The position numbers were made by a program, and so were the translations under genes. Under the pieces are notes generated by a model. The model was given only the letters and a program-made list of their open reading frames with translations. It was not told the origin of the DNA and did no database searches. This document shows positions 1 to 64,000 of a DNA stretch of 64,000 bases, piece by piece (positions within the stretch are counted from its first letter, which is position 1; every line of letters starts with the position of its first letter). The stretch spans positions 2,046,001 through 2,110,000 of the forward strand of contig NZ_AP022582.1 in assembly GCF_010731595.1 (NCBI RefSeq), given 5' to 3'. This DNA is from Mycobacterium seoulense. Its GTDB lineage: Bacteria > Actinomycetota > Actinomycetes > Mycobacteriales > Mycobacteriaceae.

Positions 1-481
1 GGCCGCCACGCTGCCGGCGCAATACGGGGGCGCCCGCGTGGTGCTGGCCCGCACCGGACTGGTGTTGGCCCCCGGGGGCGGCCTGTTGGGGCGGTTGCGG
101 CCGTTGTTTCGGACCGGGCTCGGGGCCCGGCTGGGCAGCGGCCGTCAATACATGTCCTGGATCACGCTCGAAGACGAGGTGCGAGCGCTGCTGTTCGCCA
201 TCTCCGACCCCGCGTTGTCCGGCCCGGTGAACATGACCGGGCCGGCCCCGGTCACCAACGCCGAATTCACCACCGCGTTCGGCCGGGCGATGAACCGGCC
301 GACCCCGTTGATGCTGCCGGGCTTTGCGGTGCGGGCCGTGCTCGGCGAGTTCGCCGACGAGGGCGTGCTCATCGGCCAGCGCGCCATCCCGTCGGCACTG
401 GAGCGAGCCGGTTTTCAGTTCCACCACAACACCATTGGCGAAGCGCTCGGCTACGCCACCGCCCGGCGCGAACACGACTAG
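1..481 (+). CDS. TIGR01777-family NAD(P)-dependent epimerase, 3' part
   Basis: The gene enters from the left edge; the reading frame is open from base 2, so the N-terminal Rossmann half is missing. The visible ~159 residues are the C-terminal half of a sugar-epimerase-like SDR: an RTGLVL strand, the SWITLEDEV segment, VNMTGP and a DUF1731-type tail with [10 protein letters not shown] and RAGFQF. These are typical of the YfcH/TIGR01777 family, whose substrate is unknown. It precedes lipB on the same strand by about 70 bp, as Rv2216 does in M. tuberculosis. The family call is firm and the enzymatic role is not known. Confidence 0.85.
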
Positions 482-551
482 CGGCGACCGCGAACGCGGC
501 CGAAGTGGGTCCGGCCCGCGGCGTGATCGCCCGGCGAGTACCGTCGCGAAC

Positions 552-1250
552 GTGATCGATTCCATCCGGTCCAGCCGGGCCGCGATCGACGTCCGCCAGC
601 TCGGAATCGTCGAATACCGCGCCGCCTGGCAGCTGCAGCGCGAGCTGGCCGACGCCAGGGTCGCCGGTGGCGGCGACACCCTCCTGCTGCTGGAGCACCC
701 TCCGGTCTACACCGCGGGACGGCGCACCGAGCCGCACGAACGGCCGGTGAACGGCACCCCCGTCGTCGACACCGACCGCGGCGGCAAGATCACCTGGCAC
801 GGCCCGGGCCAACTGGTCGGCTACCCGATCATCGGCCTGGGCGAACCGCTCGACGTGGTCAATTACGTGCGGCGCCTGGAGGAGGCGCTGATCAAAGTGT
901 GCGGCGACCTGGGCCTGGAAACGTGCCGGGTGCACGGCCGGTCCGGGGTGTGGGTGCCGGGCGGCGCCGGCCGGCCCGACCGCAAGGTAGCCGCCATCGG
1001 AGTCCGGGTCTCGCGCGCGACCACCCTGCACGGGTTCGCACTCAACTGTGACTGCGACCTCGCCGCCTTCACCACGATCGTGCCGTGCGGCATCACCGAT
1101 GCCGGCGTGACCTCGTTGTCGGCCGAGCTGCGGCGCCCGGTGCAGGTCGACGATGTCCGCGCGGCGGTCGCCGGCGCCGTCTGCGACGCCCTCGACGGCG
1201 CCCTGCCGGTCCGGGAACACCCCGGCACGCGCGTAGCATCAGCCATGTGA
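552..1250 (+). CDS. lipB: octanoyl-[ACP]:protein N-octanoyltransferase LipB
   Basis: LipB moves the octanoyl group from acyl carrier protein to lipoyl domains, the first step of lipoate synthesis. From the GTG at 552 the protein has 232 residues, close to the family length. It shows the LipB signature [17 protein letters not shown] (about 76-92), the catalytic lysine in [10 protein letters not shown] (K145) and the acyl-accepting cysteine in TTIVPCGI (C179). The open frame extends upstream to 324, but that part overlaps the preceding gene and lacks family homology. The stop overlaps the lipA start, so the two are translationally coupled. Confidence 0.95.
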
Positions 1251-2170
1251 CTGTCGCACCCGAAGGCCGCAAACTCTTGCGCCTCGAGGCGCGCAACGCG
1301 CAAACGCCGATCGAGCGCAAGCCGCCGTGGATCAGGGTCCGGGCCCGGATGGGGCCCGAATACACCCAGTTGAAGGGCTTGGTCCGCCGTGAGGGCCTGC
1401 ACACGGTCTGCGAAGAGGCCGGCTGCCCCAACATCTTCGAATGCTGGGAGGACCGGGAAGCCACCTTCCTGATCGGTGGCGACCAGTGCACCCGGCGCTG
1501 CGACTTCTGCCAGATCGACACCGGAAAGCCCGCCGCCCTGGACCGCGACGAGCCGAGACGCGTCGCCGACAGCGTGCGGACCATGGGACTGCGCTACGCC
1601 ACCATCACCGGGGTGGCCCGCGATGACCTGCCCGACGGCGGGGCCTGGTTGTACGCCGAGACCGTGCGCGCGATCAAGGAGCTCAACCCGTCGACCGGCG
1701 TCGAGCTGTTGATCCCGGACTTCAACGGCGAGCCGGCGCGGCTTGCCGAGGTGTTCGAGTCGCGCCCGGAGGTGTTGGCGCACAACGTCGAAACCGTGCC
1801 CCGCATCTTCAAACGGATTCGGCCCGCCTTCACCTATCAGCGCAGCCTGGACGTCATCACGGCGGCCCGCGACGCCGGCCTGGTCACCAAGAGCAACCTC
1901 ATCCTCGGGCTCGGCGAAACCCCCGACGAGGTGCGCACCGCCCTGGCCGACCTGCGGGGCGCCGGCTGCGACATCGTCACCATCACCCAATACCTGCGGC
2001 CGTCGGCGCGTCACCACCCGGTCGAACGCTGGGTGCGGCCCGAGGAGTTCGTCGAGTTCGCCCGGCACGCCGAGGGCCTCGGGTACGCCGGGGTGCTGGC
2101 CGGGCCGCTGGTGCGGTCGTCCTATCGGGCGGGCCGGCTCTACGAGCAAGCCGCGCGCACCCGCGCCTGA
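1247..2170 (+). CDS. lipA: lipoyl synthase LipA
   Basis: This radical-SAM enzyme inserts two sulfurs into octanoyl groups on dehydrogenase E2 and GcvH proteins. It has 307 residues from a GTG at 1247 that overlaps the lipB stop by four bases. Both iron-sulfur sites are visible: the auxiliary cluster motif [12 protein letters not shown] and the radical-SAM motif CTRRCDFC. The C-terminal RSSYRAG signature supplies the serine ligand of the auxiliary cluster. Target proteins of the pathway include the pyruvate dehydrogenase system whose E1 (aceE) lies later in this window. Confidence 0.97.
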
Positions 2171-2227
2171 AGCCGCCGCGGCGCCGTGGGCGCGGTAGTC
2201 CGCAGCGCCGGTACGTATTCTTTGACT

Positions 2228-2980
2228 ATGGCTAAACCCCGCACCGCCGCTGAGAACAAGGCCGCCCGGGCGCAGGCGCAGGCCGCGCGCAAGGCCGCCG
2301 CGAAGGAGCGGCGCGCCCAGTTGTGGCAGGCGTTCAACCTGCAGCGCCAGGAGGACAAGCGCCTGTTGCCGTACATGATCGGCGCCTTCGTGCTGATCGT
2401 GGGCATTTCGGTGGCGGTCGGCGTCTGGGCTGGCGGGCTCACGATGATCACGCTGATCCCGTTCGGCGTGCTGCTGGGCGGACTGGTCACCTTCATCATC
2501 TTCGGCCGCCGCGCCCAGAAGAGCGTCTACAGCAAGGCCGAGGGCCAAACCGGCGCGGCCGCATGGGCTTTGGACAACCTGCGCGGCAAGTGGCGGGTGA
2601 CGCCCGGGGTGGCGGCGACCGGCCACCTCGACGCGGTGCACCGGGTCATCGGGCGCCCCGGCGTCATCCTGGTGGCGGAAGGGTCGTCGGCCCGGGTCCG
2701 GCCGCTGCTGGCCCAGGAGAAGAAGCGCACGGCCCGGCTGATCGGCGAGGTGCCGATCTACGACCTGGTCGTCGGCAACGGCGAAGACGAGGTTCCGCTG
2801 GCCAAGTTGGAGCGCCACCTCAACCGCCTACCGGCCAACATCACCGCCAAGCAGATGGACACGCTGGAGTCGCGGCTGGCCGCGCTGGGGACGCGGGCCG
2901 GATCCGCCGTCCTGCCCAAGGGGCCGCTGCCCAACGCCGGCAAGATGCGCGGGGTGCAGCGCACCGTGCGACGCAAGTAG
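2228..2980 (+). CDS. DUF4191 family membrane protein
   Basis: A 250-residue protein with a basic, alanine-rich N-terminus (about 1-35), two adjacent transmembrane helices (about 50-72 and 75-95) and a soluble basic C-terminal domain. It matches the actinobacterial DUF4191 family found directly after lipA (Rv2219 in M. tuberculosis). The ATG at 2228 begins the family-like MAKPRTA sequence; the in-frame extension upstream overlaps no homology. The spacing of 57 bp from lipA suggests cotranscription. Function is unknown; a membrane-associated accessory role is all that can be inferred. Confidence 0.85.
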   Translation: MAKPRTAAENKAARAQAQAARKAAAKERRAQLWQAFNLQRQEDKRLLPYMIGAFVLIVGISVAVGVWAGGLTMITLIPFGVLLGGLVTFIIFGRRAQKSVYSKAEGQTGAAAWALDNLRGKWRVTPGVAATGHLDAVHRVIGRPGVILVAEGSSARVRPLLAQEKKRTARLIGEVPIYDLVVGNGEDEVPLAKLERHLNRLPANITAKQMDTLESRLAALGTRAGSAVLPKGPLPNAGKMRGVQRTVRRK

Positions 2981-3003
2981 CTCGCGGGTCGCCGCCACAC
3001 CAC

Positions 3004-3426
3004 TCACCGCCGCACGACCGCCGTCGCGGTCAGCCGATCCTGCAGGCCGCGGCCGTCCCAGTCGGTGAACAATGCGGGGACGACGGTGCCGACGAGCACT
3101 CCCCGCACCACGGCGCGGATGATGCCGACCGACGGCCGCCCGTCGACCGTTACCACCTGCAGACCCAGCACCAGCTGCCCCGGCGTGAAGCTGAACAGCC
3201 GCACCGAGATCGCCCCGAGCACGAACCAGATGGCCAGCACCGCTGTCGCCAGCGTGTGTTCGGAGAAGACGCCGAAGCGCAGGCCCAGCGCCGCCAGGCC
3301 GTAGGAGATCAGCCAGTCGATCATGAGCGCGCCCAGCCGGCGTCCCATCGGGGCCAGGGATCCCGGCCCGCTCTCCGGCAGGCCCAGCCTCTCGCCGGGG
3401 AACGCGGACCGGGGTTCCGGCGTCAT
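3004..3426 (-). CDS. RDD family membrane protein
   Basis: A 140-residue protein carrying the RDD-family hallmark GRRLGALMIDWLISYG, where the usual Arg/Asp residues sit at the start of the first helix, followed by a second helix (ATAVLAIWFVLGAISVRLF) and a third near VRGVLVGTVVPALF, then the DRLT motif near the C-terminus. Corresponds to Rv2219A by position. It is convergent with the DUF4191 gene and divergent from glnA1. RDD proteins are small membrane proteins of mostly unknown function. Confidence 0.85.
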   Translation of the reverse strand: MTPEPRSAFPGERLGLPESGPGSLAPMGRRLGALMIDWLISYGLAALGLRFGVFSEHTLATAVLAIWFVLGAISVRLFSFTPGQLVLGLQVVTVDGRPSVGIIRAVVRGVLVGTVVPALFTDWDGRGLQDRLTATAVVRR

Positions 3427-3581
3427 CGGCCCAGACCGGCGTTCGGCTTCCCGGCCTGCACGGCTTGGAGCCGAAAGTCAACGCTGCGCTCGCGAGCCCG
3501 ACCAGATACGATCTTGCGATCCATGGCCCCACAATAGAACCCGCCGCCGACCCCACCTGTTTGGTGGATGACACCGGTCGC

Positions 3582-3597
3582 GTAACCTGCGCGCAAC
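3582..3597 (+). promoter_or_regulatory. candidate GlnR box upstream of glnA1
   Basis: GTAAC, six bases, GCAAC, which also fits the AC-N9-AC pattern I recall for mycobacterial GlnR sites. It lies about 75 bp before the glnA1 start. A similar element precedes glnA2. The match is short, so this is a candidate only. Confidence 0.35.
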
Positions 3598-3670
3598 ACG
3601 GGGTTGACTGGCGGGCAACATCTGCTCCATAGCGTCAGGCCGCGGATCTCACCAGTAAAGGAGCATTTCT

Positions 3671-5107
<1,437 letters not shown>

Positions 5108-5132
5108 GTCGAGAGGTATCCGCTAGACGACG

Positions 5133-5174
5133 CCACCCGCGCCGCGATCGCATTGCCGATTGCCGCGCGGGTGG
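5133..5174 (+). terminator. probable terminator after glnA1
   Basis: Perfect 9-bp inverted repeat CCACCCGCG / CGCGGGTGG with a 24-base loop, beginning 26 bp after the glnA1 stop and followed by TTTC. No long T tract, as is usual in mycobacteria. Confidence 0.5.
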
Positions 5175-5282
5175 TTTCGTCTGTGCGGAGCGACTACCTG
5201 CCGATGCACGCGCCGCGGCGACCGGGGCCAGGACCTGCCCCGGGGCCGAGACCCGTGCCGGCGCCGGGACCCGAGCCCGGAG

Positions 5283-5405
5283 TCAATCGCCCTGGGCCAG
5301 GGCCGGCGCTGGGACCGGAGCCGAGATCAACCCCGCGGCCAGCGCGGAGCCGGCAGCCAACCCAAGGCGCACAACAACGCCGCGACGACGCAACTCGTGA
5401 CTCAC
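5283..5405 (-). CDS. small secreted peptide candidate, tail possibly frame-broken
   Basis: GTG at 5405 is preceded by GGAGGG at ideal distance and opens a 40-residue frame that is almost entirely a signal peptide: a basic start (HELRRRG), hydrophobic core (LGLAAGSALAAGLISAP) and an ALAQ-type cleavage site, then an immediate stop. In the next frame the DNA continues as a proline/glycine repeat (GPGAGTGLGPGAGPGPG) down to 5194, typical of mycobacterial secreted proteins. So this may be a gene broken by a frameshift, or a sequencing error. No homologue is recognised. Confidence 0.4.
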   Translation of the reverse strand: MSHELRRRGVVVRLGLAAGSALAAGLISAPVPAPALAQGD

Positions 5406-5689
5406 GTAGCACCCTCCACTCTGCGATGTTTCGACGATCCGGTGGCGGCGGCGATTTTCCGAACTCGCCAGTGAGACATATAGCCCAGCCGTCCAGCCGC
5501 AGATGGGGGTTTCACGATTGCGCCACCCCGCGGTGGCCCGCCGGACACCAACACCGGTCCGCCGCAACAGAAGCGGTCGGCGCCGCCGCCCCGCGCGTTG
5601 GTCGGGGTCAGGGCCCGGTGCTCGTCGACGCCGAAAGTTAAGATTGAAACTCTTGCGGCGGCAGGGGATCCGGCGTTAACTTCTCGGCC

Positions 5690-5880
5690 ATGACTATCAG
5701 CACCGCACATGTAATGGTCGGGGGCGGCGGGGGCCGCGTTAGCGGAGGCGGTGCCGGTGGCGGCCGCTTTGGTGGCGGTGCCGGCGGGGGCCGCTTTGGT
5801 GGCGGGGCGGCGGGGGCCGCGTCAGCGGAGGCGGTGCCGGTGGCGGCCGCCTCGGTGGCGGCGCCGGCGGCGGCCGCTAA
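5690..5880 (+). pseudogene. glycine-rich repeat ORF, frame-broken
   Basis: From ATG 5690 the frame reads a Gly-rich protein (GGGRFGGGAGGGRFGGG) for about 35 residues, then turns alanine-rich. The same Gly/Arg pattern resumes in another frame (GRVSGGGAGGGRLGGG) and ends at TAA 5878-5880, just before the neighbouring acetyltransferase. The cause is a direct repeat (5721-5794 and 5804-5877) with an offset of 83 bp, not a multiple of three. No good ribosome site is seen. It may be noncoding; confidence in a protein is low. Confidence 0.35.
5721..5877. repeat. imperfect 74-bp direct repeat, 83-bp period
   Basis: Copies at 5721-5794 and 5804-5877 begin with the same GGGGCGGCGGGGGCCGCG and differ at a few positions. 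Built from GGTGGCGG-type units. Confidence 0.75.
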
Positions 5881-5884
5881 CCGA

Positions 5885-6436
5885 TCACACGATCGGGCCG
5901 GGCGGCTCGTCGGGTTCGGCCGCGCCGAACAGGTCGAGCTGCATCCACGCGACGTCGTGCCAGCGGCCGTGTTTCCATTCGACGCGCCGATACAGCCCGA
6001 CGTCTCGAAACCCGAATGACCGGTGAAACTCGATGCTGGCCTCGTTCGGTTGGGTGATGCCGGCGAAAGCCCTGCGGTAGCCGCGCTCGGTGAGCCGGCG
6101 CAGCAGTCGCGTGTAGAGCCGGCGACCGGCGCCCGTCCGCTGCTGGTCCAAGTCGACATAGATTCCGGTCTCGGCCGACCACTGGAAGCTGGGCAAGCGC
6201 ACAAGCGCGTGGCCGTAGGCGAAGCCGACGACCCGGCCCGCGCGTTCGAGGACAAGCCATTCGTGGGCTTCGCGGGCGGCGGCGATGCGGGTGGCCATCT
6301 CCCCCACGCTCGGGACGTCGATTTCCCAGCTGATCGTCGTGTCCTCGACATACGGGCGATAGACCGCGAGGCATGCCGCGGCGTCCTGCGCGGACGCCGG
6401 ACGCACCTGGCCGAGGTTCGCGGGCATGCCCGGCAT
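5885..6436 (-). CDS. GNAT N-acetyltransferase, phosphinothricin-acetyltransferase-like
   Basis: 183 residues with the layout of the PAT/MnaT group of GNAT enzymes: VRPASAQDAAACLAVYRPYV at the N-terminus, the acetyl-CoA-binding segment DLDQQRTGAGRRLY (Q/R-x-x-G-x-G/A), and NEASIEFHRSFGFRDVG followed by the W-rich end. Such enzymes acetylate small amino compounds such as phosphinothricin or methionine sulfoximine analogues. That is notable next to glutamine synthetase genes, since those compounds are GS inhibitors, but the substrate here is inference. It lies 60 bp after the LLM oxidoreductase. Start may be Met1 or Met4. Confidence 0.85.
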   Translation of the reverse strand: MPGMPANLGQVRPASAQDAAACLAVYRPYVEDTTISWEIDVPSVGEMATRIAAAREAHEWLVLERAGRVVGFAYGHALVRLPSFQWSAETGIYVDLDQQRTGAGRRLYTRLLRRLTERGYRRAFAGITQPNEASIEFHRSFGFRDVGLYRRVEWKHGRWHDVAWMQLDLFGAAEPDEPPGPIV

Positions 6437-6496
6437 TCTTCCAGGCTTGCAAGCGGTTTCGTCGGCGAAGTGCTCGCGCGACGAAAAAGTTGACGA

Positions 6497-7357
6497 TCAG
6501 CCGTCGAGCGCCAGGTCCTTGCGGAAGCGCTGCATGCCGTCGATCTTGTCGTCCAGCGAGGCGTCCGGCCCGGCGTAGAACATCCACGGCATGGTGATGA
6601 TCCCGGTGATGCCGGCGTCGGCGGCGCGCTGATAGTCGGCGGTGGTGAAGGCGTCGGTTAGCGGCGTCAGGATGGTGAAATCGTCCATCGACAGCCCGTT
6701 TTCGGCGCGCAACTCCCGCAGCCGCCCCACGGCCCCGATCGCGCGTTCGGTATTGATCAGATCGCCGATCCAGCCGTCGTTGCGGGCGGCGCGGCGCAGC
6801 GCGATATCGCTGAGCCCGCCGACGTACACCGGTATCGGCGGCGGCGTGGGCTCCATTTCCAGTCGCGGCGCGCGGTAGAACGCACCCTCGAACTCCGTCC
6901 AGCCGGGCCGCCACAGCGCCCGCATCAACTCGATGATCTCGTCGGTGCGTTTCCCGCGGGCCTCGAACCGCTCGCCCATCAACGCGAATTCCTCCCGGCA
7001 CCAGCCGACGCCGATGCCGAGTTCCACCCGGCCCGACGCCAGAACCGCCGCGGTGCCAATGGCTTTGGCGGCCGAATACGGGTTGCGCATCGCGGGGATG
7101 TAGACGGTGTTGACGAACCGCAGGCGCGTGGTGACCTGAGCCAGCGCACCGATGAGAACCCACGGATCGGGCCAGTCGGTGAACGGCTGCCAGCGGCGTT
7201 CCCCGTCCTTGGTGTACGGGTACGGGGTCTCGAGGGTCTCCAGGTTGACGACGTGGTCGGGTATGCCGATGCCGTCGTAGCCGAGTTCGTCAGCGGCCTT
7301 CGCGAGTTCGATGATCTCCGGGGTGTTCAGGAACGCACTGCTGATGTAGAACTTCAT
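6497..7357 (-). CDS. LLM-class F420-dependent oxidoreductase
   Basis: 286 residues of the luciferase-like monooxygenase fold, TIGR03619-like subgroup. Visible landmarks are the N-terminal [15 protein letters not shown] strand, GYDGIGIPDHV (about 34-44), the RLRFVNTVYIPAMRNP strand, and GRVELGIGVGWCREEF with the cofactor-binding loop. Mycobacteria use F420H2 with such enzymes for many redox reactions; the substrate is unknown. The ATG at 7357 overlaps the thioesterase stop by 4 bp (ATGA), so translation is coupled. The longer in-frame start at 7375 would overlap the upstream gene further. Confidence 0.85.
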   Translation of the reverse strand: MKFYISSAFLNTPEIIELAKAADELGYDGIGIPDHVVNLETLETPYPYTKDGERRWQPFTDWPDPWVLIGALAQVTTRLRFVNTVYIPAMRNPYSAAKAIGTAAVLASGRVELGIGVGWCREEFALMGERFEARGKRTDEIIELMRALWRPGWTEFEGAFYRAPRLEMEPTPPPIPVYVGGLSDIALRRAARNDGWIGDLINTERAIGAVGRLRELRAENGLSMDDFTILTPLTDAFTTADYQRAADAGITGIITMPWMFYAGPDASLDDKIDGMQRFRKDLALDG

Positions 7358-7998
7358 TCCGCGTCCCGCGCCCACGCGGGCTCGATGAAGACGCCCTCAG
7401 CCTCGACGGTGACACCGGCGGCATCCGAAATGGTGCCGCGCGCAAACACTTTGCGGCCTTCCCTGCCGTCGACCCACGCCTCACAGCGGAGCGGGCCCAG
7501 TGGGGTGCCCCGCAGGTACTTCACGGTGATGGTTCCGGTGAACCGCGCCTTGGACAGCCCCTCACTGGCCGCCTCGCCGAGCATGTGGTCGAGCACCAGG
7601 GCGCTGACGCCGCCGTGCACCAGCTTCGGCGGACCCTCGTACGCCGACCCGAGGACGAACTCGCTCCAGCAGCGGCCGCCGCCGTCGTGGTGGACGACGA
7701 TCGGCGGCGCGATCGGGTTGCACACCCCGATCGCGGCGTTGCCCAGCGGTAACGGGCGGCCGTCGACGCGGTAGCTCACCCCCACCGGGCGCGTCCGTTG
7801 CCGCAACGACGCGGTGACCGCCTCGATCGCCGACCGCGCCTGCGCGACGGCGTCGTCGTCGACCTCGGTCCGGATGGTGGCGTCGACCAGTTCGCGCACG
7901 GCGTCGGCCAACGGGGCGTAGAGCGCTGTGACTCGATCAGCCTCCGCCGCGTCGAGCACCTCGAATATGGCGTCCAACGCGCCGGCCTCCTGACTCAA
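7354..7998 (-). CDS. PaaI/hotdog-fold thioesterase
   Basis: 214 residues. The C-terminal two-thirds is a hotdog domain: [23 protein letters not shown] is the helix with the HGG motif characteristic of PaaI-type acyl-CoA thioesterases, followed by [20 protein letters not shown]. The N-terminal ~80 residues are helical and not recognised. The likely start is TTG at 7998, which overlaps the glnE stop by 4 bp (TTGA); its own stop overlaps the LLM gene. Substrate is unknown. Confidence 0.8.
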
Positions 7999-10979
7999 CT
8001 CCCAAACACCTTCCGCACGACGGCTTTAGCCCGCCGCGTCACCCGTAGATAGTTGTCCAAGAACTCCCCGCCGTCGTCGGTCGGCCAGCCCGCCGCCACC
8101 GCGACCGCATTGAGCTGGCGCCCCGGCCCCGGCAGCTGATCGGTCGGCTTGCCCCGGACCAGCACCAGCGCGTTGCGGGCCCGGGTGGCGGTCAGCCACG
8201 CCTGCCGCAGCAGATCGACCTCCTCGGAGGGCACCAGGCCGGCCGCGGCGATCGCGTCCAGGCACGCCAGCGTCGAGGTGTTGTGCAGGGCGGGAATCTC
8301 GTGCGCGTGCCGCAGCTGCATCAGCTGCACGGTCCATTCGATGTCCGCCAGGCCCCCGCGGCCCAGCTTGGTGTGCGTGTTGGGGTCGGCGCCGCGCGGC
8401 AACCGTTCGGACTCGACGCGGGCCTTGATGCGGCGGATCTCGCGCACCATCTCGGCGGACACCCCGCCGGGCGGATACCGCGTCTTGTCGGCCGCCAGCA
8501 AGAACCGCTCGCCCAGCTCCGCGTCGCCGGCCACCGCGTGCGCGCGGAGCAGCGCCTGAATCTCCCACGGCTGCGCCCACTGCTCGTAGTAGGCGGCGTA
8601 GGCACCCAGCGTGCGCACCAGCGGGCCCTGGCGGCCCTCGGGCCGCAGGTTGGCGTCGACCTCCAGCGGCGGGTCGACGCTGGGCGTGCCCAGCAGCGCG
8701 CGGACCTGCTCGGCGACCATCGTCGACCACCGGATCGCCGCCGGCTCCTCGACACCATGGGCCGGCTCGCAGACGAACATCACGTCGGCGTCGGACCCGT
8801 AGCCCAGCTCGGCGCCGCCCAGCCTGCCCATGCCGATCACCGCGATGGCCGCCGGCGCCCTGCCGTCCTTGGGCAGGTTGGCCCGGATGATCGCCTCAAG
8901 CGCGGCCTGCAGCACGGCCACCCACACCGAGGTGAGGCCGCGACACACCTCGGTCACCTCCATGAAGCCCAGCAGGTCGGCCGAGCCGATGCGGGCCAGC
9001 TCGCGGCGGCGCAGCGTGCGGGCGGCGGCGATGGCCCGCACCGCGTCGGGATGGCGGGCCGCCGAGGCGATCAGCGCCCGGGAAACCGCGGCGGGGTCCG
9101 TCTCGAGCAGTTTGGGCCCGGCCGGGCCGTCGCCGTAGTCCTGAATCACCCGGGGCGCGCGCATCAACAGGTCCGGCACGTACGCGGAGGTGCCCAGCAC
9201 GTGCATGAGCCGCTTGGCCACCGCGGGTTTGTCGCGCAGCGTGGCCAGGTACCAGTTCTCGCCGGCCAGCGCCTCGCTGAGGCGGCGGTAGGCCAACAGC
9301 CCGCCGTCCGGATCGGGGGCGTAGGACATCCAGTTCAGCAGCCGGGGCAGCAACACCGACTGCACGCGACCACGCCGGCCGCTCTGGTTGACCAACGCCG
9401 ACATGTGATTCAACGCGGTCTGCGGGCCCTCGTAGCCGAGCGCGGCGAGCTGCCGTTCGGCGGCCTCCGACGTCATGCCGTGCCGAATCTCCAGGCCGGC
9501 CGGGCCGATCGACTCCAGCAGCGGCTGGTAGAAGAGCTTGGCGTGCAGCTGGGAGACCCGCAGGTTCTGGTGTCGCAGCTCCTCGCGGAGCACGCCGGCG
9601 GCGTCGTGCCGCCCGTCGGGCCGGATGTGCGCGGCGCGCGCCAGCCAGCGCACGGCCTCCTCGTCCTCGACCTCGGGCAACAGGTGGGTGCGCTTGAGCC
9701 GCTGCAGCTGTAGCCGGTGTTCGAGCAGTCGGAGGAACTCGTAGGAGGCGGTCAGGTTCGCGGCGTCCTCGCGCCCGATGTAGCCGCCCTGCCCCAACGC
9801 GTCCAGCGCGTCCACCGTGGACGCCACATGCAGCGACTCGTCGCCGCGGCCGTGCACCAGCTGCAGCAGCTGGACCGCGAACTCCACGTCGCGCAGCCCG
9901 CCGCTGCCGAGCTTGATCTCGCGGCCGCGCACGTCGGCCGGCACCAGCTGCTCGACCCGGCGGCGCATGGCCTGCACCTCGACGACGAAATCCTCACGCT
10001 CGCAGGCGACCCACACCATCGGCATCAACGCGGTCAGGTAACGCTCGGCGAGTCCCGGGTCACCCACGGCCGCGCGGGCTTTCAGCAGCGCCTGGAACTC
10101 CCAGGTCTTGGCCCAGCGCTGGTAGTAGGCGATGTGCGATTCGACGGTGCGGACCAGCTCACCGCTGCGGCCCTCCGGCCGCAGCCCGGCGTCGACCTGG
10201 AAGAAGGCCGACGAGGCCACCCGCATCATCTCGCTGGCGAGCCGGGTGGTGAGCGGGTCGGCGCGCTCGCCGACGAAGATGACGTCGACGTCGCTGACGT
10301 AGTTCAGTTCGCGGGCACCGCATTTGCCCATCGCGATGACCGCCAGCCGCGGCGGCGTCGCGTCGCCGCACACGCTCAGCTCGGCCACCCGCAGCGCGGC
10401 CGCCAGCGCGGCGTCCGCCAAGTCCGACAGCTGCGCGCCCACCACGGTGAACGGCAGCACCGGCTCGTCCTCCACCGTCGCCGCCAGATCCAGCGCGGCC
10501 AATACCAGCAGCTGGTCGCGGTACAGGGTTTGCAGCCGCGCCACCACGGCACCGGGATCGGCCGACGCCTCCTCGACACACGCGATGAACGCCGCGCGCA
10601 GCTCTTCGTGCGTGGGAAGTTTGGCCTTGCCCCGCAACAGTTTCCACGACTGGGGGTGGACGGCCAGGTGATCGCCGAGGGCCAGGGACGAGCCGAGCAC
10701 GGCGAACAGCCGCCCGCGCAACGGGCGTTCGGTGAGCAGCGCGGCGTTGAGCTCGTCCCAGTCGGTGTCGGGATTCTCCGCCAGCCGGATCAGCGTGCGC
10801 AGGGCGGCGTCGGGGTCGGGCGCGCGCGACAACGCCCACAGCAGGTCGACGTGCGCCTGGTCGTCGTGGTCATACCAACCCAGCTGCGCCAGGCGATCGC
10901 CCGCCGGCGGATCGACCAGGCCGAGCCGGCCCACGCTGGGCAGTCGGGGGCGCTGGGTCACGGGTTTGGTCACGACCAC
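7995..10979 (-). CDS. glnE: glutamine synthetase adenylyltransferase/adenylyl-removing enzyme GlnE
   Basis: Bifunctional regulator that adenylylates and deadenylylates GlnA1 on its tyrosine in response to nitrogen state. It has 994 residues, the size of the M. tuberculosis protein, from GTG 10979. Two nucleotidyltransferase domains are visible: the N-terminal adenylyl-removing half with [17 protein letters not shown] (about 225-240) and the C-terminal transferase half with [18 protein letters not shown] (about 720-740). Each is followed by an LRPEGR-type segment and a helical PII-uridylyltransferase-like domain. Its end is coupled to a thioesterase gene. Confidence 0.97.
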
Positions 10980-11042
10980 GACGGTATCGCAACCCGCCCG
11001 CGGTGCAGGGGTAAGCCGGGCGCCCCGTTGACGCCGACGGGG

Positions 11043-12380
11043 CTACAGCGACAGGTAGGTGCTCAGCTCATACGGCGTGACGTGGCTGCGGTAATTGGCC
11101 CACTCCGCGCGCTTGTTGCGCAGGAAGAAGTCAAAAACGTGCTCTCCCAAGGTTTCCGCGACCAGCTCCGAGGATTCCATGGCCCGCAGCGCGCTGTCCA
11201 GGCTGGTCGGCAGCTCGCGGTAACCCATCGCGATCCGCTCCTCGGCGGTCAGGTCCCACACGTTGTCCTCGGCCTGCGGCCCCAGCACGTAGCCCTTCTC
11301 CACCCCGCGCAGCCCGGCGGCCAGCAGCACGGCGTACGCCAGGTACGGGTTGCACGCCGAGTCGGGGCTGCGCACCTCGATGCGCCGCGACGACGTCTTG
11401 TGCGGGGTGTACATGGGCACCCGCACCAGCGCCGACCGGTTCGCCGCACCCCACGACGCGGCTGTGGGCGCCTCGCCGCCGTGCACGAGCCGCTTGTAGG
11501 AGTTGACCCATTGATTGGTGACCGCGCTGATTTCCGAGGCGTGCTCGAGGATCCCGGCGATGAACGACTTGCCCACGTCGGACAGCTGCAGCGGGTCGTC
11601 GGGGCTGTGGAACGCGTTGACGTCGCCCTCGAACAGGCTCATGTGGGTGTGCATCGCGGAGCCGGGATGCTCCGCGAACGGCTTGGGCATGAACGAAGCC
11701 CGCGCCCCGTTCTCGATCGCGACCTCCTTGATGACGTAGCGGAACGTCATCACGTTGTCGGCCATCGAGAGCGCGTCGGCGAACCGCAGGTCGATCTCCT
11801 GCTGGCCGGGGGCGCCCTCGTGGTGGCTGAACTCGACCGAGATGCCCATGAATTCCAGCGCTTCGATCGCGTGCCGACGGAAGTTGGACGCCGAGTCGTG
11901 CACCGCCTGGTCGAAGTAGCCGGCGGTGTCGACGGGAACCGGCCGCGACCCGTCGTCAGGGCCGGGCTTGAGCAAGAAGAATTCGATTTCCGGGTGGACG
12001 TAGCAGGAGAAGCCGAGGTCGTTGGCCTTCTGCAGCTGGCGGCGCAGCACGTGCCGTGGGTCGGCCCACGACGGGGAGCCGTCCGGCATCGTGATGTCGC
12101 AGAACATCCGCGCCGAGTGGTGGTGGCCGCCGGAGGCCCACGGCAGCACCTGGAAGGTCGACGGGTCGGGGTTGGCCACCGTGTCGGATTCCGAGACCCG
12201 CGCGAAGCCCTCGATCGAGGATCCGTCGAAGCCGATGCCCTCCTCGAAGGCGCCTTCGAGTTCGGCCGGGGCGATGGCGACCGACTTGAGCGTGCCGAGC
12301 ACATCGGTGAACCACAGCCGAACGAAGCGGATATCCCGTTCCTCCAGGGTGCGGAGGACGAATTCCTTCTGGCGATCCAT
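11043..12380 (-). CDS. glnA2: glutamine synthetase-family protein GlnA2
   Basis: 445 residues, matching M. tuberculosis GlnA2 (446). Seen: IGFDGSSIEGF, the metal-binding CYVHPEIEFFLL, ATP-site SFMPKPFAEHPGSAMHTH and NRSALVRVP. In the loop where GlnA1 carries the adenylylation tyrosine this protein has DNVWDLTAEER, with tryptophan instead, so it should not be a GlnE substrate. Related GlnA2 proteins of actinomycetes act in polyamine (gamma-glutamylpolyamine) metabolism or as minor glutamine synthetases; which applies here is unknown. ATG 12380 is chosen over the upstream frame because homology begins with MDRQKEFVLR. Confidence 0.95.
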   Translation of the reverse strand: MDRQKEFVLRTLEERDIRFVRLWFTDVLGTLKSVAIAPAELEGAFEEGIGFDGSSIEGFARVSESDTVANPDPSTFQVLPWASGGHHHSARMFCDITMPDGSPSWADPRHVLRRQLQKANDLGFSCYVHPEIEFFLLKPGPDDGSRPVPVDTAGYFDQAVHDSASNFRRHAIEALEFMGISVEFSHHEGAPGQQEIDLRFADALSMADNVMTFRYVIKEVAIENGARASFMPKPFAEHPGSAMHTHMSLFEGDVNAFHSPDDPLQLSDVGKSFIAGILEHASEISAVTNQWVNSYKRLVHGGEAPTAASWGAANRSALVRVPMYTPHKTSSRRIEVRSPDSACNPYLAYAVLLAAGLRGVEKGYVLGPQAEDNVWDLTAEERIAMGYRELPTSLDSALRAMESSELVAETLGEHVFDFFLRNKRAEWANYRSHVTPYELSTYLSL

Positions 12381-12402
12381 AACCCGACAGTAGGCAACGG
12401 CT

Positions 12403-12418
12403 GTTAAATCTGTGTTAC
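12403..12418 (-). promoter_or_regulatory. candidate GlnR box upstream of glnA2
   Basis: On the minus strand GTAAC, six bases, TTAAC (AC-N9-AC), 22 bp before the glnA2 start. It resembles the element before glnA1. Confidence 0.35.
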
Positions 12419-12470
12419 CGATGCACAATCGGAACAATTGCGGACATTGCAAACAAGCTGCTCAGTGTGG

Positions 12471-14033
12471 TCATGACTGGCACCGGTAGGCCGGGGGCGG
12501 CAACGCGCCCGCAACGAGGTAACGCATCACCGCGGCGTCCACACACTGGTCCCCGTTGAACACCGCGGTGTGCTGCGTCCCGTCGTAGGTGATCAGCGGG
12601 CCGCCCAGCTGGCGCGCCAGGTTGACCCCGGCCTGGTACGGGGTGGCCGGATCGTGGGTGGTAGAGACCACGACGACCTTGCCCGGCGCCGCGGGCGACG
12701 CGGCGTGCGGCGTCGACGTGGCCGGCACCGGCCACAGCGCGCACAGGTCGCGGGGCGCGCTCCCGGTGAACTGCCCGTAGCTGAGGAACGGCGCCGCCCG
12801 GCGGATGCGCTGATCGGCGGAGACCCAGCTCGCCGAATCCTTCGGCGTGGGCGCGTCGACGCATCGGATCGCATTGAATGCATCCTGATCGTTGGTGTAG
12901 TGCCCGCCGCGGTCGCGGCCTTCGTAGTCGTCGGCGAGCAGCAGCAGGTCGCCCGCATCGGTGTCGCGCTGCAGCCCGAGCAGACCGCTGGTCAGGTACT
13001 TCCAGTGCGCCGGCGTGTACAGCGCGTTGATGGTGCCGGTGGTCGCGTCGGCGTAGCTCAGGCCGCGGGGGTCCGACGTCCGACCCGGCTTGGCGACCAA
13101 CGGGTCGACCAGCGCGTGGTAGCGGTTGACGAATTGGGCCGGGTCGGTGCCCAACGGGCAGCCCGCCGATCGGGCGCAGTCGGCGGCGTAGTCGTTGAAA
13201 GCGGTTTGGAATCCCGCCATTTGCTGAACGTTCTCGTCGACCGGCCCGACGGTGGGGTCGATCGCGCCGTCGAGCACCATCGCCCGGACGTGGGCACCGA
13301 ACTTCTCCAGGTATGCGGTGCCCAGCTCGGTTCCGTAGCTGTAGCCGAGGTAGTTGATCTGGTCGTCGCCCAGCGTCTGACGGACCATGTCCATGTCGCG
13401 CGCGACCGAGGCGGTGCCGACGTTGGCCAGGAACCCGGGCCCCATGCGGCTCGCGCATTGCTGGGCCAGCTGCTGGTAGAGCTGTTCGATGTGCGCCACA
13501 CCGGCCGGGCTGTAGTCGACCATCGGCTCGCGCCGGTAGGCGTCGAACTCGGCGTCCGAGCGGCAGCGCAGGGCCGGGGTTGAGTGCCCCACCCCCCGCG
13601 GGTCGAAGCCGACGAGGTCGAAGTTGCGCCTGATGGGGGTGCCGTCGAGATTCGAAGCCATCCCGGCCACCATGTCGACTGCCGACCCGCCGGGACCGCC
13701 CGGATTGACCAGCAGGGAACCGATCCGCTGGCCGGTGGCCGGCACGCGGATCACCGCGAGCCTGGCTTGCCCCGCTCCGGGATTGTCGTAGTCGACCGGG
13801 ACGGAGACGGTGGTGCACTGCGCGGTCGGGACATCGCTTGTGTCCGTGGTGAATTGACCGCAGCTCCCCCATGCCTGCGGCGTCGCCGCCGACGGCCTGG
13901 GGGCCGCGGTCTGCCCCGCACCGGGTTCCGGGGTGGCGCCGGCGACAGCCGGTCCCGTCGCGGATTGCCCGACCAACAGCCCGAATGACAGGAGCGCCGA
14001 ACTCAGCGGTCTCAGGCGCGACATGGCTGTCAT
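12471..14033 (-). CDS. exported alpha/beta hydrolase (Tap-type protease family), CaeA paralogue
   Basis: 520 residues, the size of Rv2223c. A cleavable signal peptide ([18 protein letters not shown], then AVAGA) leads into an alpha/beta-hydrolase/TAP C-terminal protein. Landmarks: oxyanion region [30 protein letters not shown], the nucleophile elbow GYSYG with Ser about 232, the lid, then [17 protein letters not shown] and the catalytic His in GTQHTAVF. The family includes secreted tripeptidyl aminopeptidases and carboxylesterases. It lies 107 bp after the stop of its paralogue caeA, same strand, a tandem duplication. Unlike CaeA it has no lipobox. Confidence 0.9.
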
Positions 14034-14140
14034 CGTTTCAGCCCCGGGTTCCCGAAGCGGCGCGAAACGGTTACGCCTTGGTCTCGTCTGCCGCCCTCAC
14101 CGAGCGTCGGATTGCGCCCGGCGTCAGACCCCTTCCCGCC

Positions 14141-15697
14141 CTAACACTTTGCGCCGCTGGGCGGCGTCGCCCCGCCCACCAGATAGGCCGTGACGTAGTT
14201 GTCGATGCAGCTGTCGCCCTGGAACACCACCGTGTGCTGGGTCCCGTCGTAGGTGAGCAGCGAACTGCGCAACTGGTTGGCCAGATCCACCCCGGCCTTG
14301 TAGGGGGTGGCGGGATCGTGGGTGGTCGACACCACCACGGTCGGGGCCAGGCCGGGCGCGGAGATGGTGTGCGGCTTGCTCGTCGGCGGAACCGGCCAGA
14401 ACGCGCAGGTGCCCAGTGGGGCGTCGCCGGTGAACTTGCCGTAGCTCATGAACGGCGCGATCTCCCGCGAGCGGCGGTCTTCGTCAATCACCTTGGCACG
14501 GTCGGTGATCGGCGGCTGATCGACGCAGTTGATGGCGACCCGCGCGTCAGTGGCATTGGTGTAGTGACCGTGCGCGTCGCGGCGCATGTACATGTCGGCC
14601 AAAGCCAGCAGGGTGTCGCCGCGGTGGTTGACCAGTTCGCTGAGCCCGTCGGTGAGGTGGTGCCACAACGTCGGCGAGTACAGCGCCATGATCGTGCCGA
14701 CGATGGCGTCGCTATAGCTCAGTCCCCGTGGGTCATTCGTGGGGGCCGGCCTGCCGACCATCGGGTTGTTCGGGTCGACCAGCGGGTCGACCAGGCTGTG
14801 ATAGACGTCGACGGCCTTGGCCGGGTCGGTGCCCAGCGGGCAGCTCGACTGCTTGGCGCACTCGGTGGCGTAGTCGTTGAAGGCATCCTGAAAGCCCTTG
14901 GCCTGGCGCAGGTCCGCCTCGATGGGATCGGCGTTGGGGTCGACGGCCCCGTCCAGGATCATCGCCCGCACCTTGTCCGGGTAGGCCTCGGCGTAGGCCG
15001 AGCCGATCCGGGTGCCATAGGAGTAGCCGAGGTAGGTCAGCTTGTCGTCGCCCAGCGCCGCGCGGATCGCGTCCAGGTCCCTGGCGACGTTGACCGTGCC
15101 GACGTTGGCCAAAAAGTTCTTGCCCATCTTGTCGACACAGCGGCCGACGAACTCCTTCGTCTCGTCCTCGATGTGGGCGACGCCCGCCGGGCTGTAGTCG
15201 ACGTTCGGCTCGGTGCGCAGCCGGTCGTTGTCGGCGTCGGAGTTGCACCAGACCGACGGCCGCGACGAGCCCACCCCGCGCGGGTCGAAGCCCACCAGGT
15301 CGAACCGTTCGCGGACCCGCTTCGGCAACGACTGAACGACCCCCAGGGCGGCCTCGATGCCGGACTCACCGGGACCGCCGGGGTTGATCACCAACGAGCC
15401 GACCTTGTCCCCGGTGGCGGGGAAGCGAATCATCGCCAGCGTCGCGACGTCTCCGTCGAGGTGGTCGTAGTCGACCGGCACCGCCAGCTTGCCGCACAGC
15501 GCGCCGGCGGGAATCTTGGCCTTCGGGTTCGAGCTTCGGCACGGCGTCCACTCCACCGCCTGCCCGAGCCTCGGCCCGGCCAGGACGGCGCGCCCGCCGA
15601 CAACGCGTACGCAACCCGCGACGAGGAGCGCCACGGCAGCGACCGTTGTCCAAACCAGCAGCGTGCGCGCGACCTTGTCGCGGCGAGACAGACCCAT
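14141..15697 (-). CDS. caeA: cell-envelope serine hydrolase CaeA/Hip1
   Basis: 518-residue lipoprotein: signal peptide with lipobox LLVAGC near residue 29, then an alpha/beta-hydrolase with a TAP-like C-terminus. The nucleophile elbow is GYSYG (Ser226); the acid residue lies in [13 protein letters not shown] and the histidine in GTQHTVVF. In M. tuberculosis the orthologue (Rv2224c) is a cell-wall protease that cleaves GroEL2 and dampens innate immune responses, and is needed for envelope integrity. ATG 15697 gives a canonical signal sequence ([15 protein letters not shown]). It is divergent from panB, 243 bp away. Confidence 0.93.
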
Positions 15698-15940
15698 GCC
15701 AACATATGCTGCCAGAGGGAAGCTGAGATCCTCATGAGCGCCACCACCAGCGGGTTACCGGGTGCCCGCGAGCGGCGCTGCCATTGCCACCGGCATCGCG
15801 GTGATCGTGCCGGGCATGGTATGTCTCACATCACACCGACGGTGCAACCGCACAAAAGAGGTGGCAGAATGACACCGTCAGACGAACCCGGGGACCTTAT
15901 CCGGCCACGAGGATCGAACCGACCACCCATAGGGACAATG

Positions 15941-16786
15941 ATGTCTGAGCAGAACGTTTACGGTGCGGGCACGTCCGAGCAGGCGCAGCCGCTCACCAAA
16001 ATCCGCACGCATCACCTGCAGAAGATGAAGGCCGAAGGGCACAAGTGGGCGATGCTCACGGCCTACGACTATTCGACCGCCCGCATCTTCGACGAGGCCG
16101 GCATTCCGGTCCTGCTGGTCGGCGACTCGGCCGCCAACGTGGTGTACGGCTACGACACCACGGTGCCCGTCTCGATCGACGAGATGATCCCGCTGGTCCG
16201 CGGCGTGGTGCGCGGCGCCCGCCACGCCCTGGTCGTCGCGGACCTGCCGTTCGGCAGTTACGAGGCGGGCCCGGCCCAGGCCCTGGCCTCTGCCACCCGG
16301 TTCATGAAGGAGGGCGGCGCCCACGCCGTCAAGCTCGAGGGCGGCGAGCGGGTCGCCGAGCAGATCGCCTGCCTGACCGCGGCGGGCATCCCGGTGATGG
16401 CGCACATCGGGTTCACGCCGCAGAGCGTGAACAGCCTGGGCGGCTTCCGGGTGCAGGGCCGTGGCGACGCCGCGGAACAGACCGTCGCCGACGCGATCGC
16501 GGTCGCCGAAGCCGGAGCGTTCTCCGTCGTGATGGAGATGGTGCCGGCCGAGCTGGCCACTCAGATCACCGGCAAGCTGACCATCCCGACCATCGGGATC
16601 GGCGCCGGCCCCAACTGCGACGGCCAGGTGCTGGTCTGGCAGGACATGGCCGGGGTCAGCAGCGGCAAGGCCGCCCGCTTCGTCAAGCGGTTCGGCGACA
16701 TCGGCGGGGAATTGCGCCGGGCCGCAATGCAATATGCGCAAGAGGTGGCCGAAGGGGTCTTCCCGGCCGACGAGCACTGCTTCTGA
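15941..16786 (+). CDS. panB: 3-methyl-2-oxobutanoate hydroxymethyltransferase PanB
   Basis: First enzyme of pantothenate synthesis: transfers a hydroxymethyl group from 5,10-methylene-THF to alpha-ketoisovalerate. 281 residues from ATG 15941, the length of M. tuberculosis PanB, with AGGGA five bases upstream. It shows the TIM-barrel motifs [37 protein letters not shown], the family signature [16 protein letters not shown] and the catalytic glutamate in [11 protein letters not shown]. An alternative in-frame ATG at 15869 with a better purine stretch would add 24 residues without family homology. Confidence 0.96.
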
Positions 16787-16878
16787 CGGACGCGACCAGA
16801 GGTTCCGCGAACCGGCGGCCACCGATCACCCACCGATCCTGTCAATTCCGAAATTCCTTGTGTGGCAGGCGGGTACGA

Positions 16879-16915
16879 TTGCTCTTGGATGATGAAGTCT
16901 CGACTCCGAGAGCAA
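16879..16915 (+). repeat. hairpin between panB and the GH5-like gene
   Basis: TTGCTCTTGGA pairs with TCCGAGAGCAA (10 of 11 bases) around a 15-base loop. It is 93 bp after panB and 37 bp before the next start; it could end panB transcription or lie in the leader of the downstream gene. The 16787-16952 gap holds nothing else I recognise. Confidence 0.4.
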
Positions 16916-16952
16916 GGGTGAACACATCGACAGGGGCATTCGTGGTGACTTC

Positions 16953-18137
16953 GTGCGCCGTCGAACGGTGCTGAAGATACCGCTGTTACTGGCAGGAGGC
17001 GCTGCACTGACCCGAGCACCTCGCGCGGCCGCGCAACCCGCGCCTGGCACCTCGCCGCAGGCAAGCCGCTGGTCCCCTGAGCGCGCCGACCGCTGGTATC
17101 AGGCGCAGGGCTGGCCGGTCGGGGCGAACTACATCACGTCGAACGCGATCAACCAGCTGGAGATGTTTCAGGCCGAGACGTTCGACCCGCGACGCATCGA
17201 CACCGAGCTGGGCTGGGCCCGGGCCAACGGGCTGAACGCGGTGCGGGTCTTCCTGCACGATCTGCTGTGGGCGCAGGACCCTCGGGGGTTCCAAGTCCGC
17301 CTGGGCCAGTTCGTCGACATCGCGGCCCGCCACGACATCAAGCCGTTGTTCGTCCTGTTCGACTCCTGCTGGGACCCGCATCCCCAGTCCGGTCCGCAGC
17401 GCGCGCCGACCCCCGGCGTGCACAACTCCGGGTGGGTGCAGGCCCCCGGCGCGCAACGCCTCGATGACCGCGCCTACCTGCAGACCCTGCGCGGCTACGT
17501 CACCGGGGTGCTCACCCAATTCCGCACCGACGACCGCGTTTTGGGCTGGGACCTGTGGAACGAGCCCGACAACCCATCGAAGTACTACCGCTCGGTCGAG
17601 CGGGCCGACAAGCTGGACCTGGTCGCCGACCTGCTGCCGCAGGTGTTCGGCTGGGCGCGTTCGGTCGACCCGTCTCAACCGCTGACCAGCGGTGTCTGGG
17701 ACGGCGAGTGGGCGGACCCCGGGCGCCGCAGCGTGATCAGCGGCATCCAGCTGGACAACTCCGACGTGATCACCTTCCACTCCTACGCCGAGCCCGCGGA
17801 GTTCGAGAGCCGCATCGCCGAGCTCGCACCCCAGGGGCGACCGATGCTGTGCACCGAATACATGGCCCGGCCGTTGGGCAGCACCGTTCAGGGTGTGCTG
17901 CCCATCGCGAAGCGCTACAACGTCGGCGCGTTCAACTGGGGGCTGGTCGCCGGGAAGACCCAGACGTTCTTTCCATGGGATTCCTGGGAGCACCCGTACC
18001 CCGCCATGCCGGCCGAGTGGTTCCACGACCTGCTCGCGCCCGACGGACGGCCATTCCGTGACCCCGAGATGCAAACGATCCGCGAGCTGAGCGGCCTGGC
18101 GATGCATCTGCGGGAAGACCCGCCGCCGCCCCCATAG
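16953..18137 (+). CDS. Tat-exported glycoside hydrolase family 5-like protein
   Basis: 394 residues. The N-terminus MRRRTVLKIPLLLAGGAAL is a Tat-type signal (RRxxLK plus hydrophobic core, AAA-Q cleavage). The mature part is a TIM-barrel of the GH5/cellulase type: NAVRVFLHDLLW, the acid/base glutamate in WDLWNEPDNP, DVITFHSYAEP, and the second glutamate in MLCTEYMARP, followed by GAFNWGLVAGKTQTFFPWDSW lining the substrate cleft. Both catalytic glutamates are present, so it is probably active on a beta-glycan, but substrate cannot be told. It is absent from the M. tuberculosis gene order between panB and Rv2226. GTG start; weak ribosome site. Confidence 0.8.
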   Translation: MRRRTVLKIPLLLAGGAALTRAPRAAAQPAPGTSPQASRWSPERADRWYQAQGWPVGANYITSNAINQLEMFQAETFDPRRIDTELGWARANGLNAVRVFLHDLLWAQDPRGFQVRLGQFVDIAARHDIKPLFVLFDSCWDPHPQSGPQRAPTPGVHNSGWVQAPGAQRLDDRAYLQTLRGYVTGVLTQFRTDDRVLGWDLWNEPDNPSKYYRSVERADKLDLVADLLPQVFGWARSVDPSQPLTSGVWDGEWADPGRRSVISGIQLDNSDVITFHSYAEPAEFESRIAELAPQGRPMLCTEYMARPLGSTVQGVLPIAKRYNVGAFNWGLVAGKTQTFFPWDSWEHPYPAMPAEWFHDLLAPDGRPFRDPEMQTIRELSGLAMHLREDPPPPP

Positions 18138-18276
18138 CGCCGGGGCCGGGAACGGCCCACCCCGGACGGCCGCCGTCACCGCCAGTCGCCTAACCGCGGT
18201 ATGGCAGGCTATGGGAACCCTCACCACCGTCCCCGACGTTCAAGGCCGCCGCAACGCGCCCTCAACGGAGTCGAAA

Positions 18277-19821
18277 ATGCCTGCAAACGCGCCGCAAACC
18301 TCGCGCCACCGCGAGGTGGAGCGCAAGTTCGATGTCGGCGAGTCCACCGTGTCACCTTCGTTCGAAGGCATCGCCGCGGTTGCGCACGTCGAGAAGTCAC
18401 CCACCCAGCGACTGGACGCCACGTACTTCGACACCCCCGCACAGGACCTCGCCCGTAACAAGATCACCCTGCGTCGCCGTACCGGCGGCTCGGATGCCGG
18501 GTGGCACCTGAAGCTGCCGGCCGGGCCCGAAGCGCGTACCGAAGTCCGGGCACCGCTGGACGCCTCGGGCCCGGGCGGGCCCGACACGGTGCCCGAGGAG
18601 TTGGTGGACGTCGTGCTGGCGATCGTGCGCGACCGCCCGCTCGAACCGGTCGCCCGCATCACCACCCAGCGCGAAACCCAGGTGCTGAAGGCGGCCGACG
18701 GCACTCCCCTGGCCGAGTTCTGCAACGACCACGTCACCGCCTGGTCGGCCGCCACTTCCGAGGACGCCGACTTGGAGCCCACCCAGCAGGAGTGGCGCGA
18801 ATGGGAACTCGAACTCGCCGAATCGGACGGGGCGCCGGACACCGAGCTGTTGAACAGGTTGGGTAATCGGCTGCTCGACGCCGGCGCAGCGCCGGCCGGG
18901 CATGCCTCCAAGCTGGCGCGGGTGCTCGGCACGACGCCGCCGCAGCCCAATGACACGCAGCCCGCTGAGCACCCGTTGCAGCGGGCGGTGGCCGAGCAGA
19001 TTCGCGAACTCCTGGTGTGGGACCGCGCGGTGCGGGCCGACGCCTTCGATTCCATCCACCAGATGCGGGTCACCACCCGCAAGTTGCGCAGCCTGCTGCG
19101 CGACTATCAGGAGTCGTTCGGGCTGCCCGACGACGGCTGGGTGCTCGACGAACTGCGCGAGCTGGCCGGCATCCTCGGCATCGCGCGCGACGCCGAGGTC
19201 CTCGCGGAGCGCTACGAACGTGAATTGGACGGCCTCACACCGGATTTGGTGCGCGGGCCGGTGCACGAGCGCCTGGTCGGCGGTGCCCAGCGGCGCTACC
19301 AGACGGGGCTACGCCGGTCGCTGATCGCCATGCGTTCCCAGCGCTACTTCCGGCTGCTCGACGCCTTGGACGCGATAGCGGCGCAACCGCCCGGCACCGC
19401 TGCGGGTGAAGAACACGCGCCGGTCACCATCGACGCCGCCTACAAGAAAGTCCGCAAGGCCGCCAAAGCCGCCGCCGAGGTGGAGCGGGAGCGCCCGGAC
19501 GACGAGCACGGGCGCGACGAAGCGGTCCACCGGATTCGCAAGCGGGCCAAGCGACTTCGCTACACCGCCGCGGCCACCGGAGCCGACAAGGTCTCCGAGC
19601 AGGCGAAGGCCGTTCAGTCGCTGCTCGGTGACCACCAGGACAGCGTCGTCAGCCGCGAACACCTGCGCCACGAATCCGAAGCCGCCCACGCCGCCGGGGA
19701 GGACACCTTCACCTACGGCATGCTTTACCAGCAGGAGGCCGACCTGGCCGAGCGGTGCGAGCAGCAGCTCGACGACGCGTTGCGCAAACTCGCCAAGGCG
19801 GTGCGCAAGGCCCGGTCCTGA
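18277..19821 (+). CDS. CYTH and CHAD domain protein
   Basis: 514 residues from ATG 18277, preceded by GGAG at good distance. The N-terminal CYTH domain shows the EREVERKF-like signature as HREVERKFDV and further acidic/basic strands (ITLRRRTGG, WHLKLPAG) that form a tunnel for triphosphate and metal. After a linker, from about residue 230, comes a helical CHAD domain with conserved histidines in HQMRVTTRKLRSLLRDY and VHRIRKRAKRLRY. CHAD proteins bind polyphosphate; the pair suggests polyphosphate or triphosphate handling. Corresponds to Rv2226. Convergent with rnpB. Confidence 0.9.
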   Translation: MPANAPQTSRHREVERKFDVGESTVSPSFEGIAAVAHVEKSPTQRLDATYFDTPAQDLARNKITLRRRTGGSDAGWHLKLPAGPEARTEVRAPLDASGPGGPDTVPEELVDVVLAIVRDRPLEPVARITTQRETQVLKAADGTPLAEFCNDHVTAWSAATSEDADLEPTQQEWREWELELAESDGAPDTELLNRLGNRLLDAGAAPAGHASKLARVLGTTPPQPNDTQPAEHPLQRAVAEQIRELLVWDRAVRADAFDSIHQMRVTTRKLRSLLRDYQESFGLPDDGWVLDELRELAGILGIARDAEVLAERYERELDGLTPDLVRGPVHERLVGGAQRRYQTGLRRSLIAMRSQRYFRLLDALDAIAAQPPGTAAGEEHAPVTIDAAYKKVRKAAKAAAEVERERPDDEHGRDEAVHRIRKRAKRLRYTAAATGADKVSEQAKAVQSLLGDHQDSVVSREHLRHESEAAHAAGEDTFTYGMLYQQEADLAERCEQQLDDALRKLAKAVRKARS

Positions 19822-19827
19822 GCGGGG

Positions 19828-20236
<409 letters not shown>

Positions 20237-20332
20237 ACGATCCAGGCTACTACCTGCGCGATCCCGTCGCCAGCAACGACCGCGGGCCGGCTCTATCGTG
20301 GACCTCGCAGGCAGCGATGCGGAAGGGTGCGG

Positions 20333-21043
20333 ATGTCCCGGTGGCAGAAGCGCGTCGACTCCGGCGACTGGGCGGCCATCGCTGGCGCCGTCGACGAGTA
20401 CGGCGGGGCGCTGCTGCCGCGGCTGGTCACCACCGGCGAGGCGGCGCGGCTCCGCCAGCTCTACGACGACGACGGCCTGTTCCGCTCGACCATCGACATG
20501 GCACCCAGGCGATACGGCGCCGGGCAGTACCGCTACTTCGCCGCGCCCTATCCCGCGCCGATCGAGGAGCTCAAACAGGCGCTGTATCCACGGCTGCTGC
20601 CGATAGCCCGCGACTGGTGGGGCAGGCTGGGCCGCGATGCGCCCTGGCCGGACGGGTTGGACGATTGGCTGGCGACCTGCCACGCCGCCGGGCAGACCAG
20701 GTCCACCGCGCTGATGCTCAGGTACCGCGCGGGCGACTGGAACGCCCTGCATCGAGACCTCTACGGGGACTTGGTGTTTCCGCTTCAGGTGGTGATCAAC
20801 CTGAGCTCGCCAGACGCGGACTACACCGGCGGGGAATTCCTCCTGGTCGAACAGCGGATGCGGGCCCAGTCCCGCGGCCTGGCAACGCAATTGCCGCAGG
20901 GGCACGGCTTCGTATTCACCACGCGGGAGCGGCCGGTCGCCTCGAGCCGCGGCTGGTCCGCGGCACCGGTGCGCCACGGTGTATCGGTCGTGCGCTCCGG
21001 CGAACGGTATGCCCTGGGTCTGATCTTTCACGACGCGGCCTGA
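20333..21043 (+). CDS. 2OG-Fe(II) oxygenase family protein
   Basis: 236 residues from ATG 20333, with GGAAGGG five bases upstream. It has the jelly-roll oxygenase iron site: HRDLYGD supplies His140 and Asp142, and the distal histidine is in PVRHGVSVV (His215), followed by the 2-oxoglutarate-binding arginine in VVRSGERYALGLIFHD. The segment VVINLSSPDADYTGGEFLLVEQ is typical of prolyl-4-hydroxylase-like folds. Corresponds to Rv2227. Substrate unknown; a protein or DNA-base hydroxylase cannot be excluded. It begins 96 bp from the 5' end of rnpB on the opposite strand. Confidence 0.85.
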   Translation: MSRWQKRVDSGDWAAIAGAVDEYGGALLPRLVTTGEAARLRQLYDDDGLFRSTIDMAPRRYGAGQYRYFAAPYPAPIEELKQALYPRLLPIARDWWGRLGRDAPWPDGLDDWLATCHAAGQTRSTALMLRYRAGDWNALHRDLYGDLVFPLQVVINLSSPDADYTGGEFLLVEQRMRAQSRGLATQLPQGHGFVFTTRERPVASSRGWSAAPVRHGVSVVRSGERYALGLIFHDAA

Positions 21044-21155
21044 GGGCGGACCGCGGGCAACGGCTTCACCTGCACAGATGACCTCCGCACAGCGATTGTG
21101 CGACCGCTTAGCATTGACCATTGCCCGGCGGGCATGTTGGTGCCAGTCTGACCAG

Positions 21156-22325
21156 ATGACAGATACCGAAGGGTTCGTCGACCAAACGGTGACGGGTCTG
21201 GCGGACCCCCAGCCGATGTACAAGGCGTTGCGCGAGTCCAGCCCGGTGTTCCGGTCGCCGCAGGCGGTGGTGCTCAGCCGCCTGGCCGACATCGAGATGG
21301 CGCTCAAACACACCGAGTTGTTCTCGTCGAACATGGACGCGGTCGACCTGGGCAACGTGCGGCCGCTGATCCCCCTGCAGATCGACCCGCCCGAGCACGC
21401 CAAGTACCGCCGCATCCTCGATCCGCTGTTCACTCCGCGGGAGATGGCCCGGCGCGAACCGCGCGTCACCGAGCTGGTGAACGAGATGATCGACGGCTTC
21501 GCCGACCGGGGCGAGTGCGACTTCCACACCGAATTCGCGGTGCCCCTTCCGTGCACCGTCTTCCTGCAGCTGCTCGGGCTGCCGCTGGAAGACCTCGACA
21601 AGTTTCTGGCATGGAAGGACGGCGTGATCCGCCCGGAAGGTGACTCCGGCTTCGACCGGCGCCACGAGAGCTCGGCCGCGGTGGCCCAACAGATCTACGA
21701 CTATTTCGACCGCGCCATCGACGACCACATCGCCAGCCCCCGCGACGACGTGCTGTCGGCGATGATCGCCGCCGACATCGCCGGGCGGCCGCTGTCGCGC
21801 GAGGAACTCCTCGACATCTGCTTCCTGTTCCTGATCGCCGGCCTGGACACGGTGACCGACTCCCTCGACTGTTTCTTCGTCTACCTGGCGCGCCACCCCG
21901 ACCACCGCCATCAGCTGGTCGAGCAGCCCGACGTGCTGCCGAGCGCCATCGAGGAGTTGTTGCGCTGGGAGACACCGGTTCCCGGCGTCGCTCGGGTCGC
22001 CATGCAGGACGTCGAGGTGGGCGGCTGTCCCATCAGCAAGGGCGAACGCGTCAGCCCCCTGCTGGGCGCGGCCAACACCGACCCGGCGGAATTCGCCGAT
22101 CCGGAGTTGGTGGACTTCACCCGTAACCCGAATCGGCACCGCGCGTTCGGGGGCGGGCCGCACCGGTGCCTCGGCTCCCACCTCGCCCGCATGGAGCTGC
22201 GGGTGGCGTTGCGCGAATTCCACCGGCGCATACCGGATTACGAGATCAAGCCCGGCACCCAGCTGGCCTACACCGCGGCCCTGCGGTCGGTGGAGTCGCT
22301 GCCGCTGGTCTTTCCGGTGCCTTAG
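21156..22325 (+). CDS. cytochrome P450
   Basis: 389 residues, a soluble bacterial class I P450. Features: N-terminal VFRSPQAVVLSRLADIEMALKH, the I-helix oxygen-activation motif LIAGLDTVTDS (A-G-x-D-T), the K-helix ExxR in EELLRWETPVPGVARVA, and the heme loop FGGGPHRCLGSHLARME with Cys338 as thiolate ligand. ATG 21156 fits the family N-terminus; the frame opens earlier without homology. A one-cluster ferredoxin of the kind that feeds P450s is encoded 1.9 kb downstream on the same strand, with two other genes between. Substrate and CYP family not assigned. Confidence 0.93.
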   Translation: MTDTEGFVDQTVTGLADPQPMYKALRESSPVFRSPQAVVLSRLADIEMALKHTELFSSNMDAVDLGNVRPLIPLQIDPPEHAKYRRILDPLFTPREMARREPRVTELVNEMIDGFADRGECDFHTEFAVPLPCTVFLQLLGLPLEDLDKFLAWKDGVIRPEGDSGFDRRHESSAAVAQQIYDYFDRAIDDHIASPRDDVLSAMIAADIAGRPLSREELLDICFLFLIAGLDTVTDSLDCFFVYLARHPDHRHQLVEQPDVLPSAIEELLRWETPVPGVARVAMQDVEVGGCPISKGERVSPLLGAANTDPAEFADPELVDFTRNPNRHRAFGGGPHRCLGSHLARMELRVALREFHRRIPDYEIKPGTQLAYTAALRSVESLPLVFPVP

Positions 22326-22356
22326 CCGGGCGGCGTTGTGGCAGTCACGACGCGGC

Positions 22357-23262
22357 TCAGACCTTCACGGCGCGAGAGGCTCGGTGCTCCTCACCGGGCC
22401 TCGTGGGCATCCCGTTGCCGTCGACCCCGCGCTCGGGGGCGGAGAAGTGTCGTAGCGGAACTTCGTCGCTCTCGCGCATTGAGCCCGAAATGAGGTAGGT
22501 GGGTCGCGGTGACGGCGCCGGAAGGAAGTCGCGGCGGTAGGCGTCAAGTCGGTCGACAATCAACAGATAGTCGAAGATGTGTCGACAGAGAAAGGACAGG
22601 TCGGACTTGTTGAGCTGGTCGGCCTTGAATAGTGGGTAGACGAACTCGAAGGCCCTGAAATAACCCTGGCTTTCGATGTCGTTCACCAGACAAATGACTT
22701 CCGACGCGACGAACGCTGACAGGTCGAGAATCTCTCGATTCACCCGGCGGGCACGGTCCATGTGATAGTTGATCGCATCCAACATTGGCGCGTGAGCAGT
22801 CGGGCTGGCCGACGCGATCAGCATGTTGGTAGGCGTTTGGGGTCCAATCCTGCTACACGTCTCTTGAACGTTCGCCAACGTATTCTCTCGATGGCTATCG
22901 AAGCCGGCCGCCCGGTTCAATGTGGCCATGAGGCTGATCGCCTCGCCGACGACGCGAGCAATCAGCGGCTCCAGGTTCCGGTAGATGTTCCGGCGATCCC
23001 GCCGCAACGGCAGCCGGACCACCAGCAGGTAAAAGATGAACGCTTCAACGTAGCCGTTGGCGAGGTGGAAAAGGACGCTGCCGAGTCGCTCACCACCTCG
23101 GAAGACTTCGGGCACGTTGGCGAGCAAAACATGTTGAGCAATGCAGTAGGACATGGCAACGCACGCCAGCGCCCAGAGCGATCGATTGAGCCTGCGTTCG
23201 AACGGGCTGAGATAGCTGAGCTGAGTTGCTCGCTGCCAACGGCGTTTGAGTCCATCACTCAT
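22357..23262 (-). CDS. hypothetical membrane protein, low-GC accessory gene
   Basis: 301 residues with two predicted transmembrane helices near the N-terminus (LWALACVAMSYCIAQHVLLA and LANGYVEAFIFYLLVVRL) and a soluble helical remainder with no motif I recognise. Base composition is visibly lower in GC than the neighbours and codon choice (AAT, GAT, TTG, AAG) is less biased, pointing to recent transfer. It converges on the P450 gene, with 31 bp between stops. It interrupts what may have been a P450-ferredoxin pair. No function is proposed. Confidence 0.7.
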   Translation of the reverse strand: MSDGLKRRWQRATQLSYLSPFERRLNRSLWALACVAMSYCIAQHVLLANVPEVFRGGERLGSVLFHLANGYVEAFIFYLLVVRLPLRRDRRNIYRNLEPLIARVVGEAISLMATLNRAAGFDSHRENTLANVQETCSRIGPQTPTNMLIASASPTAHAPMLDAINYHMDRARRVNREILDLSAFVASEVICLVNDIESQGYFRAFEFVYPLFKADQLNKSDLSFLCRHIFDYLLIVDRLDAYRRDFLPAPSPRPTYLISGSMRESDEVPLRHFSAPERGVDGNGMPTRPGEEHRASRAVKV

Positions 23263-23505
23263 GTGGTGATTATTGCCCAGACACGCCCCGACGGGCTGAA
23301 CTTTAGCCGCCTTGCTCTAGACGGCGACTTGGTGACGACTCAGTGAGTGGTGGCGCCTGTCGAATCCGCAGGCCTTGTCCCAGGCTCCGCGGGTTTGCCG
23401 ATGGATCTTGTGTCGTCCTGGGCGTGTCTACGGATTGTCCGCAACGCTCCACTAATTCAGTGGAACACCCGGACCTGGCTCAAGCGGGCCTGGCACACTG
23501 TGCCC

Positions 23506-24000
23506 ATGGCACAGATAACCCTGAGTGGAAAACCGGTCAACACTGTCGGCGAGCTGCCTGCCATCGGATCCAAAGCCCCGGCCTTCAATTTGATCGGCTC
23601 CGACCTGTGGGTGGTCGATGCCGAGCAGTTCCGCGGCAAGCCCCTCGTGCTGAACATTTTTCCGTCCGTCGATATCGCGATTTGCGCGACGACCGTGCGG
23701 ACCTTCAACCAACGCGCCGCCGCGACCGGTGTGTCCGTGGTGTGCGTGTCAAAAGACCTGCCGTTCGCGTTTCAACGGTTCTGCAGCGCCGAAGGCATCG
23801 ACAACGTCACGACAGCTTCGGCGTTCCGTGACAGCTTCGGCGAAGACTACGGCGTCACAATTACCGACGGTCCGATGGCGGGGCTCCTTGCCCGGGCCGT
23901 CGTGGTGATTGGCCCCGACGGCACGGTCACTTACACGGAGCTGGTGCCAGAAATCGAGCAGGAGCCGAATTACGACTCCGCGCTGGCCGTGCTGGGCTGA
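23506..24000 (+). CDS. tpx: thiol peroxidase Tpx
   Basis: An atypical 2-Cys peroxiredoxin that reduces hydrogen and alkyl peroxides using thioredoxin. 164 residues, nearly identical in layout to M. tuberculosis TpX (165). The peroxidatic cysteine lies in SVDIAICATTV (Cys60), the resolving cysteine in FQRFCSAEG (Cys93), and the third at VVCVSKDLPF (Cys80). The end ELVPEIEQEPNYDSALAVL is typical. ATG 23506 is preferred over the long upstream extension. It lies in a non-syntenic position, so it may be an additional copy. The 243-bp gap before it shows no further gene. Confidence 0.92.
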   Translation: MAQITLSGKPVNTVGELPAIGSKAPAFNLIGSDLWVVDAEQFRGKPLVLNIFPSVDIAICATTVRTFNQRAAATGVSVVCVSKDLPFAFQRFCSAEGIDNVTTASAFRDSFGEDYGVTITDGPMAGLLARAVVVIGPDGTVTYTELVPEIEQEPNYDSALAVLG

Positions 24001-24178
24001 GCGGCCTGCACGGCAACGCCGCCCGGCGCGCGCCGGCGCAGACGGCCACCAGTAGACACCGGCCATCTCCAGGACAAGCTCGTGCGCCAGGCGCAAACCA
24101 GGTTTACGATTCGTCTGCCATGATCCGCCCGCGATGCGCGGGGATACCTCCCGTCTGCTGGGGAGAGGAGCGCCGCTG

Positions 24179-24373
24179 ATGAGTCGCATCGTCGTCGACG
24201 CCGACCGCTGCACCGGGCACGGCCGCTGCTACACCCTGGCGCCCGACGTCTTCGACGCCGACGAGGTCGGCCACTCCGTCGTGCTGGTCGCCGAGGTGTC
24301 CGGCGAGCTCGAGGCGCAGGCCGTCACCGCGGAGCAAAACTGCCCCGAGGGCGCCATCTCCCTATCCCGTTGA
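24179..24373 (+). CDS. small ferredoxin, probably [3Fe-4S], P450-type
   Basis: 64 residues. Cysteine pattern is CTGHGRC near the start (Cys11 and Cys17) and NCPEGAI near the end, lacking one of the four cysteines of a [4Fe-4S] site because histidine replaces it. This is the usual mycobacterial P450 partner ferredoxin. GGGGAGAGGAG precedes the ATG. It is followed after 12 bp by a molybdopterin oxidoreductase gene and probably cotranscribed, so it could supply either that enzyme or the P450 at 21.2 kb. Confidence 0.88.
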   Translation: MSRIVVDADRCTGHGRCYTLAPDVFDADEVGHSVVLVAEVSGELEAQAVTAEQNCPEGAISLSR

Positions 24374-24385
24374 AACAGAACGCAA

Positions 24386-25933
24386 GTGGCTGACACGGCG
24401 TCGAACGAGCGGATGATCGCCGGGGTCGCCGCCGCGGCCGTCGCGCTCGGGGTGGCTCAGCTGGTGGGCATCCCGTTCGGCGCGCGGGCCGACGCGCGTG
24501 CCGCGATCGGCGCAGCGGTCGTCGACCTCGCGCCGGGCCCCGTCAAAGAGTGGGCGATTCAGACCCTGGGTGCTCTGGACAAACTCTTCATCGCCGTCGC
24601 GGTGCTCGTGGTGATCGCCGCGATCGCCGCAATCGCCGGGACCCTGGAGACCCGGCGCCGCCCGCTCGGCAGCGCCGCGATCGCCGCCGCGGGCGCGCTC
24701 GGATGCGCCGCGGTGCTGTCGCGGCAGGGCGCGACAGGGCTCGACGTCATCCCCACCGTCGCGGGTGCGGCCTGCGGTGTGGCGACGCTACGGTTGCTCA
24801 CCCGTCGGTTCCGGCCCGCCGCGCAAGACCCCGGAGAGGGCGCCGGTCACGACGAAACCGATGTCGGCAGGCGCAGGTTGGTCGTGCTCGGACTGCTCGG
24901 ATTGGGGGTGGTGAGTGGCGTGGCGGGTGCGGTCATCACGCGGTTGGTGCATTCGGTGGCCGCCGACCGCAACAGTTTCACGCTTCCCCGGCCGCGCATA
25001 TCGGCGCCACCCATACCAGCCGATGTGCAACCGAAAGGCGTTGCCCTGCCGAGCTTTGTCACCCCCAGCGCCGACTTCTACCGGGTGGACACCGCGCTCA
25101 GCGTTCCGCAACTCAGCCACGGCGACTGGCGGTTGCGCATCCACGGCATGGTGAACCGCGAAGCCACGTACAGCTTCGCCGATCTCGCCGGCTTTGACGT
25201 CGTCGAAAAGGTCACGACGCTCACCTGCGTGTCCAATCCCGTTGGTGGCGACCTCATTTCAACCGGAATCTGGACGGGCTACCGGGTTGCCGATCTGCTT
25301 GCGGCGGCCGGCGTGCACCCGGACGCCGACATGGTGCTCTCGACATCGATCGACGGCTTCACCGCCGGCACGCCGGTGGATGCACTCACCGATGGCCGTG
25401 ACGCGCTCCTGGCGGTCGCCCTCAACGGTCAGCCCCTGCCGATCGAGCACGGTTATCCGGCCCGGCTGGTCGTGCCCGGGCTCTACGGGTACGTGTCGGC
25501 CACCAAATGGGTCGTCGAGATGGAGCTGACCCGCTTCGACAAAGCAGAGGCGTACTGGACGCGGCAGGGCTGGGCGGCGCGTGCACCCATCAAGACCGAA
25601 TCGCGGATCGACGTGCCGAGAGATGGGCAGCGGGTGCCGATAGGGCCCGTGGTGTTCGGCGGTGTCGCGTGGGCGCAGAATCGCGGCGTGCGGGCCGTGG
25701 AAGTCCGGATCGACGGCGGCGAGTGGCAGCCCGCCGAACAGGGCGCAAGCTATTCCAACGAGACGTGGCGACTGTGGAGCTTTCCCTGGCAGGCGAAAAG
25801 CCCCGGGAAACACTCGATCACCGTGCGCGCCACCGACAACACCGGCGCCACCCAGACGGCGGACCGGGTCGCCACCGTCCCCGACGGCGCCACCGGCTGG
25901 CACACGGTGGACTTCACCGTGGCCGGGACTTGA
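24386..25933 (+). CDS. membrane-anchored sulfite-oxidase-family molybdopterin oxidoreductase
   Basis: 515 residues from GTG 24386. The first ~200 residues contain about four to five hydrophobic helices (AGVAAAAVALGVAQLVGIP, LFIAVAVLVVIAAIAAIAG, AIAAAGALGCAAVL, LVVLGLLGLGVVSGVAGAV). The rest is a sulfite-oxidase-type domain: YRVDTALSVPQLS, WRLRIHGMV, the molybdenum-ligating cysteine in VTTLTCVSNPVGGD, PLPIEHGYPARLVVPGLYGY, and a C-terminal dimerisation domain with GGVAWAQNRGVRAVEVRIDGG. This architecture (YedY/SorA-like with membrane anchor) is common in actinobacteria; the substrate is unknown. It follows the ferredoxin gene by 12 bp. Confidence 0.88.
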   Translation: MADTASNERMIAGVAAAAVALGVAQLVGIPFGARADARAAIGAAVVDLAPGPVKEWAIQTLGALDKLFIAVAVLVVIAAIAAIAGTLETRRRPLGSAAIAAAGALGCAAVLSRQGATGLDVIPTVAGAACGVATLRLLTRRFRPAAQDPGEGAGHDETDVGRRRLVVLGLLGLGVVSGVAGAVITRLVHSVAADRNSFTLPRPRISAPPIPADVQPKGVALPSFVTPSADFYRVDTALSVPQLSHGDWRLRIHGMVNREATYSFADLAGFDVVEKVTTLTCVSNPVGGDLISTGIWTGYRVADLLAAAGVHPDADMVLSTSIDGFTAGTPVDALTDGRDALLAVALNGQPLPIEHGYPARLVVPGLYGYVSATKWVVEMELTRFDKAEAYWTRQGWAARAPIKTESRIDVPRDGQRVPIGPVVFGGVAWAQNRGVRAVEVRIDGGEWQPAEQGASYSNETWRLWSFPWQAKSPGKHSITVRATDNTGATQTADRVATVPDGATGWHTVDFTVAGT

Positions 25934-25937
25934 CGCG

Positions 25938-26138
25938 CTATTTCGACGCGAGTTTCCGCCAGCTGGCTGCCGCGATCACGAGGCCGATCACCACCGTGAT
26001 GGGACCAATGACGGACCAGGTCGTGGTGTTGCTCATCGGGCTCCCGCCAAGCACCCCGAATCCCTGAAGCGCCCAAATCAAACCGAACAACGCCAGGATC
26101 AAACCGAAGGCGAACGTGGCGACGAATGTCCTTCTCAT
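25938..26138 (-). CDS. small two-helix membrane protein
   Basis: 66 residues with two transmembrane helices (FVATFAFGLILALFGLIWALQ and SVIGPITVVIGLVIAAASW) separated by a short polar loop, ending in a lysine-rich tail. It converges on the molybdopterin oxidoreductase gene, with only 4 bp between the stops. TAGCAT lies 6 bases before the ATG, the distance expected for a leaderless transcript. Not recognised as a named family; no function proposed. Confidence 0.65.
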   Translation of the reverse strand: MRRTFVATFAFGLILALFGLIWALQGFGVLGGSPMSNTTTWSVIGPITVVIGLVIAAASWRKLASK

Positions 26139-26182
26139 ACCGGGATGCTACGCGGCCGCGATCGACGGCGACGCGACCACAC

Positions 26183-26764
26183 TCAGCGCCGCGCGAGCGC
26201 ATGCCATGCCAGGTCGACGATCGCCTCGCAATAGTCGTCGTCGACGGGAACGTCGGAGTACACGACACGAATGTTGAGCGGAGCCAGCACGATCTGCACC
26301 GCGGCCAGAGTGTTCACGCCCTCGCGCAGCTCGCCCCGCTCCCGGGCCCGGTCCACGACCGCGCGCATGGCGGTGAAGTGCGCCCGCCAGAACCGCGACC
26401 GGGTGGCTTCGTCGTGCCCGCCGCGCCGGTCCATCACCAGCGCGCGCAACAGTGTGCGACCGACTTCGCTGTTGATTCGATTGGTCACGTTGCGGGCCAA
26501 GGCCTGTAGGTCGCTGCGCAACGAGCCGGTGTCGGTCCCCGAACTCAGCTTCTCGACATCGGAAAGCACCGCATCGACGATGAGCTGCCGACGGTCTCCC
26601 CAATACCGGTAGACCATCGCCGCATCGAGGCGATGACGCTCGGCCAGGGCTTCGATGCTGAACCGCTCGACCCCCCACCGGCTCAACTCGTCGAGGACCG
26701 CCGGCATCACCCGCGCCCGGACATCCGCGGGCACCGATTCACGGACCGGCTCAGACGGCTGCAT
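26183..26764 (-). CDS. TetR family transcriptional regulator
   Basis: 193 residues. The N-terminal helix-turn-helix is seen in WGVERFSIEALAERHRLDAAMVYRYWGDRRQLIVDAVL (typical TetR spacing with the YRYWGDRRQL recognition helix), followed by a helical ligand-binding domain with conserved arginines around TLLRALVMDRR. AAGGAG precedes ATG 26764 by six bases. It lies 22 bp after the RNase H/phosphatase gene on the same strand. Its targets are not evident; the neighbouring small membrane protein is one candidate. Confidence 0.9.
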   Translation of the reverse strand: MQPSEPVRESVPADVRARVMPAVLDELSRWGVERFSIEALAERHRLDAAMVYRYWGDRRQLIVDAVLSDVEKLSSGTDTGSLRSDLQALARNVTNRINSEVGRTLLRALVMDRRGGHDEATRSRFWRAHFTAMRAVVDRARERGELREGVNTLAAVQIVLAPLNIRVVYSDVPVDDDYCEAIVDLAWHALARR

Positions 26765-26786
26765 CGACGTCTCCTTAAACCTCCGG

Positions 26787-27896
26787 TCAAAGGTAGCCGG
26801 TCTGGTTCACCAGGCGCACGGAGGACGCCCCGTCGGGATAGAACTCGGCGATGCTCAGCGATGCCAGGTCCAGGTGCAGCCGGTACAAGATGCCGGGCCC
26901 GGCCTCCAGCGCCAGCCGCAGCAGCATCTTGATCGGCGTCACGTGCGACACCACCAGCACCGTCGTGCCCTGGTGCGCGTCGATGATTCGTTCGCGCGCG
27001 CCGACGACCCGGTCGAGCACGTCGTCGAAGCTTTCGCCGCCCGGCGGCGTGGTGCCGGTGTCGCGCAGCCAGCGGCCGTGCAGCTCCGGGTCGCGCTCGG
27101 CGGCCTCGCCGAAGGTCAGCCCCTCCCAGGCGCCGAAATCGGTCTCGATCAAATCGTCGTCCACGGTCACGTCCAGACCGAGCGCTTTGGCGGCCCTGGC
27201 CGCGGTGTCGTAGGCCCGCTGCAGCGGGGAGGCGAACACCGCCGAGATTCCGCCGCGCTGCGCCAGGTAACGCGCCGCGGCGTCGGCCTGCCGGCGACCC
27301 ACCTCGGTGAGGGCCGGGTTGCCGCGGCCCGAATAGCGGCGCTGCGCCGAGAGCTCGGTCTGGCCGTGTCGCAGCAACAGCAGCCTGGTCGGGGTGCCGC
27401 GCGCACCGGTCCAGCCGGGCGCCTGCGGGGATTGCGGCGCAGCGGGCTCGGCGGCCCGCTGCCGGGGTTCGGGTTCCCCCAACGCGTCGCCGGACGCGGC
27501 GGCGTCCATCGCCTCGTTGGCCAACCGGTCGGCGTAGGAGTTGCGGTCCCGCGGAATCCACGTGTAGTCGATCCGCTCGAACCGCGCCGCCAGCGTTCGG
27601 GCCTGCGCGTGCAGTTCGATCAGGTCGGGATGCTTGACCTTCCATCGCCCCGACATCTGCTCCACCAGCAGCTTGGAGTCCAGGAAGACGGCGGCCTCGG
27701 TGGCGCCGAGTTCCAGGGCGTCGCCCAAACCGGCCAGCAGGCCCCGGTATTCGGCCACGTTGTTGGTGGCCCGGCCGATGGCCTGCTTGGTCTCCGCCAG
27801 CACCGTGGAGCGGTCCTGGGTCCACACCACGGCGCCGTAGCCGGCCGGCCCGGGATTGCCGCGCGACCCACCGTCGGCCTCGATCACCACCTTCAC
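26787..27896 (-). CDS. bifunctional RNase H / acid phosphatase
   Basis: 369 residues. The N-terminal domain is RNase HI: acidic residues in VVIEADGGSRGNPGPAGYG, then AVFLDSKLLVEQMSG and WIPRDRNSYADRLANEA. From about residue 175 comes a histidine-phosphatase domain with the LLRHGQTELS motif and a second catalytic histidine in VVSHVTPIKMLL. The M. tuberculosis orthologue Rv2228c has RNase H activity on RNA/DNA hybrids and alpha-ribazole phosphatase activity (CobC-like), which links it to cobalamin synthesis and to the cobC gene of this run. GTG 27896 overlaps the upstream stop by 4 bp. Confidence 0.95.
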   Translation of the reverse strand: MKVVIEADGGSRGNPGPAGYGAVVWTQDRSTVLAETKQAIGRATNNVAEYRGLLAGLGDALELGATEAAVFLDSKLLVEQMSGRWKVKHPDLIELHAQARTLAARFERIDYTWIPRDRNSYADRLANEAMDAAASGDALGEPEPRQRAAEPAAPQSPQAPGWTGARGTPTRLLLLRHGQTELSAQRRYSGRGNPALTEVGRRQADAAARYLAQRGGISAVFASPLQRAYDTAARAAKALGLDVTVDDDLIETDFGAWEGLTFGEAAERDPELHGRWLRDTGTTPPGGESFDDVLDRVVGARERIIDAHQGTTVLVVSHVTPIKMLLRLALEAGPGILYRLHLDLASLSIAEFYPDGASSVRLVNQTGYL

Positions 27897-28630
27897 TGGT
27901 CGAGCCCCTTGACCCGCAGCAGGATCGCGCCACACTCCGGGCACCGCACCACGTCGTCCTCGGCGGCGGCGGAGATGCGGGACATTTCACCGCGGTCGAT
28001 CTCGAGCCGGCACGCGCCGCACCGCCGCCCCAGCAACGGCCCGGCGCCCGGCCCTCCCCCGGCCCGCTGCCGTTCGTACAGCGCGGCCAGCGCGGGGTCC
28101 AGGGCCGCGGTCAGGACGTCACGGCGCGAGGAGTGCGCCAGGCGGGCCTCGCTGATTTCGGTGAGCGCGGCGTCGAGAGCCCGCTGGGCGCCGGCCAATT
28201 CGGCCTCCAGCGCCGCGACGTCGCCCTGCGCGGCATCGAGCTGGCCCTGCAGCTCCTCGCGGCGTTCCATCACATCCAACAGCGAATCCTCCAGGCTGGC
28301 CTGCCGCCGCGTCAGCGTCTCCAGCTCGTGCTGCAGATCCGACAGTTGCTTCGCGTCGGCGGCGCCGGACTGCAGCAACGACCGGTCGCGGTCTTCGCGC
28401 TGCCGGACCGCCTCGACTTCGGACTCCAATCGAGACACCTGAATATCGATGTCCTCCAACGCGATTCGAACGGCGCCCACGCGGTCAGCGGCGGTGTTGA
28501 GTTCGTCCCGCACCCGCTCGAGGTCCTGCTGTTCGGCCAGGTGGCTGGCCCGGTGCGTGATGCGGGACAATTCGGCGTCCAGTTTCGACAGCTCGAGCAG
28601 CGAGCGCTGCTGACCGACTTCGGCCTTCAT
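27893..28630 (-). CDS. C4-type zinc ribbon, coiled-coil protein
   Basis: 245 residues. Residues 1-180 are a long coiled coil rich in Glu, Arg, Leu and Gln heptads; the C-terminus is a zinc ribbon with cysteine pairs in [13 protein letters not shown] and [11 protein letters not shown]. This is the family of Rv2229c and Helicobacter HP0958, proposed nucleic-acid-binding or chaperone proteins. Start ATG 28630 overlaps the Nif3-like stop by 4 bp, and its stop overlaps the RNase H start, so it is cotranslated between the two. Confidence 0.92.
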
Positions 28631-29784
28631 CGCCGCTCACCCCCGGTCTCGTCGCCGCACTGGTCCATCCGCCCCATGTTCCACGGGTCGGTGCGGATGG
28701 CGCACACCCGCACCGTCAGCGCCGCACCGAAACGGGACCGCAGCACGTCGGCGGCCTGCCGGCACCAGGGGAATTCGCTCGCCCAGTGCGCGACGTCGAC
28801 GAGCGCCACCCCGGAGGCCCGGCGGTGCTCGTCGGCCGGATGGTGCCGCAGGTCGGCCGTCACGTAGGCCTGCACGCCCGCGCCGGCCGCGGTCGCCAGC
28901 AGCGAGTCGCCGGCGCCGCCGCAGACCGCGACCCGGGACACCGGCATGTCGGGGTCGCCGGCCGCGCGGACACCCCACGCCGTCGCGGGCAGGGCGGCGC
29001 CGACGCGGGACACGAAGTCGCGCAGCGGTTCGGGCCGGGGCAGGGTGCCGATGCGGCCCAACCCGGTGTCACCGGGCGGCGGCAGCAACGCGAAGACGTC
29101 GAAGGCGGGCTCCTCGTAGGGATGGGCGGCGCGCATCGCCGCCAGCACGGCGGGCCGGATGCGCGCGGGCGCGACGACCTCGAACCGGTCTTCGGCGACC
29201 TTCTCGACGGTTCCGACGCTACCCACCGCGGGCGACGCCCCGTCGTGCGGCAGGAACTGCCCGATGCCGCTGACGCTCCAGCTGCACTGTGAATAGTCGC
29301 CGATGTGCCCGGCGCCGGCCTCGAAGACGGCCGCCCGCACCGCGTCGGCGTTCTCGCGCGGCACGTAGATCACCCACTTGTCGAGATCGGGCCCGCCCGT
29401 TCGCGGCTCCAGGACCGCTTCGACGGTCAGGCCGAGGGCCTGGGCCAGCGCGTCGGACACCCCCGGCGCGGCCGAGTCGGCGTTGGTGTGTGCGGTGAAC
29501 AGCGAACGCCCGGTCCGGATCAAGCGGTGCACCAGCGCGCCCTTGGGGGTGCTGGCCGCCACCGTGTCGACCCCGCGCAACAGCAGCGGGTGGTGGGCCA
29601 GCAGCAGGCCGCCCTCGGGAACCTCGTCGACGACCGCCGGCGTCGGGTCGACCGCCACGGTCACCGCCTCGAGCGTGTCGTCGGGGTCGCCGCACACCAG
29701 GCCCACCGAGTCCCACGACTCGGCCAGCCGCGGCGGGTAGGCCTCGTCCAGCACGCCGATGACGTCGGCCAGCCGCACGCTCAC
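28627..29784 (-). CDS. Nif3-like dinuclear metal centre protein
   Basis: 385 residues, like Rv2230c. N-terminal and C-terminal Nif3 halves are seen: [34 protein letters not shown] (metal-binding histidines), then a central insert with [24 protein letters not shown] as in the PII-like domain of long Nif3 proteins, and [35 protein letters not shown] in the second half. The family is widespread, binds two metals and has no settled function (GTP cyclohydrolase-like activity has been claimed for some). GTG 29784 overlaps the cobC stop. Confidence 0.92.
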
Positions 29785-30809
29785 CGGTGCACCTCCGAAA
29801 TCGCCTCGACCAGCAGCGGCCACTCCCGGCGCACCGCGGCCCGCAGGTAGCGCTCGTCCAAGCCGACGAACGTGTCACAGCGACGGATGGCAATCCCCCT
29901 GTCCCGCAAACTCTTTCGTATTGAAACGGCGTCGGGCATGCGGAACAGTACGAATGGCGCCCGGCCGTCGACCACCTCGGCGCCCACCGACGTCAGCCCC
30001 GCCGCCATCTCGGCACGCAGCTCCGCCAACCGCACCGCACCGGCCGCCGCTTCGGCGACCGCCTGCCGGCCGCAGCATGCCGCGATGGCCGTCAGTTGCA
30101 GCGTCCCCACCGGCCAGTGGGCGCGCCGAGCCGTCAACCGCGCCAACACCTCCGGCGCGCCCAGGGCGTAGCCCACCCGCAGGCCGGCCAGCGCCCACGT
30201 CTTGGTCAGGCTGCGCAGCACGAGCACGTCGGGCAGCGGGTCACCGGCCAGCGACTCCGGTTCGCCGGGAATGGAATCCGCGAACGCCTCGTCGATCACC
30301 AGGATCCGCCCGGGCCGGCGCAGGGCGAGCAGCTGCTCGCGGGTGTGCAATACCGACGTCGGGTTGGTCGGGTTGCCCACCACCACGAGGTCGGCGTCGT
30401 CGGGAATGGCCACCCCCGCCAAGCCGAAGGGTGGCTCGAGCACGACGTGGTGCACGGGCACTCCGGCGGCGCTCAGCGCGTCCGCCGGCTCGGTGAACGA
30501 GGGCGCGACGACGGCCGCAAGCGCCGGACGCAGGTTGGGCAACAACGCGAACCCCTCCGCCGCGCCCGCCAACGGCAGCACCTCGTCGCGGGCACGGCCA
30601 TGCCGCTCGGCGACCGCATCCTGCGCCGAGCGCACGTCTTGGCCGCTCGGGTAGCGCGCCAGATCGGTCAGCCGCGCGGCCAGCCGCCGCATCAGCCACT
30701 CGGTAGGCTGGCCGTGACGGACGTTGACGGCGAAATCCAGCATCCCGGGCGCGACGGCCTGATCACCGTGATAGCGCGCCGCAGGCGTGGTCAGGTTCAG
30801 ACTCGCCAT
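29781..30809 (-). CDS. cobC: Rv2231c-type PLP aminotransferase, putative threonine-phosphate decarboxylase CobC
   Basis: 342 residues of the fold-type I PLP family, histidinol-phosphate aminotransferase-like. Seen: [13 protein letters not shown] at the cofactor phosphate site, [13 protein letters not shown] with the substrate/cofactor Asn-Pro motif, [15 protein letters not shown], and the PLP lysine in [18 protein letters not shown]. In cobalamin synthesis this class makes aminopropanol phosphate from threonine phosphate; the call rests on context, with a RNase H/CobC-like phosphatase in the same run and cobD 2 kb away. Histidinol-phosphate aminotransferase is the alternative. Divergent from ptkA, with 81 bp between. 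Confidence 0.88.
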
Positions 30810-30890
30810 CCGAGAAACACTAGTGGGCGGCTCGGGCGCGTGGCAGCGACACCGTCACACCCGGTCCGGACCATCGAGGACAATGGTGAG

Positions 30891-31604
30891 GTGACAGGCA
30901 CAACGTCGGCCGACCGCCCGGCCTCCCCCCGCGAAGCGTCGTCGCCGCCCGCTGCGGCGCAGCTGGTGATCTTCGACCTCGACGGCACGCTCACCGACTC
31001 CGCGGAGGGGATCGTGGCCAGCTTCCTGCACGCGCTCGACCAGGTCGGCGTCGCGGTGCCCGACGGCGACCTGGTGGCACAGATCGTGGGCCCGCCGATG
31101 GACGACACCTTCCGCACCATGCTGGGCGAGGACGCCGAGCGGGCGATCGCCGCCTTCCGCGCCGAATACGCCGACCGGGGCTGGGCGATGAACACGCTGT
31201 TCGAGGGCATCGCGCCCCTGCTGGCCGACCTGGAGGCCGCCGGTGTCCGGCTGGCCGTGGCCACCTCGAAGCTGGAACCGACGGCCCGGCGCATCCTCGC
31301 CCACTTCGGCCTCGATCAGCATTTCGAGGTGATCGCCGGGGCGAGTCCCGACGGCTCGCGCAAGACCAAGGTCGAGGTGCTCGCCCACGCGCTCGAACAG
31401 CTGCGGCCGCTGCCGGGGCGGGTGCTCATGGTCGGCGACCGCAGCCACGACGTGCACGGCGCGGCCGCCCACGGCATCGACACCGTGGTGGTGGGCTGGG
31501 GTTACGGGCGCGACGACTTCCCTGACGGGGCGACGGTGGCGGGGCCCACCATGGTGACGCACGCGGCGACCGTCGACGAACTGCGGGCGGTGCTCGGTGT
31601 CTGA
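30891..31604 (+). CDS. ptkA: HAD-family protein PtkA (protein tyrosine kinase A-like)
   Basis: About 237 residues from GTG 30891. The HAD fold is clear: motif I VIFDLDGTLTDSAEG, motif II AVATSKL, and motif III/IV in VLMVGDRSHDVHGAAAHG. The M. tuberculosis orthologue Rv2232 is reported to autophosphorylate and to phosphorylate the phosphatase PtpA, encoded directly downstream with an 8-bp overlap, as here. The M. tuberculosis protein is longer at its N-terminus; here the region upstream of 30891 is in frame but unconvincing. Plain phosphoglycolate-phosphatase-like activity is the alternative reading from sequence alone. Confidence 0.85.
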   Translation: MTGTTSADRPASPREASSPPAAAQLVIFDLDGTLTDSAEGIVASFLHALDQVGVAVPDGDLVAQIVGPPMDDTFRTMLGEDAERAIAAFRAEYADRGWAMNTLFEGIAPLLADLEAAGVRLAVATSKLEPTARRILAHFGLDQHFEVIAGASPDGSRKTKVEVLAHALEQLRPLPGRVLMVGDRSHDVHGAAAHGIDTVVVGWGYGRDDFPDGATVAGPTMVTHAATVDELRAVLGV

Positions 31605-32088
31605 GCCGCTACACGTCACGTTCGTCTGCACGGGGAACATCTGCCGGTCGGCGATGGCCGAGAAGATGTTCGCCGACCAGCTGCGCCGCCGCGGCCTGGC
31701 CGACGCGGTGCGGGTGACCAGCGCGGGCACCGGCAACTGGCACGTCGGCGAGTGCGCCGACGACCGGGCGGCCGGCGTCCTGCGCGCCCACGGCTACTCC
31801 ACCGACCACCGGGCCGCCCAGGTCGACGCCGACCATCTGGCGGCCGATCTGGTGGTGGCCCTGGGCCGCAACCATCTTCGGATGCTGCGCGAGCTGGGCG
31901 TCGACGAGGAGCGGGTGCGGATGCTGCGGTCCTTCGATCCGCGTTCGGGCGCCCACGCCCTCGACGTCGAGGATCCCTACTACGGCGACCCGCAGGACTT
32001 CGAGGACGTCTTCACCGTCATCGAGGCATCGTTGCCCGGCCTGCACGCGTGGGTCGACGATCGACTCGCCCGAAACGGATCGCCATGA
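31597..32088 (+). CDS. ptpA: low-molecular-weight protein tyrosine phosphatase PtpA
   Basis: 163 residues, the size of M. tuberculosis PtpA. The P-loop CTGNICRS starts at Cys11 (nucleophile), and the general acid is Asp126 in DVEDPYYGD. PtpA is secreted into host macrophages in pathogenic mycobacteria, where it blocks phagosome acidification via VPS33B and the V-ATPase; whether that applies in this species is inference. GTG 31597 overlaps ptkA by 8 bp and the stop overlaps the SURF1 gene by 4 bp, so all three are translationally coupled. Confidence 0.96.
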   Translation: MSEPLHVTFVCTGNICRSAMAEKMFADQLRRRGLADAVRVTSAGTGNWHVGECADDRAAGVLRAHGYSTDHRAAQVDADHLAADLVVALGRNHLRMLRELGVDEERVRMLRSFDPRSGAHALDVEDPYYGDPQDFEDVFTVIEASLPGLHAWVDDRLARNGSP

Positions 32089-32948
32089 CGCCCAGGGCGC
32101 TGCATCGGCTGGCGTTCCTGCTGCGGCCGGGCTGGATAGCGCTGGCGTTGGTGGTCATCGCCTTCACCTACCTGTGCTTCACGGTGCTCGCGCCCTGGCA
32201 GCTGGGCAAGCACAACCGGACGTCGCGGGAGAACCGCCAGATCGAGTATTCCCTCAACACCGATCCCGTCCCGCTCAAAACGCTGTTGCCGCAGCAGGAT
32301 TCGTCGGCCCCGAACGCGCAGTGGCGCCGCGTGACGGCCACCGGGCACTATCTGCCCGATGTCCAAGTGCTGGCCCGGTTGCGGGTCATCGAGGGCAAAC
32401 CGGCGTTCGAGGTGTTGGCGCCCTTCGTCGTCGACGATGGGCCGACCGTGCTGGTCGACCGAGGGTACGTGCGGCCCGAGGAGGGCTCCCATGTCCCGCC
32501 GATCCCCCGTCCGCCCCAGAACACCGTCACCGTCACCGCGCGGCTGCGCGATTCCGAGCCCGTGGCCCCGGGCAAGGAGCCGCTCGCCCAAGACGGTGTG
32601 CAGCAGGTGTATTCGATCAACACCGGACAGGTCGCGGCGCTGACCAAGGTGCCGCTGGCCGGGTCGTATCTGCAGTTGACCGAGGACCAGCCCGGCGGGC
32701 TAGGCGTGATCGGGGTGCCGCACCTGGACGCCGGGCCGTTCCTGTCCTACGGCATCCAGTGGATTTCCTTCGGCATCGTCGCCCCGCTCGGATTGGGTTA
32801 CTTCGCGTACTCCGAGATCCGCGCCCGCCGCCGGGAAAAGGAGCAGCGGCAGGCCGCGGCCGGCGCGGCCACAGCGGCCCCGGACGCCCCGCCGGCGCCG
32901 ACGACCGTGGAGGCCAAGCTCGCCGACCGCTACGGCCGCCGCCGGTAG
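32085..32948 (+). CDS. SURF1 family cytochrome oxidase biogenesis protein
   Basis: 287 residues. SURF1 topology is evident: an N-terminal transmembrane helix (PGWIALALVVIAFTYLCFTVL), the APWQLGKH segment, a periplasmic domain with WRRVTATGHYLPDVQVLARLR and VLVDRGYVRPEEG, and a C-terminal helix (SYGIQWISFGIVAPLGLGYFAYSEI). SURF1 assists heme insertion into aa3-type cytochrome oxidase. A basic, Ala/Pro-rich C-terminal tail follows. Start ATG 32085 overlaps ptpA. It is convergent with cobD, the two coding regions overlapping by 19 bp. Confidence 0.92.
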   Translation: MTPRALHRLAFLLRPGWIALALVVIAFTYLCFTVLAPWQLGKHNRTSRENRQIEYSLNTDPVPLKTLLPQQDSSAPNAQWRRVTATGHYLPDVQVLARLRVIEGKPAFEVLAPFVVDDGPTVLVDRGYVRPEEGSHVPPIPRPPQNTVTVTARLRDSEPVAPGKEPLAQDGVQQVYSINTGQVAALTKVPLAGSYLQLTEDQPGGLGVIGVPHLDAGPFLSYGIQWISFGIVAPLGLGYFAYSEIRARRREKEQRQAAAGAATAAPDAPPAPTTVEAKLADRYGRRR

Positions 32949-33874
32949 CTCAACAATCCCGCCAGCACCGCCGCGCCCGCCTGCACCATGCGCGACAGCG
33001 CCACCGCGCGGCGCAGGTCGGCCACCGTCGGCTCGTGGCCGTCGCCCAATGTGGGCCGGATCTGCAGCTCGTGGCGGTACTGGGTGGGCCCGCCCAGCCG
33101 CACGCTCAACGCCCCGGCGAAGGCCGCCTCGACGACACCGGCGTTGGGGCTGGGGTGACGGGCGGCGTCACGACGCCAGGCCCGCACCGCGCCCGAGGGT
33201 GACCCGCTGACGAAGGGGGCGCACATCACCACCAGCGCCGCCGTCACCCGCGCGGCCACATAGTTGGCCGCGTCATCCAATTTCGCTGCGGCCCAACCGA
33301 ATCGGGCATAGCGCGCCGACCGATAGCCGATCATCGAGTCCAACGTGTTGATGCCGCGGTACGCCAGCACCCCCGGCGCCCCGCCCACGGCCGCGCACAG
33401 CAGCGGCGCCACCTCGGCGTCGGACGTGTTTTCCGCGACCGATTCCAGCGACGCGCGCGTCAACCCGGCGCCGTCCAGCCAGGCCGGGTCGCGCCCGCAC
33501 AGCGACGGCAGCAGCCGGCGCGCGGCCTCGATGTCTTCGCGCTCCAGCAGTTCCGACATGGCCAGGCCGGTCCGCGCCAACGTGGTTCCGCCCACCGAAG
33601 CCCAGGTGGCGGCGGCGGTGGCGGCGATCGAAGCGGGCGGGCCGCCGCGTCCGGCGGCCCGTTGCAGGGCCGCGCCGAGCAAGGCCGCCGCCCCGACCAG
33701 CACGCCGACGTGCACCGCCCCCGCGGCCCGGCTGTCGCGGTAGGTCACCCGCTCCAACCAGGCGGCGGCGCGGCCGAACGCCGCGACCGGATGCCCCCTC
33801 GCCGGGTCGCCCAGCGCGACGTCGGCCAGGTAGCCGGCCAGCACGCCGGGGAGCCTGGTCCGCGTCGCAACCAC
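32930..33874 (-). CDS. cobD: adenosylcobinamide-phosphate synthase CobD/CbiB
   Basis: 314 residues. Membrane enzyme that condenses adenosylcobyric acid with aminopropanol (phosphate) in cobalamin synthesis. Signature segments are [34 protein letters not shown]-like [57 protein letters not shown], and [25 protein letters not shown], each present in shortened form across the protein with several hydrophobic stretches. GTG start at 33874. Its substrate aminopropanol phosphate would come from the cobC product encoded 2 kb away. Confidence 0.95.
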
Positions 33875-33909
33875 CCCGGCAGCGTCTCACACGTGGTTCA
33901 CTCGAGGAC

Positions 33910-34740
33910 ATGGCGTCGTCCGCGATGAAGCGGCCCGCGACCCGGGTCGCCGACCTGCTCAACCCGGCGGCGCTGTTGTTGCCGGCCGCGAACGTGATCA
34001 TGCAGTTGTCCATGCCCGGCGTCGGTTATGGCGTGCTGGAGAGCCCGGTGGACAGCGGCAACGTCTACAAGCATCCGTTCAAACGGGCCCGCACCACCGG
34101 AACCTACCTGGCGGTCGCCACCATCGGGACCGAGTCCGATCGCGCGTTGATCCGCGCCGCCGTGGACACCGCGCACCGGCAGGTCCGTTCCACGCCGTCA
34201 AGCCCGGTGTCCTACAACGCCTTCGACCCCAAGCTGCAGCTCTGGGTGGCGTCGTGCCTGTACCGCTATTTCGTCGACCAGCACGAGTTCCTGCACGGCC
34301 CGCTCGACGACACCACCGCCGACGCCGTCTATCTCGACGCCGCGCGGCTGGCCACCACGCTGCAGGTGCCCGAACGGATGTGGCCGCCGGACCGGGCGGC
34401 ATTCGGCGAGTACTGGAAGCGCTCGCTCGACGAGCTGCGCATCGACCCGCCGGTGCGAGCGCATCTGCGCGGCGTGGCGTCGCTGGCGTTCTTGCCGTGG
34501 CCGTTGCGGATCCTCGCCGGCCGGTTCAACCTGTTCGCGACGACCGGGTTCTTGGCTCCGGAGTTTCGCGCGTTGATGCAGCTCGACTGGTCGCCGGGCC
34601 AACAGCGCCGGTTCGAGTGGCTGCTGTCCGCGCTGCGGCTGGCCGACCTCTTCCTGCCGCACGGGATCTGGCTCCTCGGTTACCAGGTTTACCTGTGGGA
34701 CATGCGTTTTCGCACCCGACGCGGTTGGCGGATCGTCTAG
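33910..34740 (+). CDS. oxygenase MpaB family (DUF2236) protein
   Basis: 276 residues of the DUF2236/MpaB family, heme-containing latex-clearing-like proteins of actinobacteria. Conserved landmarks: [38 protein letters not shown] with the family TxxY motif, and [19 protein letters not shown] followed by histidine-containing [10 protein letters not shown]. Corresponds to Rv2237. Members cleave polyisoprene or unknown lipids; substrate here unknown. It is divergent from cobD by 35 bp and its stop overlaps that of the convergent epoxide hydrolase gene. Confidence 0.85.
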
Positions 34741-35873
34741 GACCGCACCGTCGCGAAGAACGCGCGGACGTCCTCGACGAACAGCTCCGGTTGCTCGAAC
34801 GCGGCGAAGTGCCCACCGCGCGGCATGGCTGTCCAGTGCGTGATGTTGTAGACCGGCTCGCACCAGCTCCTCGGCGCCTTCAGCAGCTCGCCCGGGAAAG
34901 CCGCCACGCCCGTGGGCAATTCGACGCGGTCCAGCTGGCCCCACACCCTGAAGCTCTCCCAGTACAGGCGGGCCGAGGACGCGCCGGTGTCGGTCACCCA
35001 ATAGACCATCACGTTGTCCAGCAGCTCGTCGCGGGTGAACACGTTCTCGGGATGGCCGTCGCAATCGGCCCACGCCCAGAACTTCTCGACGATCCACGCC
35101 AGCTGCCCCACCGGCGAATCGGCCAGCCCGTAGCCCAGGGTCTGCGGCCGGGTGGACTGCTGCTTGGAATAGCCGGTGCCCCACTTCCGGTGGTCGGCCA
35201 GCGCGGCCATTGCCCGCAGCTCTTCCTCGGTCGGGTTCTTAAGGGACTCCGGCGTGGGCCGCCCGATCGGCATGTTGAGGTGGATCGCCGCGCAGTGGCC
35301 CTCGTTTCGCCCGATCTGCGTGGTCACCGCGGCGCCCCAGTCGCCGCCCTGGGCGCCGTAGCGGTCGTAGCCCAGGCGCAGCATCAACGTCTCCCAGGCC
35401 GCGGCGACCTTCTCCACACCCCAGCCCGTGCGCGTCGGCTTGCCGGAAAACCCGTATCCCGGCAGCGACGGGCAGACCACGTGGAAGGCGTCCTCGGCGC
35501 GCCCGGACGCCGGGTTCGTCAGCGGCTCGATCACCTTGTGGAACTCCACGATCGAGCCGGGCCAGCCGTGGGTGATCAGCAGCGGGAAGGCGCCCTCATG
35601 CGGCGAGCGCTGGTGGATGAAATGAACGTCCAGCCCGTCGATCTCGGTAACGAACTGGTCGAAGCGGTTCAGCGCGGCCTCGCGTGAGCGCCAGTCGTAC
35701 TCACCGGCCCAATAGGCGGCCAGCTCGCGGGTGTAGGCCAGCGGCATGCCCTGGCTCCAGTCGTCCACGCATTCGGCATCCGGCCAGCGGGTACGGGCGA
35801 GCCGCGCCCGCAGGTCGTCGAGCACCTCGTCCGGGACGTCGATACGAAAAGGTTCCACGGGTTCACCATCCAT
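34737..35873 (-). CDS. epoxide hydrolase (EHN-type alpha/beta hydrolase)
   Basis: 378 residues. The N-terminal EHN domain reads [18 protein letters not shown] and [18 protein letters not shown]; the alpha/beta-hydrolase core has the oxyanion motif [26 protein letters not shown], the nucleophile aspartate in [11 protein letters not shown], and a C-terminal catalytic histidine in [12 protein letters not shown]. Microsomal-type epoxide hydrolases open epoxides to diols. ATG 35873 gives the family start; the upstream frame lacks homology. A truncated copy of the same gene lies at 42.4-42.6 kb, 6.7 kb away on the same strand. Confidence 0.92.
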
Positions 35874-35916
35874 GCCCCCGAGGCTGCCACACGATCGTGC
35901 TGGCGTCGCGAGCTTT

Positions 35917-35958
35917 AACGCCACCGCGAAAATCGACACAAAGATTCGCGGTGGCGTT
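35917..35958 (-). terminator. perfect palindrome, terminator-like, of a repeated type
   Basis: 14-bp perfect inverted repeat AACGCCACCGCGAA / TTCGCGGTGGCGTT with a 14-base loop, between the DUF1330 stop and the epoxide hydrolase start. The left flank and arm resemble an element at 47944-47991. It probably ends transcription of the cupin-DUF1330 unit. Confidence 0.5.
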
Positions 35959-36014
35959 TTCCCCCGCAAACGGGGGTGCCCCCAGCCCGCAGCCCCAAGC
36001 GGGTGTTCGACCGG

Positions 36015-36407
36015 CTAGCTGAATTGCTCGGCGGCCATCCAGCTCGACGTCGCGATCAGATCGCCGCGGTCAAGGGCTGCGGCGCGGTGCTCGTGCACCC
36101 TGGCGTACTCCGGGGAGGTGACCATCTCCAAAAAGGCTGCCGGCGTGGGGTATTCGACGATCAGGATCGCATCCCACCATGGTTCCCGGCCGTCGCCGAT
36201 GACGACGCCCGGAGACGTGCCGCCGTAGCGGATCTTGGCGCCGACGCGATCCAGGTGTGGCGCGACTTCCGCCCCGTATTGCAGATAACGATCCAGGCCG
36301 CCGGGCTTCTTGAACTGCAACAGGTTGACCATCACGACCGGAGCGTCGGCCGGTCGCGCCGCCAGGGCGGCCACCTGCTCGGGGGTGGTCTCTACCGAAG
36401 TGCTCAT
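36015..36407 (-). CDS. DUF1330 domain protein
   Basis: 130 residues, a small ferredoxin-like alpha/beta dimeric-barrel protein. DUF1330 features are seen: VVMVNLLQFKKPGGLDRYLQY, the RYGG strand, WDAILIVEYPTPAAFLEMVTSPEYARVHEHRAAAL. AAGGAG precedes ATG 36407 by six bases. It lies 43 bp after the cupin gene, same strand, and is probably cotranscribed from the operator-bearing promoter at 37.1 kb. Function unknown; such proteins often accompany catabolic enzymes. Confidence 0.85.
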   Translation of the reverse strand: MSTSVETTPEQVAALAARPADAPVVMVNLLQFKKPGGLDRYLQYGAEVAPHLDRVGAKIRYGGTSPGVVIGDGREPWWDAILIVEYPTPAAFLEMVTSPEYARVHEHRAAALDRGDLIATSSWMAAEQFS

Positions 36408-36450
36408 GCGAATCTCCTTGTCTTTGCGTGCTGTATGAGGACCGCGCGCA

Positions 36451-37011
36451 TCATGCCTGCTTCGCCATCAAGCCGGCGGCTCCGCCGCCGATGTAGTTGA
36501 CCGGTCCCGCCTGTTGCGCCTCGGCGATCAACGGGGTCAGGTGACGGATCATCACCGCGTCCAGGACCGAGTGGAACTGACCGTCCTCGGTGAAGTTGAT
36601 GTTGGCTCCCTCGACGCGGATGAAGACGACCGTGTCCTCGGTGTTGGACTCGGGGCAGACGAAGGTGTGTACCGATCCGGCGGGCTCGTACAGGTAGGAA
36701 CCGGCGGTCTGTGGCTGGTCGGGGTACTCGAGGTAATACCAGCGACCCGCAAGGGTGTAGGCCTCGGCGACACCGGTGTGGTAGTGCACGGGTAGCTGCG
36801 CTCCCGGGCTGAGAACGGCCAGCACCACCCAGCATCCGGCCTCGAGATCGAGCCGAAGCGGCTTGAAATGCACTCCGGGCGCCAGCGCGTCGCGTAGCAG
36901 GGGGTTGTCGGACTCGTTGACCGTCAGCAGCTCACCCTGCGGCAGCGCGGTCAGCGGCAGCGGGGAGCCGGAACTTGTCTTGGCTGAGGTTGGTTCGGCG
37001 GCGAGCGTCAT
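36451..37011 (-). CDS. cupin protein, 2,4'-dihydroxyacetophenone dioxygenase-like
   Basis: 186 residues. The cupin fold carries a metal site: histidines and glutamate in LPVHYHTGVAEAYTLAGRWYY (H-x-H and E), and the second-motif histidine in AGSVHTFVCPE. The overall layout, with YLYEPAGSVHTF, resembles 2,4'-dihydroxyacetophenone dioxygenases and related ketone-cleaving or acetylacetone-type cupins. GGAAAG precedes ATG 37011. It is divergent from the AraC gene; operator A lies 95 bp upstream. Substrate not determined. Confidence 0.8.
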   Translation of the reverse strand: MTLAAEPTSAKTSSGSPLPLTALPQGELLTVNESDNPLLRDALAPGVHFKPLRLDLEAGCWVVLAVLSPGAQLPVHYHTGVAEAYTLAGRWYYLEYPDQPQTAGSYLYEPAGSVHTFVCPESNTEDTVVFIRVEGANINFTEDGQFHSVLDAVMIRHLTPLIAEAQQAGPVNYIGGGAAGLMAKQA

Positions 37012-37106
37012 TGTCTTTCCTTGGGCTGCAGTGACTTCCCCAGTTCGGTGGAAGGGCGGTGTTTTCACCGCCAGCTCTAGAATGCCGGTCGTGCACGTTC
37101 CCGGTC

Positions 37107-37143
37107 TTGACCCTTGAAGACAAGCTTTTGGCTTTTCAGGACA
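37107..37143 (+). promoter_or_regulatory. operator A (tandem TTGRC-N7-GACA repeat), cupin/araC intergenic
   Basis: Two 16-bp direct repeats, TTGACCCTTGAAGACA and TTGGCTTTTCAGGACA, 5 bp apart (21-bp phase). It is 95 bp before the cupin start and 31 bp before the araC start. Same structure as 39730, 40960 and 42380. Confidence 0.75.
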
Positions 37144-37174
37144 TATCACCCGTCGGCGGCTAGCGTCTCGGGAT

Positions 37175-38200
37175 ATGTCGGTGGTGCGCGGCACGGCGCT
37201 GTCAAACTATCCGGAACTGGTCACCGATTTGGGCGGTGACCCGGAACGGTTGCTGCGCCGCGCGGGAATTCGGCCAACGGACATCGGCAAATACGAGGTG
37301 TTCGTGCCCCTGCGGGGAGTTGTTTTGGCGCTGGAGTCGGCCGCCGAAGAAACCGAAACACCGGATTTCGGCCGCCGCCTGGCTCAGCGACAGGGCATCG
37401 AGATCCTCGGCCCGGTGGGGGTGGCGGCCCGCACGGCGGCCACCGTGGGTGATGCGATGGCGATCTTCGGTACGTTCTTGGCCGCCTACAGCCCGGCCCT
37501 GTCGGTTCACGCGGCGCCGCTGCCGGACCGGCCCGAGCGCTCCTTTATGGAGTTCCAGATTCTCATGGAGCGGTTGCCGTCCGCTATCCAAAGTGTTGAG
37601 CTGTCCCTCGGCGTGATCCTGAAGGTGTTGCGGCTACTGCTCGGCGGGCAGTACTGCCCGCTGTCGGTGCACGTGCCCCACGAGCCGGTCACCCCCGCCG
37701 CGCAGTACCGTGAATACTTCGGGTGCAGGCCGTATTTCGCCGAGCCTGCCACCGGGTTCACCCTTCGAACCGCCGACTTGAGCGGCTCGCTTCGTCACGA
37801 CGAGCTGGCTCACCGCGCCATGGTCGAGTACCTCAGCACCCTGATCGGCCGGCGAGGCCCGGACATCAGCCAGTCGGTCCGCACCATTGCACGACAGCTG
37901 CTGCCCGCCGGCGCCGCCAAACTCGAGGTGATCGCTGCGCAGTTCAACGTCCATCCCAAGACGCTGCAGCGCAGGTTGGCCGACGAGGGCACAACGTTTT
38001 TCGAGGTGATCGACGATTTGCGGCGCGACACCGCCGAACACTACCTGCGCGACACCGACATCAACCTGTCGCACCTGACACGGGAACTCGGCTACACCGA
38101 GCAGAGCGTGCTGACCCGCTCGTGCAAACGCTGGTTCGGAATCGGGCCGGCGGCCTACCGGCGTGCGCTACGCTCCCGCAGACGTCCCGCGATCTCCTGA
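37175..38200 (+). CDS. AraC family transcriptional regulator (VirS/OruR-like)
   Basis: 341 residues. N-terminal ~200 residues form the Arabinose-binding_2-type sensor domain of the OruR/VirS group (LVTDLGGDPERLLRRAGI at the start, CPLSVHVPHEPVTP midway). The C-terminal AraC DNA-binding domain has two helix-turn-helices: LEVIAAQFNVHPKTLQRRLADEG (about 249-271) and INLSHLTRELGYTEQSVLTRSCKRWFG (about 297-323). AraC proteins of this type bind tandem direct repeats about two helical turns apart, which fits operator A in its own promoter and three further copies in the cluster. It is likely the regulator of the region. Confidence 0.92.
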   Translation: MSVVRGTALSNYPELVTDLGGDPERLLRRAGIRPTDIGKYEVFVPLRGVVLALESAAEETETPDFGRRLAQRQGIEILGPVGVAARTAATVGDAMAIFGTFLAAYSPALSVHAAPLPDRPERSFMEFQILMERLPSAIQSVELSLGVILKVLRLLLGGQYCPLSVHVPHEPVTPAAQYREYFGCRPYFAEPATGFTLRTADLSGSLRHDELAHRAMVEYLSTLIGRRGPDISQSVRTIARQLLPAGAAKLEVIAAQFNVHPKTLQRRLADEGTTFFEVIDDLRRDTAEHYLRDTDINLSHLTRELGYTEQSVLTRSCKRWFGIGPAAYRRALRSRRRPAIS

Positions 38201-38243
38201 TCGCACGACTGATCCCGCGGTTCGGCGACCTGGTGCGTGGTCA

Positions 38244-39599
38244 TCACAGTCCGACCGCCCGCTCCATGTCTTTGAGCGACGATTCCAGATGGCCGAGCAC
38301 GCGCTGCAGGTGCGGCACGGCGCGGGGGCATCCGACAAGGCCGAAGTCGAGACTGTCGGCACTGGTGGCCAGCGTGATGTTGAGGGCCTGCCCATCCACA
38401 GCGATCGACAACGGGTAGTTGCCGTCAAGGCGGGCGCCGTTGTAGTACAACGGATTCTGCACACCCGGGACGTTGGAAATACAGATGTTGAAGGGCGGCG
38501 GGGTCGCCGCGCCGAGGCCCGGAATCCCGCTGAAGGCCGCCGGCGCCAGCAAGGACACCCCCAGCGCCATCGCCTGAGCCCGCGGCAGCTGGGACAGCAC
38601 CTGCTTGTTGTCGCGCATCGACTCACGAATGGCGCGCAGGCGTTCTGCCGGGTCATCGAGATCGGTGGCCAGGTTGCACAGCACGCCCGAGACGACGTTC
38701 CCGCCGTCGGTGTCGCGCTCGGTGCGCAGGTTCACCGGAACCAGCGCGGTCAGCGGCTTGTCCGGCAGCGCGCTGTGGTCGGTGAGGTAGGCGCGCAGCG
38801 CGCCGGCGCACATGGCCAGAACGACATCGTTGACCGTCACCCCCGCGGCGTTCTTGACGCCCTTGATCCGTTCCAGCGGCCAGGACTGCGCCGCGCAACG
38901 CCGCGCCCCGCCGATCGGGACGTTCAGCATCGTGCGCGGAGCCCGGAACGGCAGGGTCATGTGCTGCTCGAGCAGCGCGGCGCGGGTGAGCGAGAGCGTT
39001 CCCGGGGCAAAGCCCGCCACGGCTCCGATGGCGCCCGCCAGCGTTGCACGGCGGCTGCGGCGCGCCCGCTGTCGGCCCTGCCGCGGCGGCGTTGCCCACG
39101 GGACCCGGATCTCGGTGTCCTGCGGGTCGGAACTCAACGCGCCCTGCAGCATTCGCAGTGCGGACACACCGTCGACGATCGCGTGATGCATCTTGGTGTA
39201 GACGGCGAACCGTCCATCGCCCAACCCCTCGATGAGATGCGTTTCCCACAGCGGGCGATGCCGATCGAGCAGGGTGCCGTGCAGCCGCGACGTCAAGTCG
39301 AGTAGCTCACGAACCCGACCGGGTGCGGGCAGCGCCGAGCGCCGTACGTGGTAGCTGAGGTCGGCGTCGTCGTCGACGGTCCACAACGCGTTGTTGAAGC
39401 CGCCGAGCGTCTTCGCCGGACGCTTCCGGAAGGCGGGCGCGACGTCGCGGCTCGCCATCATCGCCTGGTAAATGTCGCGGACGAACTCCGGTCCGGCCCC
39501 CTGTGGAGGTGTGAACAGCTGCAGGCCGCCGACGTGCATGGGATGCTCGCGCGACTCGGCCACCAAGCACAAGGCGTCGATCGGTGCGGTGAATTTCAT
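38244..39599 (-). CDS. wax ester synthase / diacylglycerol acyltransferase (WS/DGAT)
   Basis: 451 residues, typical of mycobacterial Tgs proteins that make triacylglycerol or wax ester from acyl-CoA. The catalytic HHxxxDG motif is KMHHAIVDGVSALRML (His pair near 137). Other conserved blocks are the N-terminal PIDALCLVAESREHPMHVGG, GVTVNDVVLAMCAGALR and ISNVPGVQNPLYYNGA. GAAGGG precedes ATG 39599. Operator B lies 130 bp upstream. It is convergent with the AraC gene, with 43 bp between stops. Confidence 0.95.
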   Translation of the reverse strand: MKFTAPIDALCLVAESREHPMHVGGLQLFTPPQGAGPEFVRDIYQAMMASRDVAPAFRKRPAKTLGGFNNALWTVDDDADLSYHVRRSALPAPGRVRELLDLTSRLHGTLLDRHRPLWETHLIEGLGDGRFAVYTKMHHAIVDGVSALRMLQGALSSDPQDTEIRVPWATPPRQGRQRARRSRRATLAGAIGAVAGFAPGTLSLTRAALLEQHMTLPFRAPRTMLNVPIGGARRCAAQSWPLERIKGVKNAAGVTVNDVVLAMCAGALRAYLTDHSALPDKPLTALVPVNLRTERDTDGGNVVSGVLCNLATDLDDPAERLRAIRESMRDNKQVLSQLPRAQAMALGVSLLAPAAFSGIPGLGAATPPPFNICISNVPGVQNPLYYNGARLDGNYPLSIAVDGQALNITLATSADSLDFGLVGCPRAVPHLQRVLGHLESSLKDMERAVGL

Positions 39600-39729
39600 G
39601 ACGACCCTTCGGTTTTGATAGATGATCGGCCAGCGGATGATAGGCAGCGCTCACTCATCGCCGCCACCGGTGGGCTGGCGGGTCGATGTTCCGCTGCACC
39701 CACTGTGCGTCACCGGCCATCCGGCCGTA

Positions 39730-39766
39730 TTGACCGAAAACGACATTTTGTTGGCATTTCAAGACA
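39730..39766 (+). promoter_or_regulatory. operator B upstream of the WS/DGAT gene
   Basis: TTGACCGAAAACGACA, 5 bp, TTGGCATTTCAAGACA. It is 130 bp before the DGAT start. The rest of the 39600-39963 gap has the hairpin at 39810 and otherwise nothing I can call. Confidence 0.75.
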
Positions 39767-39809
39767 GGCAGGAGCGTTACGCCTCTGGGGCCGCGCCCTG
39801 ATACCCTTC

Positions 39810-39842
39810 CGGCTCCGGCTGGTTTCATCCCCGCCGGAGCCG
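39810..39842 (-). terminator. terminator-like hairpin after the alpha/beta hydrolase gene
   Basis: Perfect 10-bp inverted repeat CGGCTCCGGC / GCCGGAGCCG, 13-base loop, about 120 bp downstream of the hydrolase stop on the minus strand and before operator B. Confidence 0.45.
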
Positions 39843-39963
39843 TCGGTTGATCCACGCCGCACAGCCGGATCCCGGAGAGTGCCGTGATAGCGAATACCGC
39901 GACGCGCCAGCCCACGCCGCCCCAGGCGGGTATGACGGTCGGGGCCCGGCCGCTGGCAAGTTG

Positions 39964-40893
39964 TCAGATGCGGGCGAGGAAGTTGCGAAGCCGTTCGAGC
40001 AGGATGTCGGGGCGCTGTTCGGCGAACCAGTGGCCCACCCCGTCGACCAGTTCCACGTCGAAGTCGCGGACCTGCGCCTGGTATCCGCGCAGCAGCGTGG
40101 GAGTGAGCACCGGGTCGTCGGTACCGTGTAGCCAGCGGACGGGAACCTCCACGCGGGCATCGGCGTATCGACCGGCAACCCACGGCAAGAACTCCCGCGT
40201 CAAAAAGGTGCGGTACCAACGCGATCCGGCGACAGCGTGGCCGGGTTCCCGCATGCGCCGCGCGTACAGCCAGAAATCGTCCCCGGGCATCGAAAAGCCG
40301 CCTCCCACCCACGAACTCAGCAGTCGCAGGAACCGGCCCTTGGGGTCGGCAATGACGCGTGGACCCACCAGCGGCAGTGCGATGGGAAGCTGATACCAGA
40401 ACCGCCACAGGTGGCGCAGCGTCGCCAGATCGGGTTTTAGCCAGGGCGCGACGGTGTTGACCCCGAAGTAACCCCTCACCATTTCGGGGTGGCGCAGCAT
40501 CATGATGAAGGAGACCGGTCCGCCCCAGTCGTGGGCGACGAGGGCTACCGGCTCGGCGCCCAGCCGGTCGAGCACGGCGGCCAGGTCGTCGGCCATGCCG
40601 ACCTTGCCGTACCGGGACGCCGGTGCTGAACTCCAGCCGGCGCCACGCAGATCCGGGCAGAGCACCCGGTACCCGTCGGCCGCCAGAGGCCCGATGAGCT
40701 CGCGCCACTCCCACCAATTCTGCGGGAAGCCGTGCACCAGCATCACCGGCGGCCCGTCGGCCGGTCCCGTTTCGGCCACGTGGATTCTGACGCCGCCGCC
40801 CACGTCCACAAACCGGTGGCTCACCCCGTCGAGTCGCGGCATTGACATCGTCGCGACGTCGAAACTCCCGGCGGGAATTGATTCGCTTGTCAT
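39964..40893 (-). CDS. alpha/beta hydrolase, epoxide-hydrolase/dehalogenase type
   Basis: 309 residues. Oxyanion motif MLVHGFPQNWWEW, PDLRGAGWSSAP, the nucleophile aspartate in LVAHDWGGPVSFIMML, and the catalytic histidine in VDGVGHWFAEQRPD place it with soluble epoxide hydrolases and haloalkane dehalogenases; an aspartate rather than serine nucleophile excludes a simple esterase. Start is ATG 40893, with Met16 an alternative. Operator C lies 66 bp upstream. In the proposed regulon it would act on epoxide or related intermediates; substrate unknown. Confidence 0.88.
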   Translation of the reverse strand: MTSESIPAGSFDVATMSMPRLDGVSHRFVDVGGGVRIHVAETGPADGPPVMLVHGFPQNWWEWRELIGPLAADGYRVLCPDLRGAGWSSAPASRYGKVGMADDLAAVLDRLGAEPVALVAHDWGGPVSFIMMLRHPEMVRGYFGVNTVAPWLKPDLATLRHLWRFWYQLPIALPLVGPRVIADPKGRFLRLLSSWVGGGFSMPGDDFWLYARRMREPGHAVAGSRWYRTFLTREFLPWVAGRYADARVEVPVRWLHGTDDPVLTPTLLRGYQAQVRDFDVELVDGVGHWFAEQRPDILLERLRNFLARI

Positions 40894-40959
40894 GGTCTCA
40901 CCTGTCGCTCACGAACCTCTCGTTAAGACACAGCGTGCGCCGGTGACCCCGAGGGAATC

Positions 40960-40996
40960 TTGACAGATCGGGACTGATATTTGACTTTTCGAGACG
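40960..40996 (+). promoter_or_regulatory. operator C upstream of the alpha/beta hydrolase gene
   Basis: TTGACAGATCGGGACT, 5 bp, TTGACTTTTCGAGACG. It is 66 bp before the hydrolase start and 17 bp from the end of an arylsulfatase remnant. Confidence 0.75.
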
Positions 40997-41012
40997 CAGC
41001 CCCCGTGCGGTG

Positions 41013-41282
41013 CTACTGCTTGACCATCGCGGCGTGGATAAGGTCCTCGGGCTTGATCAGGTGGTCGTGGCTGTCGTCGCCGATCGCGAGCTGCACCCAG
41101 GCGATGTCGCCGCTGAAACCGTTTCCGGCGGGGCCATAGTCCCGCGACGCCGGGGAGCCGGTGTCGGCGCCCACATCGCAGGCCCCGTCGGCCGAATAGG
41201 CCATCGGGATGGTGATCTCGACACGCCCGCTGCCGACGGGCTCGCCGTCGTAATTGAGGGTGACGGCGCCGGGACCGGACTG
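41013..41282 (-). pseudogene. arylsulfatase, C-terminal remnant
   Basis: About 89 codons that read as the C-terminal end of an arylsulfatase: VTLNYDGEPVGSGRVEITIP, then MAYSADGACDVGADTGSP and a lysine-glutamine end at TAG 41013-41015. The catalytic sulfatase domain is absent. Homology stops abruptly at 41282, where a plus-strand membrane-protein remnant begins. No start or promoter is associated, so it is a gene fragment left by rearrangement. Confidence 0.7.
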
Positions 41283-41450
41283 ATGCCCCGGTGGCTGGCA
41301 GTCACGAGCTACGTGGCCGCTGTGGCCGTGTTGGCCCTCACCGAGGTGAGCATGTGGGTGACGTTGGTCTTCCCCGCATGGGTGCTGCTCGTCAGTGGCT
41401 TGATCTTCGCCCGCTCACAACGCATCGACGAGCTAGCAGTCCAGGCTTGA
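41283..41450 (+). pseudogene. membrane-protein C-terminal remnant
   Basis: 55 codons encoding two hydrophobic helices (WLAVTSYVAAVAVLALTEVS and VTLVFPAWVLLVSGLIFARS) and a short polar tail. It looks like the last helices of a larger membrane protein. It abuts the arylsulfatase remnant tail-to-head at 41282/41283, so the upstream part is lost. The in-frame extension upstream (from 41010) is antisense to the arylsulfatase piece and not real. Could be a tiny intact protein, which seems less likely. Confidence 0.5.
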
Positions 41451-41483
41451 CGAAGCGAACCCGTTTCAAGCCAATGAATTTCG

Positions 41484-42308
41484 CTAGCCGCGGGTCATGA
41501 CCTTCGGAAGGACGCGGGCCAGGGGCTGCACCAGTCGAGGCGAAATCCTATGCAGCACATAGGGTGCCAGCACGTGCGTCCGCGGCGTGGCGACGATCAG
41601 CCGTGGGCGCGCGATCGCGTCGAGCACCGCGGCGGCGACGGTGTCCGGTGACGCGCCGTGCTTGTCGTAGAACGCCGCGATCTTCGCCTGTTCGGTGCTG
41701 AGGTCGCCGCGCATGGTCCCTTCCCGGACGATCGGAGTGTTGATGATGCCCGGGCACAGCGCGACGACGCGGATGCCGCGCGGCCGCAACTCGGCATTGA
41801 GGGCTTCACTCATCCCGACGACTCCGAACTTGGACGCGCAGTAGGGCGCCATCCGCGCGATGGGGTGCAGCCCCGCCTCGGACGCCGTGTTGATCACGGT
41901 GGCAGGGTGGCCTTGCTCGAGCATTCGAGGGACGAATGCCTGCACGCCGTAGGCGACGCCGAGCAGGTTGACCCCGATGACGCGCTGCCAGTCCTCGACG
42001 GTGGTGGCGTCGATGTCCGCTCCGTGGCCGATGCCGGCGTTGTTGTGCAGGATGTCGACACGCCCGTCCTGGTCGAAGACGGCCTTGGCCAATGCCTCGA
42101 CCTCTTCCGGGTGGCTCACGTCGATCGCATGATCGACTGCGCCGCCACCTATTTCACCAGCCACGGCGGCGGCCGCGTCGGCATTGATGTCGGCGACGTG
42201 GACTTTGGCCCCATGCCGGGCCAGCAGGCGCGCGGTCGCCGCACCGATCCCCGATCCCGCGCCGGTGACGACGGCGATCTTGCCGGTGAGGTTGATGTTC
42301 TTTGCCAT
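41484..42308 (-). CDS. SDR-family oxidoreductase
   Basis: 274 residues of a classical short-chain dehydrogenase. Cofactor motif VVTGAGSGIGAATARLL near the N-terminus, aspartate in VHVADINAD suggesting NAD(H), NNAG in ILHNNAGIGHGA, the catalytic serine in INTASEAGL and YxxxK in YCASKFGVVG. The C-terminal PYVLHRISPRLVQPLARVLPK extension is common in mycobacterial SDRs near lipases and monooxygenases. GGAAGGAAG precedes ATG 42308; operator D is 71 bp upstream. The frame upstream belongs to an epoxide hydrolase fragment, not this gene. Confidence 0.93.
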   Translation of the reverse strand: MAKNINLTGKIAVVTGAGSGIGAATARLLARHGAKVHVADINADAAAAVAGEIGGGAVDHAIDVSHPEEVEALAKAVFDQDGRVDILHNNAGIGHGADIDATTVEDWQRVIGVNLLGVAYGVQAFVPRMLEQGHPATVINTASEAGLHPIARMAPYCASKFGVVGMSEALNAELRPRGIRVVALCPGIINTPIVREGTMRGDLSTEQAKIAAFYDKHGASPDTVAAAVLDAIARPRLIVATPRTHVLAPYVLHRISPRLVQPLARVLPKVMTRG

Positions 42309-42379
42309 GGTGCTTCCTTCCAGACACGTCGATTCATGTGGCGTGACGCCAACACTGACGCGCAACCGGGCCTGGAGTC

Positions 42380-42416
42380 TTGATGAATCAGGACAGGTTT
42401 TTGACAATTCGGCACA
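42380..42416 (+). promoter_or_regulatory. operator D upstream of the SDR gene
   Basis: TTGATGAATCAGGACA, 5 bp, TTGACAATTCGGCACA. It is 71 bp before the SDR start and 6 bp from the point where the epoxide hydrolase remnant breaks off. Confidence 0.75.
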
Positions 42417-42422
42417 GGCGAA

Positions 42423-42608
42423 CAGCGCGGCCTCACTTGAGCGCCAGTCGTATTCGTCGGCCCAATAGCCGGCCAGGTCGCGGGTGTATGCCAGCGGCAT
42501 GCCCTGGCTCCAGTCGTCCACGCATTCGGCTTCCGGCCAACGCGTGCGCCGCAGGCGCGAGCGCAGATCTTCCAGGACATCGTCGCAGACGTCGATGCGA
42601 AACGGCAT
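42423..42608 (-). pseudogene. epoxide hydrolase, N-terminal remnant
   Basis: ATG 42608 opens 62 codons nearly matching the start of the intact epoxide hydrolase at 34737-35873: [38 protein letters not shown] and WADEYDWRSSEAAL. Similarity, also clear in the DNA, ends at 42423, beyond which lies operator D of the SDR gene. The alpha/beta-hydrolase core is absent. The frame runs on by chance into the SDR gene, but there is no sign of a functional fusion. Confidence 0.8.
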
Positions 42609-42648
42609 CAGGGTTGCTCGTTCACGCCACTGAGACTGCCACACGGCA

Positions 42649-42768
42649 TCATGCATTCGGGATGAAGTCTCGCCAGGCGTAGCCGATGCCCGGTCGGCGC
42701 CGGCTGCCCTCGACGCCGGCGAAGCCATTCTTGCGGCCCAGCGCGTGAACCATGAACGTCCACGTCAC
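42649..42768 (-). pseudogene. unidentified C-terminal protein fragment
   Basis: 39 codons ending in a plausible conserved protein tail (GRRKNGF-like, here GRKNGFAGVEGSRRRPGIG, then YAWRDFIPNA). An in-frame stop lies just upstream of the GTG at 42768, so the body of the gene is missing. It sits between the epoxide hydrolase remnant and a secreted-protein gene. I do not recognise the family. It may be noncoding. Confidence 0.35.
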
Positions 42769-42777
42769 CGTTGACGG

Positions 42778-43341
42778 TCACGGTTGGCGGGTGGGCCCTG
42801 TGGGTCTGGGAGTGGCGGATGGGGCCGGTGGCGTGTCGGTGGGCGCGAGGATCGGGCCGTTGCTGGGGCCCGGTCGAGGCCCCGTCGGTTCGGGTGTCGC
42901 GCATCCCCATGGCACCGTGGCGCCCCAGTTCGTGATCGGTCCGGGATTTGCCTCGTCAACGGTCGTACCGCGGGCAAAGCCGTCGGCATTGATAAGGCCG
43001 GTGTAGTGACCGCGGGGTCCGCTGCCCCAGCGGATGGTGAAGTCGATGCGGGTGCGGTCGATGCCGCCGCTGACGGTGCCGGTCATTGCGGTTTTGCCCG
43101 ATGAGTCCAACGCACTCGCGCTGCCGCTGGCGCTTGGGCCGGTCGATCTGAATTGCACCGTAAAGCCGTTGGCTTGGCGCAGAGAGTAGTCACCGATGAA
43201 CTGAAACTGGTCACACGCCGGGGCGAGCGGCACCGGCGGCCACGCTCCCGCGAGAGCTGGGCCCGACAGGAGCGCTGCTGTACCGAGAGCCGTTGCGGCA
43301 CCGAGCAAGCCAGGCTTGCTCGCGATGCTGACATGCGACAT
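42778..43341 (-). CDS. secreted hypothetical protein with proline-rich tail
   Basis: 187 residues. Signal peptide with LLGAATALGTAALLSGPALAGA, then a compact ~110-residue domain (CDQFQFIGDYSLRQANGFTV, then IDFTIRWGSGPRGHYTGLI) with two cysteines likely bridged, and a Pro/Thr-rich tail. The layout matches small exported mycobacterial proteins of unknown function. It lies 55 bp after the next secreted-protein gene on the same strand, so the two are probably one unit. Confidence 0.75.
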   Translation of the reverse strand: MSHVSIASKPGLLGAATALGTAALLSGPALAGAWPPVPLAPACDQFQFIGDYSLRQANGFTVQFRSTGPSASGSASALDSSGKTAMTGTVSGGIDRTRIDFTIRWGSGPRGHYTGLINADGFARGTTVDEANPGPITNWGATVPWGCATPEPTGPRPGPSNGPILAPTDTPPAPSATPRPTGPTRQP

Positions 43342-43396
43342 CGGAACTCCTTGCTTAGGCCGGCGAACCGGTACGGTCCGGTTCGGCGCTGCCTGG

Positions 43397-44248
43397 TTAG
43401 AACGTCACATTCGTTTCGGCGTGGCCAATCTCCTGAGACTGCTTGCCGCTGGCGTCGTGGCACGAGACCACGACGTGATAACTGGTTCCGGTGTTGAAAC
43501 CACTGAAGGTCTGATTCGTACTCCCGTTCGGATCAACCGTGAAGTCACGGTGAGTATTGAAAGGGGTCGAGTCATAGGTGCACTTGGCGGTGAGGGCCGA
43601 CGAGTTCGAAATCGTGGCCGTGATGCTGCCCAAATGCGGAGGACCGAACGACAACTGGATCGCGTTGGTCACCGGCGCCGCCGCCGGAGGCGGATTGGGA
43701 TTGGGAGTCTTGGAGCAATCCGAGCCCGCCGGCAGGTAATACCCGCCCCCGTTACTGCAATGGACGCGCTCGTTTGAGTTTGGCGCCGGGGCCGGCGCCG
43801 GAGCCGGTGCGGCTGGTTGGCCGAGTGCGATGCCCACGTCGTCGAATGAATCGTTTACCCGGTAGAAGCCCACGCCGAAGTCTTTGTACTTGCAGTCCTT
43901 GATTGCGCCGCTGGCCTGGCCCATGACGCCGTTGATCGCCTGGGACGCAGGGTCGCCCGTCATATTGAATCGCGTGACGCTGCCGTTATAGTTCCCGGCG
44001 GGAGGGACCCCCGGCAAGTGATTACCTACGGCGGCTTGCGCCTCGCCTTCCAGCGCAATGCTGTAGTTCAGTGGCCCGCAAACTGATTGTGCACGTGCGC
44101 CGTTGACGGCGCCGCGGACGTTGTCGAGCGGATCGGCGTGCGCGGTCGGCATCGCCATTGTCGCCGAGGCGCATCCGACGGCACAGGCCGCCAGCACATA
44201 TCCAACGGACCGTGCTTTCTGACCGACATTGCTCGACTGCTTGGTCAT
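43397..44248 (-). CDS. secreted hypothetical protein, two-domain
   Basis: 283 residues. Signal peptide (SVGYVLAACAVGCASATMAMPTAHA) then a first domain with CGPLNYSIALEGEAQAAVGN and DCKYKDFGVGFYR, similar to small CAP-like or heme-binding-like exported mycobacterial proteins. A Pro/Ala linker (PAAPAPAPAPAP) leads to a C-terminal beta-rich domain with LGSITATISNSSALTAKCTYDS and YHVVVSCHDASGK, resembling an Ig-like fold. ATG 44248. Function unknown; cell-wall or extracellular location is inferred. The 44249-44488 gap has no gene I can support. Confidence 0.75.
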   Translation of the reverse strand: MTKQSSNVGQKARSVGYVLAACAVGCASATMAMPTAHADPLDNVRGAVNGARAQSVCGPLNYSIALEGEAQAAVGNHLPGVPPAGNYNGSVTRFNMTGDPASQAINGVMGQASGAIKDCKYKDFGVGFYRVNDSFDDVGIALGQPAAPAPAPAPAPNSNERVHCSNGGGYYLPAGSDCSKTPNPNPPPAAAPVTNAIQLSFGPPHLGSITATISNSSALTAKCTYDSTPFNTHRDFTVDPNGSTNQTFSGFNTGTSYHVVVSCHDASGKQSQEIGHAETNVTF

Positions 44249-44488
44249 CTGCTCTCTCCATGGTTGACGGCTTCCACGCGGCGGCGCTCTGCTCGATCGC
44301 GTGCTTCACGTCCGCAGCCGCGCCGAACCGGATGTGGCCTTCTCGCCGCCCCCAAAGCCCAGCTCAGCTGCGAGTTCGATGCTATGACGTTGCGCGCGAC
44401 GCAGAAATCAGGGATTTCCCTTATCTTTTCGCCATTGGCGGTGCCGTGACCAGCGTTGACGTGCGCGCCGACATGGTGGGTGGCGCGT

Positions 44489-44818
44489 TCAATCGTTTGT
44501 TGGCAGGGTCCTGTCGTCGCGGCGGTAGGTGCCGCGAACGCGGTCTTCGACGGCGGGGTTGAGCTGCTGCGGCGCCATTCCCGCGTGTCGGCAGACCTGC
44601 TCAACGGTGTCCGCGGAGTCCGCCTCGAAAATCCCGAAAATCCATTCGCCGGCAGGAACCGCCATCGTCATCACGCGTCGCACCGACGCGCCGTCGGCCG
44701 ACACCGACTGCGACGATTCGTCGAGCCTGGCGGCGATGCGGTCAATCTCGTCTTGGTTGAGCTCGCCGCGGTACCACTCCGCTAGGAAGAACCGCGTGCC
44801 GTGCGCGCGACCGCTCAT
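44489..44818 (-). CDS. DUF4242-like small protein
   Basis: 109 residues from ATG 44818. The core GTRFFLAEWYRGELNQDEI, VRRVMTMAVPAGEWIFGIFEAD and DTVEQVCRHAGMAPQQL corresponds to the small alpha/beta family often annotated DUF4242 or nickel-binding. No ligand residues can be assigned with confidence. It is divergent from the LuxR gene, 298 bp away. No function is proposed. The intergenic stretch 44819-45116 shows nothing clear. Confidence 0.65.
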   Translation of the reverse strand: MSGRAHGTRFFLAEWYRGELNQDEIDRIAARLDESSQSVSADGASVRRVMTMAVPAGEWIFGIFEADSADTVEQVCRHAGMAPQQLNPAVEDRVRGTYRRDDRTLPTND

Positions 44819-45116
44819 CGCCGAGACGCTACGTGTCGATAACCGCGGCGTCATCAGGGATTCCCCTTATTTCCCAAATCATTAGCCGACTACTCACGTC
44901 AGCAACCGACGACGCGTGTCGGAATCGGGCAACGAAGCTGGTTCAGCGCACGAACGTAGTCCGTTCGCACAGGCAGCGCCATCAACCCGGGCGCACCTCA
45001 ACCAGGCAATCTGCAGCCATTGCGCAGGCAATTGCCAGCCCTTAGGCTGGGTAATCGCTGGCGGCCGCACGAGTGAATGCGCGAATCCCCGATGTCATCG
45101 ACAAGTCGCACCGACG

Positions 45117-47897
45117 GTGACTGACACCGACAGGCTCGTAACGGGCCGGCCGGGGCGCTCGGCTGAGGCTCGCGCCGTCGAGGACTTCCTCGCCTCGGCA
45201 AGCACTGCACCGTCCGCTTTGGTGATCGAGGGCGACCCTGGCATCGGCAAGACGACGTTGTGGTTGTCGGCGCTCGACCAAGCCCGCGAACGCGGTTTTG
45301 CGGTGCTGGCCGCGCGGGCGTCGGCCACCGATTCCGTTCTGGCCTACGCCTCGTTGGCCGACCTTATTGTCGACGCCGGGCTCGATGCGACGCCGCTGCC
45401 GGATCCGCAACGTCTCGCGATCGACCGGATCCTGTTGCGCGCCAAAACCGACGGCCAGCCCACCGATCAGCGCACGGTGGCCGCGGCATTTTTCTCCGCG
45501 ATGCAGATTCTTGCCGAGACGTCACCGGTGCTGGTGGCCGTCGACGATCTGCAGTGGCTGGATCCCTCCAGCGCCCAAGCGATCGGTTTCGCCGCACGAC
45601 GAGCCACTGGACCCGTCGGCTTGCTGGCCACCTTCCGCACCAACAGCCACCACGACGGTGCACCGTCCTGGTTTGCCCCACCCCCACCCGCAGAATTGAC
45701 GCGGATCCGACTGGGCCCGTTGAGCGTTGGTGCGCTTCACTCGGCGGTGTCGCGGCGCCTTGGCCGCTCGCTATCGCGGCCCCAGATGTCACGCATCTAT
45801 GAAGTCTCGGCCGGAAACCCGTTCTATGCCATCGAACTGGCCCGCGCGCTGCTCGACCAGCCACCGGGCGCACACGTGTCGATGCCGGCCACACTGATGG
45901 AGCTGGTGCACAACCGCATCGGCACACTCGACCCGGCGGCACGCCAAGCGCTGCTGGCCATGGCCTGCGTGGGCGCACCGACCATCGGCGACATCGCATG
46001 CGCAATCGGCAGCGACACCGACCACGCTCTCGGACTGCTCGAAGTCGCCGAAACACAGGGCATCGTTGAGATTTCCGGCAATCGTGTCCAATTCATCCAC
46101 CCCCTGCTGGCCCGCGGCTGCTACGACGACGCCACCGCGGCCCAGCGCCGCGCAATGCACCGATGCCTGGCCGAACTCGTGACCGAACCCGAACTGCGCG
46201 CCCGCCACCTCGCGCTGTCCGACCCCACCGGCGAACCGCAAACCCTAGAAGCCCTCGACACCGCCGCCCACATCGCCCGCATGCGCGGCGCCCCCGCCGC
46301 CGCAGCCGAACTGCTCGAACTCGCAATCGGTCTAGGCGGTGACACCGCAGCACGTCGGATCCTCTGTGCCACCCACCATTTCAACGCAGGAAACGCGGCG
46401 CATGCCCGGATTATGCTCAAGCAGACCCTAGTATCGGTCGCGACCGCGAAGCAGCGAGCCGAAGCGTTGAATGTGCTGGGTCTGATGAGTCATCTCGAGG
46501 GCAGTGTGATCGAGGGTGCCGATCAACTCGAGCGTGCCCTCGCCAACGCGGGAGATGATCTCGCGTTGCGTGTGCAGATACTTGTGTCGCTGTCCTGGAT
46601 TCAGACCCACAACGCCGATCAACTCGCTGCGTCGGCGCGCAGCATCGCAGATGCTGTTGCGAGTGCCGTTCGCCTGAACGACACGCAACTCCTCAGCCAA
46701 GCGCTCGGCATGAATGTTGTGGTGCACTTGCTGCTCGGCAGCGGTTGCGATGATCAAAAACTCTGCCGTGCAGTGGAGTTGGAGAACCAACAGGCCGCGA
46801 CAACGGTAATGTTTCGCCCAACGGTTCACGATGCACTCGCCTCGGCCTGGACCGGACGACTCGACCTGGCCCATGACAAGTTCGTTGCCATCAGAAGGAA
46901 CTGTATAGATCACGGCGAGGAGAGCGAGCTTGTCTTCGTCACGTTTCACCAGGTCCTCAACGAAATCTGGCGAGCCGACCTCACCGAGGCTGCCCAGCTG
47001 GCCGAGGACACGGTTGAACGGGCACGTCAGCTTGGTGGGACGCTGTCGCTCGCTGCGGCTTTGACCGCCCGGGCGCTCGTTGCCGCCTACAGTGGCCGGG
47101 AGCACGAGGCTCGTCACGACGTGGACGAGGCGATCGGACCGATGCGAGAATCCGGCACGGAGCTCCTCACGGCGTGGACCGTAGCGGTCTTGGGATTTCT
47201 TGAAGTTTCGCTGGGCAATTATCAGGCGGCCATCGATGCGCTCGAACCACTGCTGGCCAGGGTCGGGGCCGCGCCGAATGCAACGGAGATATTCGTCGCC
47301 TGGTTTCTCCCGGACGCCGTCGAGTCGCTCATCCAATCGGGCCGGATGGACGAGGCGGCACCATGGATCGAAATTCTGGAAAGCAATGGCCGGCGGCTTG
47401 AGCGCGCCTGGATGCTGGCCGTCGGCGCCCGCTGCCGCGCGATGCTGTTGGCCGCACGGGGTGACCTGGCCGCGGCGACCGCGGCGGCCCAGACCGCGAT
47501 GACCGAACATGACCGGCTGCCGATGCCGTTCGAGCGGGCCCGCACCCAGCTGCTGCTCGGTCAGCTGCAGCGCCGCCAACGCCACCGCGACACCGCCCGC
47601 GCCAACGTCGGTGCGGCGCTGGCGGTGTTCGACGAACTGGATACCCCACTGTGGTCGGCGAAGGCTCGGGCGTCGTTGGCCCGTTCCGACATCAGCACGG
47701 GCACGGCCAAACTATTGACGGCAGGCGAGCGGCGCGTGGCCGAGCTCGCCGCGTCGGGCATGACCAACCGGGAGGTAGCCACCGCGTTGTTCATCAGCCC
47801 CAAGACCGTCGAAGTGCACCTCAGCCACGTCTACCGCAAGCTCGACGTGCGCACCCGCGCGGAATTGGTCCGCCGCGTCGACCAACTCGACTTGTGA
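45117..47897 (+). CDS. large ATP-binding LuxR-family regulator (LAL type)
   Basis: 926 residues from GTG 45117. An N-terminal AAA/NTPase domain with Walker A EGDPGIGKTTLW (about 39-50) and Walker B VLVAVDDLQWLDPSS; a long TPR-like helical middle region (about 400-850); and a C-terminal LuxR helix-turn-helix, LTAGERRVAELAASGMTNRE through PKTVEVHLSHVYRKL. These MalT-like regulators sense an inducer through the middle region. GC is somewhat below its neighbours. Being at the island edge next to the tRNA-Val gene, it may be part of the acquired DNA. Targets unknown. Confidence 0.92.
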   Translation: MTDTDRLVTGRPGRSAEARAVEDFLASASTAPSALVIEGDPGIGKTTLWLSALDQARERGFAVLAARASATDSVLAYASLADLIVDAGLDATPLPDPQRLAIDRILLRAKTDGQPTDQRTVAAAFFSAMQILAETSPVLVAVDDLQWLDPSSAQAIGFAARRATGPVGLLATFRTNSHHDGAPSWFAPPPPAELTRIRLGPLSVGALHSAVSRRLGRSLSRPQMSRIYEVSAGNPFYAIELARALLDQPPGAHVSMPATLMELVHNRIGTLDPAARQALLAMACVGAPTIGDIACAIGSDTDHALGLLEVAETQGIVEISGNRVQFIHPLLARGCYDDATAAQRRAMHRCLAELVTEPELRARHLALSDPTGEPQTLEALDTAAHIARMRGAPAAAAELLELAIGLGGDTAARRILCATHHFNAGNAAHARIMLKQTLVSVATAKQRAEALNVLGLMSHLEGSVIEGADQLERALANAGDDLALRVQILVSLSWIQTHNADQLAASARSIADAVASAVRLNDTQLLSQALGMNVVVHLLLGSGCDDQKLCRAVELENQQAATTVMFRPTVHDALASAWTGRLDLAHDKFVAIRRNCIDHGEESELVFVTFHQVLNEIWRADLTEAAQLAEDTVERARQLGGTLSLAAALTARALVAAYSGREHEARHDVDEAIGPMRESGTELLTAWTVAVLGFLEVSLGNYQAAIDALEPLLARVGAAPNATEIFVAWFLPDAVESLIQSGRMDEAAPWIEILESNGRRLERAWMLAVGARCRAMLLAARGDLAAATAAAQTAMTEHDRLPMPFERARTQLLLGQLQRRQRHRDTARANVGAALAVFDELDTPLWSAKARASLARSDISTGTAKLLTAGERRVAELAASGMTNREVATALFISPKTVEVHLSHVYRKLDVRTRAELVRRVDQLDL

Positions 47898-47943
47898 CCC
47901 GGCGCCATGGTCTCACGGCACGCAGCGACGCTCACCGCGCGAG

Positions 47944-47991
47944 CGTAACGCCAGGGCGAAAATCGGGGCCGAAAGACGCCATGGCGTTACG
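47944..47991 (+). terminator. palindrome after the LuxR gene, of the repeated type
   Basis: CGTAACGCCAGGGCG pairs with CGCCATGGCGTTACG (14 of 15) across an 18-base loop, 46 bp after the LuxR stop. The left side closely resembles 35908-35935. Confidence 0.5.
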
Positions 47992-48015
47992 GTCGCGAAG
48001 CCCAAAGCGAATGAG

Positions 48016-48087
48016 TGGGCGCGGACGGTATCGAACCGCCGACCGCTGGTGTGTAAAACCAGAGCTCTACCACTGAGCTACGCGCCC
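48016..48087 (-). tRNA. tRNA-Val (anticodon TAC)
   Basis: 72 nt; on the minus strand GGGCGCGTAGCTCAGTGGTA begins the acceptor and D arms, the anticodon stem CTGGT/ACCAG encloses loop TTTACAC (anticodon TAC, valine GTA), and GGTTCGATACC forms the T loop, with 3' end CGCGCCCA. CCA is not encoded. The accessory region begins on its 3' side. Confidence 0.95.
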
Positions 48088-48133
48088 GTGCCCGAGGCAG
48101 GCTACACGCACCAAGCCCGAGTACCCAATAGTC

Positions 48134-48595
48134 TCAGTCCCGCAAAGCCGTCAGCGCATCGGTCCACAGCCGCTGGTTGCGGGATTCGCCGGGCTGTTTC
48201 ATCTCGGCGAACCGGATGATGCCGGAACGGTCGATGACGAAGGTGCCGCGGTTGGGGTAGCCGGCCTCGTCGTTGAACACGCCGTAGGCCTGGCTGACCT
48301 CGCCGTGCGGCCAGAAGTCCGACAGCACCGGGAAGGTGAACCCGCTCTCCAGCGACCAGATCCGGTGGGTGGGCGGCGGCCCGACCGAGATGGCCAGCGC
48401 CGCGCTGTCGTCGTTCTCGAAGTCGGGCAGGTGATCGCGCAGCTGATCCAGCTCGCCCTGGCAGATGCCGGTGAAGGCCAGCGGGAAGAACACCAACAGG
48501 ACGTTCTTGGCGCCGCGGTAGGCGCTCAGCGTGACACGCTGTTGATTCTGGTCGCGCAGTGTGAAGTCCGGGGCGGTGGCGCCGACGGACAGCAT
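48134..48595 (-). CDS. ahpE: one-cysteine peroxiredoxin AhpE
   Basis: 153 residues, the length of M. tuberculosis AhpE. The peroxidatic cysteine is Cys45 in FFPLAFTGICQGELDQL, with the threonine of the active-site triad; the conserved arginine lies further on. It reduces organic peroxides and peroxynitrite through mycothiol/mycoredoxin. ATG 48595 shares one base with the stop of the preceding DUF3052 gene (TGATG), so the two are coupled. Start at TTG 48598 would add one residue. Confidence 0.96.
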   Translation of the reverse strand: MLSVGATAPDFTLRDQNQQRVTLSAYRGAKNVLLVFFPLAFTGICQGELDQLRDHLPDFENDDSAALAISVGPPPTHRIWSLESGFTFPVLSDFWPHGEVSQAYGVFNDEAGYPNRGTFVIDRSGIIRFAEMKQPGESRNQRLWTDALTALRD

Positions 48596-49017
48596 CAACG
48601 CTTCCCGGTTCGGGATTTCGGCTGCACCAGCCGGCTGGCGCTCCAGTCACCCAGGTTGACCGACGAGGTCGGCATCAGACCGGCGGTGGGCGCCGCCTCG
48701 GCGATCTCGGCGGGCAGCACGTGACCGGGCTTGCCGGTCTTGGGCGTCAACACCCAGATCACGCCGTCCTCGGCCAACGGGCCGATCGCGTCCATCAGGG
48801 TGTCCACCAGGTCGCCGTCGCCGTCGCGCCACCACAGCAGCACGACGTCGACCACCTCGTCGGTGTCCTCGTCGAGCAACTCACCGCCGCACGCTTCCTC
48901 GACGTCAGCGCGGATCTCGTCGTCGGTGTCCTCGTCCCAGCCCCATTCCTGGACAACTTGGTCTCGTTGGATGCCCAGTTTGCGGGCGTAGCCCGGGGCG
49001 TGATCCGCCGCGACCAC
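48595..49017 (-). CDS. DUF3052 family protein
   Basis: 140 residues from GTG 49017, which has AGGAGG seven bases upstream, deciding the start over the upstream frame. Features: GYARKLGIQRDQVVQEWGWD, an acidic stretch with DEEIRADVEEA-like residues, and LMDAIGPLAEDGVIWVLTPKTG. Matches Rv2239c and other actinobacterial DUF3052 proteins of unknown function, regularly found beside ahpE. Its stop overlaps the ahpE start. Confidence 0.9.
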   Translation of the reverse strand: MVAADHAPGYARKLGIQRDQVVQEWGWDEDTDDEIRADVEEACGGELLDEDTDEVVDVVLLWWRDGDGDLVDTLMDAIGPLAEDGVIWVLTPKTGKPGHVLPAEIAEAAPTAGLMPTSSVNLGDWSASRLVQPKSRTGKR

Positions 49018-49123
49018 CGTGGAGCCTCCTTGCATCTGTTCGCAAGCCGTCTGCGCGCTCTGCGATTGGGGATTATCGTCGCACAGCCGCAACCCGGTCG
49101 TCACTCGTGCCTCACGAGGCGCC

Positions 49124-49705
49124 TCAGAAGGACGCCAGGCAGAGTTTCAGCGCCTTGGTCTTGGCGTCGTTGAGCCGGTCCACCCGCCGGTTGAATTCCC
49201 CCGTCGGCGCATGGGTGCCGATGGCGTTGGCCACCCCGCGCGCCGCGTCGATATACGTGTTGAACGCGTCCTTCAGCTGCTGGGACAGCGCATCGTTGAA
49301 GCTGTTGCTCACGGTGTCGGCGCTGTTGTTGAGCGCGTCGATGGCCGGCCCCTCCGTGGGGCCGGTGCCGCGACCCGCGTTGAACGCGCCGACGAAAATG
49401 TTCACCTTGTCGATCGCGTCCTTGCTGGACGTGGCCAGCGTGTCGCACGAGGTGCGCACCGCCCTGGTGGTCAGCGACTGCTGCCGCTGGGACTCGCGCA
49501 CCCGCGACGTCGCCGACGATGCCGACACCGACGCGGACACCGACTGGCGGTAGGCCGGGGCCACCTGGGTGTCCGGCGTGGCCGTGCCGTTGGTGACGGT
49601 GGTACACCCCACGATCCCCATCAGCGTCGCCGCGATACATCCAAGCGCCAGAGCGCCTCGCCTGGGGAAGCTCCCCGCAGGGACGGCACGCCATCCGATG
49701 AGCAC
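49124..49705 (-). CDS. lipoprotein of unknown function (Rv2240c-like)
   Basis: 193 residues. N-terminal signal with lipobox: [17 protein letters not shown], so the mature protein is lipid-anchored at Cys31 or nearby. The rest is helical with [20 protein letters not shown] and [24 protein letters not shown] and a terminal cysteine. GTG 49705 follows AGGAG closely. It ends 106 bp before the DUF3052 start. Divergent from aceE. No function is known. Confidence 0.8.
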
Positions 49706-49889
49706 GGCTCCTGACGTTACCGGTTGCCTTTCCCGAAAGTCCCGCCACGGACGACTTCGTGTCCGCCGGGTGAGCCCGCATCGGCGACCAGGCGTCGGCT
49801 GGCCCCGCGAAACGCCGGTGCGGCACGATAGGGGGAGACGGTGCGCAGCACCCGAGGGCACAACCCCCGCCAACTACAGGAGCAGTGCG

Positions 49890-52679
49890 TTGACAACCGA
49901 GTTCGCGCGCCACGATCTGGCGAAAACCCCCAGCAGCGCAAGCGAACCCGACCGCGTTCGGGTGATCCGCGAAGGCGTCGCCTCGTACCTGCCCGACATC
50001 GACCCAGAAGAGACCTCGGAGTGGTTGGAGTCGTTCGACGAGCTGCTGGAGCGCTCGGGACCGTCGCGGGCGCGGTATCTGATGCTGCGGCTGCTGGAGC
50101 GGGCCGGCGAGCAGCGTGTCGCCATTCCGGCGCTGACGTCAACCGATTACGTCAACACGATCCCGACCGAACTGGAACCGTGGTTCCCCGGCGACGAGGA
50201 CGTCGAACGGCGCTTCCGGGCCTGGATCCGGTGGAACGCCGCGATCATGGTGCACCGCGCCCAGCGGCCGGGAGTCGGCGTGGGCGGCCACATTTCGACG
50301 TACGCGTCCTCGGCGGCGCTCTATGAAGTCGGCTTCAACCACTTCTTCCGGGGCAAGTCGCATCCCGGCGGCGGCGACCAGGTCTTCATCCAGGGCCACG
50401 CGTCGCCGGGGATTTACGCGCGCGCCTTCCTCGAAGGCCGGCTCAGCGAGGACCGGCTCGACGGCTTCCGCCAGGAGCACAGCCACGCCGGCGGCGGGTT
50501 GCCCTCCTATCCGCACCCCCGGCTGATGCCCGACTTCTGGGAGTTCCCCACGGTCTCGATGGGCCTGGGCCCGCTCAACGCCATCTACCAGGCGCGGTTC
50601 AACCACTACCTGCACGACCGGGGCATCAAGGACACCTCCGATCAGCACGTGTGGTGCTTCTTGGGTGACGGCGAGATGGACGAGCCGGAGAGCCGCGGGC
50701 TGGCGCACGTCGGCGCGCTCGAGGGCCTGGACAACCTGACCTTCGTGATCAACTGCAACCTGCAGCGCCTGGACGGCCCGGTGCGCGGCAACGGCAAGAT
50801 CATCCAGGAGCTGGAGTCGTTCTTCCGCGGGGCCGGCTGGAACGTCATCAAGGTGGTCTGGGGCCGCGAGTGGGACACGCTGCTGCACGCCGACCGGGAC
50901 GGCGCGCTGGTGAACCTGATGAACGTCACCCCCGACGGCGACTACCAGACGTACAAGTCCAGAGACGGCGGTTACGTGCGCGAGCATTTCTTCGGCCGCG
51001 ACCCGCGCACCAAGGCGCTGGTCGAGCACATGACCGATTCCGAGATCTGGAACCTCAAGCGCGGCGGCCACGACTACCGCAAGGTGTACGCCGCCTACCG
51101 GGCCGCCGTCGACCACAAGGGCCAGCCCACGGTCATCCTGGCCAAGACCATCAAGGGTTACTCGTTGGGCGCGCACTTCCAGGGCCGTAACGCCACGCAC
51201 CAGATGAAAAAGCTTGCGCTGGAAGACCTTAAGTGGTTCCGGGACTCGATGCGGATCCCCATCAGCGATGCGCAGCTGGACGAGAATCCCTACCTGCCGC
51301 CCTACTACCACCCCGGGCCGGACGCCCCGGAGATCCGCTACATGCTCGACCGTCGCCGCACCCTCGGCGGCTTCCTGCCCGAGCGCCGCACCAAGGCCAA
51401 GGCGCTCAAGCTGCCCTCGCGTGACATCTACGCCGCGCTGAGGAAGGGGTCGGGCACCCAGGAGGTCGCCACCACCATGGCGACCGTGCGGACCTTCAAG
51501 GAAGTGTTGCGGGACAAGGAGATCGGCCCGCGCATCGTGCCGATCATCCCCGACGAGGCGCGCACGTTCGGCATGGACTCGTGGTTCCCGTCGCTGAAGA
51601 TCTACAACCGCCTCGGCCAGCTGTACACCGCCGTCGACGCCGAGCTGATGCTGGCCTACAAGGAAAGCGAAATCGGCCAGATCCTGCACGAGGGCATCAA
51701 CGAGGCGGGCTCGGTGGGCTCGTTCATCGCGGCCGGCACGTCGTACGCGACACACAACGAGCCGATGATCCCGATCTACATCTTCTATTCGATGTTCGGC
51801 TTCCAGCGCACCGGTGACGGCCTGTGGGCCGCCGCCGACCAGATGACCCGCGGCTTCCTGCTCGGGGCCACCGCGGGGCGCACCACGCTGACCGGCGAGG
51901 GCCTGCAGCACGCCGACGGCCACTCGCTGCTGCTGGCCAGCACCAATCCGGCGGTGGTGGCCTACGACCCGGCGTTCGCCTACGAGATCGCCTACATCGT
52001 GGAAAGCGGGCTTGCGCGGATGTTCGGGGAGAACCCGGAGAACATCTTCTTCTACATCACCGTCTACAACGAGCCGTACGTGCAGCCGCCGGAGCCCGAG
52101 AACTTCGATCCCGAGGGCGTGTTGCGCGGCATCTACCGCTACCGCCCCGCCAGCGAACAGCGCGCGAACACGGCGCACATCCTGGCCTCCGGCGTGGCGA
52201 TGCCGTCGGCGCTGCAGGCGGCCGAGATGCTGGCCGCCGAGTGGGACGTCGCCGCCGACGTCTGGTCGGTGACCAGCTGGGGCGAGCTGAACCGCGACGG
52301 CCTGGCCGTCGAGAAGGCGAAGCTGCGCCACCCCGACCGGCCGGCCGGCACCGCCTACGTCACCCAGGCCCTGTCGAACACCAGCGGCCCGGTGATCGCC
52401 GTGTCCGACTGGATGCGCGCCGTCCCCGAGCAGATCCGGCCCTGGGTGCCCAACACGTTCGTCACCCTGGGCACCGACGGGTTCGGCTTCTCGGACACCC
52501 GTCCGGCCGCGCGGCGCTACTTCAACACCGACGCCGAGTCGCAGGTGGTCGCGGTGCTCGAGGCGTTGGCGCGCGACGGCGAGATCGACCCCTCGGTGCC
52601 GGTCGCGGCCGCGCGCCAGTACAAGATCGACGACGTCCAGGCCGCGCCCGAGCAGACCTCCGACCCCGGGGTGGCCTGA
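49890..52679 (+). CDS. aceE: pyruvate dehydrogenase E1 component AceE
   Basis: 929 residues, homodimeric-type E1 of the pyruvate dehydrogenase complex, which decarboxylates pyruvate with thiamine diphosphate. TTG start at 49890 has AGGAG at correct spacing and gives [10 protein letters not shown] as in M. tuberculosis AceE. Seen: [20 protein letters not shown], the ThDP motif [16 protein letters not shown] through VINCNLQ, and the central transketolase-type region [13 protein letters not shown]. Its E2 partner needs lipoate made by the LipB-LipA pair at the window's start. Confidence 0.97.
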
Positions 52680-52700
52680 CGCTCGGCTTGGTTATCTCCG

Positions 52701-52754
52701 CGAGCGCCCGGCCAGCCGGGCACTGGGCGTCGAGCGCCCGGCCAGCCGGGCACT
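52701..52754. repeat. two tandem 24-bp palindromic units after aceE
   Basis: CGAGCGCCCGGCCAGCCGGG-CACT occurs at 52701-52724 and 52731-52754 (30-bp period). Each unit contains the hairpin CCCGGC-CA-GCCGGG. Likely a double terminator or a short dispersed repeat between aceE and mabR. Confidence 0.6.
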
Positions 52755-52836
52755 CGAGCGCCACAACGCCCAGCACGACGCAAAACCGCCCGCACCTTTG
52801 GCGGATACTTCCAGAAAAGTGGCGTAGGTTTTAGGG

Positions 52837-54159
52837 GTGAATGACAACCCGTTCGCCGGCCCCTTCGCCAAGCAGCCCCGGTCGCCGCTCGAACTGCTGG
52901 ACACCGTGCCCGACTCCGTGTTGCGGCGGCTGAAGCAGTACTCCGGGCGACTGGCCACCGAAGCGGTGTCGGTCATGCAGGACCGGTTGCCCTTCTTCGC
53001 CGACCTGGAGGCGTCGCAGCGGGCCAGCGTGGCGTTGGTGGTCCAGACGGCCATCAACAACTTCGTCGAATGGATGCAGGACCCGCACAGCAACGTCAGC
53101 TACACCGCCCAGGCGTTCGAGCTGGTGCCCCAGGACCTGGCCCGCCGGATCGCGTTGCGGCACAGCGTGGACATGGTGCGCGTCACCATGGAGTTCTTCG
53201 AAGAGGTGCTGCCGCTGGTGGCCCGCTCCGAGGAGCAGTTGACCTCCCTGACCGTGGGCGTGCTCAAGTACAGCCGTGACCTGGCGTTCACCGCCGCCTC
53301 GGCCTACGCCAACGCGGCCGAGGCCCGCGGCACCTGGGACAGCCGGATGGAGGCCAGCGTGGTCGACGCGGTGGTCCGCGGCGACACCGGGCCGGAGCTG
53401 TTGTCCCGGGCCGCGGCGCTCAACTGGGACACCACCGCGCCGGCGACCGTCGTGGTCGGGGCCCCCGCGCCCGGCCGGGACGGGACCACCGGGCCGGGCG
53501 ACAGCCAGCGGGCCAGCCAGCACGTCCGCGACATCGCCGCGCGCCACGGCCGCGCCGCCCTCACGGACGTGCACGGCACCTGGCTGGTCGCCATCGTGTC
53601 CGGCCAACTGTCGCCTACTGACAAATTCCTCGGCGAACTGCTGGACGCGTTCTCCGACGGCCCGGTGGTCATCGGGCCCACCGCACCCATGCTGACGGCG
53701 GCCTATCACAGCGCCAGCGAGGCGATTTCGGGGATGAACGCCGTCGGCGGCTGGCGGGGGGCGCCCCGGCCCGTGCTGGCTCGCGAACTCCTGCCCGAAC
53801 GCGCCCTGATGGGGGACGCCTCGGCCATCGTGGCGCTGCACACCGACGTCATGGGGCCGTTGGCGGACGCGGGGCCCACCCTCATCGAAACCCTGGACGC
53901 TTACTTGGATTGTGGCGGCGCGATTGAAGCCTGTGCCAGAAAGTTGTTCGTTCATCCAAACACCGTGCGCTACCGACTCAAGCGGATCACCGACTTCACC
54001 GGACGCGATCCCACCCAGCCGCGCGACGCATATGTGCTGCGAGTGGCGGCCACCGTCGGCCAGCTCAACTACCCCACCGCTCCCGCCGGCGTCGCCACCA
54101 AACCGATTCCCCCTGTTCCGCTGCCGGTCAGGGCGGCTATCGTGGGTCAATCCGAGTGA
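52837..54159 (+). CDS. mabR: PucR-type regulator of mycolic acid synthesis MabR
   Basis: 440 residues from GTG 52837. N-terminal ~180-residue helical domain (RLKQYSGRLATEAVSVMQDR; DMVRVTMEFFEEVLPLV), a middle GGDEF-like region, and a PucR C-terminal helix-turn-helix: TLIETLDAYLDCGGAIEACA then LFVHPNTVRYRLKRI. By position and length it is the orthologue of Rv2242, MabR, which is known to regulate the downstream fabD-acpM-kasA-kasB-accD6 operon in response to long-chain acyl-CoA. A matching palindrome lies 57 bp after its stop. Confidence 0.95.
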   Translation: MNDNPFAGPFAKQPRSPLELLDTVPDSVLRRLKQYSGRLATEAVSVMQDRLPFFADLEASQRASVALVVQTAINNFVEWMQDPHSNVSYTAQAFELVPQDLARRIALRHSVDMVRVTMEFFEEVLPLVARSEEQLTSLTVGVLKYSRDLAFTAASAYANAAEARGTWDSRMEASVVDAVVRGDTGPELLSRAAALNWDTTAPATVVVGAPAPGRDGTTGPGDSQRASQHVRDIAARHGRAALTDVHGTWLVAIVSGQLSPTDKFLGELLDAFSDGPVVIGPTAPMLTAAYHSASEAISGMNAVGGWRGAPRPVLARELLPERALMGDASAIVALHTDVMGPLADAGPTLIETLDAYLDCGGAIEACARKLFVHPNTVRYRLKRITDFTGRDPTQPRDAYVLRVAATVGQLNYPTAPAGVATKPIPPVPLPVRAAIVGQSE

Positions 54160-54215
54160 TAGTGATCCAGACAACAGATCGCGGCACGGTATCGAACATG
54201 TAGCTTACGGAGCTG

Positions 54216-54236
54216 TTTTGTAGGGACTACACAAAA
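54216..54236 (+). promoter_or_regulatory. MabR-type operator before fabD
   Basis: TTTTGT, nine bases, ACAAAA: a perfect inverted repeat in the 143-bp mabR-fabD gap, 66 bp before the fabD start. It agrees with the MabR palindrome as I recall it from M. smegmatis. Confidence 0.7.
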
Positions 54237-54302
54237 ACCTAAGACCAGGTTCATAATCTGTTACACCCGCCAAAACCGTTTCCACAGTGTTCTCTTAAAC
54301 AC

Positions 54303-55211
54303 GTGATTGCTTTGCTTGCGCCCGGACAGGGTTCGCAGACCGAGGGGATGCTGTCGCCGTGGCTCGAACTGTCCGGCGCCGCGGACCAGCTCGACCTGTG
54401 GTCGAAGGCCAGTGGCCTCGACCTGGTCCGGCTGGGCACCACCGCGTCGACCGAAGAGATCACCGACACCGCGGTCACTCAGCCCCTGGTCGTCGCCGCC
54501 ACCCTGCTGGCCCACCAGGAACTCACCAAGCGCGGCCTGCTGTCCGACGCGGACCTCATCGTCGCCGGCCACTCCGTCGGCGAGATCGCGGCGTATGCGA
54601 TCGCCGGTGTGATGGCCGCCGATGACGCCGTCGCGCTGGCCGCCACCCGTGGCGCCGAGATGGCCAAGGCGTGCGCCGTCGAGCCGACCGGCATGTCGGC
54701 CGTGCTCGGCGGTGACGAGGCCGAGGTGCTGGCCCGTCTCGAGCAACTCGACCTGTTCCCCGCCAACCGCAACGCCGCCGGCCAGATCGTCGCCGCCGGC
54801 CCGCTGACGGCGCTGGAGAAGCTGGCCGAGGACCCGCCGGCGAAGGCCCGCATCCGCGCCCTCGGTGTCGCCGGGGCGTTCCACACCAAGTACATGGCCC
54901 CGGCCCTCGACCGCTACGCCGCCGCGGCGGCGTCGGTCGCGACCTCCGAGCCCACCGCCACGCTGCTGTCGAACCGCGACGGGCAGCCCGTCGCCTCCGC
55001 GGCGGCGGCGATGGAGGCGCTGGTCGCCCAGCTGACCCAGCCGGTGCGCTGGGACCTGTGCACGGCGACCATGCGTGACCGCGAGGTCACGGCGGCCGTG
55101 GAGTTCCCCCCCGCGGGCACTCTGACGGGCATCGCCAAACGAGAACTTCGGGGGGTCACGACCCGCGCCGTCAAGGCACCCGCAGACCTGGACGCAGTGG
55201 CCGAGCTCTGA
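54303..55211 (+). CDS. fabD: malonyl-CoA:ACP transacylase FabD
   Basis: 302 residues. Supplies malonyl-AcpM to the FAS-II elongation system that makes meromycolate chains. Active-site motif VAGHSVGEIAAYAI holds the acyl-serine; the histidine lies in AGAFHTKYMAPA; N-terminal IALLAPGQGSQTEGM is diagnostic. GTG 54303. First gene of the operon, with 143 bp from mabR and 82 bp before acpM. Confidence 0.97.
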   Translation: MIALLAPGQGSQTEGMLSPWLELSGAADQLDLWSKASGLDLVRLGTTASTEEITDTAVTQPLVVAATLLAHQELTKRGLLSDADLIVAGHSVGEIAAYAIAGVMAADDAVALAATRGAEMAKACAVEPTGMSAVLGGDEAEVLARLEQLDLFPANRNAAGQIVAAGPLTALEKLAEDPPAKARIRALGVAGAFHTKYMAPALDRYAAAAASVATSEPTATLLSNRDGQPVASAAAAMEALVAQLTQPVRWDLCTATMRDREVTAAVEFPPAGTLTGIAKRELRGVTTRAVKAPADLDAVAEL

Positions 55212-55293
55212 CAGCCGCATCCAGTACAACCACATAACGCTCTATAAGAACGCTCTGTTCGACTAACACAACACATTAAGAAGGGAAGACGCT

Positions 55294-55638
55294 GTGGCCG
55301 TCAGCCAGGAAGAAATCATCGCCGGTATCGCGGAGATCATCGAAGAGGTCACCGGTATCGAGCCGTCCGAGGTCACCCCGGAGAAGTCGTTCGTCGACGA
55401 CCTGGACATCGACTCGCTGTCGATGGTCGAGATCGCCGTGCAGACCGAGGACAAGTACGGCGTGAAGATCCCGGACGAGGACCTCGCCGGTCTGCGCACC
55501 GTCGGTGACGTCGTCTCCTACATCCAGAAGCTCGAGGAAGAGAACCCCGAGGCTGCCGAGGCGCTGCGCGCCAAGCTGGAGACGGAGAACCCCGACGCCG
55601 TCGCCAACGTCAAGGCAAGGATGGAAGCGGACCAGTGA
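55294..55638 (+). CDS. acpM: meromycolate-extension acyl carrier protein AcpM
   Basis: 114 residues. Carries acyl chains during FAS-II elongation. The phosphopantetheine site is Ser41 in [14 protein letters not shown]. Like other mycobacterial AcpM it has a C-terminal extension (about 85-114) beyond the usual ACP fold. AAGGGAAG precedes GTG 55294. Its stop overlaps the kasA start by 4 bp, so the two are coupled. Confidence 0.98.
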
Positions 55639-56885
55639 GCAAGCCTTCCACTGCTAATGGCGGTTACCCCAGCGTTGTGGTAACCGCCGTCACGGCGACG
55701 ACATCGATCGCGCCGGACATCGAGAGCACGTGGAAGGGTTTGTTGGCCGGCGAAAGCGGCATCCGCGTCCTCGAAGACGAGTTCGTCACCAAGTGGGACC
55801 TGCCCGTGAAGATCGGGGGTCACCTCAAGGAGCCCATCGACGAGCACATGAGCAGGCTCGACTTGCGGCGGATGTCCTACGTCCAGCGGCTGGCCAAGTT
55901 GCTCAGCACTCAGCTGTGGGAGACCGCCGGCAACCCGGAGCTCGACCCCGACCGGTTCTCGGTCGTGGTCGGCACCGGGCTCGGTGGCGCCGAAAGGATC
56001 GTCGAGAGCTACGACCTGATGAACGAGGGCGGTCCCCGCAAGGTGTCGCCGCTCGCCGTTCAGATGATCATGCCCAACGGCGCCGCGGCGGTGGTGGGCC
56101 TGCAGCTCGGGGCCCGGGCCGGGGTCATCACCCCGGTGTCGGCCTGCTCGTCGGGATCCGAAGCGATCGCCCACGCCTGGCGTCAGATCGTCATGGGTGA
56201 CGCGGACGTCGCCGTCTGTGGTGGCGTCGAGGGTCCCATCGAGGCGCTGCCCATCGCGGCGTTCTCCATGATGCGGGCCATGTCCACTCGCAACGACGAG
56301 CCCGAACGCGCATCGAGGCCGTTCGACAAGGACCGCGACGGCTTCGTGTTCGGCGAGGCCGGGGCCCTCATGGTGATCGAGACCGAGGAGCACGCCAAGG
56401 CCCGCGGCGCCAAGCCGCTGGCTCGGCTGATGGGCGCCGGCATCACCTCGGACGCGTTCCACATGGTGGCGCCAGCCGCGGACGGCGTGCGCGCCGGCCG
56501 GGCGATGCAACGGGCTCTCGAGTTGGCCGGCTTGTCCCCCAAGGACATCGACCACGTCAACGCTCACGGGACGGCGACACCGATCGGCGACACGGCCGAA
56601 GCCAACGCCATCCGGGTCGCCGGCTGCGAGCAGGCAGCGGTGTACGCACCCAAATCCGCACTCGGCCACTCCATCGGGGCGGTCGGTGCGCTGGAATCTG
56701 TTCTCACGGTATTGAGCCTTCGGGACGGCGTGATACCGCCAACACTCAATTACGAAACCCCTGATCCCGAGATCGACCTTGATGTTGTCGCGGGCGAACC
56801 TCGCTACGGCGATTTCCGTTACGCCATCAACAACTCGTTCGGATTCGGTGGCCACAACGTGGCTCTCGCCTTCGGGCGGTACTGA
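55635..56885 (+). CDS. kasA: beta-ketoacyl-ACP synthase KasA
   Basis: 416 residues, the length of M. tuberculosis KasA. Condensing enzyme that starts and elongates meromycolate chains; target of thiolactomycin. The active cysteine is Cys171 in [10 protein letters not shown]; histidines are in [11 protein letters not shown] and [11 protein letters not shown], and the [15 protein letters not shown] end is typical. GTG 55635 overlaps acpM. kasB follows after 81 bp. Confidence 0.98.
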
Positions 56886-56966
56886 GCACGGCATCCGGCG
56901 ACGACGGGGGCCGCGAGCGGCCCGGCGAGTAGCCGGACAAGTACGGAAGGAACGTTCGCAAGACCC

Positions 56967-58226
56967 ATGACAGAGCTGGTTACCGGGAAAACGCTCCCGA
57001 ACGTGGTCGTCACTGGCGTTGCCATGACGACCGCACTGGCGACTGACGCCGAGAACACCTGGAAGCTGTTGCTGGACAGCCAAAGCGGTATCCGCAGGCT
57101 CGAGGACCCGTTCGTCGAGGAGTTCGACCTGCCGGTCAAGATCGGCGGGCACCTGCGGGAGGAATTCGACAGCCAGATGACCCGCGTCGAGCTGCGCCGG
57201 ACGGGTTACCTGCAGCGGATGTCCACCATCTTGAGCCGACGGGTCTGGGAGAACGCCGGCTCGCCGGAGGTCGACTCCGACCGCTTGCTGGTGTCCATCG
57301 GCACCGGGTTGGGTTCGTCGGAGGAGATGGTCTTCAGCTACGACGACATGCGCGCTCGTGGCATGAAGGCGGTCTCTCCGCTCGGGGTGCAGAAGTACAT
57401 GCCCAACGGCGCCGCGGCGGCGGTGGGCCTGGAGCGGCACGCCAGGGCCGGCGTGATCACGCCCGTGTCGGCGTGTGCGTCCGGTTCCGAGGGTGTCGCC
57501 CAGGCATGGCGCAACATCGTCTTCGGCGAGGCCGACATCGCCATCTGCGGTGGTGTCGAGACCAAGATCGAGGCGGTGCCGATCGCGGCGTTCGCCCAGA
57601 TGCGCATCGTGATGTCGACCAAGAACGACGACCCGGTGGGCGCATGCCGCCCGTTCGACCGGGACCGCACCGGCTTCGTGTTCGGCGAGGCGGGGGCGCT
57701 CATGGTGATCGAGACCGAGGAGCACGCCAAGGCTCGTGGGGCCAACATCCTGGCCCGGATCATGGGCGCCAGCATCACCTCGGACGGCTACCACATGGTG
57801 GCGCCGGATCCCAACGGCCTGCGGGCCGGGCACGCGATGAGCCGGGCGATCCAGCTGGCCGGCCTGACACCCGGCGATATCGACCACGTGAACGCCCACG
57901 CCACCGGCACCTCGGTGGGTGACGTCGCCGAGGGCAAGGCGATCAACAACGCGCTCGGCCCCCACGGCGGCAACGCGGCGGTCTACGCGCCCAAGGCCGC
58001 GCTGGGCCACTCGGTCGGCGCGGTGGGTGCGGTCGAGTCGATCCTCACGGTGCTCGCCCTGCGCGACCAGGTCGTTCCGCCGACGCTCAACCTCGAGAAC
58101 CTCGATCCGGAAATCGATCTGGACGTGGTGGCGGGCAAGCCGCGGCCGGGCAATTACGAGTACGCGATCAACAACTCGTTCGGATTCGGCGGGCACAACG
58201 TCGCGATCGTCTTCGGGCGGTACTGA
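56967..58226 (+). CDS. kasB: beta-ketoacyl-ACP synthase KasB
   Basis: 419 residues, a paralogue of KasA arising by tandem duplication and responsible for full-length mycolates and acid-fastness in M. tuberculosis. Active cysteine near 170 in [10 protein letters not shown], catalytic histidines in [11 protein letters not shown] and [19 protein letters not shown] lies upstream of ATG 56967. Followed by accD6 after 47 bp. Confidence 0.97.
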
Positions 58227-58273
58227 TCAGCGCTTCCTCACCAGAGAGCACACCCGGAACAGGAGACATTGCG

Positions 58274-59695
58274 ATGACAATCATGGCCCCCGCGTCGGTT
58301 GGCGAGTCGCTCGACCCCAGGGACCCGTTGCTGCGTCTGAGCAACTTCTTCGACGAGGGCAGCGTCGAGCTGCTGCACGAGCGTGACCGCTCGGGTGTGC
58401 TTGCGGCGTCGGGCAACGTCAACGGCATGCGCACCATCGCCTTCTGCACCGATGGCACGGTGATGGGCGGCGCCATGGGCGTCGAGGGCTGCGCGCACAT
58501 CGTCAACGCCTACGACACCGCCATCGAGGAGCAGAGCCCGATCGTGGGCATCTGGCACTCCGGCGGCGCCCGGCTGGCCGAGGGCGTCAAGGCCCTGCAC
58601 GCGGTCGGGACCGTGTTCGAGGCGATGATTCGCGCGTCCGGATACGTTCCGCAGATCTCGGTGGTCGTCGGTTTCGCCGCGGGTGGGGCCGCCTACGGCC
58701 CCGCGCTGACCGACGTCATCGTGATGGCGCCGGAAAGCCGGGTGTTCGTCACCGGGCCCGACGTGGTGCGCAGCGTCACCGGCGAGGACGTGGACATGGC
58801 GTCCCTCGGCGGACCGGAGACCCACCACAAGAAGTCCGGGGTGTGCCACATCGTCGCCGACGACGAGCTCGACGCCTACGAGCGCGGCCGCCGGCTGGTC
58901 GGATTGTTCTGCCAGCAGGGGCATTTCGACCGCAGCAAAGCCGAAGCGGGTGACACGGACATCCACGCGCTGCTGCCCGAGTCCGCACGACGGGCCTACG
59001 ACGTGCGCCCGATCGTGACCGCGATCCTGGACGACGAGACGCCGTTCGACGAGTTCCAGGCCAACTGGGCGCCGTCGATGGTGATCGGGCTGGGCCGCCT
59101 GTCGGGCCGCACGGTGGGCGTGCTGGCGAACAACCCGCTGCGCCTGGGCGGCTGCCTGAACTCCGAAAGCGCCGAGAAGGCAGCACGTTTCGTGCGGCTC
59201 TGCGACGCGTTCGGCATCCCGCTGGTGGTGGTGGTCGACGTGCCGGGCTACCTGCCCGGCGTCGACCAGGAGTGGGGCGGCGTGGTGCGCCGCGGCGCGA
59301 AGCTACTGCACGCCTTCGGCGAGTGCACGGTTCCGCGTGTCACGCTGGTCACCCGAAAGACCTACGGCGGGGCCTACATTGCGATGAACTCGCGGTCGCT
59401 CAACGCGACCAAGGTGTACGCCTGGCCGGACGCCGAGGTTGCCGTGATGGGCGCCAAGGCCGCCGTCGGCATTCTGCACAAGAAGAAGCTGGCCGCCGCG
59501 GCCGACCACGAGCGCGAGGCGCTGCACGACGAACTGGCCGCCGAGCACGAGAAGATCGCCGGCGGTGTGGACAGCGCGATCGAGATCGGTGTGGTGGACG
59601 AGAAGATCGACCCGTCGCACACCCGCAGCAAGCTCACCGAAGCGCTGGCCCAGGCGCCGGCGCGTCGCGGGCGCCACAAGAACATCCCGCTGTAG
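58274..59695 (+). CDS. accD6: acetyl/propionyl-CoA carboxylase beta subunit AccD6
   Basis: 473 residues. Carboxyltransferase subunit that makes malonyl-CoA for the FAS-II system together with an AccA biotin subunit. The first crotonase-type half has IWHSGGARLAEGVKAL and VVGFAAGGAAYGPALTD; the second half has NNPLRLGGCLNSESAEKAAR, VVVDVPGYLPGVDQEW and RKTYGGAYIAMNS. AGGAGA precedes ATG 58274. Last gene of the mycolate operon; convergent with the following monooxygenase, 10 bp between stops. Confidence 0.97.
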   Translation: MTIMAPASVGESLDPRDPLLRLSNFFDEGSVELLHERDRSGVLAASGNVNGMRTIAFCTDGTVMGGAMGVEGCAHIVNAYDTAIEEQSPIVGIWHSGGARLAEGVKALHAVGTVFEAMIRASGYVPQISVVVGFAAGGAAYGPALTDVIVMAPESRVFVTGPDVVRSVTGEDVDMASLGGPETHHKKSGVCHIVADDELDAYERGRRLVGLFCQQGHFDRSKAEAGDTDIHALLPESARRAYDVRPIVTAILDDETPFDEFQANWAPSMVIGLGRLSGRTVGVLANNPLRLGGCLNSESAEKAARFVRLCDAFGIPLVVVVDVPGYLPGVDQEWGGVVRRGAKLLHAFGECTVPRVTLVTRKTYGGAYIAMNSRSLNATKVYAWPDAEVAVMGAKAAVGILHKKKLAAAADHEREALHDELAAEHEKIAGGVDSAIEIGVVDEKIDPSHTRSKLTEALAQAPARRGRHKNIPL

Positions 59696-59705
59696 GCCAG
59701 CTGCT

Positions 59706-61253
59706 CTAGCGGCCGAGGATCGCCGTAAGCGCCTGGCGCAGTTCGCCGTCGGGATCCGCTGGCAAGGCTTCCATCCGCCAGCCGACGAAATCGTCCGGAC
59801 GGACCAGTATCGCGCCCTCGGGCGCGAGTCCGGTGACCGCCGCCCACTCGTCGCTCTCGATGCGATGCGCCGCCACCGACGCCGAAGCCGCGGCGGCACA
59901 CCAGCGCTCGTCGCCGGACAGCAGGGTGAATCCCGGGCCCAGCAGGTCGAGCGTCGAAACGCCGTCGCGCACCCAGACGTGCGGAACCCGGGTGCCGGGT
60001 TGCGCCCGCAACTCCGAGACCAGTTGCACCGCGTCCGGCTCGCCGGGCCCGTTCACAATGGCCGCCGAGTGGTAGCGGTATCCGATGAGCAACTCGAACA
60101 TCGAGCACTCTTCGTCGGCCGGCAGCCGGGGCCCGTCGTCGCCCATCGGGAGCACGGCAAGCGTCGGCCCGGTCAGCGACTGGCGGGCCGCGAACCGCCC
60201 GACCGGGTGACGCTCGGCATGGTAGGTCTCCAGCAACGAAGGACCGGCCGTCCCGTCCAGCACGGCGGCGAGCTTCCACGCCAAGTTGTGCGCACTCTGG
60301 ATGGCGGTGTTGGCTCCCCCGGCCTTGAACGGCGGCATGGTGTGCGCCGAGTCGCCGACGAGAAAGACTCGGCCACACTGGAAGTGGTCGGCCACCTGCT
60401 CGTAGGGCTGCCAGGCCGCGACCTCGATGACGTCGATCTCGATCTCCTCGCCGATCGCGTCGGTGAGTAGCTCGCGGCACCGTTGCGGTGTGAACTGGTC
60501 CGCCGACTCGCCCTTGCCCGGGAAATACATGGTGATGAACATCCCCAGCTCGCCGTCGACCAGCAGAAAGATCCCATCCACGTCGACATTCTTGACTTGC
60601 ACGGCATCGCCGTCGGCCAGGTGCGAGACGAACTTCGTCCAGGGCGCCCGGAAGTAGATGAAAACGACGTAGATCGGCAGCGCGCCGTAACCGGAGGTCT
60701 TGACGCCCAACCAGTTTCGGATCGGACTGTGCACGCCGTCGGCGCCGACGAGGTAGTCGGCGCGGATGGTCTCTGACTCCCCGGTGTCCCGATCGCGCAG
60801 CACCGCGGTGACCCCCGCGTCGTCCTGCTCGAGCGACGAGAGTTCCGTTCCGTACCGCACCTCGCTGCCCCGTCGGCGCGTTTCGGCCAGCAGAATCGGC
60901 TCCAGCCTGCTCTGCGGGCAGTACTGCGCCGCGGGCTCCGGGCTCAGGGCGTCGAGCCCCGCGAAGATCGCGTTGATATCGATGGCCAGCTTCTCCTCGG
61001 CGCTGTTGAGCGCGGGCCTGACCTTCATCTCCGAAACATGGTCGGCGACCGCATGTACTTCATCGCTCAGACCAAGACCCCGCAGAATCTCGAGGCTGCG
61101 GAAGCTCAGATTGCGCGCTTTCGGATAGATGAACACCTCACGCCGCTTCTCGATCAGCAGCGAATGCACCCCGTGCTTGGCGAGCAACGCTGAGGTGGCG
61201 AGGCCGCCGGCCCCGGCGCCGACGATGAGTACGGGCACGCGAGTGGTCGTCAT
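59706..61253 (-). CDS. FAD-dependent aromatic-type monooxygenase (PheA/TfdB family)
   Basis: 515 residues. FAD-binding Rossmann motif VLIVGAGAGGLATSALL at the N-terminus, the DG motif YLVGADGVHSPIR about 175, and the GD motif RVFLVGDSAHTMPPFKAGGANTAIQ; the C-terminal thioredoxin-like domain (APEGAILVRPDDFVGWR) marks the phenol-hydroxylase/TfdB-like branch, where the cofactor is NAD(P)H. The substrate is probably an aromatic or polyketide compound. ATG 61253 with no ribosome site; a palindrome directly upstream suggests regulation. It is not part of the mycolate operon. Confidence 0.88.
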   Translation of the reverse strand: MTTTRVPVLIVGAGAGGLATSALLAKHGVHSLLIEKRREVFIYPKARNLSFRSLEILRGLGLSDEVHAVADHVSEMKVRPALNSAEEKLAIDINAIFAGLDALSPEPAAQYCPQSRLEPILLAETRRRGSEVRYGTELSSLEQDDAGVTAVLRDRDTGESETIRADYLVGADGVHSPIRNWLGVKTSGYGALPIYVVFIYFRAPWTKFVSHLADGDAVQVKNVDVDGIFLLVDGELGMFITMYFPGKGESADQFTPQRCRELLTDAIGEEIEIDVIEVAAWQPYEQVADHFQCGRVFLVGDSAHTMPPFKAGGANTAIQSAHNLAWKLAAVLDGTAGPSLLETYHAERHPVGRFAARQSLTGPTLAVLPMGDDGPRLPADEECSMFELLIGYRYHSAAIVNGPGEPDAVQLVSELRAQPGTRVPHVWVRDGVSTLDLLGPGFTLLSGDERWCAAAASASVAAHRIESDEWAAVTGLAPEGAILVRPDDFVGWRMEALPADPDGELRQALTAILGR

Positions 61254-61260
61254 AACTGAA

Positions 61261-61277
61261 ATGATAGTTACTACCAT
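61261..61277 (-). promoter_or_regulatory. operator-like palindrome at the monooxygenase start
   Basis: ATGATAGT-T-ACTACCAT, two 8-bp half sites (one mismatch) around a single base, ending 7 bp before the monooxygenase ATG. Size and symmetry fit a TetR/MarR-type operator. Confidence 0.5.
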
Positions 61278-61323
61278 TAGATATTGACAGCCATAATTTC
61301 CGGCCGCCCGGGCGTGTGGCGCC

Positions 61324-62862
61324 CTAGCCGAACCGCGCGACGAACTCCTCCGCCACGGCGACCACCCGCTCGCGATCGGACTCCACCAACCCGATGCGCG
61401 TGCGCCGATCCACGATGTCGGAGACGTTCAGCGCACCCTCGTGGGTGATCGCGTACTCGAATTCCGCCCGGGTGACGTCGATGCCCTCCGCGACGGGCTC
61501 CGTCGGGCGCTTGCAGGTGGCGGACTCGACGACCTTGGCCGCCTCGGCGCCGTACCGCTGCACCAGCGACACCGGCAGACCGGCGACCGGACCGGTCGCC
61601 CCGGGGTTGCCCGGCGCGCCGATCAGCGGCAGGTCGTGCGTCCGGCACTTGGTGGCGCGCAGGCGCCGCAGGCTGACCGCGCGGTCCAGCACGTCCTGGG
61701 CCATGTAGCGGTATTCGGTCAGCTTGCCGCCGATCACGCTGAGGATCCCGGATGCCGACTCGACGACGGCATGTTCGCGCGAGACGTCCGCGGTGCGACC
61801 CTCGCCGGTATCGATCAGCGGCCGCAGCCCCGCATACGCGCCGATGACGTCGGCCGGGCCGAGCGCGGCGCCCAGCGCGGTGTTGACCGTGTCCAGCAGG
61901 AACGTGACCTCGTCGCCCGACGGTGTGGGCACGTCCGGGATCGGACCGGGAGCCGCTTCGTCGGTCAGCCCCAGGTAGACCCGGCCCAGCTGCTCGGGCA
62001 TCGCGAAGACGAACCGGTTCAGCTCGCCGGGAATCGGAACCGTCAGCGCCGCAGTGGGATTGCCGAAGGCGGCGGCATCGAACACCAGGTGGGTACCGCG
62101 GCTGGGCCGCAGCTTCAACAGGCCGTCGATCTCGGCCGCCCACACCCCGGCCGCGTTGATGACCGCGCCGGCCGCGACGTCGAACGACTCCCCCGTGCGC
62201 TGGTCGGTCAATCGCACCGAGGTGCCGCTCGCCCGCGACGCCGCCACGTAGGTCAGGATCCGGGCGCCGTGCTGCGCGGCGGTACGCGCGACCGCGGTGA
62301 CCAGTCGGGCGTCGTCGATCAACTGCCCGTCGTAGGCCAGCAGGCCGCCGTCCAGGCCCGCACGCCGCACGGTGGGCGCCAGCTGCACGACGCGCTCCGG
62401 GCCGACTCGGCGGGACCGGGGCAGGGTCGACGACGGCGTGCCCGCCAGCATCCGCAAGGCGTCGCCGGCCGCGAACCCGGCGCGCACCAGGGCGCGCTTG
62501 CCCCGGCTCATCGACGGCAGCAGCGGAACCAGTTGCGGCATCGCCCTCACGAGATGAGGGGCGTTGCGGCTCATCAGGATTCCGCGTTCGACGGCGCTGC
62601 GGCGGGCGATCCCCACGTTGCCGCTCGCCAGGTAGCGCAGGCCGCCGTGGACCAGCTTGGAGCTCCAGCGGCTGGTGCCGAAGGCCAGGTCGTGCTTCTC
62701 CACCAACGCCACACGCAGCCCTCGGGACGCGGCGTCCAGGGCGATGCCGGCGCCGGTGATGCCGCCGCCGATCACGAGGACGTCGAGCGGCTCGCCCTCC
62801 GCGAGCGCGGTCAGGTCGGCCACGCGGCGGGCCGCGTTCAGCGCGGTGGGCTCGGGTATCAC
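61324..62862 (-). CDS. glpD1: glycerol-3-phosphate dehydrogenase GlpD1
   Basis: 512 residues, FAD-dependent enzyme oxidising glycerol-3-phosphate to dihydroxyacetone phosphate at the membrane. FAD motif LDVLVIGGGITGAGIALDAA, the signature SRWSSKLVHGGLRYL, GRVYLGLTDE, and a C-terminal DAO_C-type domain ending AEEFVARFG. GTG 62862 overlaps the stop of the upstream TetR gene by 4 bp (GTGA), so regulator and enzyme are cotranslated, as for Rv2250c-glpD1. Confidence 0.95.
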   Translation of the reverse strand: MIPEPTALNAARRVADLTALAEGEPLDVLVIGGGITGAGIALDAASRGLRVALVEKHDLAFGTSRWSSKLVHGGLRYLASGNVGIARRSAVERGILMSRNAPHLVRAMPQLVPLLPSMSRGKRALVRAGFAAGDALRMLAGTPSSTLPRSRRVGPERVVQLAPTVRRAGLDGGLLAYDGQLIDDARLVTAVARTAAQHGARILTYVAASRASGTSVRLTDQRTGESFDVAAGAVINAAGVWAAEIDGLLKLRPSRGTHLVFDAAAFGNPTAALTVPIPGELNRFVFAMPEQLGRVYLGLTDEAAPGPIPDVPTPSGDEVTFLLDTVNTALGAALGPADVIGAYAGLRPLIDTGEGRTADVSREHAVVESASGILSVIGGKLTEYRYMAQDVLDRAVSLRRLRATKCRTHDLPLIGAPGNPGATGPVAGLPVSLVQRYGAEAAKVVESATCKRPTEPVAEGIDVTRAEFEYAITHEGALNVSDIVDRRTRIGLVESDRERVVAVAEEFVARFG

Positions 62863-63434
62863 GACAGGTATCCGTTCAGCGAGTAGGCCAGTTCGCCGGC
62901 CAGCGCGTCGGCGTCCAGGATGGGTTCGACGATCTGCACCGACTGAATGGTCGACTGGGCGATCAGCAACACCATGGTGGCCATCTGGACGGGGTCGCCG
63001 GCGCGGACGCTGCCGTTGCGCTGGGCCACGCGAAGCCGGGCGGCAAGCGCGTCAATCAGCATGTGCTGGCTGGTCCCCAGGCGTTCGGTGATGTAGATCG
63101 GTGCGAGTTCGGAGTGCAGCACCGACATGACCAGCCGGTCCCGGCGCAGCAGGTTGGCCACCGTAACAATCTGTCGCACAAGCGATTCGCGGTCGTCCCC
63201 GAGCAGCGGCGCGTCCCGCATCACGTCGGTGACGTGCCGGGTCAACAACGCCGCGACGATCGACTGGGTGTCCGGCCAGCGCCGGTACACCGTGGGCCTG
63301 CTGACGCCGGCGCGCCGGGCGATTTCGGCCAGGGTCACCCGGTCCACCCCGAAATCGACCACACAGCTGGCTGCTGCCGCGAGGATGCGCTCCCCGGTGT
63401 CCACCTGAGCGCGAGCGTTACTGATTGACAGCAT
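62859..63434 (-). CDS. TetR family transcriptional regulator (Rv2250c-like)
   Basis: 191 residues. TetR helix-turn-helix: CVVDFGVDRVTLAEIARRAG then VSRPTVYRRWPDTQSIVAALL. The C-terminal ligand domain begins near residue 70. It is encoded immediately before glpD1 with overlapping stop/start and divergent from the FAD-linked oxidase; all three may be its targets. ATG 63434 lies 17 bp from the divergent ATG, and the promoter spacing suggests a leaderless mRNA. The longer frame upstream overlaps the divergent gene. Confidence 0.93.
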   Translation of the reverse strand: MLSISNARAQVDTGERILAAAASCVVDFGVDRVTLAEIARRAGVSRPTVYRRWPDTQSIVAALLTRHVTDVMRDAPLLGDDRESLVRQIVTVANLLRRDRLVMSVLHSELAPIYITERLGTSQHMLIDALAARLRVAQRNGSVRAGDPVQMATMVLLIAQSTIQSVQIVEPILDADALAGELAYSLNGYLS

Positions 63435-63451
63435 GTGTAATACTGTAACGC
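63435..63451. promoter_or_regulatory. divergent TetR/oxidase promoter, leaderless on both sides
   Basis: Only 17 bp separate the two ATGs. TACTGT (plus) and TACAGT (minus) overlap as TACTGTA, each placed 5-7 bases before its ATG, as expected for -10 boxes of leaderless transcripts. Confidence 0.5.
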
Positions 63452-64000
63452 ATGACGCAACCCGAGGGTCTCCTCCCGCCGATGAAGTGGAACGCGTGGG
63501 GTGACCCCGCCGCGGCCAAGCCGCTCTCGGAGGGGATCCGGGCACTGCTGAAACAGGCTGTGGGCGTGGAGGATTCCGGTGCCGCCGAACTCGCACCCGA
63601 CCAGGTGCGGCTGCGACCGTCGGCGTTGTCGGAGGCCGACCGCGACGCGCTGGCGGGCGTCGTCGGTGCGCCGTACTGCCGCACCGACGACCTGGACCGG
63701 TTGCTGCACGCGGGCGGCAAGTCCACCATCGACCTGCTGCGCCGCAAGGACCCGGGGGTCCAGGACGCGCCCGACGCCGTCCTGCTGCCCGGCGACGACG
63801 AGGCCGTGGCCGGGATTCTCCGCTACTGCACCGAGCACCGCATCGCGGTCGTCCCCTTCGGCGGCGGCACCAGTGTGGTCGGCGGCCTGGACCCCATCCG
63901 CGGCGAATTCCACGCGGTCGTGGCCCTCGACCTGCGCCGCCTCGACCAACTGATCTCGCTCGACGACGTGTCCGGCCAGGCAGTGTTCGGGGCCGGCGTC
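63452..64000 (+). CDS. FAD-linked oxidase (alkyldihydroxyacetonephosphate synthase-like), 5' part
   Basis: Runs off the right edge with 183 codons visible. The start MTQPEGLLPPMKWNAWGDP and the FAD-binding core VVPFGGGTSVVGGLDPIRG place it in the FAD_binding_4 family with alkyl-DHAP synthases; corresponds to Rv2251. The conserved C-terminal half is outside the window. It is divergent from the TetR gene and adjacent to glpD1, which acts on a related glycerol-phosphate substrate. Its reaction is not established. Confidence 0.88.
   Translation, partial: MTQPEGLLPPMKWNAWGDPAAAKPLSEGIRALLKQAVGVEDSGAAELAPDQVRLRPSALSEADRDALAGVVGAPYCRTDDLDRLLHAGGKSTIDLLRRKDPGVQDAPDAVLLPGDDEAVAGILRYCTEHRIAVVPFGGGTSVVGGLDPIRGEFHAVVALDLRRLDQLISLDDVSGQAVFGAGV

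What the first reader, a model, noticed from the sequence alone, without database searches (positions are those of the whole stretch)
37107..42416. Four copies of a 37-bp tandem operator define a local AraC regulon
Sites at 37107-37143, 39730-39766, 40960-40996 and 42380-42416 share one exact architecture: a 16-bp element TTGRC-N7-GACA, 5 bp, and the same element again, giving a 21-bp phase. The strongest positions are TTGA/TTGRC and GACA (last site has CACA). No length differs among the four. Each lies 66-130 bp upstream of a minus-strand gene (cupin, DGAT, alpha/beta hydrolase, SDR), and site A also lies 31 bp upstream of the only AraC gene in the region. Tandem direct repeats two helical turns apart are what AraC-type dimers bind. 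The genes would form one regulon for lipid or epoxide/ketone metabolism. The architecture is seen directly; the regulator assignment is inference. I do not recall this operator being described.
Basis: partly seen in the sequence, partly recalled or inferred. Interest (0 to 1): 0.82.

Follow-up and report, generated by a model that had tools for sequence, protein, structure and literature searches.

The report
Shared operator of VirS-like mycobacterial regulators
Four copies of a 37-base control site in this Mycobacterium are very probably the docking sites of one VirS-like AraC regulator, and the same site lies beside many genes of that regulator family in the genus, which makes a drug-relevant gene switch easy to test.

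Summary
Four 37-bp tandem repeats (21-bp phase) lie at the stated places. A matrix built only from other genomes scores them 28-38 bits; nothing else in the window exceeds 6. They are the four best pattern hits in the 5.53-Mb genome.

The same element stands upstream of VirS-like AraC genes across the genus: of 117 such genes, 93 carry it within 250 bp, 80 ending exactly at the start codon; controls 0 of 117 and 1 of 116. Three genes checked as VirS orthologues carry it or a variant.

On the target side a -10-like box (.A...T) lies 21-22 nt from the operator in 92 of 94 regulator-adjacent and 32 of 36 other sites; controls average 5.8 and 1.5. All four window sites have it at 22 nt.

Best reading: a VirS-like dimer binds each site and activates the minus-strand gene in class II (XylS-like) geometry. 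The regulon is split up; site B looks like the operator left after loss of a monooxygenase gene.

Binding and direction of control are inferred. My paper searches showed no description of this operator.

The parts
37107..37143 (+). Operator A, between divergent cupin (-) and AraC (+) genes
   Evidence: matrix 33.4 bits; counterparts in L039, L040, L041
39730..39766 (+). Operator B, upstream of the WS/DGAT gene; counterpart of the site before a monooxygenase gene in L039
   Evidence: 28.4 bits; promoter alignment; not returned by the calibrated model
40960..40996 (+). Operator C, upstream of the alpha/beta hydrolase gene (GACT/GACG variants)
   Evidence: 38.0 bits; counterpart 63 bp before the orthologue in L041
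42380..42416 (+). Operator D, upstream of the SDR gene (TTGAT/CACA variants)
   Evidence: 30.8 bits; weaker counterpart (20.3 bits) before the orthologue in L041
37079..37084 (-). Putative -10 (CATTCT), 22 nt from operator A
   Evidence: family-wide test
39702..39707 (-). Putative -10 (CACAGT), 22 nt from operator B
   Evidence: shared with the L039 promoter
40932..40937 (-). Putative -10 (CACGCT), 22 nt from operator C
42352..42357 (-). Putative -10 (CAGTGT), 22 nt from operator D
37161..37166 (+). Putative -10 (TAGCGT) of the AraC gene, 17 nt after operator A; TAGCAT in L074 and L075
37175..38200 (+). VirS-like AraC regulator, 341 aa (Arabinose_bd PF12625 + HTH_18 PF12833)
36451..37011 (-). 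Cupin (Cupin_7), first gene behind operator A
36015..36407 (-). DUF1330 protein, 130 aa, probably same operon as the cupin (inference)
34737..35969 (-). Epoxide hydrolase (EHN + Abhydrolase), same direction, probably same operon (inference)
38244..39599 (-). Wax ester synthase/DGAT
39964..40893 (-). Alpha/beta hydrolase
41484..42308 (-). Short-chain dehydrogenase/reductase

Best explanation
The four sites are operators of the VirS-like AraC regulator encoded at 37175-38200. Each 16-bp half-site (TTGAC, then GACA one helical turn on) is read by the two helix-turn-helix motifs of one subunit, and two subunits sit in tandem 21 bp apart. Bound there, the dimer touches the -35 region of the minus-strand promoter, whose -10 lies exactly 22 nt further on. 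It activates the cupin/epoxide-hydrolase operon, the DGAT, the hydrolase and the SDR genes as one dispersed regulon related to the virS/mymA lipid-modifying system. Site A also reaches into the -35 region of the regulator's own promoter, so the regulator feeds back on itself. In 80 of 117 family genes the operator ends at the start codon and coincides with what looks like the regulator's own leaderless promoter, so binding there should shut it off. Shown here: the sites, their rarity, their tracking of the regulator family, the conserved spacing. Inferred: binding, activation of targets, autoregulation, ligand (unknown, probably lipid-like).
For: Independent matrix recovers exactly the four sites. 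93 of 117 VirS-like genes have the element within 250 bp, 80 abutting the start codon; controls 0 of 117 and 1 of 116. Half-site pairs at spacing 21 in 88 of 117 genes, next commonest spacing in 3. Regulator and site co-occur: 21 of 26 against 1 of 34 genus genomes, Fisher 1.6e-10, not corrected for ancestry; the exception has a VirS orthologue (498 bits to solved VirS) at the site; 0 of 40 genomes of other genera match. -10-like .A...T at 21-22 nt in 92 of 94 and 32 of 36 sites, the window's four included. Column constraints fit a promoter embedded in abutting operators: A24 70 of 70 against 27 of 36, T28 70 of 70 against 29 of 36 distinct elements. Counterparts beside orthologous genes in L041 and L039. 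The only other PF12625 gene in the genome has no such element in its fetched 3.6-kb stretch. The protein matches solved VirS nearly over its length, E 1.3e-56.
Against: No binding or expression data. 24 of 117 VirS-like genes lack a site with at most 2 mismatches within 250 bp. Of these 24, 4 have a weaker variant near the gene (20-30 bits), 12 have a strong site (42-56 bits) elsewhere in the fetched stretch, 2 only a weak one on the other strand, and 6 (L088, L097, L098, L142, L158, L174) none above 12 bits; the contigs of L088, L097 and L098 end 0.3-4.7 kb past the gene. L040 has only site A in 21 kb. L039 has no site directly before its DGAT gene. D's counterpart is weak. The calibrated model did not return B. 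For VirS, alpibectir lowers its action on the virS-mymA region in a reporter assay yet raises virS and mymA expression (PMC13234193, passages), which fits repression rather than activation of the target. An acid- and lipid-induced VirS regulon (PMC9044949, passages) is compatible with either sign. Rows are related sequences, so p-values overstate.
Confidence: 0.85

Rival explanations
1. Same operator and regulator, but the dimer is a repressor of the target genes, released by its ligand, as the alpibectir data suggest for VirS.
For: PMC13234193 passages: alpibectir binds VirS, reduces its action on the virS-mymA region, and virS and mymA rise. Where the operator abuts the regulator's start codon it must cover that core promoter.
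Against: On the target side the operator ends at or just inside the -35 and leaves the -10 free at a fixed 21-22 nt in 124 of 130 sites, as expected of an activator that touches RNA polymerase; a repressor needs no such fixed phase. The target -35 is poor (GAC only), typical of activator-dependent promoters (inference).
Confidence: 0.3
2. The repeats are bound by a different regulator, and the AraC gene is only one of its targets.
For: Binding was not tested; nine places in this genome match HTH_18.
Against: The element follows this AraC family across the genus and abuts its start codon in 80 of 117 cases; 33 of 34 genus genomes without a homologue at E <= 1e-60 gave no model match, and the other has a VirS orthologue; VirS orthologues carry a variant.
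Confidence: 0.05
3. The repeats are not an operator but paired -35-like TTGACA promoter elements or a repeat carried along by duplications.
For: TTGACA is a -35 consensus and is probably used as such for the regulator where the operator abuts it. Gene remnants near sites C and D show past rearrangement.
Against: Sites B, C and D stand before genes on the other strand; GACA and the 21-bp phase are not explained by a promoter; non-core bases differ between the four sites; counterparts beside orthologues. Not coding: 5 of 70 distinct abutting elements have an in-frame stop.
Confidence: 0.03

Closest known systems
VirS / mymA operon of Mycobacterium tuberculosis
   Same: Same protein family (8rcx, E 1.3e-56). 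VirS orthologues of other mycobacteria (L182, L187, L194: 440-498 bits to 8rcx) carry the same operator plan 9-20 nt before their start codon, with the -10-like box on the divergent side; in L194 the divergent gene is an FMO-like monooxygenase. Related target enzymes; the mymA gene list beyond its 7-gene size is recalled.
   Different: The window protein is not the VirS orthologue (195.5 bits). Here four separate operators and no monooxygenase gene. The M. tuberculosis operator itself was not looked at.
XylS / Pm
   Same: Two 15-bp direct repeats, each box A + box B, a dimer that interacts with RNA polymerase (PMC5481539, passages). The 21-bp phase and 2-bp overlap with the -35 are recalled.
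   Different: Different half-site (TGCA-N6-GGTA). No promoter of the regulator inside the operator is mentioned in the passages read.
SphR of Pseudomonas aeruginosa
   Same: AraC-family, sphingosine ligand, three promoters each with two direct-repeat half-sites; consensus TGNCCSNNRNNSNCC, 6-8 bp apart (PMC3900636, passages).
   Different: Different consensus; variable gap, against a fixed 5 bp here.
Rv1395 / CYP132 of M. tuberculosis
   Same: AraC-family activator of a divergent cytochrome gene (PMC3900636 passage); autorepression is recalled from Recchi 2003, of which only the title was seen. An Arabinose_bd AraC gene divergent from a P450 gene in L029 carries a look-alike 37-bp tandem.
   Different: Different half-site letters; whether L029's gene is the Rv1395 orthologue was not tested.

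Membership tests
AraC/XylS-family regulator (Arabinose_bd branch) | PF12625 N-domain and PF12833 double helix-turn-helix domain above curated cut-offs | tested here: met
   132.6 bits (cut-off 27.6) and 59.6 bits (33.6)
AraC/XylS-type operator | Two direct-repeat half-sites about two helical turns apart | tested here: met
   21-bp spacing in 88 of 117 family genes, next commonest spacing in 3
Class II (XylS-like) activation | Operator end at a fixed distance from the -10, touching the -35 | tested here: met
   Sequence only.A...T at 21-22 nt in 92 of 94 and 32 of 36 sites; transcription starts not mapped
Class II (XylS-like) activation | Regulator raises transcription of the target | not testable with these tools
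   No expression data for this organism
VirS orthologue | As close to VirS as the VirS group, and divergent from a mymA-type monooxygenase gene | tested here: not met
   195.5 bits to 8rcx against 440, 441 and 498 for L187, L182, L194; neighbour is a cupin gene. It may work like VirS but is a paralogue
SphR-type operator | Half-site TGNCCSNNRNNSNCC | tested here: not met
   Compared by eye with the column counts: the base after TTGAC is A or T in 98% of 70 elements, where SphR has C

The most novel reading that the evidence does not exclude
One 37-bp element is the common switch of the VirS-like family in Mycobacterium. Read one way it is a complete leaderless promoter for the regulator (TTGACA, 17 nt, GACANT, 7 nt, ATG). 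Read the other way it is the class II activator site of the divergent operon with a -10 at a fixed 21-22 nt. Binding therefore turns targets on and the regulator off. The rule also predicts the VirS operator that alpibectir releases, and lets regulons be read from sequence across the genus.
Probability: 0.55. Interest if true: 0.72.

Novelty: new variant of a known kind. Interest (0 to 1): 0.6.

Why it matters
VirS is the target of the clinical candidate alpibectir (PMC13234193, passages). Its operator sequence is not given in the passages I read of that paper, and none of the titles or abstract starts listed by the ten paper searches announces it; the library is open-access only. A rule valid across the family would let regulons of many uncharacterised mycobacterial regulators be predicted from sequence, and it supports the regulator-operator pairing in this window far more firmly than the four sites alone could.

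Tried and rejected
Coding origin of the abutting repeat: the TTG codons are in frame with the ATG, but 5 of 70 distinct elements have in-frame stops, and sites B-D serve genes on the other strand. Chance: rejected. Another Arabinose_bd regulator of the genome as the binder: no such element in its stretch. Site B as an unconserved site: its L039 counterpart (14.8 bits) stands before a monooxygenase gene (FMO-like, nearest solved relatives phenylacetone monooxygenases) followed by DGAT. The window genome's best match to that protein is 50%. So B is read as the operator left after loss of that gene (inference). One apparent exception to co-occurrence (G033) proved to be a VirS orthologue beside a monooxygenase gene. 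The sequence-model search did not return B; the matrix and pattern did; the 100-genome model search used stricter filters. Target families were tallied from an automatic choice of the longest ORF near each site, and representatives of 9 of the 23 clusters were scanned. It chose a spurious ORF for site C, so those tallies are rough. Structure prediction was not run: solved VirS structures exist.
Full report
Check of the observation. The strict core is exact in A and B only; C and D each depart at two core bases. Window shuffles give 0.15 expected against 4 seen. In the whole genome, 8 places come within 3 mismatches: the four sites with 0, 0, 1 and 2, and four others with 3 each.

The regulator. 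The plus-strand gene at 37175-38200 is an AraC-family protein with Arabinose_bd and HTH_18 domains and matches solved M. tuberculosis VirS over 2-329 (E 1.3e-56). The genome has two Arabinose_bd matches and nine HTH_18 matches. The other Arabinose_bd gene's fetched 3.6-kb stretch has no such element (best matrix score -13).

The family-wide element. Of 248 genus genomes, 94 hold a homologue at E <= 1e-60. I fetched 115 stretches around the matches. With the window they gave 117 regulator genes. Within 250 bp upstream, 93 of 117 have the tandem with at most 2 of 14 fixed positions wrong, and 80 have it ending exactly at the start codon. The reversed pattern gives 0 of 117 and a downstream control 1 of 116. 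Pairs of half-sites occur at spacing 21 in 88 genes; the next commonest spacing occurs in 3. A matrix from 49 representatives of 70 distinct abutting operators, none from the window, scores the window sites 33.4, 28.4, 38.0 and 30.8 bits. No other window position exceeds 6. Over 1.90 Mb (window plus the 115 stretches) it gives 130 hits at 20 bits against 1 for the reversed matrix. Of the 24 genes without a close pattern match, 16 still have a matrix site, near the gene (4, weaker) or elsewhere in the stretch (12, strong); 2 have only a weak one on the other strand and 6 none.

Co-occurrence. Among 100 relatives, 22 genomes have a calibrated-model match at E <= 0.01, all in the genus, 0 of 40 from other genera. 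Of the 60 genus genomes, 21 of 26 with the homologue have a site, and 1 of 34 without; Fisher 1.6e-10, not corrected for ancestry. The exception (G033, L194) has a more distant regulator, 37% identical to the window's but 498 bits to solved VirS, divergent from an FMO-like monooxygenase of 500 aa, with the element between them.

Promoter geometry. I noticed by eye that on the minus strand all four window sites have a C-A-N3-T box exactly 22 nt after the operator. The 70 distinct abutting operators of other genomes show the same box as conserved columns at the same place, with a conserved GAC directly after the operator. Over all 130 sites at 20 bits or more (the window's four included).A...T stands at 21 or 22 nt in 92 of 94 regulator-adjacent and 32 of 36 other sites; other offset pairs average 5.8 and 1.5, maxima 12 and 4. 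This is the layout of a class II activator such as XylS, whose tandem 15-bp repeats are described in PMC5481539 (passages); its exact overlap with the -35 is recalled.

The regulator's own promoter. Where the element abuts the ATG, it reads TTGACA, 17 nt, GACANT, 7 nt, ATG: a promoter for a leaderless message. Positions 24 (A) and 28 (T), the fixed letters of such a -10, are invariant in the 70 abutting elements but not in 36 others, which were the distinct non-adjacent sites plus site A and its two nearest counterparts (27 and 29 of 36; Fisher 3e-5 and 3e-4; ancestry not corrected). In the window clade (window, L074, L075) the regulator has its own TAGCRT box 17-18 nt beyond the operator instead.

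Conservation beside orthologues. L039 (Mycobacterium sp. E183), L040 (M. bohemicum) and L041 (sp. Marseille-P9652) keep site A before the AraC orthologue (24-26 bits). L041 keeps C before the hydrolase (34.5 bits) and a weak D before the SDR (20.3 bits). L040 has no other site in 21 kb. In L039 the second site (14.8 bits) stands before a 498-aa monooxygenase gene followed in the same direction by the DGAT orthologue. Its promoter aligns with site B's, sharing the -10. The protein is FMO-like, nearest solved relatives phenylacetone monooxygenases, and 50% identical to the gene beside the VirS orthologue of L194, hence MymA-like. The window genome's best match to it is 50%. Site B is therefore best read as the old operator, now directly before DGAT. 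In L109 cupin and DGAT homologues follow one operator in a row. The window's four operators thus look like a split-up version of an operon found elsewhere (inference).

Kinship with VirS. L182, L187 and L194 are the VirS group by score: 441, 440 and 498 bits to solved VirS. L181 and L183-L186 look alike in the DNA-binding domain but were not compared with VirS. All eight carry a variant of the element 9-20 nt before the start codon, and all eight have a .A...T box at 21-22 nt on the divergent side. L183 and L184 score below 20 bits, and L194 came later; these three are outside the 130-site counts. The alpibectir paper (PMC13234193; passages) used the virS-mymA intergenic region as operator; no passage I read gives its sequence.

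Mechanism. Shown: sites, family link, spacing, conservation. Inferred: tandem dimer binding, activation of the targets, autoregulation. The VirS drug data fit ligand-relieved repression at least as well, so the sign of control is the weakest step; I hold about 0.65 for activation given that the operator reading is right. The ligand is unknown; the target enzymes (epoxide hydrolase, DGAT, hydrolase, SDR) suggest a lipid or oxygenated hydrophobic compound.

Novelty. Tandem operators are the standard for AraC/XylS regulators. What I did not find in print (ten searches; open-access library; listings, and passages of four papers) are the sequence of this family's operator, its fixed two-sided promoter geometry, and its use as the regulator's own promoter.

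Noticed in passing
window 42423-42605 (-): Remnant of a second epoxide hydrolase gene (61 aa, 84% identical to the intact one at 34737-35969), broken off right beside operator D.
   Followed up: partly
window 41025-41270 (-): Weak remnant resembling the C-terminus of a sulfatase (35% over 83 aa, E 1e-4); a cluster of 16 operator-linked ORFs in other genomes has a sulfatase as its scanned representative.
   Followed up: partly
L029:1501-1537 (-): A different Arabinose_bd AraC gene, divergent from a P450 gene, carries a look-alike 37-bp tandem with other half-site letters. Similar sequences turn up in G009, G017, G021, G023, G026 and G029, so tandem operators of this length may extend to other AraC branches.
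   Followed up: partly
L195:8105, L197:8404: Strong operators (39 and 38 bits) with no AraC homologue found in the fetched 16 kb, before a thiamine-pyrophosphate enzyme gene and near two DGAT genes: regulons may reach beyond the regulator locus.
   Followed up: partly
G002 (five places): Five identical 3-mismatch hits in one 4.0-Mb genome, probably inside a repeated element.
   Followed up: no
L142, L158, L174: Regulator genes whose upstream region keeps the first half-site but has a diverged second half-site; a natural test of half-site and protein co-change.
   Followed up: no
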